DNA of 64,000 nt. It comes from Owenia fusiformis (taxonomy: Eukaryota; Annelida; Polychaeta; Sabellida; Oweniidae). The translations under genes were made by a program, and so were the position numbers. Positions 1 through 64,000 of this stretch are shown here, in pieces. Positions within the stretch are counted from its first letter, which is position 1. The number at the start of each line of letters is the position of its first letter. Below the pieces are notes generated by a model that had not been told where the DNA came from, did not search any database, and saw only the letters and a list, made by a program, of their open reading frames with translations. The stretch is from positions 36,671,366-36,735,365 of the forward strand of contig CAIIXF020000001.1 of assembly GCA_903813345.2 (NCBI GenBank), in the 5' to 3' direction.

Positions 1-841
1 TTATTGTCTTGGAAATAGGCAAGAGTAATTTTAATATTTGTTAAAGTTTTTGTAAAAGAATGGATCCAGACTTTTATGTTTCCTATATTCTCAAAATAGC
101 TAATTACATACACTAATAGATTTTCTGGTCAATACAGAATCTTAGTTTATTTTCCATAAACATTGCATGGAGCTTAAAAACTTTGCATTAGAAATGTGAA
201 TGTACATGCATGACATGCTAAACATTTATTTATTTACGGCAACAAGAAAAAAGTATTATAATATTAATAAATCAAAGTGAAATAAAATAATTATAACTTA
301 CTTTCTATTTGTTGAGAACACTTGTACAGTAACATTCATTTTATTGATGACATCATTCTTATTTTATGTAGCAAGTATATGGTATGTTTTATTCACTCTC
401 ATCACGCTCTCAGTATATTGCACTCTTGATTGCTTGGCCACAGTGTGGTTCATGGTGCAACTTAATATCTGTAGTGACTGAAGTGGAGACCACATCACTA
501 AAATATTTATTGACTTCAGATCCCTCTGATATAACTATTGGTTAAATAATTTATGTTCAATCAATATGAATCCGTTAAAACTCTTCAATTTTGCCCTTTT
601 CTTTCCTGGGTATTTGCAGTATAAAAGAAAAGATGGTGCGTTCTTCTATGGGACTTGATCAAAGTATTATGGATACTCTTTGATAATCATAATATAATAT
701 TTAGTTTACCAAAGACTTAATATTTATGTGTTTGGTTTAATTAGATCTTTTCTAACTATACATGTATGTATGTCAGGTTACCAACCTATAACTGATGCAC
801 ATGTTTCAAAGCCTTATTGATCTGATAGAATTAATAATCTA

Positions 842-982
842 CAGGGTGACTGGGAAAAAGGAGACCATTGAAGTAGGCAATATCATAGAACTGTTCCGAT
901 GTGTGCCAAATTTCATTGATGCCACTTGTCTAGTTTAGGAGATAGTGTCTACTTCAATGGTCTCCTTTTTCCGGTCACCCTG
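842..982. mobile_element. Short MITE with mariner-like ends (TA target)
   Basis: The two ends are inverted copies over about 35 bp, starting CAGGGTGAC and ending GTCACCCTG, and each end is next to a TA dinucleotide. This is the arrangement of a non-autonomous Tc1/mariner-type MITE. It has no coding capacity. The 141-bp span is set by the TA borders. Confidence 0.75.
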
Positions 983-1056
983 TATGAGACCAGTCTTTGA
1001 ACAATTGAAAGAGGTGACTCATGAGAGGCTGAGAGTTAAATCAGTAGCAAAGAGCA

Positions 1057-1330
1057 CTGGTGGATCAAGAGGGGAGCCCCTTTCGAGTCTCTAGCCAATT
1101 CTTCTGTAGTAGCTACTTAGAAGAACTGGTAAGGAGCCCCTCTCCCCAGAAATTTTTTTCTGACTTGAAATTAGTTCAACGTCGTTAAACTCAATAACGG
1201 CGTTCTTTATTATTAGGAATTTTCTTGGGGCCATTATTGAGATAAGAAACGAGGCCCGGGCTAGGTCTAATGTTGTTGGACTAACTTGAAATGTTCTCAC
1301 CCCCCCCCCCCCCAACTGATCCACCACTGA
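1057..1330. mobile_element. TIR element of a CACTGGTGGATC family, interrupted by another MITE
   Basis: The outer ends read CACTGGTGGATCA on the left and TGATCCACCACTG on the right, so they are inverted repeats. The right end contains a run of about 15 C. A 112-bp MITE has inserted inside it (1172-1283). A second member of this end family is at 21191-21325. No target duplication was assigned for the outer element. Confidence 0.6.
1172..1283. mobile_element. 112-bp MITE flanked by a 9-bp target duplication
   Basis: The element starts TAGTTCAACGTCG and ends GTTGTTGGACTA; the ends are imperfect inverted repeats. The 9-bp direct repeat ACTTGAAAT flanks it at 1163-1171 and 1284-1292. Its first 70 bp equal the left end and its last 42 bp (one mismatch) equal the right end of the 3402-bp element at 39874-43275, so it is an internal-deletion derivative of that family. 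A 9-bp duplication fits Mutator-like elements, but no transposase was seen. Confidence 0.85.
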
Positions 1331-2009
1331 AGAGAGAGTAAATCTTTGGAAATATGCTGGAATATTAAAAAATCATGTTGTATATCACGTAGTGGTTATG
1401 ACTATTTTCATTGAATTTAAATCCGGGGATCAATATAATTACTATTAAAAATGCGCATGATTATCATCCCGGTGTCTTATCATCATATATTTATTTCTCG
1501 CGTAAAATTAATCCCGTGAAATCTCGTTTCCTTAATTCGAGAAGCGTCGCCATCTTTAATATTCGTTAATCGATAGCGTGGCCTTGTTTAACTGTAATTT
1601 CCTATATAACTAGGGAATCATATTTGCATTTATATAAATAAAGTGATTCGGAGTACGAGAACTACATTTTGGGCTGGATTTCTGAGGATGAGCGAAGCTC
1701 TTATTGATGAAAATAAAGGTAAACAAGTCGAGATTTTTGTGTTTTGTTCGTAAAAATTTTCGGGAAAAAGAGACAAAAAAACTCGATTTTGAAAGTAGAA
1801 TTAGATACATTTTCTTATGTTTCCTCTGTCAGCAAAGCAAATGTTGATGCTTCCTGAAAATTGTACAAAAATCATGTCAGATATATCTCGTAAAAATATA
1901 CGGAATCCTTTTCAATAATCGACATGCTGCTTCAAATAAGACTTACCCTTCACTACCTACGTCTACAGAGCAAGTTTACCCAAAATGGTAGCAATCCAAC
2001 CACTAGATC

Positions 2010-2555
2010 TTATCCCGTTCCCGGACTATGGTCCTGTGAACATCTCAATCTTTTGCCTGTGCGATTACAACATGGGAGAATTTTTTAGTGATCTCACACT
2101 TCAGATACCTACTTTAATAGATTCCTTGGTAATTTAGCATTATTTTCGTGTAGTTGAATCCACAATTGTCTGGGTTTATCGGCAGAACGAAGACATTTTC
2201 GTTTTTGATCGCAATATTTGCGTGTAACATTTAACTTATTTCAACCGTCAAATTCCTCCATATTGGTACTTCCGAGCTACATCCGGGACAGCCAAACGGG
2301 GGATTCCCCTTTTAAATCCAACCGCCATTTTGAAAAGTGATGGAATCTCTCTCGATGAAAAAGAGAAAATGTTCCCGTTCTGCCGATATACCCAGACAAT
2401 CGGCGGTTCCAATATATTAGAAGTTACATCTTGAGTTCTATAATGCATTGAGGTAGGTATCTTAAGTGTAAGGGGCGTAGATAATTCTCCCAAGTTGTAA
2501 TCGTACAGGCAAATGAATGCGATCAGTGCAGGACTATAGTCCGGGAACGGGATAA
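2010..2555. mobile_element. 546-bp fold-back element with 8-bp target duplication
   Basis: Two arms of about 220 bp are inverted copies of each other, beginning TTATCCCGTTCCCGG. The direct repeat ACTAGATC flanks the element at 2002-2009 and 2556-2563, which fixes both borders. An 8-bp duplication is typical of hAT and some other superfamilies; the TTATCCC terminus is not one I can assign. An 81-aa reading frame on the minus strand shows no domain and is taken as chance. Confidence 0.8.
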
Positions 2556-4081
2556 ACTAGATCTACTTGCTGAGAAAGAGAAATCTGAAGAATATGGAAA
2601 GAATTGTAGACAAATGTAGACAATTTTTACCTGCGTTTATATTTGGATGCTTCTCTGCCATGTTATTTTCAATAAGATTAACATGGCTGAAATTCTTCAA
2701 ATTACAAGACGGCACAGGCTTAGTCTATTGCACAAAAAACAAAAAAATCTGAAATATACAAATAATGAATATACTTTTCCATATATTATTGCACAATGGT
2801 CTCCCAATTTCTTATTTTTGCCGTTCTACTGACGCAATGAAGCAGTGAAATGGACTCTAGTCAAAACAGTTTGTTTGTGACTACTTTGAATTAAAAAATA
2901 ATCAATCAAATGACCATATTGAAACAGTTTATGTAAAAATAGAAACATTTATATTTATCCTAACTTTTGTATTATATTTTGATACTTCTCTGCCATGTTA
3001 TTTTCGGAAAAATGAACATGGCTGGAACTCCCTAAATTACAATAGGCCACAGCTTTGCTGCACATTATACATTACTATCTGAAATATACAATGTCCAAGA
3101 TAGCAATGTCAAATATTGTAGGAAGGGCCCCCGAAGCTACTGACTATTTAAAATCAACTTTATTCAAGATATTACGCTAGGATTTATGAATCATAAAGAC
3201 CTGTAATGATGCATTGAAATTAGTAAATTAAAACCCTACATATAAAGTGATGACGAACTTAAGTTGAAAGGTGGCAACGTTCTGTTCCATTCAGGAAGTG
3301 GTCCAAGGTGCTACAAATGGGAAATTATTTCGATCTATATTTTATAACCTCAGAATACTGCCTTCAGTGTCATGTTTAGCTGAGTTTAACAATTTCAAGC
3401 CGTCCAACTGTCCCGCAATTTGCATATTTGTCATGAATTTGCTGGAAAATCTGAAGTCACACCAGTTTTTGACACAAAATGTCACACAAATACGCATTTT
3501 ACCTGATCATTGTCAAGCAAAAATATTTCTGTAGAAAAACTTCAAAAATGATTGCAGATACAGCAAAAACACGAACACCAAAAAAAGAAATACTGTATGC
3601 CTTCTACAAGATTTTAATGGCTAACATTTGTGGGGGGGTTTCGCTTTCACTAAATGTCAAAAGTAAGAAAAAGGCAAAACACTCCCACATTCATGGGGGT
3701 AGGAGTCAATGTTCCCTTTAGAAGTTTGATTTACAAAAATAAGAAAATGAGATGACATTACCACGCATCTACTTACCAGTATGTTCTATGTCCTCCGGCA
3801 ACCCTAGGTTACATGAAGTCAGCCAAACATGAGAGTGAAGTCAGTATGCTCAGGAAGAAAAATTGAATCGAAAAAATATTTCTATAACTTTCTTATGCCA
3901 AATTTGAAAATGGCTTTCAGTTTCAAAATGACCACCATTTTAGTGTTGATTTTACAGTATATTAGGTACAGAACATGTTTTAAATGCAAAAAAATTAATG
4001 GATATTGATTTAGATGAAAATCTAATTTAAAAAAAAGCGTGGCAGCCATCTTGTTATTAGAATTTGTTTGTTTGTTTCTAG

Positions 4082-7000
4082 ATGAAATTGATGCTGACTT
4101 AAATTTCTTAGACAATATCCTAGACCATCAAGTTGACGAAGAATTTGAAGCAGATTCCCAAAAAGGTATATTATTAAAACAAAATGTAATATTTCTTAAA
4201 TATTAACCTGTTGTTAATATTTATGCTATAGTGTAAACATATTTATACTCATACTTTTTATGCTACAAAAGCAGTGATAAAAATGGATGAATTCCATCAG
4301 GTACAAAATGAATTCATAATGCTGTCTGTCTTCCAGCAAAGAAACATTCAAAAACTAAATTAAACGGAGCAAAGAAAAGAAAAAGTGAAGGCACTATGGA
4401 CGTAGATGGAGAGGAAAAGGACAAGAAGTTAAAGGATATGGAACGAAGGAGGAAACAGTTAGAAAAGGAAAATAAAGAGCGAGAAGAGACATTGCGGAAA
4501 TTAAAGATGGAAGAGGAGCTTTTGAAAAGTCCCGATGGTATGTATATTCAAATGATTCACTGTTATATATTTGCTATTCAAAACCTCAGAACTTTGAGCT
4601 TTATACAATATATTTGATTGCTGCATTACATTTTATGTCTTGAGTAATACGTCACATCTGACAAGATGTCATGGTCCTAATATTTTAGGGTTGAAGGCAA
4701 GTTCGAAGAAATCGGACAAGTCAAAATCCCCTCGAAAATCGGGTAAGTATTATTTGAACAAATATGTACATTATAGTCTTACCTTGTTTTGCGGTTATAT
4801 TCAATTTTGTTCAGTTCAATTGTCATAGATCTACATGTAGTTTAGTTTAATGGAAGACTACCAAGTACATATGTGTATATGATATATGTGTTATTATTAC
4901 AACTTTGTATTCTTTTTATATATCATTGTTCTCCTCAGAATGTTTTCTTAGGTGGATGCAAAACTTTAATTTGAATTATTCTTTTATAAAGAATGTTCAG
5001 AACTGATTCATTTTTTGTGATTTTACAAATTCTCAACCAATGAGGTATTTCAATTGCTACTTTTAATTTTCAACTGGGCGAGACCACTGATATTTATTGT
5101 ACAATATATGTTTAATTATTAATGCATGTTACCAGCAATAGATTTAAGTTTCAGTTCACCAAGTATATTTCTTCGTTTTGCGTGATTTCAACATTTCTTT
5201 TTATTTGATGTTGTTCGATTATCAGCTTGTTAATCATATTTTCAATTTATTTTGCATGCCTTTCAGCAGCCAAATTTGAAGTATCAATCAATTCATATAA
5301 AGGTCACCCTTTATGTTTTACCAAAGTCTTTTAAGTGTAGCACTGGAATCATGTTATTAGGAACCTTTATCTTTCAACATATCAATTATGTTGATGTTGC
5401 AGTAATAGCCATACTTTGCTTATAAGGACTGTCTCCATGTTATGATCAGTGTAGTCATTAACAGCCTTCCCAGCGGTCACAGACCACTTAGTACGGGACC
5501 AGCAGAAGTTGCATAATTACTGGTCTTTTTGACCAGTGTGTTTTTGTGTCTATTAACCTCAAGGAATGATGTCCATGATATTATTGTTACAAATGGATAA
5601 TACTTTTGATTTACTCTTAAGTTTACATCATATTTGCTTCTTGTGACAGTCTTTTCTTAAACAAAAGTAAATAATATCATTGGTTTCTCTCGTGAAAACA
5701 ACATGATTAGGAATGATATGGACCCAAATATTCTAAAATTGAAACAGTTTTTGGTATCTTTTTATTAAGATCTGATTCTAGATTTTATGATATAATGACC
5801 TTTGAACAAAATGTATTTTCTCATGTGCCTGCATTGTATTAGTAGTTTACTGCTATATTTGTAGACCATGATGATGAGGTCAATATGGACCTTGGAGATG
5901 ACCTAGGGGGTGAGACTATTAAGGGTTATGACACCAGGAGTGAAGCTGGGAGTGGATTCTCCGAGAGCAGCCTATCAGGTACAACTCAGAACAGAACATT
6001 TTTTTCATAGTTGATCGATCTAATACAAAAGTTATCCTCAGATTCAAAGCTACCAGACCTCAACATACTGTTACTGTGATCTTTTGAGGCTCTGTGTTGA
6101 GCTGATCATAGCACCACTAAGGTCACTAATACATTTAGTCCCTTGTGTTAGCTATGATACAACCATGCCCACTTGGGTATCATGATTTCTGGTTTATAGC
6201 CCCTGTGAGATTGACAAGAAATTGACTTTGTGGATAATGTGTTCAGCATCTGTAAGAAATAGCAAGTGGTGACATTTTGCATGTTCATGCCTTGTGTTGA
6301 GATTGTAAGCAATATCCATTCCTTTTTAACATTTTACAAGTTATGGCAATAAATAATCACCAAACAAGACTCTCATTGGTGTATAACATTTGTACATTTT
6401 GGTTCTCTATGACTTCTTTTTAGAATCTGAAAATGATGAGAAGCCAGAGGGAAACAGGAGCCGTGCGGATAGCAACCGTAGTATCTCCCCCATAGCTTTT
6501 CCTGAGAGAGATGAATCAGAAGATGGTATGTCTAGCCAGTTCAGTTTTTATTGTCATTCATCAAGTCTCTCCTTAGTCCTTCTTATTTCCTCACCACATT
6601 GTGAAGACTGAGAAATAAGGATGAAGTGACATTCAGTAGAAATAACGTAAATACAGCTTAATAAGTAACTCTCTTATGTGAATACTATATGCTGTTGATT
6701 ATTTCAATGTGTTCATCATTTAATGTATGATGAAATGTAGTATCATATCATGTAATATGTGTGTATCATACTATAATGTATCATGAAATGTAGTATCATA
6801 TCATGTAATATGTGTGTATCATACTATAATGTAAGATGTTGTATTTTTGTAGTTGCTGCAGCTGAGGCAGAAAGTAAACCTGTAGAGGAGTCCACTTCTA
6901 ATGTAACTGCTGGTGTAGGTGAGTAGTACTTTATATTATAACTGCTGGTGTAGGTGAGTAGTACTTTATATTATAACTGCAGGTGTAGGTGAGTAGTACT

Positions 7001-10000
7001 TTATATTATAACTGCTGGTGTAGGTGAGTAGTACTTTATATTATAACTGCTGGTGTAGGTGAGTAGTACTTTATATTATAACTGCTGGTGTAGGTGAGTA
7101 GTACTTTATATTATAACTGCTGGTGTAGGTGAGTAGTACTTTATATTATAACTGCTGGTGTAGGTGAGTAGTACTTTATATTATAACTGCTGGTGTAGGT
7201 GAGTAGTACTTTATATTATCAGGTAAACTTTTTATGTGCAATTCCTCATGGGGGTCTATCAGGATCAGAAGACCACAATAGATTCCCTTCATTTAATGTC
7301 TCTGAGAAGAATTTAGTCGATCAATGCTCACACAATTAAGTCCAAAATGATGGTGGTGCATTTGTATTTGGAAAATGTTTGACAATATTCACTGAATATT
7401 AGTGTATATTATTGACCTACGACTACTATCAAAAATATTATATTCTGACAATGTAATCTGAGATCACAGTTCACTATTACTATTGACTGCTCTATGACCA
7501 ATCAAAATCTACAAGAACATGTTGTTTTATCTTCCAGCTCAAGGTCGCTATTTGAAGTACATGTTCCGTGATGCCAGGTTTTACCTCATCAAAAGCAACA
7601 ACAGTGAGAATGTTGCACTGGCCAAGGCTAAAGGAGTCTGGTCAACCCCACCACAAAATGAACAGAAACTCAACAATGCCTACAGAGTGAGACACTTTAA
7701 CCATGTTCTTTAGTAGTTAGAAAAGTTCATTTTTATCATAATAGTAACTAAAGCAGTATAACCCCTAATTACCAATCATTGGTTGACTGGAGAATAAGTC
7801 TTTGAAGTTGTGTAAAACAATTAGTTTAGGGCACCGTGTAGAAAGTAATATTTCATTCAGTTAGTTGGTAAATCAGATATAAGAGGCATTGAAATAGCTA
7901 GAATCAATTATACTCTAGATTGAACTTATGTCACTTGTACTTGCCTTGTTAATTTATATTTGTCTGGCATAACAATTTTTGTATATCCCCAAACCATGAT
8001 TAACCCTGATATTTTCCTTGTTTTAGGAACACAAGAATGTTATCTTGATCTTTTCTGTAAAAGAAAGTGGAAAATTCCAAGGTAAGATATCTCGTGGTCT
8101 TGTTTGTGTTCAAACTCATTTTGATTATTTGTAACTGTAAAATATAACTGAAAAGCATTGAACACAGTGGACACTGGACAGTTATTTGACTTATAAGATT
8201 CAATAATGTTCATCGATAGTGGGTGAAGGGAATCTGAGCATTTGTTAAATATGTTTCTCAAGAAAAAAATTTTGATATTGTGACCCTGCAACTAGTCATT
8301 AAAGTAGCGCTAAATATCAATCTCTGCATTTCAGGCTATGCACGTGTAGCAGCTCTCTCAGACAAAGACCACCCCCCTATACGCTGGGTCCTCCCCCCAG
8401 GCATGACAGCTAGAGCTCTCTCGGGAGTCTTCAAGCTGGATTGGATCAACAGGTATAACATAAGATTTAGATTTACTGGATGTTCTCATTATCAGGCCTT
8501 TTCTAATTGGCCAGTAGTTAAAATTATTTTCAAAATAAAAACTAACTATAAAGCATAAAAAGCGAATATGATTCATATTCAAAATTGGAACTCTCAAATT
8601 GAAAGTATTTAGTTAAGGAATAATAGAAGGAAAAGTTCATCCAAATAGTAATACTTATATGTGAGAATATGGTAAAATGCAGATATAATCAATGATATAT
8701 GGTTGACTATTTCTTCTTGTATTCCAGGAGAGAATTGCCATTCACTAAAGTTGGACATTTGCGCAATCCTTGGAACAATGGAAAACCACTGAAAATTGGA
8801 AGAGATGGACAGGTGAGATTAAACAAGCCTCTTGTTCTCTCTGTTATTCATGTATTTGAACTCTTCACTAGACATCAACTTTTACTGCTCATTAGATTTG
8901 TGTTAAATGTAGTGAAATATCCTGATACTACCTTTCTACTGGACAGTTAGTGAAAATATTTTCTAGTGAAAATAATTTCTACTATTTTATTTTTTGTATT
9001 CAAAAAGTTTGGTTCTTGTAAAGTGATTATATAAAATTGATATAATTACAGTATGTGTACTTTTATCATAATCTACATGTATATATATTCTCTGTTCTAT
9101 GATTTCTATATATATTTTTACATATTCTATGTTCTTTGATTTCAGGATATTGAGCCTTCAGTTGGAGAAGAATTGTGCCGTTTATTTCCTGTGGATGAGA
9201 ACATTGAGATAACAACCATAGCACGTAAAGCTAAACATGCTAAAGCATTAGGGAGAGACTATGGTAGAGAGCGAATGAATAGAGGCCATGTAGAATATAG
9301 GTTAGAAGACTCCCTTTATGGACATTTAGTTTATTGTTTTACGGGACTTTCACCCGGCTGATATTTCCACAGGGACTCTGCAGTACAGTGCAGTGATGAT
9401 TCGTTGCAGTACAATGTGATAACGATGATGTTTTCCATGTGTGCGATAGATGGAGTAGCAGTCTGCTGTTTTTCTTATCATAGTGCCCAAGTAACAGTGT
9501 TGCCAGCCAGATATATCAATACCATCATTTACCAACAAAGGGTTCTGTAGAGTTTTAGAATATCATTACACCCATCTGTTCCCCAAAGGATTTTCAGTCC
9601 TTGGTGTGAAATATTTATTATTTTATTGAATCAGTTATATAATTCTAAGTGAGAACTAATCAAACTAATTTTTGGAAGCACATCAAATCTCTGAAGTTTT
9701 TATCTCATTTAAAATTGTCAGTCTCATTCCACATGATACTCATTTATTGTCAAATTCCTGGCAACACTGAACAAGGACATTCATTTCTCTACCTTTTCAC
9801 CTAGACATTTTACCATTGTTCATGTGGTATTGTTGTCCTTTGTATTGTGTCCTAACTAAGCCATATGAGCTTCATTGACACCTACATATAAAAACCCTCT
9901 GCTTAATTTTTCAGTCCTCTAAGTCTAAATACGCAGGGAACGTGCGCTGGCTGACTGACTGAAAGTCACCCTGGGTTCAATTCGAAGTCACACCTGCTGT

Positions 10001-13000
10001 GTGCTAAGACTATGAGTGGCACTAAGTGCTGTGTCTATTTAATGCATTGCTCTGTGTAGAACAACATCTCCAGAGACAATCTCATTGACAATGCAAACAT
10101 ACAAGTGATAGCTCACACATTTAGACAATGCACCTACATAGGGGCTACCACAATAATGCAGTGACCCTAATGTCCTGTAGAGGGACCCTTGTAGAGTCAG
10201 TGGCTCGCACAGCATGGACTAATATCTTTATTTCAGGAATCGCAACAGCCTAGAAGTGATTATTATCATCATATAAGAAAGTCTCCGATCAGAACTTTTC
10301 TTTCAGGAGTTTGGATCAGTGTTATTTAGTGAATTGTGGTAGTGATTGATATGGAGTGATTTTCATATATCCTTCACTTTCACACATATTATGGACATTT
10401 CCATCTTACATGGAATTTGCCCAAAGGACTTAATATCCATGTTTCCGCCAGTAAATTGATCATCTGATCATTTTATTTTGTGAAGCTGCACTGAGTTCTA
10501 ATCTAGTTAATTCATGGAACTAATATGGACTGAGTTAATCTATGCCATATTGAAAGTGTTAATGAAAGAATCCAATGTGATGCTGTGAATGGGGTTTCAT
10601 TATATAGACTTGGTTGGGGGATTGAATTCATTGCATCTGATAATATCCATGACAAGTGGGGAAATTGGGCGATAATGGACTTGTTTGCCTTGGTGCCTTT
10701 AACTATACATTAATCGCTCATTTCCTATACACTATAATGCCTCAATGCATTCCGACAAGCAAGTATCAAAGACAAGTTTCTAGAACTTGGACTTAATGGG
10801 TGGGGAATAAGGACTTACTATAATACAGTGCAATCATAGACTTTTAATTCAAAGTGAGAGAGAGAAATTCAAGAACTTTGCACATGATGCCTGAACACAA
10901 CTGATGCTTGCATCGTGATGTTGCCGTCAGTGCACATCAGCTCTGGTATGTTAGAAATCGTTCAGGGTTATTATTGATGTGGTTGGGATATCTGTTGGGC
11001 TAATTGTTTTCAGACAATTGAGGTATGATGTGGTTTATTTTTTTGAGATTTCATTTACTCAGTTACTCTTTATTTATATGAGATAAATTCATAACATCAT
11101 TTTACGCTTTGTTATACTCACGCCTAACCATAGACAACGTACAGTGACAAAATATACGGGTGTACACTTAAGCTGTTTGAAGCACTAATCATGACGTAGG
11201 TTTTAAAAGTTTTTATCTAAGGAATATGATTAATTCGAACATGACTGTATTCACGCCTTCTATAAACTGTCAACATTTCATCCGGGGTATATTGGCGAAC
11301 ATTGCCCCTGGTAATACGTGTAATGTGTGACGTCATAACGGCAGACCGTAGTAATGGCGGACCATAATGAATATTCGAAACATTTTGGTGATTTTTCATG
11401 TTCGAATTGTAATATAGACCTCAGAGCAGGTGTAATATCCCTTAGGGCTAGGCACAAATGCTTTCGAAGCCCTCACTCCCTTCGGTCGTTCAGGATACAG
11501 AAAACGTTTGTGCCTAGCCCTGCGGGGTGTATTCGACAATATTACCTCTGCTCTTCGGTCTATATTTCTTAATTCGAACATGACTGTATTCATGCCTTCT
11601 GTAAACAAAGTCAATATTTCACCCAAAACATTTTGGTGAGTTTTCATGTGCGAATCGTAATATAGACCTCAGAGCAGGGGTAATATTGTCAAATACACCC
11701 CTCAGGGCTAGGCACAAAAGCTTTAGAACCCCTCCCTCCTTTCGGTTCCTACAGAAAAAGTTTGTGCCAAGCCCTGCCGGGTGTATTCGCCAATATTACC
11801 ACTGCTCTTCGGTCTATATTTCTTAAGTATTCCATGTTTTCATGTCCATGCTCTTGGAAAGACTTTTAACTTTTTAATTACGTTAACAGATTCTCAAACA
11901 GAGCACAAGTTTTTTCAAGGTAATTCCACCCATGTCCATGTGAACATTTTCCAGCTGGTCAATTGTGTGGGTGGAATTGCCTAGAATAAATTCGAGCACT
12001 GCTCGTGAATCTATTAACGTAATTAGAAAGTTAGAAAGCACATGAAATCAAACATGAAATACTACTTTATATTCCTTAGATAAATCTTACCTACATCACA
12101 ATTTTTGCTTCAAACATGACAACGTACAGCTAAAATGTACAACAGTATATTTTGTCACTGTACATTGTCGATGGTTAGGCGTGATACTGTGTATTCATAC
12201 ACAGCAAGTATAACTTGTGTATGGTATGACAAGTAATTTTTTTAGAATACTACTTTTTGGTTATGTATGAGATACTTTAAATTCACAAATTATAGTTCCA
12301 TATACATCTGTATTAAATCATTTTCATGTATTTCTTCAAAATTGCTGATCGATTTTCTTTTTGAATGAAATGAAATTTCTGGCATTAAATGACATATTTA
12401 TCATGTTCAGTCAAGGTAGTTTGATGTACCATACACTAAGTGTAAATAAATCATGACAATTGTTGAGCGTATTAAAGCTAAATAGATGTATGTTGTATGT
12501 ATATAACATGGTTGCCATGGTATGTTGTATTCTTAGACGCAGGGGCCATGACAGACGAGGTGGTGGTGGGAGGAGTGGTTATGCTCCAAGCAGAAGAGAC
12601 GACCGATATGGTATATTTATTATTTAAAAGATAAATAATTTATTTATATAGCAGTCTTATCCACTAAGTCTAGTACTTCATCTCTTACTTTGACAACATA
12701 TCGATAAGCTACAAAAAAATTGAGAAACTAATTAAAAATCTTGGCCAAATTTTTTATCAATGGGGAGGAGCAGGTTTTTTACGAGAAATTTCAAGATTTT
12801 CACACAATTTATTTTTTGACTCATAAGCTGCCTATCCACACATGCAATTACAATGTCAACCATGTTTCTAGACGAAACTCGTAAGAAATATGAATCAAAT
12901 AATCTATTCTTGTAAGTTAACATTTTAGATCCATACCACGGCAGCAAAGACAGACGGCGAGATAGGTAAGCATCGCATACAATGAAATGACCTTATACAG

Positions 13001-14643
13001 ACAATAGACATATTTCACAAGTTTTCACATGAAATGACAAAATGTGGATTAAAAATAACATGATTGCACCTTTGAGATAACTTACATTTATTAGCTAAAT
13101 GGAGTGCCATTGAAACAAATTATTTCATCATTTATGCAATTTCTTGTTTAATGAGAGTAAATGGGCCTCTTAAACCATTCCCTTTGATGAAATTGACAAA
13201 CGTAAAGTTTAGTTACATTCACACATAGCTGGGCAAGGTGTGTCCGATTCCAGCCAATCTGAACAGAGTATTCACATAATGTACAGTGTGTGAAATATCA
13301 ATAACACATGCAAGGTCGCTAGTTAATCAAAAAGATTTGCAATGTGTGAGAAGAATTTAAGTCCAAGACTCAATGCATTGTAGCTGCTTCATACCACTCA
13401 AGTGTTGTTTCCTAAACTTTGCATTCCCGCTGCGCGGTCATGATTCAGCAAACAATGCATTGAGTCTTGGGCTTAAATCCTTTAATCACACAGCATCCTT
13501 TAAATTAGTTTTGCCAAAAGCTGCTACAAACTTCATGTATGTTTCAGGTCACCACGATCAAGCTACTCAAGCAGGCCATCCCATGATGCAATATTAAACG
13601 GGGTAAGTATAAAGTGCGTGATTGTTACCAGTTTCTGTTGTGTTGAGTAATTTTGAAAGACAGCTCATTGGAGAAATATTAGCATAAGAATTCAAAAAAC
13701 GTTTTGGCTAAGGTCATAATGTTTAGTAAAAATTGGTAGTTCCTGAGTAAGACTTGAGTTATGATTGTTTTTCAGTCCTACAATGATTACCTGAGGGACT
13801 TTGCCAGGACTGGTATGATGCCCCCCTCTGGACCACCAGGATATGGACCAGTAAGTACACTATCAATATCATCTACAACTATAGCATACTACAGTAGGCA
13901 GTAGCACTATGCAGTGACAACCACCATATCTTCTCTCTTTCCAATTCTGTACATCTATCCCAAGTTGCTTGTATGCATATATCCTTCTGACACCTCTGTT
14001 GTAATTCCAGCCTCCCCCCAGTTATGCCATGGACCCTATATATGGCTATGACAGGCCCCCTCCACCCAGAGACTCCTATTGGACATCTCCAGACATAGCC
14101 AGCCATAGGCGAACATCAGAAAAAAGGGTATGTTTGTTTATCTTACTTACTTAGACCGACAGTGTCATTTTGAAAGTTTGGATGTTATATCACCAAATTT
14201 TAAGACTTGTAGAAGTCAGACCTTTTGGCTAAAGTTTGCATGCTTCTTTATCAACTTTTGGCAAATTTGGAATAATGATGCCTTGTACTGACAATTGAAT
14301 ATAACATGGCCAATCTGAGTCAGATGTCACAGAAGTATTTTTCACCAAAATTAGACACTTTTATTGCCTGGTTATTTTCTGGTGTGATTTGATAAAATGT
14401 TTTGCTCAGATGTTTAAAATTGATACACTCCATGGAGTTGCTATGTTTTTATTAGTTATTTATTGTATGTACAAATATTCCTTCTTTTTTGCTTATGATA
14501 TAAAGGTTCCCTAAATGTTTATTCCATATTGTATGTTGCAGTACGAGGCAGATGTTGATGATTTCCTGCGTCGTACAACATCATCTCATAGTGGACATAG
14601 CAGTAGAGATCGCAGTACAAGAGACAGGGACTCTAGAAGATAG
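4082..14643 (+). CDS. YTHDC1: YTH domain-containing protein 1, nuclear m6A reader (17 coding exons, first coding exon missing)
   Basis: Coding exons: 4082-4165, 4337-4537, 4689-4742, 5865-5978, 6424-6525, 6853-6918, 7538-7686, 8027-8081, 8335-8452, 8728-8812, 9146-9300, 12537-12610, 12929-12965, 13548-13602, 13776-13850, 14011-14127, 14542-14643. All joins keep frame, giving 547 residues after an upstream exon that must supply one base. The YTH domain is in exons 7-11, with the RNA-binding KSNN motif (exon 7) and two aromatic-cage tryptophans (KGVW and RWVLP). Also visible are the N-terminal motif DLNFLDNIL, a Lys/Glu-rich helix, the YDTRSEA and RSISPIAF motifs, an Arg/Gly/Pro-rich tail with SYNDYLRDF, and the C-terminal DDFLRRT, all in the order of vertebrate YTHDC1. 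The vertebrate protein is longer (about 727 aa), mainly in its acidic linker. In animals it binds N6-methyladenosine in nuclear RNA and affects splicing and export. Exon 6 ends in a tandem array of its own splice donor. Confidence 0.93.
6727..6838. repeat. Two tandem copies of a ~55-bp unit before YTHDC1 exon 6
   Basis: The sequence around ATGAAATGTAGTATCATATC is present twice in a row, separated by about 55 bp, just upstream of the acceptor of the exon at 6853. It lies wholly in the intron. Confidence 0.75.
6904..7218 (+). repeat. Nine 35-bp tandem units, each carrying the exon end and 5' splice site of YTHDC1 exon 6
   Basis: The unit contains the last 15 bases of the exon (ending GGTGTAG), then GTGAGTAGTACT and intron sequence. 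Nine copies start at 6904, 6939, 6974, 7009, 7044, 7079, 7114, 7149 and 7184, almost identical apart from one T-to-A change in copy three. The first copy overlaps the true exon (ending 6918). Each copy offers the same AG/GTGAGT donor. Using a later donor would put GGT GAG TAG in frame, so only the first donor gives a full protein. Confidence 0.93.
11119..12183. mobile_element. 1065-bp fold-back element with CAC..GTG ends and two internal hairpins
   Basis: Inverted ends begin CACGCCTAACCAT and continue, with gaps, for over 100 bp. The direct repeat ATACT flanks the element (11114-11118 and 12184-12188), giving a 5-bp target duplication. Inside are two related copies of a hairpin of about 180 bp (about 11400-11575 and 11645-11825). 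The two arms of each share AATATAGACC..AGAGCAG and GGCTAGGCACAAA as inverse copies. No transposase is present. It sits in the intron between YTHDC1 exons 11 and 12. Confidence 0.75.
13355..13480. mobile_element. Small stem-loop MITE in a YTHDC1 intron
   Basis: The sequence TTTAAGTCCAAGACTCAATG at the left is repeated in inverted form at the right (CATTGAGTCTTGGGCTTAAA), with about 75 bp between. No target duplication was identified. It is close to, but outside, the exon at 13548. Confidence 0.55.
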
Positions 14644-15470
14644 CATTCAACAATACACGCAACATAACAATGTCATCTAATCATATTGCCTCATAGGAGT
14701 TTCAGACTGGTTATTGAATGTTTGACTCTTGACATGTAATTCTATATCTCTAGCTCGTTACAAGATCAACAGCCCCCAGGGCCTATGGGCTAGTGTTTTT
14801 GTCACATCTAGTAGTGTACATAGGATTTAAGGCAGGACAATAGTATGACGTTAATATTTTAACAATGAAGATACACTGAAAAGATATTACATTCAAATTG
14901 TTTCATTTTAGTTCCTCCAGATTCATTGAGATACATTTATACAAGCTTTTGAATTTATCCACAAAATGGTTCTTCATTATACATGATGTTTTGCAGGACT
15001 TCTAAATACCTGAGTTGAATATATAGTGATTAAGTTTAAGTTGAATGTTTCACTTTTAGGATTCACATGTTAGTTAAAATATGATCGAGGTACATGCAAA
15101 TAAAAAACAGATCCTTTAAGGGCACGACACACTACTGAATTACATATAAGATTTGATGTTATATTGTCAAAATGTTTCGTGTTCTATGCTTTTAAACACA
15201 GTCATTGATGGAATTGTAAAGCCGAAACATTTTAGAATAGGATATATTCAATGGAGATATTGTTTTGAACAATTCTACAATTTTCTCAAACTATAATGTA
15301 GTATTGTATGATACTTGTAATATTTTTGTACATGTTTTTATTACTGGCCTGTGTTCAAAAGAAATGTAATTATATGGGTTAAGTCAAAATATTCATTTTC
15401 ATGACTGTTGCTATATTGACTCTCATTTGATGAAAGTGGGTATTCTGACCTGTCCCCTTGGGTTTTTGTA

Positions 15471-15476
15471 AATAAA
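15471..15476 (+). promoter_or_regulatory. Likely poly(A) signal of YTHDC1 (AATAAA)
   Basis: AATAAA occurs about 830 bp after the stop codon, followed within 20-30 bp by a GT-rich stretch (TGTGTGTGGGATGG), as expected for a downstream element. An earlier AATAAA near 15100 is an alternative. Confidence 0.5.
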
Positions 15477-16446
15477 CGATAGAAATGTGTGTGGGATGGT
15501 TTTGATAAGCACACAATCATATAATTGTTTAATTATTATGTAGATTTCTTCTGTATCTCATATGGAATGCTTATAAATTGTACACCAGTGAATAGGTCGG
15601 GTTGATTTTTACTAGTTCAGACCCAGATTCCTCGGGTGAAAGATCTGGTTCAATCATTCGGAAAGGCTTAGTAATGATATAGTAGTGGGTTATACCTATT
15701 TCATTGTGTGAACTAAGTGGTGCAGACCTCAATGTTTCATATGTGTTTTCTGTATGAGATGTTGAAATGTGCCGCATCTTGAAAACTAGCATGCTCACAA
15801 CATTTCTTTATTCCAGTATCATTTTGTTTAATATGTTGCCATTCACTTGATAGTGAAGATATGTATCCAAATTTCCAGCCATTTTTGCAGCCAACTAGGA
15901 GATGGCTCTTTAAGATATCAGAAAAGCCAATACTGGAATATTAGAGAATTTAGGGCATTTTACTTCAGTCCTTTGGTGATTTTGCTTGTACCATTTGGGC
16001 AGCCCTCAGAAATATGTAACTGCCTAATTTAATTGAGGTAGTGTTACCCATTTCAGTTTTACTTTAACAAGGAAGTTATAGGCAGGCAGGTTTCACTACC
16101 TTAAATCGAGACTTCATGGGCCTGATTACTGGGCTGTGTATAGACACAAGCTAAGGTATCTTCTATACGGCAGTATTTTATTTTATATATTTTTAACAGG
16201 TTTAGTTGTACAGCAGAGTCGGATAATAACCAAATAAAAATACAAAAACTGAAACTATTGTTTTGTGGTTATGTTTATATAAACATGATTAAGTCTCATC
16301 TAAATATATGAAACATCTCATCCAATGAAATGTATGTCTCATTCAATTAAATGTAATAAATACATCATATGGAAGTATAAGAATTAATACAGACTGTGGC
16401 ATTATCACTAGGATATTTGAAAGGGGTTAAGTTACTGATATAGTAT

Positions 16447-17154
16447 ACCCTATGCAGACATAGCCTGTGAGAAATATTGGATGTCTTTTTTTAATTTAGA
16501 TTTTGTGATATTTCTGAAATTAAGCCATTTTGAGTCTTTGAATATATCCATATGTGTGAAGTTGACGCCTCATCAAATAAAATAGTGATGTAATTCATTT
16601 TATAGTGACGTAGTATCATAGCATTAAATCTTTCCCAGACCTCTATATTTTGAAATTGTAATTTTTTACTGTGTCTCCAGCATTCATAAAAAATGGTGTT
16701 CAAGATACATTATCAATACAAATTATTTTTTTGCATCTTGGAAGCGAGAGAGTTTCTCTTTGATTATATAAAAATTTGGAGATGTTAGTCAGGTATGAGC
16801 CCCCTCGAAATATTTGGTGTGGAAAAACCAACACACATAAAAACTTTATCCTTTGATGATAGTTTGTGTTGTGAGAGTACTTGAACCACTTCAACTGCTT
16901 CACCAAACCGCCACGCTGTACAAAAACGACGATTTCAAAACAAGTCTGGAAAAGGTTTAATCCATCTACATCACTATAGGATGAATTACACTTCTATTTT
17001 CACAATTTTATTGATATTAGGTGTCAACTACACACATAGGGATATATTCGAAGACCCAAAATGGCTTAGTTTGAGAAATATCACACATTTGAATTAAAAA
17101 ATGACTTAATTCCGCACCCTCCAATATTTCTCACAGGCTCTGTCTGCATAGGGT
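16447..17154. mobile_element. TIR element with ~115-bp inverted arms
   Basis: The left end ACCCTATGCAGACATAGCCT and the right end are inverted copies over about 115 bp, including AGCCTGTGAGAAATATTGGA and a distal AAGCCATTTTG segment. The middle has no recognisable coding sequence. Target duplication is unclear, so borders are approximate. Confidence 0.7.
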
Positions 17155-19267
17155 GTAGTAGTATAGTTGCAGTTTAAATATAAGCTCAACTTAATTCTTA
17201 CATGAGATTAAGAGAAGGGATCGGAAACCTCAGGAAATTGACATTTTGCCTAATAAGAGGGTCAAAAATACAATATAAGACTCAATAGATAACATAAAAA
17301 ATATCACTTCTGTGCAGTACCTTTACTCCAACCAACCCTGCACAGTTATAATAGTTAAGGAGCCCAGGGCCACATAGAACATGCTGGACCCCTCAAAAAG
17401 TTTAAAGTCCCCGTCTTAAGTTTGAAAATATTTTTTTAGCAAGCATTTACTATTTGACATGACTTAAAAAGTTATTTTAGAGATTTAAAAAAAAGTTGTG
17501 AGCATTTCATTTCTCAAATATTTAAATTTCCCGCCAAATTGACATTTTTCAATCATCAAATATTTCTTAATGCATTTCAAAAAAGATTATCTTTTTAACA
17601 CCAATGCAAAGATTGAACAAAGAACACACTATTTCAATAATAAAATACCATATTTAATGGGCCACTTCAAGGTTTTAGCATATCAAAAATATTTTGCAAC
17701 ATGAGTGATGTCATTATGACTCATTCAGGTGGCAAAAACTTTTCTAACCAGGTTAAAAGGAAGAATATATTATGTTTTAGATATCATTGTACCATTGGTT
17801 TCTATGAGAACTAAAACTTTGAAATGCATTTTTCTCGGAACCATTTTTACGCACTGATGAGTTCATTTCTCGCTTATTTACGAACCGATTTTTTTTCGGC
17901 AAAAAACATGCGAGGGTGAATGCTATGTATTGGTATGAATTGTGGCTTATTAAAACATATGCATGACCGCTAAAAATTAGTTTAAAATAAATTCACGAAT
18001 TGGGTAACATGTAAGTGTTCTGCGATTTTAACAAATGTTTATACATGTACTGTAGTTTCCAACCTATAGTAATTAAGGAACTTATAAAATTGAAATTACC
18101 TATTAAACAGGTCTTTACATGTTACCCTGGGAATTCACACCAAACCAATCATAGCACATTAGTACATAGTAAGTTATTCATTAACACAGTATTTGTCACC
18201 CCCCCCTCTTTATAATTATGTGATTTATCAATGGTTTGATGAAGCATTTATCAGTTTTGTATCATATCTTATTGATCATTGGACCTGTGACTGTACCCAA
18301 ATTTACATGAGGTTGTCAAGAAGCAACAACTGTATACTTTATAGAATGAGTTCCCTCTCACCTAACTTGCCATCAAAGTTGTAGGAGGTGATGAGTATGT
18401 CACAAGTCACAGGGTTGTCTTCCTTCAAGATTTTGGACCCTCACCTGTATCTACTTCACCAACCCAACACAGTTGTATTGTAGTTGAGGGGGGGGGGTCA
18501 CAAGGGCTTGTGCTAGACTAGTGACAGAGGGTACACATAGTAGTAGTCAATGTTTATCCAATGTAAACACAGATCGCTCAAGTTGTTATATTTTTCTTAA
18601 TTAAAACAGTATATGTATGATCATGAAATGTATTAACAGAGTTTTGCCTCAAACCTAAAAAATTAATGAAAAGCATGTGAGTTTGATTATCTTAATTTCA
18701 AACATGTCAAGTAAATGTTTATGACTTGCAGCAAGTAATCTTAACTCAGTACAGTAAAACTTGTGAATTTGAACAAAATGAGGAAAACTGAAATATGTTG
18801 ATTTCATTGTTTTGACAAGGACAATCTCATGTCAGTGTAACAATAGCTTTTATAAAATGAAGTGTTAACTATTACTGGTTTATAGTGAGTTTTGTTTATT
18901 TCTAGTTTTTACACATTTTACAGTGCTACATACAAACATGGAAGAGTGCCCAGATGTTAACTTCTTTATGTTACTTCAGTTAAAGATTTATTGAATCAAT
19001 GGGGTTTCTTTTTTATATAGTTAGTACTATGTAGGACTGTACAAATGGGGTTTTCTATCTTATTGGTGCCAAATAAGGCCAAATAACTGAATAGGTTTGA
19101 AAAGCAATAAAATAACAAGTAAAGGAATATAGCGTACAGTGTGCACTTTGCATTATGCTGATAGTCTAGTATGAGTATATAGGTTTATAGGTTTAGAGTA
19201 CACAGTTCAACACCAGACTGGAGCTTTACATTATAGTAGAGTTGTGATTAATACCAGATCAGAAGAA

Positions 19268-22200
19268 ATGTTTTTCTACATAGTTGTAGGGTTTGTGGTG
19301 TATCTTGTTATAGACTGGTTGATCAGACTGCCAAAGGTTGGAGGGATCACCAAGAAATATGTACTCATCACAGGCTGTGACACAGGATTTGGAAATCTTT
19401 TGGCAAAGAAGTAAGTCAAAGTTGTTTTCAATGCAATTCAATGTTCAACATTATTGAACACATTTGGGCAAGGGGGTACCTCAGAGGGGGGGGGGGGTAC
19501 ATGAATTGTAGTTTTGGTAGAAGCTAAGTACACACAGTGATGTGTTTACAATGTCCTCGTAGCATATTGCAACATCATAAATAAATGAGGGTAGCCTGAC
19601 ATGAAACTGAATTTAAGAATTCATAATTCTATTGTGTCACTTTGTTCTGAATGCATGCATGCATATACGTTTAGTTAGCAAATCATAGAATGGGTCTTAT
19701 ATTGTAGCTCGTTTCTGCAGCCATTACTATATGACGGTAGCATTTGTCCTTAATAGTGACTTGTATATCCTAGATATTGACATGGCTATCCGAAATATTG
19801 ACATGGCTATCCTAGATATTGCTAGGGATAAAAGGGTTGATACAGTTATATACTGCCATCAATTCAAATGGGCTTGATAAACATGTTCTTATTATTTGAC
19901 CTTTACTTGTCAGATGTAACAAGCTGACCTTGTCTATAAATGTGAATATTGATAGGCCTTCTGATCTCTTAATATTATTTACAGCTTTGTGAGATTAGTT
20001 TAATCGTTATACACTTACTACAACCTGTTCACCATATGTTCACTAAGCCTTTTGAAACTAGGAAAGATCTGTAAATCACCCCCATATTGGGATACCTGAA
20101 TAGCTATACATGTAATAGCCATGTAAAATCACAAATATCTGGTAAAAATCTCAAATGAATACTAGTTCATCTATTTTCAATTCTTAGGCTTAATGCTTCA
20201 TGGAATATATAACTAGACAACAGCAACGCCAAAGCGTAGCAAATCCCATCGAACAGCCATGGCTGGCATTTTTACAAATAAAGTATATAGCAAAACTGGC
20301 AGCAATTTTTCAAAATGGCCACCTTCTACCAAAAGAGTCATTGGACAGAGTGCCATGCTTATAGTATTCACATACCAAATATGAACAAAATCGTTCCACT
20401 ACTTTTCAAGTTATAATAAAATATGTTAAAATGGCGGCCATTTTTCAAAATGGCCACCTTCTACCAAAAGTGTCATTAGACAGTGCGCCATGCTTATCGT
20501 ATTCGCATACCAAATATGAACAAAATCGCTCCACTACTTTCCGAGTTACAGCAAAAATCGTAAAATAGCAAGTAAAGGCCGCCATTTTTCAAGATGGCTG
20601 CCATGTGCTTCTTTTATATGTACATTTCTAGCTTTATTAATGGCCTATATAATTTTTTTACATTTAAAACAAATTGCCATAACAGTTTTACATATTGTAC
20701 CTAAATTACTGTAAAATCAGCACTAAAATGGCCGCCATTTTTAAATGAGCAGCCATTTTGAAAATCGGCTTTCGAGCAGAACTTCTACTCCCATAGGGTT
20801 TATGTGTACAAAATATGAACAAAATTAGGCCAACAGTATTTGAGTTATTGCCTGAACGGACGGACGGATGGACAGACAGATGGACGGACAACCAAACAAG
20901 AAGTAATTAGAAGCAAATAATACATGTCAATTAATTCCTTTATTTCAAGGCTTGATAAAATGGGGTGCAATGTATTTGCTGCATGTCTGACTGAGAAGGG
21001 CCAGAAGGACCTCGATGATGAGACCTCCACACGTGTTGATGTGTTCCACATGAATGTAGCAGACCATCAGAGTGTTGTGGATGGTGCTAATTATGTCAAG
21101 GGAAAACTTCCACAAGGAGTTGGTATGTCAGTTTATCAAGTTTTTAGCCATGGACATGTCTCATTATGACAATATGTACCATTGGGAAGACACACTGGTG
21201 GATTTGGAGGGAAGTGGGCCCAGATTTTAAAGGCTAAAAAGTTTGTAGGGCCTCAGTAAGTTGGCCTGTTTGGGCATTACTTGGGCCTTATTCTTTAACT
21301 TTAAAGCTTCCAGATCCACCACTGGTTTCAGTTTCCCTATCTGTGTTTGTTTATTTATAGTGTAATTCACAGACCTCATCAAACACTGTACTGTATTGGA
21401 AAAGTGCAGTTATGTAGAACACTGCACAGTACATCTATACATTTATACTGATATACAACCAATAAAGCTCAGAATATTCAAGATGAAGTATAATTTGGTA
21501 GAAATAAGTAGAATCCAAGACTTCAGAAGGGTCTATCCTCATTCCTATGATGATACAGTAGCTAAATAGATAATAAATCTATGAAAATATTGTAAATTAA
21601 ATACTTTTTTGCTATTTTTAACAGGTCTATGGGGTTTAGTGAACAATGCCGGACTGACTGGAGCTCTTGGGCCCTCAGAATGGCTCACATTAGAGGACTA
21701 TAACAAAGTTTTCAGTGTCAACCTTCTGGGGTTGATAGATGTCACCACTGAATTTCAGTCATTGATCAAGAAGGCCCAGGGACGTATCGTGAACACAGCT
21801 AGTATTGTTGGCAGAGTCACAATTGCTGCGACTGTTCCATATTGTATATCTAAATATGGCGTGGAATCATTCTCTGATGCGCTGAGGTAATCTATTTGTC
21901 TAAGTTACTCTGGCTTTCAGCAGTATTGATGCAGCTCATTTTTTTATATTCTAACATGTTTGCCACCGTTCATAATAGAGGCTTTACTAGCTTTGAACAC
22001 ACATGGTGTCTATTTATTTATCTACCATCTGGTATATGGCAACTTGTCAATTGGAAATCAAAACACAAATACATGAAATATCATCACTCTTAATAACCAA
22101 TCACTAAAAACAGTGACTATAACGATATGTCTTGGCGATGACAGTTATAACACGTCTAGGAGTAACAGCAAGTGATTTGATTGTTAGTGATATCCCAGGT

Positions 22201-23193
22201 CTTCCATTTCCGGTTTCAGATTTAATTTGTGGGCCTTCAAATGCAGCGTCCACATTATAGAGCCAGGGTTCCACAAAACATCTATCACCAATGTTGACCT
22301 AAATGTTGCCAGCTTCAGGAGGTCCTACAACCAAGCACCCCAAGAGGTGAAGGATGAATATGGGGATGAGTTCATAGATGCAGGTACTGTGCTAATATGG
22401 TGCCTTTCCCAGGGTGCCAACCTATTACTCTGCCACTATGGGGCCCATCAATTATTTTGCCACTATGGGGCCCAACCATTATTTTGCCATTATTTTGCCA
22501 CTATGGGGCCCAACCATTATTTTGCCACTCTGGGGGCCATCCATTATTTTGCCACTATGGGGCCCAACCATTATTTTGCCACTATGGCTGTATGGGGCCC
22601 ATCCATTATTGTATCAATATGGGTCAAACTATTCAAGAATATCAAAAATAAAAATTGTTATTTCTATGACTTTTGATTTCTATGACTTTTGATTTCTATT
22701 GAAAATATGTATCTGATATAAATAGATGTCAATGCCATTAGTATGCATCATATAAATATATATCAAAGTAATTTAATTGTATTTGTAGTATTATGTGAAA
22801 TCATGCCATATGCACTTTATCCATACTAAAAAGTCAGTCTGATAGTCAGCCAATTATGAGATGGTGTATAACTCAAAGTGCAACTTCCACTCTCTGTAAC
22901 TTCACCAACAGATCACTATGGTTTATGATTGTATCAAGACTCTTCTAATCTTCCTTTCAGCCTGTGGTATGATGAAGGAGAAAACAGAACAATTCCTCTC
23001 CCCCAAGTTGATGGATGTTGTGAATGCATACAGCCACGCCCTGTTCTCTGTCTACCCAAGGAACAGATACCAAGTGGGCTCAGATTCCAAGTTATTCTTT
23101 ATTCCTCTCTCCTTTATGCACTCGGCATTCCAGGACTTTTTCTTCAGACTCTTGGCTAACAGAGATGTAAAGCCTAAGGGAGCACTGCGATAA
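19268..23193 (+). CDS. Short-chain dehydrogenase/reductase, retinol dehydrogenase / 17-beta-HSD6-like (SDR9C type)
   Basis: Five exons: 19268-19410, 20950-21122, 21625-21886, 22220-22383, 22961-23193; joined they encode 324 residues in one frame. Residues 4-20 form a hydrophobic membrane anchor. The cofactor motif TGCDTGFG is at 35-42, NNAG at 112-115, the catalytic serine at about 165 and YCISK (Tyr178, Lys182) after it. EPGFHKT follows in exon 4. The length and motifs match the microsomal SDR9C group (RDH5/RDH16/HSD17B6), NAD-dependent enzymes that oxidise retinol or 3-alpha/17-beta hydroxysteroids at the ER membrane. The exact substrate cannot be read from sequence. The start is the first ATG of the anchor, matching family N-termini. 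Intron 1 contains a dispersed repeat and intron 4 a 27-bp tandem array. The gene is tail to tail with WDR35. Confidence 0.9.
20216..20890. repeat. Dispersed repeat, copy 1 (related to 48924-49503)
   Basis: About 670 bp beginning near CAACGCCAAAGCGTAGCAAA, with repeated GCCGCCATTTT and ACCAAATATGAACAAAAT phrases, ending in a degenerate GGACGGACGGATGGACAGA tract. It matches 48924-49503 in order over most of its length. It lies in intron 1 of the SDR gene, about 60 bp before exon 2. It has no coding sequence. Confidence 0.85.
21191..21325. mobile_element. MITE of the CACTGGTGGAT family
   Basis: The left end CACTGGTGGATTTGGAGGG and the right end CAGATCCACCACTGG are inverted repeats and match the ends of the element at 1057-1330. 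It is about 135 bp long, in SDR intron 2, with no coding capacity. Confidence 0.6.
22425..22615 (+). repeat. Degenerate ~27-bp tandem array in SDR intron 4
   Basis: About seven imperfect copies of a unit containing TTTTGCCACTATGGGGCCCA. The array starts about 40 bp after the donor of exon 4. The reading frame of exon 4 stays open through the whole array, to 22676, so a retained intron would add a repetitive HYGAQPLFC-like tail. I regard this as intron, because exon 5 supplies the expected family C-terminus. Confidence 0.8.
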
Positions 23194-23557
23194 ACAATCC
23201 TTAGGGGTCGTCACAAATGTTTTGCAATTATTCAACAAGGAATCCAAAGTATAACAGAACAATCTACAAATCTTGTGCGATGATTTTTGAAGTGAGATTT
23301 TAAAAATAAATTTACTCATAAATGATATTGAAAAATATGATTTTATCACCCAACCACTAAATGAAAATGTGTTGCCTAACATATGAGAGGGGAGAGGTCA
23401 ATAATGACTGTATGAAAATTGGATTATGTTAATGGTAAAAGTAAAAATATAGAAAAAGTTTGCATTGACATGATGGTAATCTGTGTAAGCAATCAATGTA
23501 AATTGCTCAAAGATTTAATTTCATTAGAGCTTTATATACGCGTTTATACTTTCATGA

Positions 23558-23563
23558 AATAAA
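23558..23563 (+). promoter_or_regulatory. Possible poly(A) signal of the SDR gene
   Basis: AATAAA lies 365 bp after the stop codon at 23193. Another AATAAA at about 23752 is an alternative site. Confidence 0.4.
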
Positions 23564-24457
23564 AATGGCTTTATACATGCAGGACATTAGAATAAAGCTA
23601 TATGTAGAGAAAGTACATGAATGTGGACACAATGCCCCTGAAAGTATCTTGACAAAATTGTACATCATCAATAACATTCAAATTCTAGTGATTTTCATTA
23701 TCACAATTCTAATACTGTTACATGTACCAAAATATACTTTTGCCTTTTATAAATAAAGTATGTGAATCAACACAATATCTTATTTGTTATTGTTACAAGT
23801 TGCGCTTCTCTCCTGAAATAATATACTTACATATCAAGGATTTCTTTTCCCAACCATCGGGTGTCCCAAGAGTGTACCCAAATGATATGGGAATTCCTTT
23901 GCCTAAAAAGCTAAGCTTTTCCCAAGACAAAGAGAAATAATTTTTCATTTTATCTAGTTTGGAAATATATTAATTGAATATTTAGGTTACTATACTTATA
24001 AAGGGGAGTATCATTATAATAATATAACACAAAAAGATATTGTTTACAATATACATCTATTTTACAATTTGACAAATAAAAGTATCTTAAATAATTTTAT
24101 ACAATTTATAATCAAACCATACATTATATACAAATATAATAATCAACAATAAATTGCTTTGAGAAAATGTTCAACTCCACTCCTCTCAGTTTGAATAAGA
24201 ATAGTAAATGTAATATGTGACCCTTGTTGTATTGTTACAATATTAGGAAATAGGAGTATTACGTCATGAGATCGAAAGATGATTGGATAAAACATTATTT
24301 TACAAAATATACACATAGGACGTTTGACATCATTTTCTCATGAAAAAATTATAAAAATCGTAACAAGCTAATTGTGCCAACGACGGGACGGAGTCAAATG
24401 GGATGTTGCATTTTCACAAGTGTGAAGCCCCAGTGGTTAAATTCTTTATCAACATAG

Positions 24458-24463
24458 TTTATT
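24458..24463 (-). promoter_or_regulatory. Possible poly(A) signal of WDR35
   Basis: TTTATT on the plus strand is AATAAA on the gene strand, about 370 bp after the WDR35 stop codon. Several other AT-rich candidates occur nearby, so the assignment is weak. Confidence 0.3.
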
Positions 24464-24730
24464 ACAGTTTTCTCTCACAACATAATCCCTAATAAATATC
24501 AGTTTTTATAATAAATATGTTTCAATTTATATTTTTTTGCATTCCAACTGATGTGAGTCAGAAAGGCAGTGCACTGAGCGAAATGCATGTTTATGAACTC
24601 AGTCCATATGATGGAATACATGTTGATGAACTCAGTCCATATGATGGAATGCATTCAGTCTTTTCACTTTTCACAAAATACTTCAAACTATGGGGTGATG
24701 GAGGTTTTCCATCTGTCTGATATGTGGTCT

Positions 24731-24885
24731 TCATACTATACAATGGCATAAGGGACATGTGTGTCTTTCTGCTATTTAGTCATCATACCATAGAGTGGCA
24801 TAGGGGACATGTTTGTCTGTCTGCTATTTAGTCATCATACCATAGAGTGGCATAGGGGACATGTTTGTCTGTTAGCAATTTGGTC
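24731..24885 (-). repeat. Tandem 51-bp repeat covering the last codons and stop of WDR35
   Basis: The segment coding for the final [10 protein letters not shown] and stop (24835-24885) is followed by a near-identical 51-bp copy (24784-24834) and a more diverged 50-bp copy (24731-24783), both in the 3' UTR. The extra copies are non-coding because the first stop comes before them. Confidence 0.85.
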
Positions 24886-27800
24886 CTCGTATGCTCTGTG
24901 TTTACATGTGCTACACATCCAGAACTGATAATCCATCAATGGTCGGCCAGTAACTATACATGTTGGGAACTTTGTGTCACAACTGGAGCACATTGAAGAC
25001 CTAGAAGCAAACAATAAATCGATAAACAATAAATCAAAATTGTATGTTTATTGACTACAGTATTAACAAGAATCTAAGGAACATGATACTTTTATGAAAT
25101 CAAACATAACATATCAACTTTCATTATTTACACAACTTGTGATGTAGTTTACATGTTGTATTTAGAATGACAAGATCTTTATTAAATGAAGTACGACAGT
25201 GCATACAGGGTGGGGCACAAGTGCAAACCAAGAGGCCAGGAGTCAACGAGTTTCAATCTGGTCAAGGAGATGGAGAAGTGCATAGAAGGGGGGGGGGGGT
25301 TACACAGTCTTGATGCATGTAAAATTATCATAATTGATAATTGGTAATTCAATAATCAGATAATGTTATAAATCATTTAGCATTCTAAATATAAATTCCC
25401 AGAAAGATCCCCATATATGGTCACAAAAATGTTACAACTTTTAACTAAATTATCAAAACGATACCACTAGCTTGCCCCCAGTCCACAAAGATTACATCAC
25501 CTAACATGCAAACAAGTGCCCTCCTTTTTGGATTTTTTGGAAAGTAAGTATTTATATCTGATTATATAAACAATTTCAAAACTTCAAACTGATGAAATGG
25601 TGTAAATAACATTGACATTCATAGGGTTATTTATTCTGTAAGGTTTCACTGACTCCATGTCTTTGAAAAGTTAAAGATGACATCAATTACATTTGTTGGT
25701 TTAAGTTGAAAAGTTGATCTTCGTGCATGGGGATTTACCAAAATCCACTAAGGAGCTTTTCATTAAAGCAAACAAGACATAAATACTTGCATATAGAAAC
25801 CATTATAAATATCTGTGTATAAAATCCATACAACTGCAAAGAAAGTACCTACACACACACTAATAGGATATAAATAGCCAGGTATTGATCCAATAAATCC
25901 TTTGCTATTGGAACTAGAGAACAAACACAAAGAGGGGACCCTCATAGAGAGAGTAGGCGATAAATCAATAATAACCAGCCATAGCTAAGGTACAACTAAG
26001 GTACAACCAACGCATATCAAGTAAATGACATAAAACAGATACACAAGTTGGCTGAGAAACTAGAAATACTGAATTTATGAAAGAAGATCAAAGTTTAGTT
26101 GATGACACATAAATGTATGTACAAAGTAGACAGCGAAGTAAACAGGATGAACTTAGCAAAAAGAATCAACTAAATTCACTAAATGCAATAAATGCAGTTT
26201 TTGTAATTGATACATAAATGTAACACTGGAAATGAACACTTGATGGTTTACTACAGATATGTCTGACCAAGAAGAGGATAGATGTATTGAAAGTACAGAG
26301 AATGGAGATAACTTCAATATAAGGAGTGTAGAACATGGAGAAGAAACTGATAGTCCTGTAATACTAAACACTGATGGAATATTTGTGAGCAGAAGTGACA
26401 ATTTGACAATAGAGAACTATGCCACTTCATCAATTGTCTATAACCACTCTGAACATGAGAGAAATGACAGGGTTATGCCATTTAGTAATATTGAGAGATC
26501 TCTACATACAGGTGTTCCATCAATTTACAACATGGATAGTGTAGGAGAAATCACAATGAATCATTGTGGTACACAAACTTCAGATGCTTTGAATAGACAA
26601 GATGATATGGAGGAAATACCATCAAACGACTGTGATACACAATCATCCACTTCTAATAACCCATCTTTGACTAGACAAGATAGTACAGAAGATTTGACAT
26701 TTAATCACTTTGACAGTGAAACACAATTTACAGCTGCTGATATCATATCCTTAAATAGGATGGACCAAATGGCATTATCACCCGATGCCGAACGTTCTTT
26801 ACCAAGACAACATACTGATGATGTGCCCACTACCTCAAGTATTTTCTATGCAAATTCTAGCCATGACACGGACTCACAATCATCCAATAGTATCAAAACA
26901 TTATCAAACATACAAGAACATGAAAGTGATTGGGAGACTGCATCCAGCAATTTATCCTCATTGCAAGACCCTCCTACAAGTTCAAATAATGCCATTAATC
27001 CTACAGCAAGCAATCTAATTATTCATGAGGAGGACACAAGACCAAGTGCTCAACATGCAGAAGACAGGTGTATCCCTCAATGCTTTCTGATTGATACACA
27101 TAATAGTGAAAGTGATAGTGATAGTACAATAGACAGGACTTCTGACTGGGAATTCTTACTTACACCAGCTGTTACAACACACACAGATGACACAGTGTCC
27201 CAGTCTATAAATTATACCCAAACAAATAATGATGCCAGAACCTTACCACCGATTCATCAGGAAGTCAACCTGACTGAAGATGGAGCTCAAGCACAGATGA
27301 ATAATACCTCAAATGTTCAACATGCATTTCTGTTACCATGGCCAGAAGGAAATAATAGTACTGATAGAGTAGTAAGATGGGTAGAAAACACCATGGCTGA
27401 ATCTGGTACCAACTTTCCTCAACAAACTCAGCCAGCAGGTAACAGTGATTTGGAAAACAGAAACAGGGAAATTTGGAACATTCGTAATCCTCCTTCTGTC
27501 TCAGCCCTTCCCGGTAATGGCCCTTTAATATCCAGCTCTGAGAACAGTTCTACAACAAGTGTTGAGAGTTGGTTGGCTGATTTCATTAACCAAACAGCTC
27601 AAGATACGCCAGCAGGCCAAGTGAGGGAAAACATTGCCAGACCTTTGATTACAACCCAGAATGAGGAAAGAAGGCATATATACAGTATTGACAATAGAGG
27701 CTTTGATGATCACGACCTACCTACATATACAGATATTGTTAATAATCCAACATTGTATAGTGTCCCTAAACCACCCTCATACAATGATGCAATGTCTGGA

Positions 27801-30800
27801 TCATTTAATCTTACACCGATAACACTGTCAGTTGAGGAAATGGTGGCAAGATGGATGACACGAGATGTCACAGATAGGGGAACACAATCCAATCCTCAAC
27901 CTCAAGAAGCTGAGTCTGCAAACCAAACTGATCCCCCCGAAGTTGTGGTTGAACCAAATTGCCATGAATCTCTCATACAAAACCTCAACAGGAACTTACA
28001 AGCACACAGAGAAAGGATATATGAGTGGTTGACACAATCTGATAACTTTAATGATAATTTTCAGCGAAGCCATGGGAAAGATTTTTTAACTACATGCAAG
28101 TTTGCGACATTCATTGGTTGGAGTTTCTTCTTTCTCCAAATCGCAGTAATTGCTGAGCATGTGGCCATGTGGAACTGTTTTCATGGATTCATAGTGACTA
28201 TAACTATTTTCCCGATGTGGGTTTTTCTAGGTAAAGTGGAAAATTTATCAACAGGGAAAAAGAGGATTCTCAGTTTTAAATTCGCATCCCTGTTATTACA
28301 TATTTTTCTATTGGAAAGTCTGGCAATAATTGCCATATCAGCTTATGGCATGTATGTGGACAGATATAGAGGAACACATATTTATGGAAAGTCATGCACC
28401 AATGGCTTTTTGGACAGTGACAGAGATCTCATGTGTGAGAATATAACCCTTGAAACAAATGAAACAACGACACATGCTTATCGATTAGGTTTAAACCAAA
28501 AGCAGCAATTCAACCTTGCATTTGTAGTCATTGCTTATATTGAGTGTTTCCTGATTTCATGTGCATTACTTAATAGATATCATCATATTAAAAAACACCC
28601 AGCATTTGAATATCCAGAGCCTTTGAAAGGATTCGTAGGACTTGGCATGTGGTTAGCCATTACACCTGTTAACTTAGTGGTACTGAGCATTGTGGCTCTA
28701 GTATTTCAACCATCTCTGTATATGTGGTGCCCAGGACTGTGGGGGTCTATTGCTATAATTATACCAGGGATTCTATCGCACAACATTGCTGTGAAGAAAG
28801 AGAATGGACGGACAGTTGATATGTTTAAGCAACTTCTATTTTTTAGTTGGATAAGTTTAATAGCTTGTGTGGCAATTATTGGAATAGCAGCAGGGGGCAT
28901 TCATTCTGACAAAGAACTTCATGTCTATGGCGTTCCCTGTGATACCTTTTATATCAAATATTACCATTATACATGTGAGGAAGTTAATCTAAATATAACT
29001 GACAATATAGGGGATGATATCACACATAATGATGTCACACAGAGTGTTGATGACATAGCTCTGTGTAGTACATGTACAACTACACATAATTTAGAACATT
29101 CAAGTGATCATCACAACCAAACTGAACCTCATGCTTATCTAAAGGGCTGGAACTATAAACAAACAATTAATTTGATGACACTGTTACTGGGCATTCTGCA
29201 TCTTTTCATGTCTGGCATTGTAATAGATAGTGGAAGCAAATATCTAAAAACCTTACTTATTGACTAGGTCAATATTTAGACTACTTTATTCCATTTCATA
29301 TATCACAGGATGAGATATGCAAGGCTCTGCTTAATCAACAATCTGAGAGTAGCTCAGTTTAAATATCATTAGGACAGTTATAATGTTAATATTCTTTTTT
29401 AATATGCGATGAAAAAATCAGCTGGAAATAACCAATAGAATCATTAGACCAGTGTTAACTCAATCCCTTAACATGTAAATATAAATATCAAATTAAAGTT
29501 CTTAACATGCACCTATGATGTCTTGTTAATACAAGAGAATACATATACATGTAGACTCATTTTATATGCACACTAGATGCAAAACTCAGTGCAGCTCAGA
29601 AGAATACAATACAATACATTTATGATTTTTTTATCATTTTGTATATTTTCTTACTTCAAATACAGATTTTGTATAAGCCTGAATAAATATAGATCATATT
29701 CTAAACGTTATGGCAAATGTCTTGTTAACTAACTCAGTAATTGCAATATCATAATCTTTAAACATTGCATGACAATCTTTTTCAAAGAGATAGATTTATT
29801 CATGAGTGTTCAATTCATTAAAGTGGATATCTGTATCTATGATTTTGATGAATTGATACATTTCATCTTTATAACTATACCCATTTAATGAGACTTCATA
29901 GATCTCCATTGAAAAAATACTGAAACAATTCTGAAATGAATTATTGTAACCATGTATTAAGTATGATGTCACAGTAGACTCAGGAACTTAAGTTTATGAA
30001 AGCTACTAACAGTAAATGGCAGCACTGACTGATTAATAAATATTGCTTGCAATTTTATCACCCCATTTCACAGATTCTACCTTTAACAGTTTCAAAAGAG
30101 TTTACAACACTTACCAGTCAGGCATGAGACTATCACAGTTGGGGCATTCTGTCTTGTTGCTTCTGGTGTCCTTAGGTGCATGTCTGGAATAGATAATAAC
30201 AACATAGTTTAGTGTATTATGTTTAAAAAAGCTGTCTAACCCATCCCCAAAGTAAAAATCTTTTGCAATGCCACTGACTGACCGACTGACTGACAAAATA
30301 CTTTAATATCAAACTTTGTTCATCAGGATAATTATGAAAAATAAAAAAACTTACCTTGTAAATATTTCAAGAGCAAGTTCTTCAAACTGTTCTTTGCGCT
30401 CTTCCTGTATATTCTCGAGAGACTCCAGCTTTATGAATGCCTTAGAACATCCTCCAAATGCCCTGTTAGCACTGGCTGTCAATGCTGAATAGTCAATGTT
30501 AATACTCAGGATACATATACATGAATAATACACAATACAATGAAGAAATATGAGCATACATTTAATATTTATGTTTCAATATGGAAGAGACAGAGTGTAT
30601 TTAAATAGTAACAAGTATCTTAACAAAAGTAACTAGTACCTTAACAAAAGTAACTAGTATCAATGGGGATACATTGTGTTATTAAATGAATATACTGATG
30701 TCCATTGTTTTATGGTAAAGTCACTTACCAAGGAGAGAGTATATATCAGCTGGGTCCATCATATCATCAAACTCTGTTAGTTGTAGGGCTGTCTTCATGG

Positions 30801-33800
30801 CTAAATCAACATACCCTGAAATATGGACATATGTGGGTTAGCCTTTAGTATGGAGGACGTATTCAACTTCAGATGAATACAATACATAAGGGATGAATGA
30901 AATGACCCTCAATAGGGTGAGCCACTGGCCGGAAGATTTCCCTGGCCTACAGTCAGGAAAGGTGTAATAAAACAATGAGTTTAATTATCATAAACAAATC
31001 TTGGTAGTTAAATTTCCTCATTGGCTAACTGTATCCACCTAATTGACCCAAATATTTCTTTCTTAGATTCGATCAATGAATATACAGGGTGGGCCAAAAA
31101 AAACGCCACTTTTTTTTCAAAATGCTATAACTTTTTTAATTCTTGGTTCAAAATCATAATTTGCATACCAAATGAAACTTGAGGTTGTTATCTACACATG
31201 AATCATGAATTATACACTTTCATTGAATAAAATATGTCACCAGCGTCTCACTTAAACATGTGGTGTGCCATAAGAAATAAGCATAATTTGCAAAATGTTC
31301 CTGAACTGATATGGCCTGATGACCACCAAGCTAATAGCCCTGATGCAAACCCAAGTGAGTATAGGGTATGGGAATGTCTCCAGGAGATTGTATTAAGGCA
31401 CCCAATCAAAAAAATTGCTCAACTAAAGCTGGCTATTAAGACATGTTGAAAACAATTTAGCTAACATTCCATTGATACTGCTACATCAGCAAGGCAACTA
31501 AAACTAAAATCTATCATCAAATAGGGTGACAGACCAATTGAACTCCTCTTTTAGATCAAATATTATCCAAGTTGAAGGACTTGTTACATCATATTATTAC
31601 TAAGAACCCCTGACACTATATAACTGCAAAGTTTGGGGTATGTAGGTTGGAAAATAAAAAAGTTATAGTGTCTTGAAAAAAAGTGGCGTTTTTTTTGGCC
31701 CACCCTGTAAATGTAAAATTGGAAAACATCACTGATAATATTAGGAATATTGGTAACAGTGAGCTTATGAGTAGATTTATCCCAATTTCCTTCCAAAATC
31801 ATTTTAACCTTACATTATGTGACATTGGGGAGTTAAAGTTCATTAAGGTCCATTCAAAATGTGATAACATCATAACCAACATCATAATGCTTGACCTGCT
31901 GACTATCACAATTATTTCTTACCATCATAAAGCTGTTTCTGAGCAAGCAAAAAGAAATGATAGGCCTCTGCTCCTCTCCAGGCATTATCTATAATCTTTG
32001 TATCACTTAGTGATGTCACATCTTCCTCTAGAAGTCCAGCTAGAGCAGATGTAGTCTACAATACAACACAGAACACTTTCATTATTGGCTAACATATAAA
32101 ACAGAGCTATAATGAACTATACAGCAAGAGATGAGATTAAAAACCCAAGTAAAAAATGAGTCCAACACCTTTCCCTACAGTTGTACAGTAGAGGGTGATG
32201 TAGTGAATGAGTTCTCTTTGCTCAAATCTCAATGAAAGAATAGCAAAACGTATATGTATTTGCACTGTGCAGCATATATTGTACAGTACTAGTATTTACC
32301 TCAGATCTCTTGTCTTTGCCCTTTCTAGAGCTGTGTTTCATATGTTCATGGTATCGCTCCACTAGCAAAGCAGCGAGGACGTACAGTTTCTTCACCCTCA
32401 TTGGCTTACTCTTTTTGTCAGCCTCTACCTTGGCAATCTGAAAAATTAAAAGATGTCACCACGTGTCACAATAAGTAGTTCCCAAATGATTACAATAGTG
32501 TAACAATTTGTTACAGATGCTGAACACCAATGCCCTACACTGACATTGGCAGTGACACTGATGGTGGCTACAAAAATTTGTCATTATTTCTTGGTTTTGA
32601 CATCAAAGAATATTCAAATCTAAATGTTATTGGTATTTCTAGCACTAATAAGGGTTTCAGTAATGACAAACTACCACATTCTGCAGAGTCAAATTCAAAG
32701 TCTGATCTCATGCAAGTTCACATTTTGAATTTTTATCCTGTTTCTGTAACACAACTCTACTGGGCTGATTCAATGGCAAGTGATTTAATCAGATTTTGTA
32801 TAATCTAAAATGTATAATATGGTATCAAAAATTGTTTTTTAATAGAAACTCACATCAAAAAGTAATCTGGCTGCCTCCAAATAGCGGCTGGCTTTTCTGT
32901 ACAACTCTATAGCATTGAGTTTCTTGTCTTTCTCCAGTAGGTGCTGAGCATATTTTGCCAGTAAGCCATCAATTTCTTTGACATTGTGTTTCTTGGCTAA
33001 GTCTATAGCCTGGTTCCACTGGTTCAGGTGCACACAAGCATCTATAGCCTGCTTAACTCTAGTACACTGTAAGTCAATCAGAAATAGATGAATTAAAGAA
33101 AGCCTCTGAAAACTGTAATCAACTATATTCAAATGCATCGTGTGGGTCTATCATGGAACCTCAGTTTCTTTGTGGCAATCATCCACCATTTGAAGTCATT
33201 TGTTTCATATTTGCTAAAAATCCTGAATACAAAGTTATTTTTGGAGACATTTTATGAACTTGCCACAAATGCCACAATAACAATTGATGTGAGTTTTGAT
33301 AAGTGCAAACTAAATGTTTTTAAAAAATCGTGTATACCTTAGTATATGCTTCCACTGCAGGTTCACACATGCCCACCGTGACAAACATGTGACCAATCTC
33401 CTGGAAAAACATTACACAATATTTACTGGTACTGTTATAAGACTCTTCAAAATGTGAGGTACAACTGTTAATTCTACACAAATTTGGAACATCAGAGAGA
33501 CCTCCAACTTCATGTGCATATAATTATTACTTATATGTAAAGATGTGATGGATTTCTGGTAAGTTACTAGCATCATCTCTGGTCTAGACTAATCAAGGTA
33601 CAAAAATAACCCTTAATGTCCATGAAATGACTTACTGGCAAAAGGCGGTGATTTTCTGGCAAATTAGCCACCATTTTCTCCAATCCTGAGTAGTCCTCCA
33701 GCATGTAGTAACACTCAGACAACCTTTCCTGGTTCCTGCCCTGGAGATAGTAGGTGACAGCCTGCTGCCTGCAAATACATGAGCATTATGCAATGGCTGG

Positions 33801-36800
33801 TTTTGGATATCGGGTTTATCCTAAGGAAAATATATGTCTCTCTCAAAGGACCACAGGCTGAATCCTATATCTAATGTCAAACATAATCGGTTAATGAAAA
33901 CAGGGTTTATCTTTGCTATGATGGCTTTATGGATAAGGCCTTGGGATCTTATTGCCTACCATTTTTGTCTATCAGCATAGTAGTTTCCAATAGCATTCCA
34001 AGCCTCCTCTAGCTGAACATCATCACCCCCTCCTGCCCCTGTCTTCAACAGTTGGACAACACGGAACCAGTCACCTAACTTCTTACGTAAACTCACAGCC
34101 AAGTCCCTGAATAACATTTATATGCATACATGTACAATCTATTCTGAATACATGTTTACTCTCTTGCAATAGAGTATTCAGAATACATGTATTTTCTTTA
34201 TTAAATGACCTTTATGAACATGACTTTGCTAATGGAAAATGGTCACGAGGCATATTTTGAATCATATAGAAATCTTCGTCAAAACAATTTTCTTAATTTC
34301 TAAATTATGATTGAGAAATATGACATAAGAAACAGACTGCAGATATTCTATTATTCTGTACCTTCTATCCATGTCCAAATATGTTCTCTCAGCCTCTTCA
34401 AACCTTTTGAAATATGCTGCAACTTCAGCTTGCTTCATTGAATCATTCTGAAGATGTAAGACACAGATTTAAGTCAATCAAGTTAATTCTTCAATGTAAC
34501 TGTTCAAATCTATTTAAATACAACTGTGCAACATTGCTTTAGATATCTTTTAAAATTAAAATAATGTTTCATGACCAATCCAGATGTGTAAAAATTTGAA
34601 GAAATTCCATTAAGTGGTTTTCCTGGAATCGTTATGACAAAGAAGTGAGATGCCACCCGCCTGTAAAGCTGACAACAAAACTGTGCCTCTTTTTAGGTAC
34701 GATAAAAAGATTTTCTTTAACTCTGACTGGGACCCAAATATGTTGACTGTCGATGTTTCTAAGTAAAGAAGTACTAATAAAAGTATAATAATTTACCTGT
34801 AGATTGCCAAGTCTCTTTACAAACTCTATCCCCTGATAGTCTTTACATCTGACAAATGCCTGCTCAGCCACCTTAAGATTCAACTGCTCCAGTGCAGTTT
34901 CTGCCAAAAGTCGCCTTAAGAAACAAACATGACTACTTTTTAATGAAAATTATTTTGGAAATTCAAGAGGTGATTTTTAAACATTCAACCTTTGAAATTA
35001 ATATATTCTGTAACGTACAATTAAATATATAATTTGCATTATCTACAAATGTTTTCTACAAGACCAATGCCTTTCTTTTCAGAGCCTACAATGTAAATTA
35101 GATTGCTTTCTATGAACTTACCATAGTCTAGGATGTGGGTTGTCTTCTATGAACTTACCATAGTCTAGGATGTGGGTTGTCTTCTATGAACTTACCATAG
35201 TCTAGGATGTGGGTTGTCTTCTATGTTCTTTCCATAGTCTAGGATGCGAGTTGTCTTCTATGAACTTACCATAGTCTAAGATGTGGGTTGTTTTCTATGT
35301 TCTTACCATAGTCTAGGATGTGGGTTGTCTTCTATGAACTTACCATAGTCTAGGATGTGGGTTGTCTTCTATGAACTTACCATAGTCTAGAATGTGGGTT
35401 GTCTTCTATGAACTTACCTTTTTTTTTTTTTTTTTTTTTTCAATTCAATTCAATTTATTGGTAATAACAAATATGATTTACATAATTAAACATAGTAGGT
35501 GACGTCATTTTCAGACGTTTATACCCACACATACGAGAACAAAATAAGTGGTACAAAAATCTAATCTAAGAATTAAGTCGAACAGTGATAAAAAATGTTC
35601 GTATCAAATGACACTACTTTAATTTTTAAAGGTGAATGGAAGAATCAACTGATATCTCAAATGGGAATCGATCATGTTAATTATAAGACATAAATTCATA
35701 TTCTAAGTCTGATACTCAATGTTAAAGAACTAATCAATCGTAAAAAAGCAAGGTCAGTAAATATATACAGAATATAAAATATATGAATGAATGAACCCAA
35801 CTGAAATCAAGTAATGTATTAGGATACATGTGTATAATATCCAAGAGTGGTTATAAAAGCGGTAATATTTCAGAAACGTCACTAGGCTATTTCATTGCCT
35901 TAGTTTGTTTATGTTACATTTTCATCATGGATAGTAACAATTCAATAGTAGAGTCATATCTACATAGATCTGCTATTCACAAGTTGTTGATATATTGCGT
36001 GAGGATTTGAATTTATGTCCAATTCTGTACGATGACAACGACTATCAAACCCTTCAAACGAACAGAAGATTTTCCCATTGAACATCCAACAGTCTTTCAC
36101 AAAATCCATATTTCTAACAGTTTTCATCAACTTGACATTCTTTACAGTGGCGTCCTCATGAATAGCAATACCAGATTTGGCAAGTTTCTTCCTGTTTTTG
36201 ATCATAGATTGTCTGGAGTCATTGGTGTTGAATTTTACAATCAGTGCCCTCTTTTGACCAGGTACTTTTAGTCCAATTCTATGTGCAACATCAATATCAT
36301 TATTGGAAATATTTGCTTCTATCCGCTGGGCAACTTCGAGAACTAATGCCTTGCAATCTTCATGTTCTGTTTCCTCTACTCCAGTTATCTTAATGTTACT
36401 TTTGCGTGAATATTGTTCATTCTTGTTTGCTTCTGCTTCAAGTTCTGCCAGACGTTTATTTAAACCAATAATTTCATCGTTGGCTTGTATCAGATCAGAT
36501 TCAAAGGAATCATTGATGTCTTTTAGTTGTCGTATAGATTCTTCAGTCTCAGACAGTCTTTGATTGTACACTGCCATGGAGCTATTGATTGATTCTGGAA
36601 TTAATTTATTTAGTGAGGTGCTGATTTGAGACTCTATACCTCTTATAATGTCACTTATATTTGTACTGGAGATTTCAGATGTACATTCATTGTCTGTATT
36701 AATCTGTTGTTCTCTATTTACATGGTATTGTTGCTGTGGTAGTAACAGATCTGCTTTATATGCTGTTGAGATCGGAAATGTACTCATGGGTTGAGATACA

Positions 36801-39800
36801 GTATTGTCCAAACAAGGTTAATGTGGAGAATCGGAGACAATTGAATGGAAACTTGCAGACATATTTTCCATGGATGGTACTGTGAATGTCATATTGGCTG
36901 ATGAGGCTGTTGATGATATCACACTAGTTGTAATGACTGATAAAAAGGTGGAAGACATTACAGGTAGACAGGGTTGAGACAGTCCTTGATCTGCTTGTGT
37001 TGTTATTGTTGTTGCATACTGGGTAATTGGTGTTTGTATTAGCTGTGACATGATGTTAGGTTCAGTTGATCGCACTCAAAATAATAATCCTATTTCAGTG
37101 AGGTCAGTCAGGTAAGTCTGGCATATAAATAGTAAACTGGTAAATCCGATAAGTAGCTGATTAGTGTTACTAGAGTTGTAGGATGTGGGTTGTCTTCTAT
37201 GAACTTACCATAGTCTAGGATGTGGGTTGTCTTCTATGAACTTACCATAGTCTAGGATGTGGGTTGTCTTCTATGAACTTACCATAGTCTAGGATGTGGG
37301 TTGTCTTCTATGTTCTTACCATAGTCTAGGATGTGGGTTGTCTTCTATGAACTTACCATAGTCTAAGATGTGGGTTGTCTTCTATGTTCTTACCATAGTC
37401 TAGGATGTGGGTTGTCTTCTATGAACTTACCATAGTCTAAGATGTGGGTTGTCTTCTATGTTCTTTCCATAGTCTAGGATGCGAGTTGTCTTCTATGAAC
37501 TTACCATAGTCTAAGATGTGGGTTGTCTTCTATGAACTTACCATAGTCTAAGATGTGGGTTGTTTTCTATGTTTTTACCATAGTCTAGGATGTGGGTTGT
37601 CTTCTATGAACTTACCATAGTCTAAGATGTGGGTTGTCTTCTATGAACTTACCATAGTCTAGGATGTGGGTTGTCTTCTATGAACTTACCATAGTCTAGG
37701 ATGTGGGTTGTCGTCTATGTTCTTACCATAGTCTAGGATGTGGGTTGTCTTCTATGAACTTACCATAGTCTAGGATGTGGGTCATCTTCTATGAACTTAC
37801 CATAGTCTAGGATGTGGGTTGTCTTCTATGAACTTACCATAGTCTAGAGTGTGGGTTGTCTTGTATGTTCTTACCATAGTCTAGGATGTGGGTTGTCTTC
37901 TATGTTCTTACCATAGTCTATGAACTTACCATAGTCTAGGATGTGGGTTGTCTTCTATGAACTTACCATAGTCTATGAACTTACCATAGTCTAGGATGTG
38001 GGTTGTCTTCTATGTTCTTACCATAGTCTATGAACTTACCATAGTCTAGGATGTGGGTTGTCTTCTATGTTCTTACCATAGTCTATGAACTTACCATAGT
38101 CTAGGATGTGGGTTGTCTTCTATGAACTTACCATAGTCTATGAACTTACCATAGTCTAGGATGTGGGTTGTCTTCTATGAACTTACCATAGTCTAGGATG
38201 TGGGTTGTCTTCTATGAACTGTTGTGCATCTTCAATTCCAACTTTCTCAAGTAGATCTCTGCTGTCCCTTAAAGACTGGAAAACACAGATGTGGAGACAT
38301 AAATACAGGTATATAGCAAGCCCACCATACAAATGGCAACATGTTATATTCAGACATATACTAGTTCTGTATATGTAGACCAAGATATAAAGAAGCAAGA
38401 GGATTTACCCCTGGTCAAGCATATGACATGTACAGTGAAACCTGTAAAGTGGACCACCTCTATTTGTGAAACACTTTTCAGCATCCCAAGACTAACTGAC
38501 TTAATGTATGAACCTGTTTAAGTGGAACACCTCCAGAGTGGAAAACTTTTAGGAGGTACCACAGGTGTTCCACTTAGACAGGTTTTACTGTATAACAATG
38601 TCAGATCTAAAAATTACCATAATGTGAGTTAATAGGAAGGGTTTTACAAATAGAGTATAGACATATACAATTATGTACAAAGATCACTAGTAATTTACAA
38701 GAATTGTAAAATAAAAATAGTACATCATAAATCTTCAATAGATTTAACAGCATACTTCAGATAACTGATACATACAATCAGACAAACTGACAAAAGGTAC
38801 TTGGCTACACTCCAAGAAGAATGTAATAACATACAAAATATAAAAGATTACTACAAATGCTCAAAATTAAAAGTTTATTTATTATCAAAAGTAGAAAATT
38901 ATGTTCTAGGCATTTCATTAGTTTAAGATTTGTATAGATGTCAGTTTAGAATCTTCAAACACTACCATGAACTTTACATTTGTTAATAGATGGCAATGCA
39001 ATAGACTTCTGAGAACTCATTATCATAAATTGATAAACTTCTGAGAACTCATTAATAACTTCAGAATAAGCCTTTGCCTGCTTAGAGGTGACTACGTTTT
39101 TAAAAGCTGAAAAAGTTCACCTACAGTAAGTCAAAACTGCTCACTAAATTAATACTAGTATTCAAACAGTTTTTTTCTGAAAAACAATATCTGTTTATCC
39201 AATCTTTCAATCAACCAAACATAACCCATTTTATTGACTCATGAAAGACGATATGTCAATTTTTGTGAAAGTCAGTAATTAAGGACAGGGTGCATGTTGG
39301 GAAATTTTCTGCATTCCTCAATTGAGTCACATGTTATTTTTCAAACATGAATAACTCCTTCCCCACATTGTCTACATCTTCCAAGTTTGCTCAAAGAATG
39401 CACTTCTGTGCCTAGAAAAGCCTTGTGAGAAGGTTTGTTTTGTAAAATGTATAAAAAATGAGAAAATTCAGTGAAAAAAATTTCTGAAAATTTTCTGATT
39501 TTTTTCACTGAATTTTCTTGTTTTTTATACACTTTATCAAAACATTCTTCTCACAAGTCTTTTCTAGGCACATAAGTGCACTCTTTGTGCAAAACTGGAA
39601 GATATAGACAATGAAGGGAAGGAGTGATTCTTGTTTGAAAAATAACATGTGACTCAATTGAGGAATGCAGAAAATTTCCCATCATGCACCCTGACCTTAA
39701 TGCTAGCCTAGATCTAGGCAAATAAAAAAAAATTCACAGTTTATGTATATGTAGACAAAAGTAGACAATGTAATGATACTTTCCTGAAAAAAGCAAGGAA

Positions 39801-42800
39801 GAACACACATGGGTTTGTAGAAAAAACCGGGTACCGGGTACTGGGTAGTAAATCCTCCATGCTGGGTTCAAACTAGTTCAACGTCGTTAAACTCAATAAC
39901 GGCGTTCTTTATTATTAGGAATTTTCTTGGGGCCATTATTGAGTTTAACCTCCATGCTATTCTTTCCTTTGATGCAAGTTGTGGATCTATCGAAACCACT
40001 TTTCCTCGTTAATATGACACTGATACTTAACAATAATATAAAACCACATTTCATCAGGCGATTTCACATAATATTATTGTGCTAAATGTTCATTTTTAAT
40101 CGTAAAATGAGTCTTATTCTTACCAATTTATGAGACGAATATTTCAACCGGCAATGTCTGTCTGTGCGTCGCCAAAGTAAACTTGGTCAGCGAAACGAAA
40201 TTGTTCTTCAATATTGATATTTATTATAACCATCCAGTATGACACGAATCTTTGCTTTATTCAAACAGTGCGTGTATTCACCCAAGTTTACTCTATTGTT
40301 ATTTATAAAAACTTTAAAAAGCAACATTATTGATGCATTTGATTACTGGTAATTTCAGCTCAAAGAAATATAGATGTCATTCGATTGTGCTAGATTGTGA
40401 TTGTGTTGAATAATTGTGCCTAAATATTAAATTATGGTAATTGTTCATGGTTTTCTGCTTGCAAAAACGTACCTAGGAATACACTCAATTGTTTATAACT
40501 GGGATCATGTATTTTACTCAGCATACATGCTTTGTAACAATTGTTACATTTTAATAACTTCAATGTGGTGATGTATTGTGATAAGATTACATGTTACTTG
40601 TATCAGCATGGTTGTTTTATTCCTAGTTCTTAAATGTATGATGTTCTTAATAAAATTAAACAGAAGTTTTGTTTATGCTATTTTATAAAACATATTTTTC
40701 TACAATGATATTTCATTTACTCAATGAGAGAAAAGTTAAACACATGTGTTTTACCACGATATTGGAGCAAGTAAATGTACTTTCCAACCTGTACTTCACA
40801 CCTGATTTATCTCGATACCTCCAAATCTGATTTTTTTCAAATCAACACTTTTCAGCTTTTTTCGATCTCATTACTCTAATGTTAAAAAACCTTACTTGAT
40901 CGTCATTAAACATTCAGTCAAAATGATGTCATACTATCTAGTATTTGAAATGTACATGTAAAAGTACATCAAGAAATATTGCTTCAAATATTGTTGATCA
41001 ATTTTGGAAAATTTTTGTTTTGGAAAATGTAAATGCTACTACGGGGAGATTCAACATATAAAGTCACAAAAAGTGAAATATGTTTTCTTGTATTGGACAG
41101 ATAATATTTTCTTTTACATTATTTTAATTTGCATAACTATGTCATGCTATGTGACCTGAATGAGCCACCTGGTGGTGAAACTGGTAACTACCTACTCGCA
41201 TCTGAGTTATTACAATGGGAAATCACTGACTTTCTGGGAGAGAAAACTTTGGCACAATATATATTTAAACATGTTAAAGATGTCATTTTAAAAGCAAAAA
41301 AGGCTCCAAAACGTAATAAAATATGTAGTTTGGATGTTCATTTATGTCTGTGGATTATATTTTATACCACAAACACTTATAAATACCTGAAATTTGCAAT
41401 AAAAGTGCCCAAAAATTGTTGTTTCGAAATTCCCCATTTTTCCTGTACCGCGCTAGTCACGTGACCCTTACGCGTAGCAGGCAATGCCTAGTATTACAGA
41501 TATTACAGTACATATTTCAACATGTTCAATATGGCAAACATCAGCGATTCTGACTCCCGGGTTCTGGGAAATGGCTATATATAAATCGGCGAGAGGGTGT
41601 TATTTAAGGAGGACAATTTAAGGAGGGGAAATATGTCCAAGTATGCCAGTAAAAGAGCAGGTATGGACTTTAGACAAGTACTATGACGGAGAATCAACTA
41701 AAAAAATGTGCGTTCTGGAATGAAGACCCGTTGCCATTGACTGAGAATCCCAGCGATCCTATAATCCTACTCAGTTTGAATTTAGACGCGGAAAACAGGT
41801 TATGAAAACGGGCTCTCTGCAAAGTTATCAAATTTAGAAAATATGGATCTTGTTTTTGAGTGGCTTAACAAGCATTCGGATACAAGACTTGGCGCTATCT
41901 CTTGTCAAATACACGCAGACTTGCAGTAAATTGGCCATTGCAAATTGCAAAATCAGATCGTCAAATTAATCGCTTCGTTTTTAAACGTATGCTTCATATC
42001 TTCATCCAAAACTTTAGGATTCGATAGAGATAAGTTAAAACTTGTACAGGAAGAAATGGGAGATCCTACCTTAATTTAGAATCGCTGATTTCTCTGGACA
42101 AATTCCGAGAAGAAATTGTTCAACATCGCGACCAGCTCAGACTAAACTTACATGTCGTGCATGTCACTCTGAACTCACGTGATAAAATACGGCATTTTGA
42201 TTGGTTACTACTCGTGTTGTCATGACGCGAAAAACATTAGTAAACACTGAATATGTTAATGAACTGTCATATATGGAGCAATTGTCTTTCTGATTGGTTA
42301 ACTTTACACGCCTCCTAAATGAATATAGTAGTCGTAGTAAATGATTCATTGATAACTCTGAAAGTGGGCGTGACCAGCTTTATTTTGACACCAAATTCAA
42401 GATGTTTCAAATAAAAATGGCCTCGCAAGACGAGGTTGAAATATCGGCAGTTTGATACTGATATGGTCTACGATAGATCAAAATTGACTGCCCCGCGTCA
42501 TATGTCACGTGAGCCTATATTTGTTGAAAAATGAAAGAGATAGTGACACTTTTTAATCTTAAGTTAATACCAATATTACAAACACATATCTATTTTTTTC
42601 ATTAAATATTTATTTCTTCATTATACATACATTTGTTTTACACTGCATTGATTTATTTTTGCAAAACCTTTGCTATTAGATCTTTAAGAAAAATATCTAA
42701 TTATTCAGTATCACATGCTTGCGTCTGTCCAAAGATGTTGAAAGCTTTAGCATTTTAGCCAGAAATTTACCATAATTCTGAAAATAAAACAGGAAAAAAA

Positions 42801-45800
42801 GTAGGAAACTTAATCATGTTTATCGCAAGCCTCCTACAGTATTACAATATTTTGTACTTATATATAGGATAACCGGGGTTCGTTTCGTTTTATGAACTTG
42901 TTTCGTTCAGTGTTGCTAACGGCGGTTTATTCCTGAAAGGATTTGCCATTTCGATGTTACCGGAACCAGAACAGAGTTTTCTAAACTAAGAAAAAGCCTT
43001 CTCCCAACATTTTCATAATTATACATCGATGAGGTTACAGGGGGGTATGTGATGATTTGTATTTATTCATAAGGTATGTATGCATGCGTTGATCACATTA
43101 TTTCTGTAACGATACCATCTTATTACGGTTTAATTAGTTCCGCATGTCGAAACCTGCTGAACGATTAAATGATCGCATAAAGGGCAAAATCATCATGGAA
43201 GTTAGACCTAGCCGGGGCCATAAGACATGTCAGATAAGAAACGAGGCCCAGGCTAGGTCTAATGTTGTTGGACTAGGTTCAAACCGGGTACCTGGTACCC
43301 AGTAAAAAAAACCGGATACCCAAAAAACGAAAAATACGAATATACAACATGATTAGATCATTAGAAAACGTGTCAGATTTGTTTGAATATACAAAAATGT
43401 ATGTAACTTCCCTCAAAATTGAGCTAGAAGCTTCAAATAAAAAGCATTTTAAGGCTCTTTTCTTCCTCTATCATCATGGTCATATTTTCATCGGTTATTA
43501 AGCCTGTAAACTGTCCTGCAATTTGCGTATTTGTCACGCATTTGCTGAAGAATTTGAAGTCACGCCAGTTTTTTTTGCGTGACAGAAAATGTCACACAAA
43601 TACGCATTTTACCTGGTAATTGTCAAGCAAAAATATTTCTGTACAAAAAATCCTAAAACAGTTCGCCGATACAGCAAAAATACGAACACCAAAAAAAACG
43701 TACGCATTCCGTTCGGACTTTTCACGCAAATCATGTATATGTCACGCATTCCGTTCGAAATTTTTCGTACCTACCTCTATTTTCAATAGTTCGTATATTG
43801 GTGCGTGAATAGTTTTGATTATGATTAAATCTGTAAATAGCTATCGTTACTTTAGCAGAGAGGTGACGTGTGTTAATTTACATGATGCAACATGTTAGAT
43901 TTTGATTATCAATCATAATTTAAGTTATCCCAATTTTCGACGAAACGTCCACTGAAGTGTAAATTGTTACGTCTTACAATGTGATAGAGGATCTCACCCC
44001 CCCCCCCATAACCAATGAAAATATGACCATGATGATAGAGGAAGAAAAGAACCTTAAAATGCTTTTTATTTGAAGCTTCTAGCTCAATTTCGAAGGAAGT
44101 TACATACATTTTTGTATATTCAAAACAAATCTTACACGTTTTCTAATGATCTAATCATGTTGTATATTCGTATTTTCGTTTTTTGGGTACCCGGTTTTTT
44201 TGACCGGGTACCAAGTTTGAACCCAGCATGGAGGATTTACTACCCGGTACCCGGTTTTTTCTACAAACCAGAACACACATGCCTTCATACTTAATTTTGT
44301 ACCAGAAAATAACATGTGCAGGTATAGCAATTTTTACCAAAATGTTACTTTCCAGCTGATAGTAATATTGTTCATATTTTTCAGTAAACAAAGCAAAGCA
44401 AAGGTCAACAAAATGGCGACTAGTCTTTCCGAAGAAGTAAAGCAAGACCTCATAGAGTGTAAGATATGTCTAGAAGTAATGAAAACACCTAAAGTGCTGA
44501 ATTGTCTACATACTTTCTGTGAAGGATGCATTGAGGATTTGGGCCGAAAAATGGATCAGAAAGATGACATTAGTTGTCCTGTATGTCGTAATGTGACCAC
44601 ACTGCCCCCTGGTGGTGTGAAAGCTCTCCGTGCCAACTTTCTGATTAACACACTACAAGATGCACTCGGGAAGTCGACCCAGCTCGTCAAGTGTGAGTTC
44701 TGTGATGACACCTGTAGTTTCATGTGCCTTGATTGTAATGATAAGATGTGCTCCTCACACGGTTCATCCCACTGCAGCACCAAGTTCACCAGGGGACATA
44801 AAGTTGTTCCCATGGATGATGTCAATGCAGGCAAATATGCAAAAGAAATCCTGGCTTCACAGTTTATTGAATGCAACACACACCAAGGAAAATGTGTTGA
44901 GTTCTACTGCACACAATGCGAAATGATGCTCTGTGTCTCATGTAAGATCCTGAATCACGAGGGACATAAATGCACATCACTGGAAGAAGCAGGAAAGTCT
45001 GAAATGGCAACCATAGAGGAGACACTCTCAGAAATGGCTGACATGAACAAGGTTCTCAAACAATTCAAGTCCGAGCTGGAAAAAGCCCAAACCAACCTCA
45101 TCCAGGACAGAGCTAGTATTGTGACTACCATCGACAAAATCGCAGACAAGATGTACAATGAAATAAGACGACAGCAAGCGGAACTAAAATTCGAGCTAAA
45201 TTCTATTTTTAACAGCCAGACCAAATCATATGAACTTGAGAAAGAAGAAATAGAGATGAATATTGCCAGTGTGAATAGCGGAATTGAGTTTGAAGAAACT
45301 CTATTGAAGCATGGGCGTCCTGTTGATGTACTATCGTTTGCTGAGCATGTGAAAGATAATGTCAAGGGTATAATGTCAAGCTTTAATGATAAATGTCAGC
45401 AACTAACAAAACTGGAAGAAAAACAGAACCACAATAAATGGGATGTGCTTGAATGTGAGCAAGTTGGGATTCCACAGCAATATTGGCAGCAGAAACAGCA
45501 ACAGTGCAGGCGGCGGCATCGCACGGCACATACAATCTTGAAACGAACGCAAACGGAAATGGACCCACAACAACCAAATCAACAGTCCCAAAGAGGGAAG
45601 TGGAGCAGATCAATGAAAACTGGAATAACCTTATCATTCCAAGAAAATATCCAAATGACAAATCCTATCCTAGGCAACACACAACTTGTTCAACAGGTAA
45701 GAGGCATGCAGAGACCAAACATGCGACAAAACATGCAGCCAAATCTGCAAAATTTTGGAAATATATGTTCACAAAACATTACAGTTCAGATCAATGGCTG

Positions 45801-48800
45801 TTAAAAGTCGTAAAACATCAAAAACAATGACAGTCTACCCATACAGTGTGCGATTCATGGAAATTGTTGAAACACACTGGATGATCTTAAAACAGCTTTC
45901 AATGAGAGATATAAGTTTAAAGAAAATCCAATATTCCATGTTTTGAGCCATATCTTAATAGAACTGGTCCATGATTGATGAAGATATTGACATTTTAAGA
46001 CCATATAGGGGTATGTTGCGATTTCACTGGAAAATATTTTTCTCCACGGAACATTTCTTTGGATCACAATAACTTTGCAACTTACAGAGGTAGGGTGCTA
46101 CTTTTTACACCATAATATAGTACTAATATATTCTCATTATTTAGGGTTTCTCTAATGACTAGGTATAAAAAATATAGAAAAAGCAATTACGCTTTCCCAA
46201 ATTACTTATTGGTTTATTTTCATAGTACAACAAGTACTACAGTGAAACCTGTCTTAGTGCTGTTAAGTGAACACCTCTCTGGTAAACACCTGTCTCTAGT
46301 GGACACTTCTTCCGCACATAATATACTGACTTTTGTATAAATTACCTTCTCTGTAGTGAACACCTACCAACACGTTTTTTTCTCAATAAAAATATGTTCA
46401 ATATACATGTGCACAGGTATAACTGCATCGGCATTTGATTGACCTTTGCTATTGCCTCCAAAAATATATTACAAATATATGTATCATGACAAAATGTCAC
46501 TTGATCACACTTAGAAAAATGTAATCTTTTGTCGTATCTTTTGTTAAAGATGCTTATACTGAATACTGATGTCAAATGGCAGTCAAGAAGGGCCTGATTT
46601 GGGATTCGTTAGATGAATTGAGGTTCATTTTTATGAGACATGTACTGTACTGTACTTTACTGAACTGTACTGTACTGCATGTACTGTTTTACTAAATCAG
46701 GAGATTTTAAAGGGGATGGTGTCTTTATATTCATTGATTTCAAAATCTAGTTGCACACCCCATGGTGATATTTTAACAGCAAATAAGATAAACTCCATTA
46801 ATAAACACTGGGATATGTTTTACTATGCTAGGGTTCTAGCTGTTAATGAGATATGGAGTGAAATGTTATATAATGATAGGCAATACATCAACCAACTGTT
46901 CTCTTCACATGAATACCGAATGTTTAACTTTAAACAAGACCTATGGCTTTACCAGTGTGGGTAATGCCAACGTATTCTATTCTAATACAAAATTACTCTA
47001 TGATCCTACCTTTATCTCCATTTCAATGACATTATCTTTGTTGGGGTTTTCAGGGTCCTTCATGATCTCATCTAGCAGGATGGACTTGATCTGTAGGTCA
47101 TTGAACTGACAGATATAACCACTGCTCAGTATGGGCTCCTGAAATGCAGGAAAGTTCTAATAATTGTTCTGTCAAATGCAGGCCCAGAGCTAGAATTTTC
47201 CAAGGGGATTCACTTTTCATAAAAATTCTAGGGGGGTTCACTTTGGTAAATTTGGCCAAAAATCACTCAAAATGGTGAAAAACTGCATGATTTTGAAAGA
47301 AATTTTCGCCCGCGAACCACCCGAACCACCCTGGCTTTGGGCCTGAAATGCCTAGTTCAAACTGTAAATAATTTGAATCAAAATAATCCATTGATATTTT
47401 TGAATTTTCTCATTTATTTTAGTAATTGATAGCTGAATCTACCGGTATTCTCTCAAAATACTTGACTTAGCAAATCAAACGATGCAGAGTTGGTTTTCTA
47501 TAAGCAATGTACTATGAATATCACTATACATGTAATTACTTGATAAATAAAATAGATAATAAGCTTTAAAGTTTAGTATGATGGCTTTTAGGCCCATATC
47601 GTGTCAGTTTAAACTTTATGTAAAAGATTCAAATTCTACACAGATCACCTTAATTGATATATGAATATAACCTTACCTCTGGATCCAGGTTTCTGAAGAT
47701 GTACATCCTAGTTTTCTCCATCATTGCAAACAGCTCTGAATTATCCTGGAAAGATATCATCTTTTGTATGTCTTATCCATTTATCAGAATGGAGGAAATT
47801 CTCTTAGTAAATTGAAACACAACACTTTGAGTTGTTGAGAAAGCATAGGACAAATGTTTTACATTAATACATGAAAATAGATGTTTTCAATTTATGAAAT
47901 GAAAATGAAAGAGATTTTTATTGAAAATCGAAAAAACATGCATTAACTTGTTGATGAAGTTCATACTATTTCATCCAATTCTATCCAAACCAGGATTTGA
48001 AAAATCATAAAAACTAGGAAAAACCTTTAGAGAACACAACAGACAACACATTATTTCTCATCAAGAAAATCTCAAATGTGACAAGAACCCTCAGTCAATT
48101 TCTTACCTCAGCCCATTTCATGTCCCACACATCCTTACGCTCAAACTTCAAGTGTTCCCCAGTGACCTCTTGACCATTGGCGTCAGTATATCGGGTGTCA
48201 AGGTCAAAGAAGGTCAGAACTCCTGATATATCAATAATTGCCAAGCGACTGCAATGCAATATAATTTGAATTAAAACATTTAATAATACTGCATTAAAGT
48301 CTGTGTAAACAATTTGCAAATTTCATAACAGATCTTTTTACAATTTGAATGTGTCCAATTTTTATCTGTTTTGATTATTTCATCTATATATTCTTCTTCA
48401 TTTTTGTGATCTTATTTCATAATACATTGTATAATTGGAAAAACCATTAAAAGAGACACTTTTAACTTCATAAAGTTTTATCTTATTTTGTGTAAAAAAA
48501 ATAATATCGATTGTTTGATACATGCACTTACGCAGAAGAACAATTGAGTGAGAGCTGATGTGGCCGACAGTTCAGTAAATGTTTGTGAGAAAGAGACACT
48601 AGTGGCATCTGGTAGCGGTTTAATGTACCAGATTCTCGACCCTATAATAAGGAACACATATACATGGATTAATTTTAATCAGTTGTGACATTCCAAAATT
48701 TAGCGAGACTTCTGGTATTCATTTGGTCATAGTCTTCCCCCAATCTTTCAATCCTTGGTTATGTATGTCTTCAATGTACCCATCTCCCTAAGATTCTTTT

Positions 48801-51800
48801 CTCACAATGGTGCTAGGTACAAATACAGATTTTAACTAGTTTGACAAATCAGCAAACATATTTCAAAAGGATTGCAATAAAAATCTAAAAAAAAAATTGA
48901 ACAAAGAAAATTGTAAACCAGAACAACGGCAACGCCAAAGCATAGCGAATCCCATCGAACAGCCATGGCTGGCATTTTTACAAACAAATTATATAGCAAA
49001 AATGGCAGCCATTTTTCAAAATGGCCACCTTCTACCAAAAGTATCATTAGACAGTGTGCCATGCTTATAGTATTCACATACCAAATATGAACAAAATCGC
49101 TACACTACTTTTCGAGTTCCAGCAAAAATCGTAAAATAACGAGTAAAGGCCACCATTTTTCAAGATGGCTGCCATGTGCTTTTTTAATATCTACATTTCT
49201 AGCTTCATTAATGTCCTACATAATCTTTTTACATTTAAAACATATTGCTATTACAGTTTTACATATTGCACCTAAATTACTGTAAAATAGGCACTAAAAT
49301 GGCCGCCATTTTTAAATGAGCGGCCATTTTGAAAATCAGCTTTCCAGCAGAACTTCTACCCCTATAGGGTATATGTGTACAAAATATGAACAAAATCGGG
49401 CCAACGGTATTTGAGTTATTGCCCGGACGGACATACGTACGTACGTACGTACGGACGGAGGCGTTCCCTATATCCCTCCGAACTTCGTTCGATGGGATAA
49501 TAATCTACAGCAAACATAACTACAACTTATTTACATATCCACAATAAATAATATAGAATAATACAGGAGTGTTTTGCTGAATAAGGAGAAATGGAGCTGT
49601 TATAGAATATAGCAACAATATACATAGAACTTTGTGTTAACAAAGCATTAATAAACTGTTTAGGAATAGACTAGAAGTGAATTCACATTTATTTTATTAT
49701 TTTTCAAGAAATGAAGTGGTAACATTTTTTCATAAATTACATATCTCGACCACATGTACCACTATTCATAATTGAGCACATGTACCTCTACCTCAGGGGG
49801 GGTGTAAGAATCAAATTTGTTTGTTTAGAGCGAAACCACTCAGAATGCACCACCTTCCTCCAAATCCCCCTAAGGAGAATGAAACGATCATCAATGGCAG
49901 AGGGCAAATCACCTAGGGTGATACCCAAAGCCCGCTTCACGCTCAGAAGGTGACACTTTGACTCCTCATCATGGTTTTCCATCCGAAATCAGTTTTACCT
50001 GATGTCCTTGCGAAGCATACTATAGAAATGATCCCTAAAAGTATGATCTTAAATGGACATACTATTGGAATCAGACTATGACCTCATGTTAAAACTAGAA
50101 TTTGTATGCATAAGTTATTAATTTAACAATTTTATCATTTAGGGTTACCATAACTTTCCTGGAATAACATAACCTGAAATTTTGAGACATACATCTATGT
50201 ATTTTATTAATGATTTTGATTGAATTTATATTTAAACTGATTCTGAGGGGGATTTGTTTTGGTTAAAATGATTATTTGATTTGTAAAGCTGTGTATTTTC
50301 ATTCATTGTCAGCCATTTTGGATTTGTGGTCAGCATGATTGAAATCATGATCAAGTGGGTAATTACATAGCCCATGGTAATAACAATAACTCACAATATG
50401 CATACTCACCCTGTTATAGCATGATGGTTACGTCAAGGCGATTTGCAAAATTTTGCAGTAACGATAACAAAAAATGGCGGATGGGAAAGACAGCATGTCC
50501 TCTTTCTCGCCTGTAGGCAAGATTCACAGATAGGATTTCCTTTTCAACTAGTTCAATTCGGTGACGTATATATGGATGGTTATAAAGACTGGGTCAAATC
50601 TGCCAGGTGGTTTACAAGAAGCAGAATATAAGCTGTAAACCTACCGACTGAGATATCCAAGTTTATAATTTTTGGTCCATTCCCGTGTTTTCTCAGTATG
50701 TGTGCCTCAGAGCCACTCAAAATATTAATTGTAAGTAAACTGTGTATAAGCAAGCCATAAAATGACAAATCCAGAACAGGAACATGGTGTATATTGTAAA
50801 TAATAAGGTTTCAAACGCAGTCGTTGGACGACTACGTATGAATTCTATGGACGGTAACGTATTGTATTAGTTGTACATTAGATATTTAGCGGATGGTCAC
50901 GTGCATGTACACCTGTCAAGTTAAGGTTGCTAGATGTGATAGCCTCTTTCCATGTTATTGTTATAATGGGTAAGAAAATGAATATTTTATTGATTATATT
51001 TGTTTTCAGGACTCGCAAGAGACGCTGTTGTTTAAGCCTCTATAGGGCAAGGAAAAAACAGTGGCTTGCTTTATTTATGAAACAAATGAAAGTGAAAATG
51101 ATAGCAATGAAGAGGCAAAAGAAGATTTAGCATCAAGTACTGATGAATATGACAGAATTGATAACAATGAATCGGGGATACATATTTGAATGAGGTTCGC
51201 GTAACCGTCCATCAATTTTTTGCGTTACCACAAATTCAAAATATATTATTATGGCTTGAGTAGAACATATTAGGTGGTTTCCAACGCTCATTTGGCTTTG
51301 TATGATTGTATGTAGGTTACATCTATATACCCCAAGGTTGTTAGGCAATGTAGACCATGCCCTAATGACAAAAATAAACAAATTACCAAATTTTCTGTAG
51401 GTTTGAATTTCAAACTCAACAGTTTTTCGCTTATTTCATATTATCCCCGGGCATCAATTTTCAAAGTCTACGTTCAAAATATACATTACTGATTGCATCA
51501 CAGAATGCGATGCTTACATAAATCGTTCATCCTTTCATTGATACACAGTAGTAGAAAATAATGCACCAACCTTAGTTTTCTGTTCTATCGCGGCCATTTT
51601 ATCATTTTCAGAGGTGTCGTAACCGTTATGCTATAACAGGGTGATACTGATCATGACAAAAGTTATGAATTAGAATATGCTGCCATCTTTTAAACTTCAC
51701 CAAACCTGTTCTACATGAAGTGTTCAAATGAATATAAAATACTTGGATTGAAAATGATAAGGAAAACTTACAACAATTAGTGTTTTATCCGAGGCACATA

Positions 51801-54800
51801 TACAACATATGGGATCCTGAGTTTCCTGGAAGTAAACCATTCAACAGTTTCATTTATTTTAATATAGCATAATCATATCATAATATAATATTATTTATTT
51901 TCTGTTATCTGTTTTCTGTTGTGAATCAAATAAGCTTAATGAATACCCGGTTGATTTTCTTTATACATACAGGCTAATAGAATATATAGATCATCCTCTC
52001 AATGGTTCTAGATATTGGGATTATCCCTTGGCCAATATAATATATCCACAAGGGGGCCAAAACAAGGGGGCCAAAAGTCCCGAGGGCAGATGTACTATAT
52101 TGACCAATTTTACAATATTTATTGCACTTTAATTTCTTCACATAACAAAAAAGTGAGATTGTAATTAGACGGGAAATATTGGTGACAATAGTTAGCACAC
52201 ATTCTCCCTAGTTTAAGATGAAAAATTAATTTTGAAACTCATCAATTCAGCTTTTCTTATTTTCGAGACCAACATCTCTATAGCACATGCACATGTGTTG
52301 ACACATTTTTTGGCTGTTAGATTACTTCAAAGAACTTACCACGAAAGCTTTACTGAAATCTACCAGCTCCCCTCCTGCCCCTGAGGGAACATCATCTATG
52401 TGGTATAACCTACAATCAAAGAAGAGTTTGTGATTAAGGCTCAGCTGGAAAGTAACATTTTGGTAAAAAATTGTTATACCTGCACATGTTATTTTCTGGT
52501 ACAAAATTAAGTATGAAGGCATGTGTGTATTTCCTTGCTTTTTTCAGGAAAGTATCATTACACTGTATACTTCTAGTAAACCTGGAAACAGGTCAATGGT
52601 AGCTCCTGTGTTGTCTGGAAACTTTGAAAGAAAATTTGGAAAAATAGAAAGTGTGAAATATCAGAATTTCCTGGAGTTCCCATTGAACTCCTACCAGATA
52701 TTCTTAAAGAAGACAATGTAATGATACTTTCCTGAAAAAAGCAAAAAAAATGTTATTTTCCAGCTGTACCTTAATACTATTATGTAATTTCATATACTGC
52801 TGAAGAGGAACACTTCTCAACTTTCCATCCCTGTGCAATTAATAGAAATTTCTATCATCTTACCTTTCTGCGCCAGCTTTTCTCTTGCCTGACATCTCCA
52901 TGGTAGCAAGGTTCTTTGGATTCTTGAACTGCCATGTATAGAAGGCTTCCTTTGAGGCTGCTATGATGTGGCTCTTTGTCATAGCAATGTAGGCTGGGTC
53001 AATCTCAATGTATTTAGAGTCCAGTGGTGTTCCAATCGAGTTACACAACACAAGAACATACTGAAATAAGGCAGAAGATCTGTGTATAACCATGGCCGAA
53101 ATGCAAAATATGGCATTCAAAGTGCACTTCATAAATGTCAAGATGATAACTTTTACCAATGGCATCAGATTGTGTTAGTTTTTCAGAAAATTTGGCAATT
53201 ATCGAAATGATCGCAATATTGGAATAAGTCCAAATTCTATACTGGGAGTGGTAGATTGTTATCCAGTTGTGAACAAAATTCACCTTCTCAAGGTCAAAAA
53301 GGTCAAATTTCTTGTAACAAATTATTCAGCAAGAAAATATTAGGAAGAATAAATAAGCCATGTTTTATCTTAATATATATTGTATTAAAACACTATATAT
53401 GTCTACACCATTGGTTTCAATGAGAACTAAAAATATTAAATATCTTTTTATCTGAACCACTTTCTCATTTTTTCTCTTATTATTCAACCAATCTTTTCAA
53501 CCAATTTTTCATCAGTTGAGACCTCTAAGAACAATGTGTTAGAGGGTATCATGCTGAATATGGAGAAAGATAAAATATGGACTAAAATAGAGAGAAGGAT
53601 GTTGCAAAACTTTGATTTCAACCATACTGGAGTCATATTTGCTTTTAAAGTACATTGTACTTTAAAGTCTTTGGGCCTTCATGTTATCTTCATATAGCAT
53701 TCCTGTGGGCACTTTGCCCCTACCAAGGAGTACTTCATTTGGTGGAATAATAACCCCATAACTAAATAAGATTGCAGTAGCCTGTAACTTAAACTAGAGA
53801 TGGACAATGATACAAGTCTTTTCTGAATATAGCAAAGCTTGAAAAAAGTTCTTCACCAAGTTTGCAGAATGGGAAGGTCCTACTAAATATATGGAGGAGT
53901 GCATCTCATCATTTTCAAAAGGCAATATATTTGCTAGATAAGTGAACAATTATTCCAAGTTTTGATACTTATAGAAATAACAAGGTGATCATGCAAACTG
54001 CATAATATTATTACTTTTAAACAATTGCCACCATCTGGTTTAATATGCTCTTCTTATATCAAAGCATTTTGGGATCAGAGTTAGAGGTTGAAGTACTTTG
54101 AAGATAATAAATAACATACCTGGCCCTGTTGATCTTCAGACCTTGTGGCCAGACAGCAGTAGTCTCCATAGGCAGTCACTGAGATTAGATTTCTCACATA
54201 TTTGATGTACCTCTGAAATTCATCACATAAATTTTGTAAGGTCTTATATTAATGCTTCTACACGGTTCATTTTTGTAGTCTTATATAAAGGCCTTTTTCT
54301 TATACAATATATATTTCATGTACCTCTTTGTATATATATAATATTTATTATATTAATGTCTTATATCAAGGCGATCAACTCTATTACCTCATTATTCTTG
54401 GTGTCCCAAAATACTACACAGTGCTCAAGACGGTCAGGCTTCATGAAGGAGTAGACAACTGTGTTGGAACAATAGCCCCACTAGAATAAACATTTCATTT
54501 ATCATATTATTAAGTATATAGCATCTATTATATACAATAACATGAAAAGTACTGTACAACATTCTCAATATCTATTATCTAGACTAATCATATCTTTTAT
54601 TCCTATTCTGTATGCTGGAATTATTCTTACAATAAATTTTCAATTCAAACATCTGTATACCATTATATTGCACTGAAGCATAGTGATATATAAATAAAAA
54701 ATCGGTTACTGATAATAGAATAAAGTTGTGATTTATGTCTTAGTCACATTTGCTCCGATTCATCGGCTGGCACCCAGCCGATTGTGCATTTTGTTCAAAA

Positions 54801-57800
54801 CTGTATACAATTTTGAACAAAATACTAAATCAGCCAGTCACTGGCCAATGAATCAAAGCAAATGTAACTCAGCCATTATTGAACATTCAAGAAAATAATT
54901 CAGATATTCAATCAAAGTTTCTGAAAAATCTGGTGACATATCGCACCAAGTTCACACTAGTGAATGGTCCTTTTTCCATATAGCTTGGAAATCTCGTTAA
55001 AGTCTTCTTTTTAATGAGATTTTAGGAGATCTGCATTTTTAACCATTAAAGACTAACATTTTCTTCTATTTGATGGCATACTTGAATTCTGTGTGTAATT
55101 TCCTATCTAAACAACTTTGATTTGCACATTTATTTACCTTTAATCAAATTCTAAAGATTTTCTAGTTGTCTAAAAAAGGTCCGGCTAAAAAATAAAATCA
55201 AAATAACCATGGAAATATTTTTTAACTGCATATACTGGTAGTACCCAAAGGACACATGGTATGGCTAGAGCAAGGGTCTATAAATATTGGATATCTCTAT
55301 AAAGTGTACATTAAAATAGATTATATTACCTTGTAGTCCGGTCGGATATTGGCAAAGTATATAAATGAATCAACAGCAAGGGCAATTCGCAGACTGCCCC
55401 CCTCCCAGGAGCAAGAGTACATGTGTTTTCCAGGGACCTTCAATGTACGCAGATGCTACAAAAGAAATATACAAAATATATGAAGCCAATCAAGAGTAAC
55501 TTTTTATTCAAAATTCAAATACATCATTTTAATAAACACATAATAGAAAGAACTTAATGAGTTACACAATAGTATTTTGAAAAAGGACCACATACCATAC
55601 TGTACAACTGTAGGTGAACTGCTACACTCACTGTGATTCCCTTATTATAGACTAAGCCAGGACAATGATCATAGAATGCTTCTTATTGAGTAAAAACATA
55701 TCTTCAAATAATCATAACATAATAATCAAAACAAAGAGAGTGTTTCACCTACCTCACCAAAAGGCGTATAAAACTGGACAACATTAACATCTTTGTCGCT
55801 GTTTGATGTCTTCTGTGATCCTGCCACTGCTAGGACTGCTCCCACATGATTCCAGGCTATCTCTACCACACTCATACCAGTATCTATCAGCACTGGGTCT
55901 AAACAAGAAACATTTTAATATGATTTTGAGGGTTCTCTATTGTTGTTGTAGTCTTATTTTGCCCATTGTGTATTTTTATTGAATACTTTGATATGGTTAT
56001 AAAGAATGCAACAAATAAAATAAATTAAACACTTGTAGAAAGGATTTTGCATGGAAAATGTAAACCCATGATTAATAAATGGGACAATGTATGAGTTGCA
56101 TTATTTGCAAATAAATATAAGTTAAGCAGAAACAATGTTTTGAAGAAATATGTTTCTATCTGTAGCTTTCACTTGTTCTGCTTTTCTATTAGAAAATCTG
56201 AGAAAAGCATTGATACATGTGAGAAGGCATTTGAAGTGTTCATAATTATTGGAATAAATAACTTATAATTAGTACTAATGATTATTCCAAAATAACATAA
56301 TTACATGTTTGCCTTGGAAACAAACAGGGAATAGGATCGATATTAAAAAAATCATGCATCAGCCAAAATTCCGTATCAGATCCCGTATTGAATCCCGTAT
56401 CAGCCAAAATCCAAAATCAGATCCCTATCAGAACTGCAACAGGAAACCTCCCATTAAATAACCTCTATATACTTCAAATAAGAACTTACTGTCATCATTT
56501 TCATTTCGCATTATCTGACATCTTCCATTATCAAAACATATAGCAAGACATGGACAGCCTGGCTCTACGTAACCATTAACTCCATTGTACCTGAAACATA
56601 TTATATTATTAGTCATAGTGGTAAGACACTCTCTTATCTGTTACCCTCCCTTCAATAAAGATTTCAGCAACAGATAAGAAAAGGAAATTTCACATCAAAA
56701 CCAAGTCAAGCTTTTTCTTCCTATTAAATGGTGGTGTTAACTCATATTAAGTTTTGTAATTGTTCCGAGTGTTGGAATTTAAAAAAAAAAAAAAAAAAAA
56801 TTTAAGGCCCAAACAATAAAATTTGGAGATTTCAGATATTCCAAACGGGTTGCAAAGTCAAATAAAATCATTTTACAAAATCTCATTTTCTTATTATTGA
56901 GACTCATGATCTTTATGATATTCCTACCATTGTATACCAGCTAGTTGAATGGCTCCAGTCACATTAGCCAAGCAGTATACTTGTAACTTGCCCTAAAATG
57001 AAAAAGACATTTTGTATTCCAAAAGAGCGTTCACTTTAAAGCGATACAGTAGTTTAGTAAAATGCAGTTTTTTTAAACAAAACAAATGTCTAGCATCATG
57101 CAAGGAACGTCTGAAGTTATTAATTTGCAAATGCCTTACTGAAATAATCCCATCATTTAAAAGATGTGATAGTGAATATAAATAGAATACAATAAGATGT
57201 CAAAAATTAAAAGTATATTTTGATTGAATCAGCAAAAAATTCTAACATCACATCCAAATAATATAAATCAGTTTGCATACTCACAATGAAATTCCCACCA
57301 TTGTCAAATATTTGTATTTCTGCATTGGTCATCCCAAACAGCAACATCTTCCCAGTAGGTGACCACTGGAATTTAAAACTCACTTACTACATAACTGAAC
57401 TCTTACTGCTTAAGGTAAGTCTTATGCAATCTAAACTCTGCAATTCTTGCTGTATAAATTCCATATTTAGATCACTTTTATAGAGGAAACCCCGAACACT
57501 GAAAGTAATTTCAAATTGCTTGAAATGAAATATCATCCCTTGTGCTTCTATTTTCCATAATAGTTTACTTCAATGAACACATGCCACATGTCGTATTATA
57601 AATAAACATTGCAAACATACCTCAACATGTGCTAGTTGAAGTTGTTTTAATTCTTTCCCCCAGATCCTATTGCCATCCACAGATCCAACAATGACAGCAC
57701 CTGCAAAACATGCATACATAGAATGTATTTTCAACAAAATAACAATACAAAATGAGAAGTACATCATTCATGGTCTTGCCTCAATCTATGGGACCCCATT

Positions 57801-60800
57801 AACTTTACCCCAAAAGGGGCTTGAAGCAAGAATTATCCCGATGGAGTGATTGATTAGTTAATATCATCATTGAGGAAAATGAGTGTTCTAGAACCAAAGG
57901 TTACACAGACCTTTCAACATTCAAAATTCTGTAATCTAAATCTTCATCAAAATAAGTTAAACCGACTTAGTTGACCACAATGGCACCCATCCATCAATCA
58001 GTCAATGTTCCAGTGCCATCTGAAGGGTGGCCATAGCAAATAAAATAACATCCATGATCTTTGTATAATTGCATTGATTCCCTTACCATCTTCATAGACA
58101 ATACATATTTTCTGACCATCAGCATTCCATGCCATGCCACGCACCACAGATTTGTTTCTATTGTTAATCATCTCCTCATACCAGGAACCTAAAATTTAAA
58201 TCAAGACACTAACATGACAGATGTAGCCAACTGGTTGCAATTACATCCATTATATTGCATGGTGACCATCCATACTGTATTTTGAAATTATAATATATAA
58301 TATGATCTCTTGGAAGCCTAAAAATTAAGGTATGAGTATAAATGAAGTGGATATAATGTAGTTGATTTATTTGTGATTCTATTAATATAAAATAATGTAG
58401 GTAAATGTGTGTAATATTTCATACATGTTAAAAAACCATTAATTTTCAATGACAATATCAATGATAATATTTTACAGCTTTTGCACATTCTATATATTTC
58501 TGGGAACAGTAAGTTGTATGAATGTTATCTTTACACCTGATTACCTTTGTATAGCATCCAAACTATTATCAATCCATACTGGTCACTTGTTGTAAGTTTG
58601 TGGAAAAGGGGGTTCCATGTCACACATTGCACAGCTCCTAAATATAAAATAAAAGAGGGTTTATGTTAATTCATGTCTATTGATTGTGTGTATATACATA
58701 CCAATATATTTTCAAAAAAGTATGCATTAAATGTGTGACCAGTAAGATAGACAAAAACTGGAAACATACCACTATGTCCCTCAAGGGTCTGGTTCATGGA
58801 GAGATTGCTAGGGGCAGCTAGGCCTTTCACCTTGGCATCTTTACCTGAAATATTGAAATTGTAAACAGGTTTGCTTCATAAGAAATAACATATTAAAACA
58901 ATATCTAAATATTTTGATTTTACACTGTTCTAATAGCCTATAAACATTGTGCTATTGCACATATTTACACCAAGTTTTACACAAAGTCTCTGCCCTTGAG
59001 GCTCTACAGTCAGAGAAAGGGGGACGGATTGGCTTGAAGAAGGATGGACAGTAGAGGCTGACGGTAATTCCGGTTAAACGGTTTCAGTATGGAATTGAGC
59101 ATTTACCGGTATTGAAATTATTAACCAGTTAACCGACGATAATCCCCGGGGAAATTTGATTTCCACTTTCACGATGCGTACATTTACATGGACATTTAGA
59201 AGTCCATGGTTTACAGTTTAGGTGTGATTTCCATGTTTGGCAGTTCGGGTGTAGTAGCTTCATGCTCAGGCTCAGATTTGGTTGAAGTTATGATTGACAG
59301 TTTCGGTGTAGTTGTAGTGTCAGTAATAGTAATTGTAATAGTCATTTACGAACAACAAGGCATTGACAACCTCAGGTTGAAGTCGTGCCCATTTAGAAGT
59401 GGTGGTGTTGCCAGTTGCACTGAACTGGCGTTCACTTGACACGGATGACGCAGGAATAGCATGATATGTTTCAGCCAAACTTGCCACATCAGGATATTTT
59501 CCTCCGTTTACTTTCCAGAACTCAAGAGAGTCAATAGAATCTACTTTACCTACCCTACCCCCATGTATAATGCACGTCGCTTGCTTTTGATACAGTTGAG
59601 AAATGGTTTGAAGTGTGTAATACATTTATTTTAAAACTAAAACTACATTTTGATTCGTAAGATACTTACATACCATTTCGTGAAGTTCATCAGTATGGGT
59701 TCAAATTGGTCTTGCACCATGTATGCATATAGACTTGAGAAGCTACGGAGAGAGTTAGGAACAAAGTGGGGGTGGCAGCGCATTGGCATTTTATCTTACA
59801 TATTTTTACCGGTATTTCGGTAACGGTACGGTTATTAGCGTGCCGGTTACCGGTACTGGTTTTTAGTACCGTTGCGACCTCTAATGGACAGTAGTCCATC
59901 AAAACCCAATACATGCACCTGGCAATGTATTCACAAATGTGTACATGTATACTGATAGTAAACATATATTGGCCTAACCTGTATTGTACATAAGAAATAC
60001 AATGAGACATACCTTGCGCAGTTTCTAGCTTGAGGACCTTTAGAAGACCATCTTCACCACCACATGCTATATAACCTTGGTCTTTGTTCCAGGAGACACA
60101 TCTCAGCCGTGTATTATTTGGGATGGCGATCTGAACAAAAAAAATTTGCCTTGAAGTGTTAAGAGGCTATTTAGGGTGTGAATGGGCTTCTACAGTACTT
60201 CAACATGCATTTTTAATATGAATGTTTGGTCTTGTAGGGACTCATGTTTTATATATCATTTTATTAACACTGGAACAGTAAGTAATTAAACACTGAACAC
60301 ATTAATGTTAAATACAAGTAGTATTCTATGTGGAACATCTGACAATTCATGAAACTAACCCATGGGCTACAATCCCTTTGTAATTGTGATGAAACCTAAA
60401 ATAAGATGTAAGATAAGACATTGTATGTGGATCTGCTTATTCGCATATACTGGATATATTCAAGTTTGTTTGTTATACTCAGTAATATCAAAAATTTTCT
60501 TTATCTTTCAATACACATGAGTGACAAAAATTGCATAAATCAAAATCACTTGAATGGTTTGCTGTTCTAAAAACTCTGATTAGCCTAGTTGTTTAGCAAA
60601 ACACAAATGTATATTACTACATGCCTTCATTTAACACAACCATTTTGTGTATCAGATCTATGTCAAACTTTTTGTTCAAAATATATGATGTGTTAGTTAC
60701 TCAAGCTGTGTGCCTTCTCAGACACACAGTTTGTTTCAATCACAAACTGTGCCAAGCAACACTGCATCATACAAGTTGGTGCCTGTGTTTTCAAACATTA

Positions 60801-63274
60801 TTTTAATGTGTTTACTGATTGTTTACTCGTTTAATGCCTTCATTCGGTGGCAAATATATGATTCTACCCTGTGATAATGAAAACTATGTGTAAATGAATA
60901 TAGGTTTTTAAACATGAGCTGATTAATGACCTTTTTGTCACTGATTTTTTAAGAAATAACCAGCTGCCAGAACGGATGCATAATTCCAAGGACAATAGTA
61001 AAATGGAACCCTCTGTCTAGTGATATTTTGGACAGTGATGGCTTATCCAGTTTTAAATCTTCTATCAAGCAGCTTAACAATTAAAGGCCCACTTTGCATA
61101 TTTTCAATGCATTTGGACAAAATAAAGACTTTTATTTGAATTCTATAGAATGTCAAATGTATTGATAAGAACCTTATCTTTCATTTGACACCAACAACAG
61201 CTCAACAGCTCAGTTTTTATCAATGTCATTGAAAGATGGCGAAGTTGTTTGTATTACATGATACATTCATTTTTATAGAAGTGTCGTCATCTTTTAAATC
61301 AAAAGTAATTAAAACAAGCACTTTGTTTAGCATGTGCATGCATGTCTAATGATCTCTGAACTTTAAATGCTTTTTTCTATATGAGTTATTTTTTCCTTGA
61401 ATCAACATCAAAGCAAATCAAACTTTGTTTCATATTTGAACGAGTGTGTGAGTAATATGTTTCAATGATAATTTTGTTCTTTTTTCTTCTAATTTAAGTA
61501 TAGTGGGCCTTTAACCCCCCTATCACATCAAACTAGTTCTTACCCGTTCTTGCCAGTCCTACGAAAATGTCGTAAAAAGGCTCGATCTGGCTGCGGTCGG
61601 GATATATGTCTAAAATAATTAGCTACTTCGTTCATAAACAGTCTTCAATATGTCCATCACGTTCGCAGTTCGTTCAGGTCGCACCACGTCGGTGTGCAAC
61701 GTAGTATAATCCGTCTCTTAGTCTAGAAGGTCATCATGACCTGATTACAGAACGGTATGGTCGCCATCGAATTTTGAATCAATTCAAAATTCTAAATCAC
61801 ATACCCCGTCCGGGAAAGTCCATGAAGTTCGTAAACAGACCGTAGAACGTTGTAGCTACGTTCATTCATTTCGCACACAGTTTAAAACCGATTCGGCAAC
61901 GTTTTGATGATCACCAGAAAATGTTGAGCATGCTTTAAGTGCTGGAGGACCTACTCGTTCGAGTAGTTTCATGAAGTTTGTAAACAGATCCCAAACGGTT
62001 CTTAGTGGGTTCGTAGTACGTCAAATCCGTTCGTGCACAGTTTAAGCTCGTTTTCGAGAACGTAGTGAGAACTAGTTTGGTGTGATAGTAGGGTTAGCAA
62101 GTGATCAAGATATTAGCTTGAAAGCCCATAGTTAAACTATATTTCAGCTTCTAATGGGCTTATTAGCCTTTTGCATATTATCGATGTAGATGTAATAGGT
62201 GACAGTACCATTCTTTACCTAAGTCTTATTTTTCACGATCAAAATAGTCAATTAAATCAGGAGGAGGAAGACTTTATTCAACAAAATATTTTACTGTTTG
62301 ACCAGGCTGTTTGATTGACACCCCGGGAGTTTCACTCCAATATGCCTCTTAATACTGCGCCAAAGACCCCCTTTTTGAGCATTTTTTCCATCTCAATTTC
62401 CTCTCAACATGGAAAGTTTCAAAGTATACTTCCTCTCAGACTTATCAATTTCAGCATTGAGAAGTGTAAATTCAGTTCAAAGCATCTATAAAGGGAGTCC
62501 CACTTATAGATTTTTAAGATCCGCCACGTTTCAAGAGGAATATCAGTTGAAATAATGTTCATCCAGGGGGTTTCTTTGCAGATAATAAAATTATATATTA
62601 GTCTTGATGAAATATCCAAACTTAAATATATTTTGACACTGGTCGATGATCGTTGAATGGCCCCCCTGCACTAATTGTTGCACCTTTAAAATTAGCAGAT
62701 TTATCCGCATAAAACTGGTAATTATTTCTAACATAATTTCATACTTTTTTATCCAATCAAAACGCTGGAATTTCCCCTCCAAATTTTTCCTCCATTCTTC
62801 CTTTTTACCCTTTACTTCATTCACATTCCATAAACTCAAACGTCAACATCCTATATTTTCAGGTAAGAAATTTTGCATTCTGCTAAAACTTGAACTTGTA
62901 GACTTTATTTTTGTATTTTATAATACTTTGTATTGATTCACAGTCCATGAACTCATACGTCAACATCCTATATTTTCAGGGATCTCAATTCTCTGGTGAT
63001 CTAGGATGCAAACCAACTGAGTGACTAGCCGATATCTCAGGCAATATGCAGAACCACCTTGTAGAAGGACATTGATTGTCTATTGATATGGATATTTCTT
63101 TTTCAATTCTTATTTTAGTTTTTCAAGATTCCTATAATCTGATTGAAGATAAAAAATTGACAGGTTCACCTAGAGACCAATACATTTTCAATGTTGAACC
63201 TTTAATCTGAGGCCTTATTGATCAAACGTGGTTTTGAAATGATGACTCACCTTCTTGCTAAGGTATATAAACAT
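24835..63274 (-). CDS. WDR35: WDR35 / IFT121, IFT-A subunit of the ciliary transport machinery (complete, 33 coding exons)
   Basis: Exons in coding order: 63251-63274, 60013-60130, 58770-58844, 58545-58637, 58087-58188, 57621-57700, 57285-57365, 56928-56992, 56490-56590, 55753-55898, 55330-55455, 54388-54480, 54120-54212, 52864-53060, 52340-52409, 51772-51825, 48532-48641, 48107-48248, 47677-47745, 47010-47138, 38187-38275, 34797-34914, 34362-34447, 33960-34106, 33636-33768, 33338-33400, 32854-33066, 32300-32437, 31923-32055, 30729-30815, 30355-30484, 30115-30183, 24835-25000. They total 3540 bases, or 1179 aa plus stop; human is about 1181. The start MFIYLSKK fits the family. WD40 propellers fill exons 2 to about 19, followed by TPR-like helices (for example [25 protein letters not shown]) and a C-terminal zinc region with CPNC, CSSC, CSTC and CPLC. 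IFT-A drives retrograde transport and entry of membrane proteins into cilia. Its introns hold two antisense genes and many transposons. Confidence 0.96.
25001..26258. other. WDR35 intron 32, upstream of the nested 8-TM gene
   Basis: No exon of WDR35 is recognised here. A G-run is at about 25290. The 5' UTR and promoter of the plus-strand gene at 26259 must lie here. The sequence TTTACTACAG just before its ATG looks like a splice acceptor, so a 5' UTR exon is likely but was not located. Confidence 0.5.
26259..29267 (+). CDS. Single-exon 1002-aa protein: disordered N-terminus with PPxY, then two tandem CD20-like four-helix modules
   Basis: I do not recognise a named orthologue. Residues 1 to about 600 are Ser/Thr/Asn/Asp-rich, with short repeats resembling 'CDTQSS..LTRQD', and look disordered. 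LPTY (about 488) and PPSY (about 505) are WW-domain ligand motifs of the kind bound by NEDD4-family ubiquitin ligases. From about 615 to 990 there are eight hydrophobic segments in two sets of four: about 616-660 (two), 673-697, 750-772; then 790-815, 827-845, 858-882 and 970-990. Between helices 3 and 4 of each set is an extracellular loop with the same order of motifs: H.YG..C, C-E, N-linked sites, HAY..G.N.KQ..NL. The gene thus arose by internal duplication. The helix spacing and [10 protein letters not shown] resemble MS4A/CD20-type proteins (inference). The ORF is uninterrupted inside WDR35 intron 32 on the opposite strand. The ATG follows an apparent acceptor by two bases. Confidence 0.85.
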   Translation: MSDQEEDRCIESTENGDNFNIRSVEHGEETDSPVILNTDGIFVSRSDNLTIENYATSSIVYNHSEHERNDRVMPFSNIERSLHTGVPSIYNMDSVGEITMNHCGTQTSDALNRQDDMEEIPSNDCDTQSSTSNNPSLTRQDSTEDLTFNHFDSETQFTAADIISLNRMDQMALSPDAERSLPRQHTDDVPTTSSIFYANSSHDTDSQSSNSIKTLSNIQEHESDWETASSNLSSLQDPPTSSNNAINPTASNLIIHEEDTRPSAQHAEDRCIPQCFLIDTHNSESDSDSTIDRTSDWEFLLTPAVTTHTDDTVSQSINYTQTNNDARTLPPIHQEVNLTEDGAQAQMNNTSNVQHAFLLPWPEGNNSTDRVVRWVENTMAESGTNFPQQTQPAGNSDLENRNREIWNIRNPPSVSALPGNGPLISSSENSSTTSVESWLADFINQTAQDTPAGQVRENIARPLITTQNEERRHIYSIDNRGFDDHDLPTYTDIVNNPTLYSVPKPPSYNDAMSGSFNLTPITLSVEEMVARWMTRDVTDRGTQSNPQPQEAESANQTDPPEVVVEPNCHESLIQNLNRNLQAHRERIYEWLTQSDNFNDNFQRSHGKDFLTTCKFATFIGWSFFFLQIAVIAEHVAMWNCFHGFIVTITIFPMWVFLGKVENLSTGKKRILSFKFASLLLHIFLLESLAIIAISAYGMYVDRYRGTHIYGKSCTNGFLDSDRDLMCENITLETNETTTHAYRLGLNQKQQFNLAFVVIAYIECFLISCALLNRYHHIKKHPAFEYPEPLKGFVGLGMWLAITPVNLVVLSIVALVFQPSLYMWCPGLWGSIAIIIPGILSHNIAVKKENGRTVDMFKQLLFFSWISLIACVAIIGIAAGGIHSDKELHVYGVPCDTFYIKYYHYTCEEVNLNITDNIGDDITHNDVTQSVDDIALCSTCTTTHNLEHSSDHHNQTEPHAYLKGWNYKQTINLMTLLLGILHLFMSGIVIDSGSKYLKTLLID
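29268..30114. other. WDR35 intron 32, 3' UTR of the nested gene
   Basis: AT-rich sequence after the stop codon of the 8-TM gene, with an AATAAA at 29682-29687 as a possible poly(A) signal. No further exon or repeat was recognised. Confidence 0.5.
31085..31707. mobile_element. Mariner-like element with transposase remnant
   Basis: Perfect inverted ends of about 28 bp (CAGGGTGGGCCAAAAAAAAC) are flanked by TA on both sides (31083-31084, 31708-31709). Inside, a 71-codon plus-strand frame (31234-31449) reads like the C-terminal part of a mariner transposase: [20 protein letters not shown] contains the SPD.NP.EY motif around the third catalytic aspartate. The rest of the transposase is deleted. 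It lies in a WDR35 intron. Confidence 0.88.
31234..31449 (+). pseudogene. Mariner transposase fragment
   Basis: The frame keeps only the region of the last catalytic acidic residue ([10 protein letters not shown]) and a short helix after it. The N-terminal DNA-binding domain and the first two catalytic residues are absent. The flanking inverted ends show that it is what remains of an internally deleted mariner copy. Confidence 0.75.
35105..35418 (-). repeat. 37-bp tandem array carrying the WDR35 exon 21 end and 5' splice site, proximal part
   Basis: About eight units of 37 bp. On the gene strand each unit is GTAAG followed by a copy of the last 32 bases of exon 21 (TTCATAGAAG..CTAGACTATG), so every unit joint is an exon-like end plus a GTAAG donor. 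Some units have GTAAGA and one or two have GGAAAG, which loses the GT. The array resumes at 37179 on the other side of an inserted LINE. Confidence 0.93.
35419..37178 (-). mobile_element. ORF1-only LINE inserted in the splice-donor array
   Basis: The element runs on the minus strand: its poly(A) tail is the 22-T run at 35419-35440, preceded (gene sense) by an ATTGAATTGAATTG tract typical of some invertebrate LINE 3' ends. It codes for an ORF1-type protein only; the 3' part after ORF1 is about 500 bp and has no reverse transcriptase. Up to 31 bases of the host array are repeated on both sides, consistent with target duplication, but the tandem nature of the target makes its length ambiguous. 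Confidence 0.75.
35960..37075 (-). pseudogene. LINE ORF1 protein, interrupted by one stop codon
   Basis: Two open frames in the same phase (37075-36818 and 36811-35960) are separated by one TAA and two codons, so they are one ORF1 of about 370 codons with a nonsense change. The second part (283 aa) has a coiled coil (residues about 75-135, heptads in [16 protein letters not shown]), then [17 protein letters not shown] and [15 protein letters not shown], as in the RNA-binding domain of LINE ORF1 proteins. The first part is Ser/Thr/Gln-rich. It could alternatively start at the second ATG. This is retrotransposon sequence inside a WDR35 intron. Confidence 0.75.
37179..38218 (-). repeat. 37-bp tandem array carrying the WDR35 exon 21 end and 5' splice site, distal part next to the exon
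   Basis: About 27 units, including several shortened ones of the form TCTATGAACTTACCATAG. The last copy is continuous with the real exon 21 (38187-38275), which encodes [13 protein letters not shown], a segment conserved in vertebrate WDR35. Thus the array was built from genuine coding sequence plus its donor. Reading past any unit's donor gives CTA TGG TAA, an immediate stop in the WDR35 frame. Confidence 0.93.
38433..38590. mobile_element. MITE with TA target, CAGTAAAACCTGTC-type ends
   Basis: The left end CAGTGAAACCTG and right end CAGGTTTTACTG are inverted, flanked by TA at 38431-38432 and 38591-38592. The interior repeats the phrase AGTGGAACACCT. A fragment of the same family is at about 46241-46370. 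No coding sequence. Confidence 0.7.
39283..39696. mobile_element. Near-perfect 414-bp hairpin flanked by TTAA
   Basis: The two halves are inverted copies over about 200 bp, from GGACAGGGTGCATG inward. TTAA flanks both ends (39279-39282 and 39697-39700). TTAA targets with GG-starting ends fit the Kolobok group better than piggyBac (whose ends start CC), but no transposase is present. Confidence 0.8.
39874..43275. mobile_element. 3402-bp TIR element with 9-bp target duplication, full-length relative of the MITE at 1172
   Basis: It starts TAGTTCAACGTCG and ends GTTGTTGGACTA. The 9-bp direct repeat GGTTCAAAC flanks it at 39865-39873 and 43276-43284. Its first 70 and last 42 bases are those of the 112-bp MITE at 1172-1283. 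The interior has no intact transposase. Around 41630-42080 short stretches look protein-like in changing frames (for example [14 protein letters not shown] and [13 protein letters not shown]), suggesting decayed coding sequence of the transposon or of a captured gene. An open frame at 41129-41464 has no recognised domain. Confidence 0.85.
42930..43110. repeat. Segment similar to the RPL30 intron at 63830-64000
   Basis: From ATTCCTGA through TTTCGATGTTACCGGA, CATTTTCATAATTATACATC, GGGGGGTATG to TATGCATGCGTTGATCACATT the sequence follows 63830-63999 in order, at about 70% identity by eye. This copy lies inside the 3402-bp element. Confidence 0.75.
44413..45804 (+). CDS. TRIM-type RING/B-box/coiled-coil protein nested in a WDR35 intron
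   Basis: The frame gives 463 aa from ATG 44413; an upstream in-frame ATG at 44314 lies before an apparent splice acceptor (TTTTTCAG, ending about 44383), so 44413 is preferred. A C3HC4 RING has Cys16, Cys19, Cys31, His33, Cys36, Cys39, Cys55 and Cys58. B-box-like zinc modules follow (about 93-135, CEFC..CLDC; about 155-190, CNTH..CTQC..CVSC..H..H). A coiled coil occupies about 195-330. Such proteins are E3 ubiquitin ligases. After about 45470 the annotated frame turns into Q/R-rich sequence, while the next frame (45483-45830) gives more protein-like sequence ([16 protein letters not shown]), so a frameshift or unusual splicing is likely. A perfect donor, CAACAG/GTAAGA, follows at 45697, and further 3' exons may exist. 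It lies antisense in WDR35 intron 20. Confidence 0.8.
   Translation: MATSLSEEVKQDLIECKICLEVMKTPKVLNCLHTFCEGCIEDLGRKMDQKDDISCPVCRNVTTLPPGGVKALRANFLINTLQDALGKSTQLVKCEFCDDTCSFMCLDCNDKMCSSHGSSHCSTKFTRGHKVVPMDDVNAGKYAKEILASQFIECNTHQGKCVEFYCTQCEMMLCVSCKILNHEGHKCTSLEEAGKSEMATIEETLSEMADMNKVLKQFKSELEKAQTNLIQDRASIVTTIDKIADKMYNEIRRQQAELKFELNSIFNSQTKSYELEKEEIEMNIASVNSGIEFEETLLKHGRPVDVLSFAEHVKDNVKGIMSSFNDKCQQLTKLEEKQNHNKWDVLECEQVGIPQQYWQQKQQQCRRRHRTAHTILKRTQTEMDPQQPNQQSQRGKWSRSMKTGITLSFQENIQMTNPILGNTQLVQQVRGMQRPNMRQNMQPNLQNFGNICSQNITVQINGC
46241..46370. repeat. Fragment of the MITE family at 38433
   Basis: Contains ACAGTGAAACCTGTCTTAGTG followed by repeated GTGAACACCT and GTGGACACTT phrases, as in 38433-38590, but without a clear right end. 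Confidence 0.5.
47173..47346. mobile_element. Probable MITE with CAGGCCCA-type ends
   Basis: The left end CAGGCCCAGAGC and the right end GCTTTGGGCCTG are inverted near-copies about 170 bp apart. The middle repeats GGGGTTCACTTT. No target duplication was assigned. It is just upstream (gene sense) of the WDR35 exon at 47010-47138. Confidence 0.5.
48924..49503. repeat. Dispersed repeat, copy 2 (related to 20216-20890)
   Basis: Begins CAACGGCAACGCCAAAGCAT, contains the same GCCGCCATTTT and ACCAAATATGAACAAAAT phrases as copy 1, and ends after a short ACGT repeat with GTTCGATGGGAT. The start has ATCCCATCGAAC, so the outer parts are short inverted repeats. It lies in the WDR35 intron between the exons at 48532 and 51772. 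Confidence 0.85.
50407..51643. mobile_element. 1237-bp TIR element, CAC..GTG ends, ATACT target duplication
   Basis: Ends are inverted over about 26 bp: CACCCTGTTATAGCATGATG on the left and CACCCTGTTATAGCATAACG on the right strand. The direct repeat ATACT flanks it at 50402-50406 and 51644-51648. No transposase was recognised in the interior. It occupies a WDR35 intron. Confidence 0.8.
52440..52570 (-). repeat. Uninterrupted copy of the repeat that flanks the fold-back element
   Basis: Read on the minus strand, this segment is continuous from TACTTTCCTGAAAAAAGCAA through ACACACATGCCTTCATAC to ATGTTACTTTCCAGCTGA. The same sequence at 39765-39811 and 44270-44353 is split by the fold-back element. 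A further partial copy is at about 52700-52765. Confidence 0.85.
54743..54867. mobile_element. Hairpin MITE in a WDR35 intron
   Basis: GTCACATTTGCTCCGATTCA on the left is inverted at the right (TGAATCAAAGCAAATGTAAC). The arms of about 55 bp meet at a short centre near ATACAATTTTGAACAAAAT. No coding capacity. Confidence 0.65.
59052..59883. mobile_element. hAT element remnant, 832 bp, with 8-bp target duplication
   Basis: The 8-bp direct repeat ATGGACAG (59044-59051, 59884-59891) flanks ends TAGAGG..CCTCTA. The interior is rich in ACCGGT/GGTTACCGG phrases near the ends and encodes, on the minus strand, the C-terminal dimerisation domain of a hAT transposase. The catalytic part is deleted. It lies in WDR35 intron 2. 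Confidence 0.88.
59320..59625 (-). pseudogene. hAT transposase C-terminal dimerisation domain fragment
   Basis: The 101-codon frame contains [19 protein letters not shown], then [17 protein letters not shown] and [14 protein letters not shown], the characteristic order of the hAT family dimerisation region. The N-terminal zinc finger and the catalytic DDE residues are missing because the element is internally deleted. Confidence 0.85.
61085..61510. mobile_element. 426-bp MITE flanked by TTAA
   Basis: Ends AGGCCCACT and AGTGGGCCT are inverted, with TTAA at 61081-61084 and 61511-61514. TTAA targets and an AGG start fit the Kolobok type. It is AT-rich, with no coding sequence, in WDR35 intron 1. 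Confidence 0.7.
61515..62093. mobile_element. MITE with TATCACAxCAAACTAGTTCT ends
   Basis: The left end TATCACATCAAACTAGTTCT and the right end (read inverted) TATCACACCAAACTAGTTCT match. The interior has a related segment twice (ATGAAGTTCGTAAACAGA and ATGAAGTTTGTAAACAGA), and is richer in GC and CG than its surroundings. It directly abuts the previous element. Exact borders and target duplication are unclear. Confidence 0.65.
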
Positions 63275-63614
63275 TCTGACAGTATCCTCAAGGACAGAAT
63301 TGAAGATATTCGATTTAAAGTGGAGTAAATTTCAAATTTGCAAAAATATTTCCGCCATTGTAAAACTATGCTGCGAGATCTCGTTTTGATAGAAAGCCCG
63401 GGAAACACACACATGGTACAGCTTGCGCAATTATGCGCATTAACTTTGATTCCTTTTCCTACGTCTAAAATGAATTTTCCCTATTACATTTCTTTTTTCT
63501 TAGATATTTTGATTTAGATCAAAGCATATTATTTAGATGAAACGAGTTTTTTAACATTTTGATGTTGCACTGACTTAATTTCTCGTGTGTGGTTTAGTTC
63601 TTCATCCGGGTGTT
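63275..63614. promoter_or_regulatory. Shared promoter region between WDR35 and RPL30
   Basis: Only about 340 bp separate the WDR35 start codon (minus strand) from the putative RPL30 transcription start (plus strand). Both first exons and their promoters must lie here. No TATA box was recognised on either side. Confidence 0.55.
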
Positions 63615-64000
63615 CTTTCTTTTCTAAAACGTGTTTTTGGCGCAGGTTGGTATAAAATTCAGAGCCACAAAATCCCCATTTTATGCGTTATTTTCACAAT
63701 TACAGGCATACAATCGTGTTATACGTGTACTTTATTTATCAAATATATAACGTCTTGTGTTTCAGATCACCAAAGCACATACTTCTGTCAAAATGGTTGC
63801 CGCAAAGAAATCTGTAAGCACCCTTGATAAAATTCCTGATATGATTTGCAATTTCGATGTTACCGGAGCTGACCGATATTTTCGTAAAATTCCAAACCTG
63901 TCTCCAATATTTTCGTAATTATGCATCAATATGGTCTAAGGGGGGTATGGGATGGTGTGTATGTATTTATAAGGTTTGTATGCATGCTTGAATCACATTC
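63615..64000 (+). CDS. RPL30: Ribosomal protein gene 5' end, probably eL30 (RPL30), cut by the window edge
   Basis: The exon at 63766-63813 starts after TTGTGTTTCAG, has ATG at 63793 and encodes MVAAKKS, then meets the donor GTAAGC. Animal RPL30 proteins begin MVAAKK, and as I recall the first coding exon ends close to this point. Upstream, the pyrimidine run CTTTCTTTTCT (63615-63625) looks like a 5' TOP motif that marks translation-regulated ribosomal protein mRNAs, and CGCAG/GTTGGT (exon end 63645) could close the 5' UTR exon. The rest of the coding region would be past the window. Reading through the donor gives an open frame to about 63918, which I consider intron. Only seven codons support the call. 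Confidence 0.55.
63830..64000. repeat. Intron segment of RPL30 also found at 42930-43110
   Basis: Begins 17 bases after the donor of the RPL30 coding exon and runs to the window end. It shares TTTCGATGTTACCGGA, GGGGGGTATG and TTGTATGCATGC with the copy inside the 3402-bp element. It may be a dispersed repeat that continues beyond the window. Confidence 0.7.

Follow-up and report, generated by a model that had tools for sequence, protein, structure and literature searches.

Tandem repeats that include the edge of an exon have been described in lancelets as 'mirage' minisatellites, in Adh3, the globins BflGb6 and BflGb9 and PGBD5, with others, including troponin C, cited in the same report (PMC3087553). 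According to that source, the mirage units of BflGb6 (150-160 bp) number 6 or 3 depending on the haplotype, Adh3 units measure 10-72 bp, and RT-PCR suggests that regular splicing is left undisturbed. Human genes in segmental duplications have also been reported to carry internal tandem repeats at exon-intron boundaries, on average about 4 copies of a unit of about 30 bp (PMC2812944). When two comparable 5' donors are available, the intron-proximal one is described as favoured, by a mechanism stated there to be unknown, as in exon 1 of the oestrogen receptor alpha gene (PMC6002489). Exon-edge arrays are thus already known as lancelet mirages, and the array analyzed here, in WDR35 of Owenia fusiformis, adds a member outside lancelets.

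A preliminary description of the stretch of DNA considered here (a window of 64 kb, in which all positions are given unless stated otherwise) had placed about 35 tandem copies of an exon end and its donor in WDR35. The identity of the gene was borne out, most of human WDR35 being matched by exon pieces spread along the window. The exon in question (38187..38275, minus strand) directly follows the acceptor TTTTCCAG, has an open frame and consists of 89 nt (29 codons plus TG) with the 3' end CTATG|GTAAGT. The exon end proposed at 38187 and the acceptor at 34915 are both backed by the peptide joined across the junction, which matches residues 670-737 of human WDR35 without gaps (8fgw_A, 4.9e-32), with W|R at the exon junction as in the human protein. 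The next exon (34797..34914, minus strand) begins with GCGACTT and has its probable donor end at CTACAG|GTAAAT; between it and the array lies the remainder of the intron (34915..35107, minus strand), with the acceptor TTTGTTTCTTAAG at position 34915. Reading through the first donor gives TGG TAA, the TAA beginning at offset 90 of an 89-nt exon, which agrees with the earlier claim that any other donor would introduce this stop. Given the W|R junction shared with human WDR35 and the position of the next exon at 34914, only the first, exon-proximal donor fits a continuous peptide as far as the coding sequence is concerned, and we infer that it is used in nearly all transcripts.

The repeat unit corresponds to the final 32 nt of the exon (38275-38187) followed by GTAAG, and recurs in the following intron; splitting the array into units confirmed this composition, already proposed in the preliminary description. 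The tandem repeat analysis suggested there for the copy number resulted in 33 complete 37-bp units, counting the exon copy, and five 18-bp units, with 38 unit-borne donor positions, close to the 35 copies first estimated. There are also two incomplete units, a truncated one adjoining the insert described below and a partial one at 35114-35108. GT is intact in 36 of the 38 donor positions (27 GTAAGT, 8 GTAAGA and 1 GTAAAA) and lost in two (GAAAGA), so that both kinds of variant previously noticed, GTAAGA and the loss of GT, are present. The proximal block (37179..38218, minus strand) comprises 25 full 37-bp units, the first of them being the exon end, the five 18-bp units and the truncated one, with 30 donor positions, while the distal block (35108..35418, minus strand) has eight full 37-bp units and 8 donor positions. 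Tandem Repeats Finder reported 37-bp arrays at 35108-35418 (8.4 copies, 93% matches) and 37179-37920 (20.1 copies, 92% matches), and overlapping rows with periods of 55, 92 and 37 bp extending to 38220. The consensus unit is found in 15 of the 33 full units, and the remaining 18 differ from it at 1-3 positions (16 units) or at five (two units). Units are homogenised within the WDR35 cluster, with a 55-bp composite unit recurring close to the exon, and add up to only about 1.3 kb. A genome search with an 83-base query from the array, which skips very common words, gave 17 matches, all at the WDR35 locus on scaffold C1. As in a mirage, the unit spans the exon/intron boundary, with the exon copy as unit 1, and many units carry splice signals. 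A chance or low-complexity repeat was ruled out by the order of the units and the exact exon end within the unit. The donors had been regarded as many equals. This holds for the local sequence, where the first donor and most of its neighbours have GTAAGTT and the preceding 32 bases in common. It fails for the context, because a complete coding exon, with an acceptor 89 nt upstream, belongs to the first donor only.

The interval initially assigned to the array, 35105-38218, does contain the repeats, but not as one continuous array, since about 1.76 kb of it (37178-35419) is a retroelement. This insert (35419..37178, minus strand; about 1760 bp including an A-tail) divides the array into the two blocks and contains a 283-aa open frame starting at TTG, and four other full-length matches with 95-97% identity are present in the genome. 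A Pfam scan of the insert at E 0.001 gave no match, and no target-site duplication was seen at its edges, 6 array bases being absent at the junction. The junction of the A-tail with GGTAAGT of the array creates an additional donor-like site, AAG|GTAAGT, at 35417. The variant units GAAAACAACCCACATCTT..GTAAGT and AACTCG..GAAAGA are found in both blocks, and the array therefore expanded before the insertion. The insert, the 18-bp short units and the arrays at other genes (YTHDC1 in the window, others on C1) had been overlooked in the preliminary description.

The YTHDC1 exon at 6853..6918 (plus strand) ends GGTGTAG|GTGAGTAG, and the next exon begins at 7538 with the phase preserved; a query joined from this and the downstream exons matched the YTH domain (PF04146). 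The array at this donor (6904..7219, plus strand; 35-bp unit, 9.0 copies, 99% matches) includes the last 15 exon bases in its first copy, and has the same architecture as that of WDR35. A further array in the window (24712..24872, minus strand; 52 bp, 3.1 copies) has a unit made of the last WDR35 codons, the stop and 3' flank, and is coding in its first copy only. By a rough estimate, the number of boundary-straddling arrays in the window is near that expected from exon density.

Similar arrays were inspected elsewhere on scaffold C1, at places drawn from about 100 matches listed for each pattern (for TTTGCAG, on C1 only, places on C2-C4 being left out). Outside WDR35 and YTHDC1 exons were called by eye and not blind. 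Among the matches listed, 13 of the 16 GGTAAGT or GGTGAGT places inspected begin at an exon end: 8 of 8 for GGTAAGT (nine listed; 51478498 left out) and 5 of 8 for GGTGAGT, with L037 and L038 counted as one place. The three that do not fit are L039 and L043, which are not at exon ends, and L040, which is unclear. Arrays of the acceptor motif TTTGCAG adjoin an exon start at 4 of 12 places among the matches listed, one of them ending at a myosin-I exon (L054, 1.7e-7), and stop short of the exon edge at the other eight (L044-L049, L052, L055). In L045 and L047 an exon-like stretch lies shortly downstream, outside the array, and at L051 the exon is met not by TTTGCAG but by another acceptor within the array's own unit, TATTCCAG. 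Exons at donor arrays on C1 had family matches above the curated cut-off for Ssl1 (GTF2H2-like), UPRTase and Rieske_4, and a neurolysin-like exon has an array with dozens of donors. The exon calls at L003, L005, L035, L036, L041, L050, L051 and L053 come from an open frame and splice signals; a Pfam scan of L005, L035, L036, L041, L050 and L053 gave no match. Judged by eye, and with family support for some, further genes on C1 thus have the architecture of the WDR35 array.

Three tandem occurrences of each pattern gave 811 matches for GGTAAGT against 1121 for the reversed pattern, 684 against 531 for GGTGAGT and 569 against 111 for TTTGCAG, counts that include overlapping matches, those listed lying mostly within a few long arrays. 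The birth of arrays targeted to donors is not supported by the two donor comparisons. Since by our reading six of the ten GGTAAGT sites that occur singly in the window are already genuine donors, the 8 of 8 places at exon-like ends represent only a mild excess, and lend little support to a donor-targeted mutational mechanism.

We consider it very probable that the WDR35 array is a neutral, donor-type mirage minisatellite that selection does not see, the exon-proximal site being the one in use. It would have started when a 37-bp segment, by chance one lying across the 5' splice site, was duplicated in tandem, and would have grown by slippage or unequal exchange. With the exon-proximal donor taken in splicing, all further copies would be intronic and removed; the array would persist because the extra exon ends are then invisible to the protein. 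The choice may be made by exon definition, in which the first donor pairs with the acceptor at the other end of the 89-nt exon, while rare misuse of internal donors would be cleared by nonsense-mediated decay. The array is probably without function. The intron-proximal preference described in PMC6002489 is the opposite of what WDR35 needs, and counts against this reading.

Donors so nearly identical locally might instead be used at random, the products being removed by decay and the cost tolerated. The alternative exons of 126, 144 or 181 nt would be of ordinary size; however, the cost would be repeated at similar arrays in several conserved genes, the neurolysin-like exon included, and the RT-PCR reported for lancelets suggests regular splicing (PMC3087553), so that we regard this as unlikely. 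Less likely still is a functional brake, in which regulated use of internal donors would create premature stops and tune WDR35 output through nonsense-mediated decay. TGG TAA does follow from all donors but the first, and GT is intact at 36 sites (as GTAAGT at 27), but of the 13 arrays tested just 7 have a stop ahead of the second donor (8 if the GC site in L004 is not a donor), the 33-bp unit array L036 has none in the sequence examined, and the YTHDC1, stop-codon and acceptor arrays resemble the same chance straddling.

Tandem arrays are error-prone and one assembly was examined, so the copy number might be falsely expanded or collapsed. Against such an artefact, which we hold to be very improbable, are the ordered unit variants, the splitting of the array by an insertion, the 1.3 kb of units that a single long read could span, and the shared architecture of arrays of different units elsewhere. 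The flanking of GTAAGTT by a 5-bp inverted repeat raises the idea of a hairpin, CUAUG-GUAAGUU-CAUAG, that would mask internal sites and spare the first. Yet the first donor carries the same hairpin, and the folding of the first 112 nt of the array is no more stable than that of shuffled sequences, 144 of 200 of which fold at least as well (z 0.59), which makes this hardly credible.

Beyond WDR35, the balance leans slightly towards mirage minisatellites being widespread in a non-chordate animal, a rough extrapolation giving in the order of one to a few hundred arrays, at both donors and acceptors. In both cases coding exons end at the exon-proximal site (the first of many near-identical donors, the last of many near-identical acceptors), which would point to exon definition rather than transcription order or intron-proximal preference. 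If true, this symmetry would make the genome a ready-made experiment on the choice between equal sites. Arrays in which locally near-identical donors or acceptors number in the dozens, present at several genes of a single genome, are a natural test of splice-site choice, and with the expected variation in copy number the choice could be read from ordinary long-read cDNA. The arrays also illustrate that minisatellites can extend unseen over the border of an exon, and they might supply material from which introns grow.

With respect to lancelet mirages, the WDR35 array is of the same kind, an exon-edge minisatellite, but its 38 units measure 37 or 18 bp and it has a retroelement insert; the former were examined by RT-PCR, the latter by its sequence. 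The mirage reports are set in cephalochordates, a setting that is not strictly defining, and O. fusiformis is an annelid; its genome has 12 large scaffolds (31.9-62.2 Mb) and 34 innexin profile matches over the cut-off, eight spanning the profile without a stop, and lancelets are described as having one innexin (PMC8769644). A search for COX1 gave no match. Human internal tandem repeats likewise arise by minisatellite expansion across an exon-intron boundary, but are reported to yield alternative splicing and novel introns (PMC2812944), while WDR35 keeps the original boundary and its copies appear silent. Exon 1 of oestrogen receptor alpha shares with WDR35 more than one comparable donor per exon; it uses the intron-proximal donor (PMC6002489), whereas coding continuity in WDR35 needs the exon-proximal donor, which faces 35 other GT sites and not just one. 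The presence of mirages in an annelid suggests that they arise generally where minisatellites are born near exons, and are not peculiar to lancelets.

WDR35 (IFT121) is encoded on the minus strand of the window. A query joined from exon pieces of the window, which left out residues ~297 to 668 of the human protein, matched human WDR35 (8fgw_A) in five stretches covering most of the length (1037.8 bits). The exon at 38275-38187 (minus) ends in CTATG|GTAAGT and the next one starts at 34914 (minus), preceded by TTTGTTTCTTAAG; the peptide across this junction aligned with human WDR35 over 68 residues without gaps (4.9e-32), which bears out the exon end at 38187 proposed in the preliminary description. 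That description was right in its main points (exon end, unit, donors and stop). Splitting the array into units confirmed that the 37-bp unit, TTCATAGAAGACAACCCACATCCTAGACTATG|GTAAG, consists of the final 32 exon bases, all coding, and the start of the intron. About 35 copies had been claimed; we counted 38 donor positions, with 33 full 37-bp units, including the copy in the exon, and five 18-bp units that each bear a donor too. The donors read GTAAGT (27), GTAAGA (8), GTAAAA (1) and GAAAGA (2), in agreement with the variants noted earlier (GTAAGA, or loss of the GT), and the WDR35 frame read beyond the first donor does run into TGG TAA. Near the exon, 10 of 11 units follow a 55-bp composite (37 + 18) varying only in GTAAGTT/GTAAGAA, and units with other variants sit deeper, where some units are consensus. 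This distribution suggests that the array grew recently near the exon edge.

The view of the 5' part of the intron as a chain of exon ends holds for the array, but not as an uninterrupted interval, since a retroelement copy of ~1760 bp lies at 37178-35419 (minus, the orientation of the gene). The copy carries an A-tail and a single long open frame (283 aa, starting from TTG), for which Pfam gave no match. A search of the genome with the element gave 36 matches, four others being full-length with 95-97% identity, and the insert looks like an ORF1-only, non-autonomous relative of LINEs, a label given without a family match. The junction lacks six bases of the array, the edges of the element show no target-site duplication, and an extra donor-like AAG|GTAAGT occurs at 35417, where the A-tail joins GGTAAGT. 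Two distinctive variant units are present on both flanks, which indicates that the array predates the insertion and had already grown large by then.

Another donor array was found in YTHDC1, whose exon at 6853-6918 (plus) ends in GGTGTAG|GTGAGTAG. It occupies 6904-7219 (plus) and has nine 35-bp copies (99%), each with 15 exon-end bases and 20 intron bases; the following exon, which starts at 7538, keeps the phase, and the frame continued beyond the first donor meets a stop, as in WDR35. The two donor arrays are ~31 kb apart. At 24712-24872 (minus), 3.1 copies of a 52-bp unit contain the final codons of WDR35 together with the stop and 3' flank, the coding end being repeated downstream of the stop. 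A 27-bp array at 22417-22622 (plus), close to a short-chain dehydrogenase exon, has a unit without a donor.

The genome was searched for triple motifs of donors (GGTAAGT x3, GGTGAGT x3) and of an acceptor (TTTGCAG x3), and exon edges were judged by eye at array places on one large scaffold (C1). Among the matches listed, GGTAAGT x3 had at least nine places up to 58.8 Mb; the eight inspected, including WDR35, were all judged to begin at an exon end. Their exons include GTF2H2-like (Ssl1, 3e-26) and UPRTase (1.1e-7) and, under the cut-off, DCAF17-like (0.001) and thrombospondin-1-like (0.026). Array places L003 and L005 were recognized by open frame and splice signals alone, L003 being the weakest. 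A neurolysin-like exon (L017/L018, G000:C1 ~58792807-58796062; PDB match at 0.48 covering all 22 residues, no Pfam match) bears a very long array that is a stronger test case than WDR35; its unit is 34 bp and ~3.2 kb separate the first and last copies observed. GGTGAGT x3 had at least eight places up to 15.1 Mb among the matches listed; an exon-like end was recognized at the start of five, not at two others, and one is ambiguous. The five include a Rieske_4 exon (3.4e-8) and a sugar-transporter-like one (6e-4, under the cut-off). The array of the Rieske-domain exon (L037/L038, G000:C1:6976300-6978900) is apparently split by ~1.1 kb of other sequence, like that of WDR35. For TTTGCAG x3, 4 of 12 places among the matches listed run to an exon start, one of them in myosin-I (1.7e-7), and eight do not. 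Taken at face value, 8 arrays in ~59 Mb would give ~70 per 498 Mb (GGTAAGT) and 5 in ~15 Mb would give ~165 (GGTGAGT), both very rough figures with wide error. The WDR35 array is one of a class of exon-edge arrays in this genome.

A special cause for such arrays is probably needless, since single GGTAAGT sites outside the array within the window were mostly true donors (6/10 by our reading) and comparison with reversed-pattern controls did not clearly show donor arrays to be generally in excess (GGTAAGT x3, 811 vs 1121; GGTGAGT x3, 684 vs 531). The acceptor pattern was above its control (569 vs 111). With dense exons and many minisatellites in one genome, some arrays would be expected to cross exon edges, and those with extra copies outside the mature message would survive.

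As read from the sequence, coding continuity in WDR35 and YTHDC1 demands the first, exon-proximal donor, and in four acceptor arrays the open frame begins at the last acceptor. We infer that the exon-proximal site is the one used at both kinds of array. Such a choice would fit exon definition, where the splice sites at the two ends of an exon are recognized as a pair. Of two comparable donors, the intron-proximal one is stated to be favored, by a mechanism given as not known (PMC6002489); a simple rule of that kind would not fit the choice seen here. WDR35 exons extended to the second to fourth donors would measure 126 to 181 nt, so exon length alone has no power to explain the choice. Nor is a stop after the first donor a general design: it precedes the second donor in 7 of 13 donor arrays (8 if the GC site of array L004 is uncounted), a set that took in WDR35 and YTHDC1 and left out L003, and array L036 (G000:C1:5411750-5412480; 33-bp donor units) stays open in frame, stop-free across the part examined. 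Its later donors, if used, would insert 11-residue repeats rather than a stop.

In the assembly (498.3 Mb), 12 scaffolds measure 31.9 to 62.2 Mb and the remaining pieces are small; lancelets have ~19 chromosomes. Among the open-licence papers listed, mostly as titles and starts of abstracts, none was found to report boundary arrays outside chordates, annelids included. Intronic minisatellites appear in a paper on earthworm metallothionein, whose text, in the part examined, does not state splice sites inside the repeats (PMC12783039). Human boundary repeats are described in segmental duplications (PMC2812944), and tandem repeats at exon/intron boundaries have been called 'mirages' in lancelets (PMC3087553). 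The present host is not a lancelet: besides the 12 large scaffolds, innexin gave 34 matches over the cut-off in its genome, eight of them spanning the profile without a stop, whereas lancelets are described as having only one (PMC8769644). The WDR35 array is a real donor mirage that has many units and later received a retroelement; it is of a kind already known, in a host setting without an earlier report found, and belongs to a larger set that would allow the choice among equal donors or acceptors to be tested.
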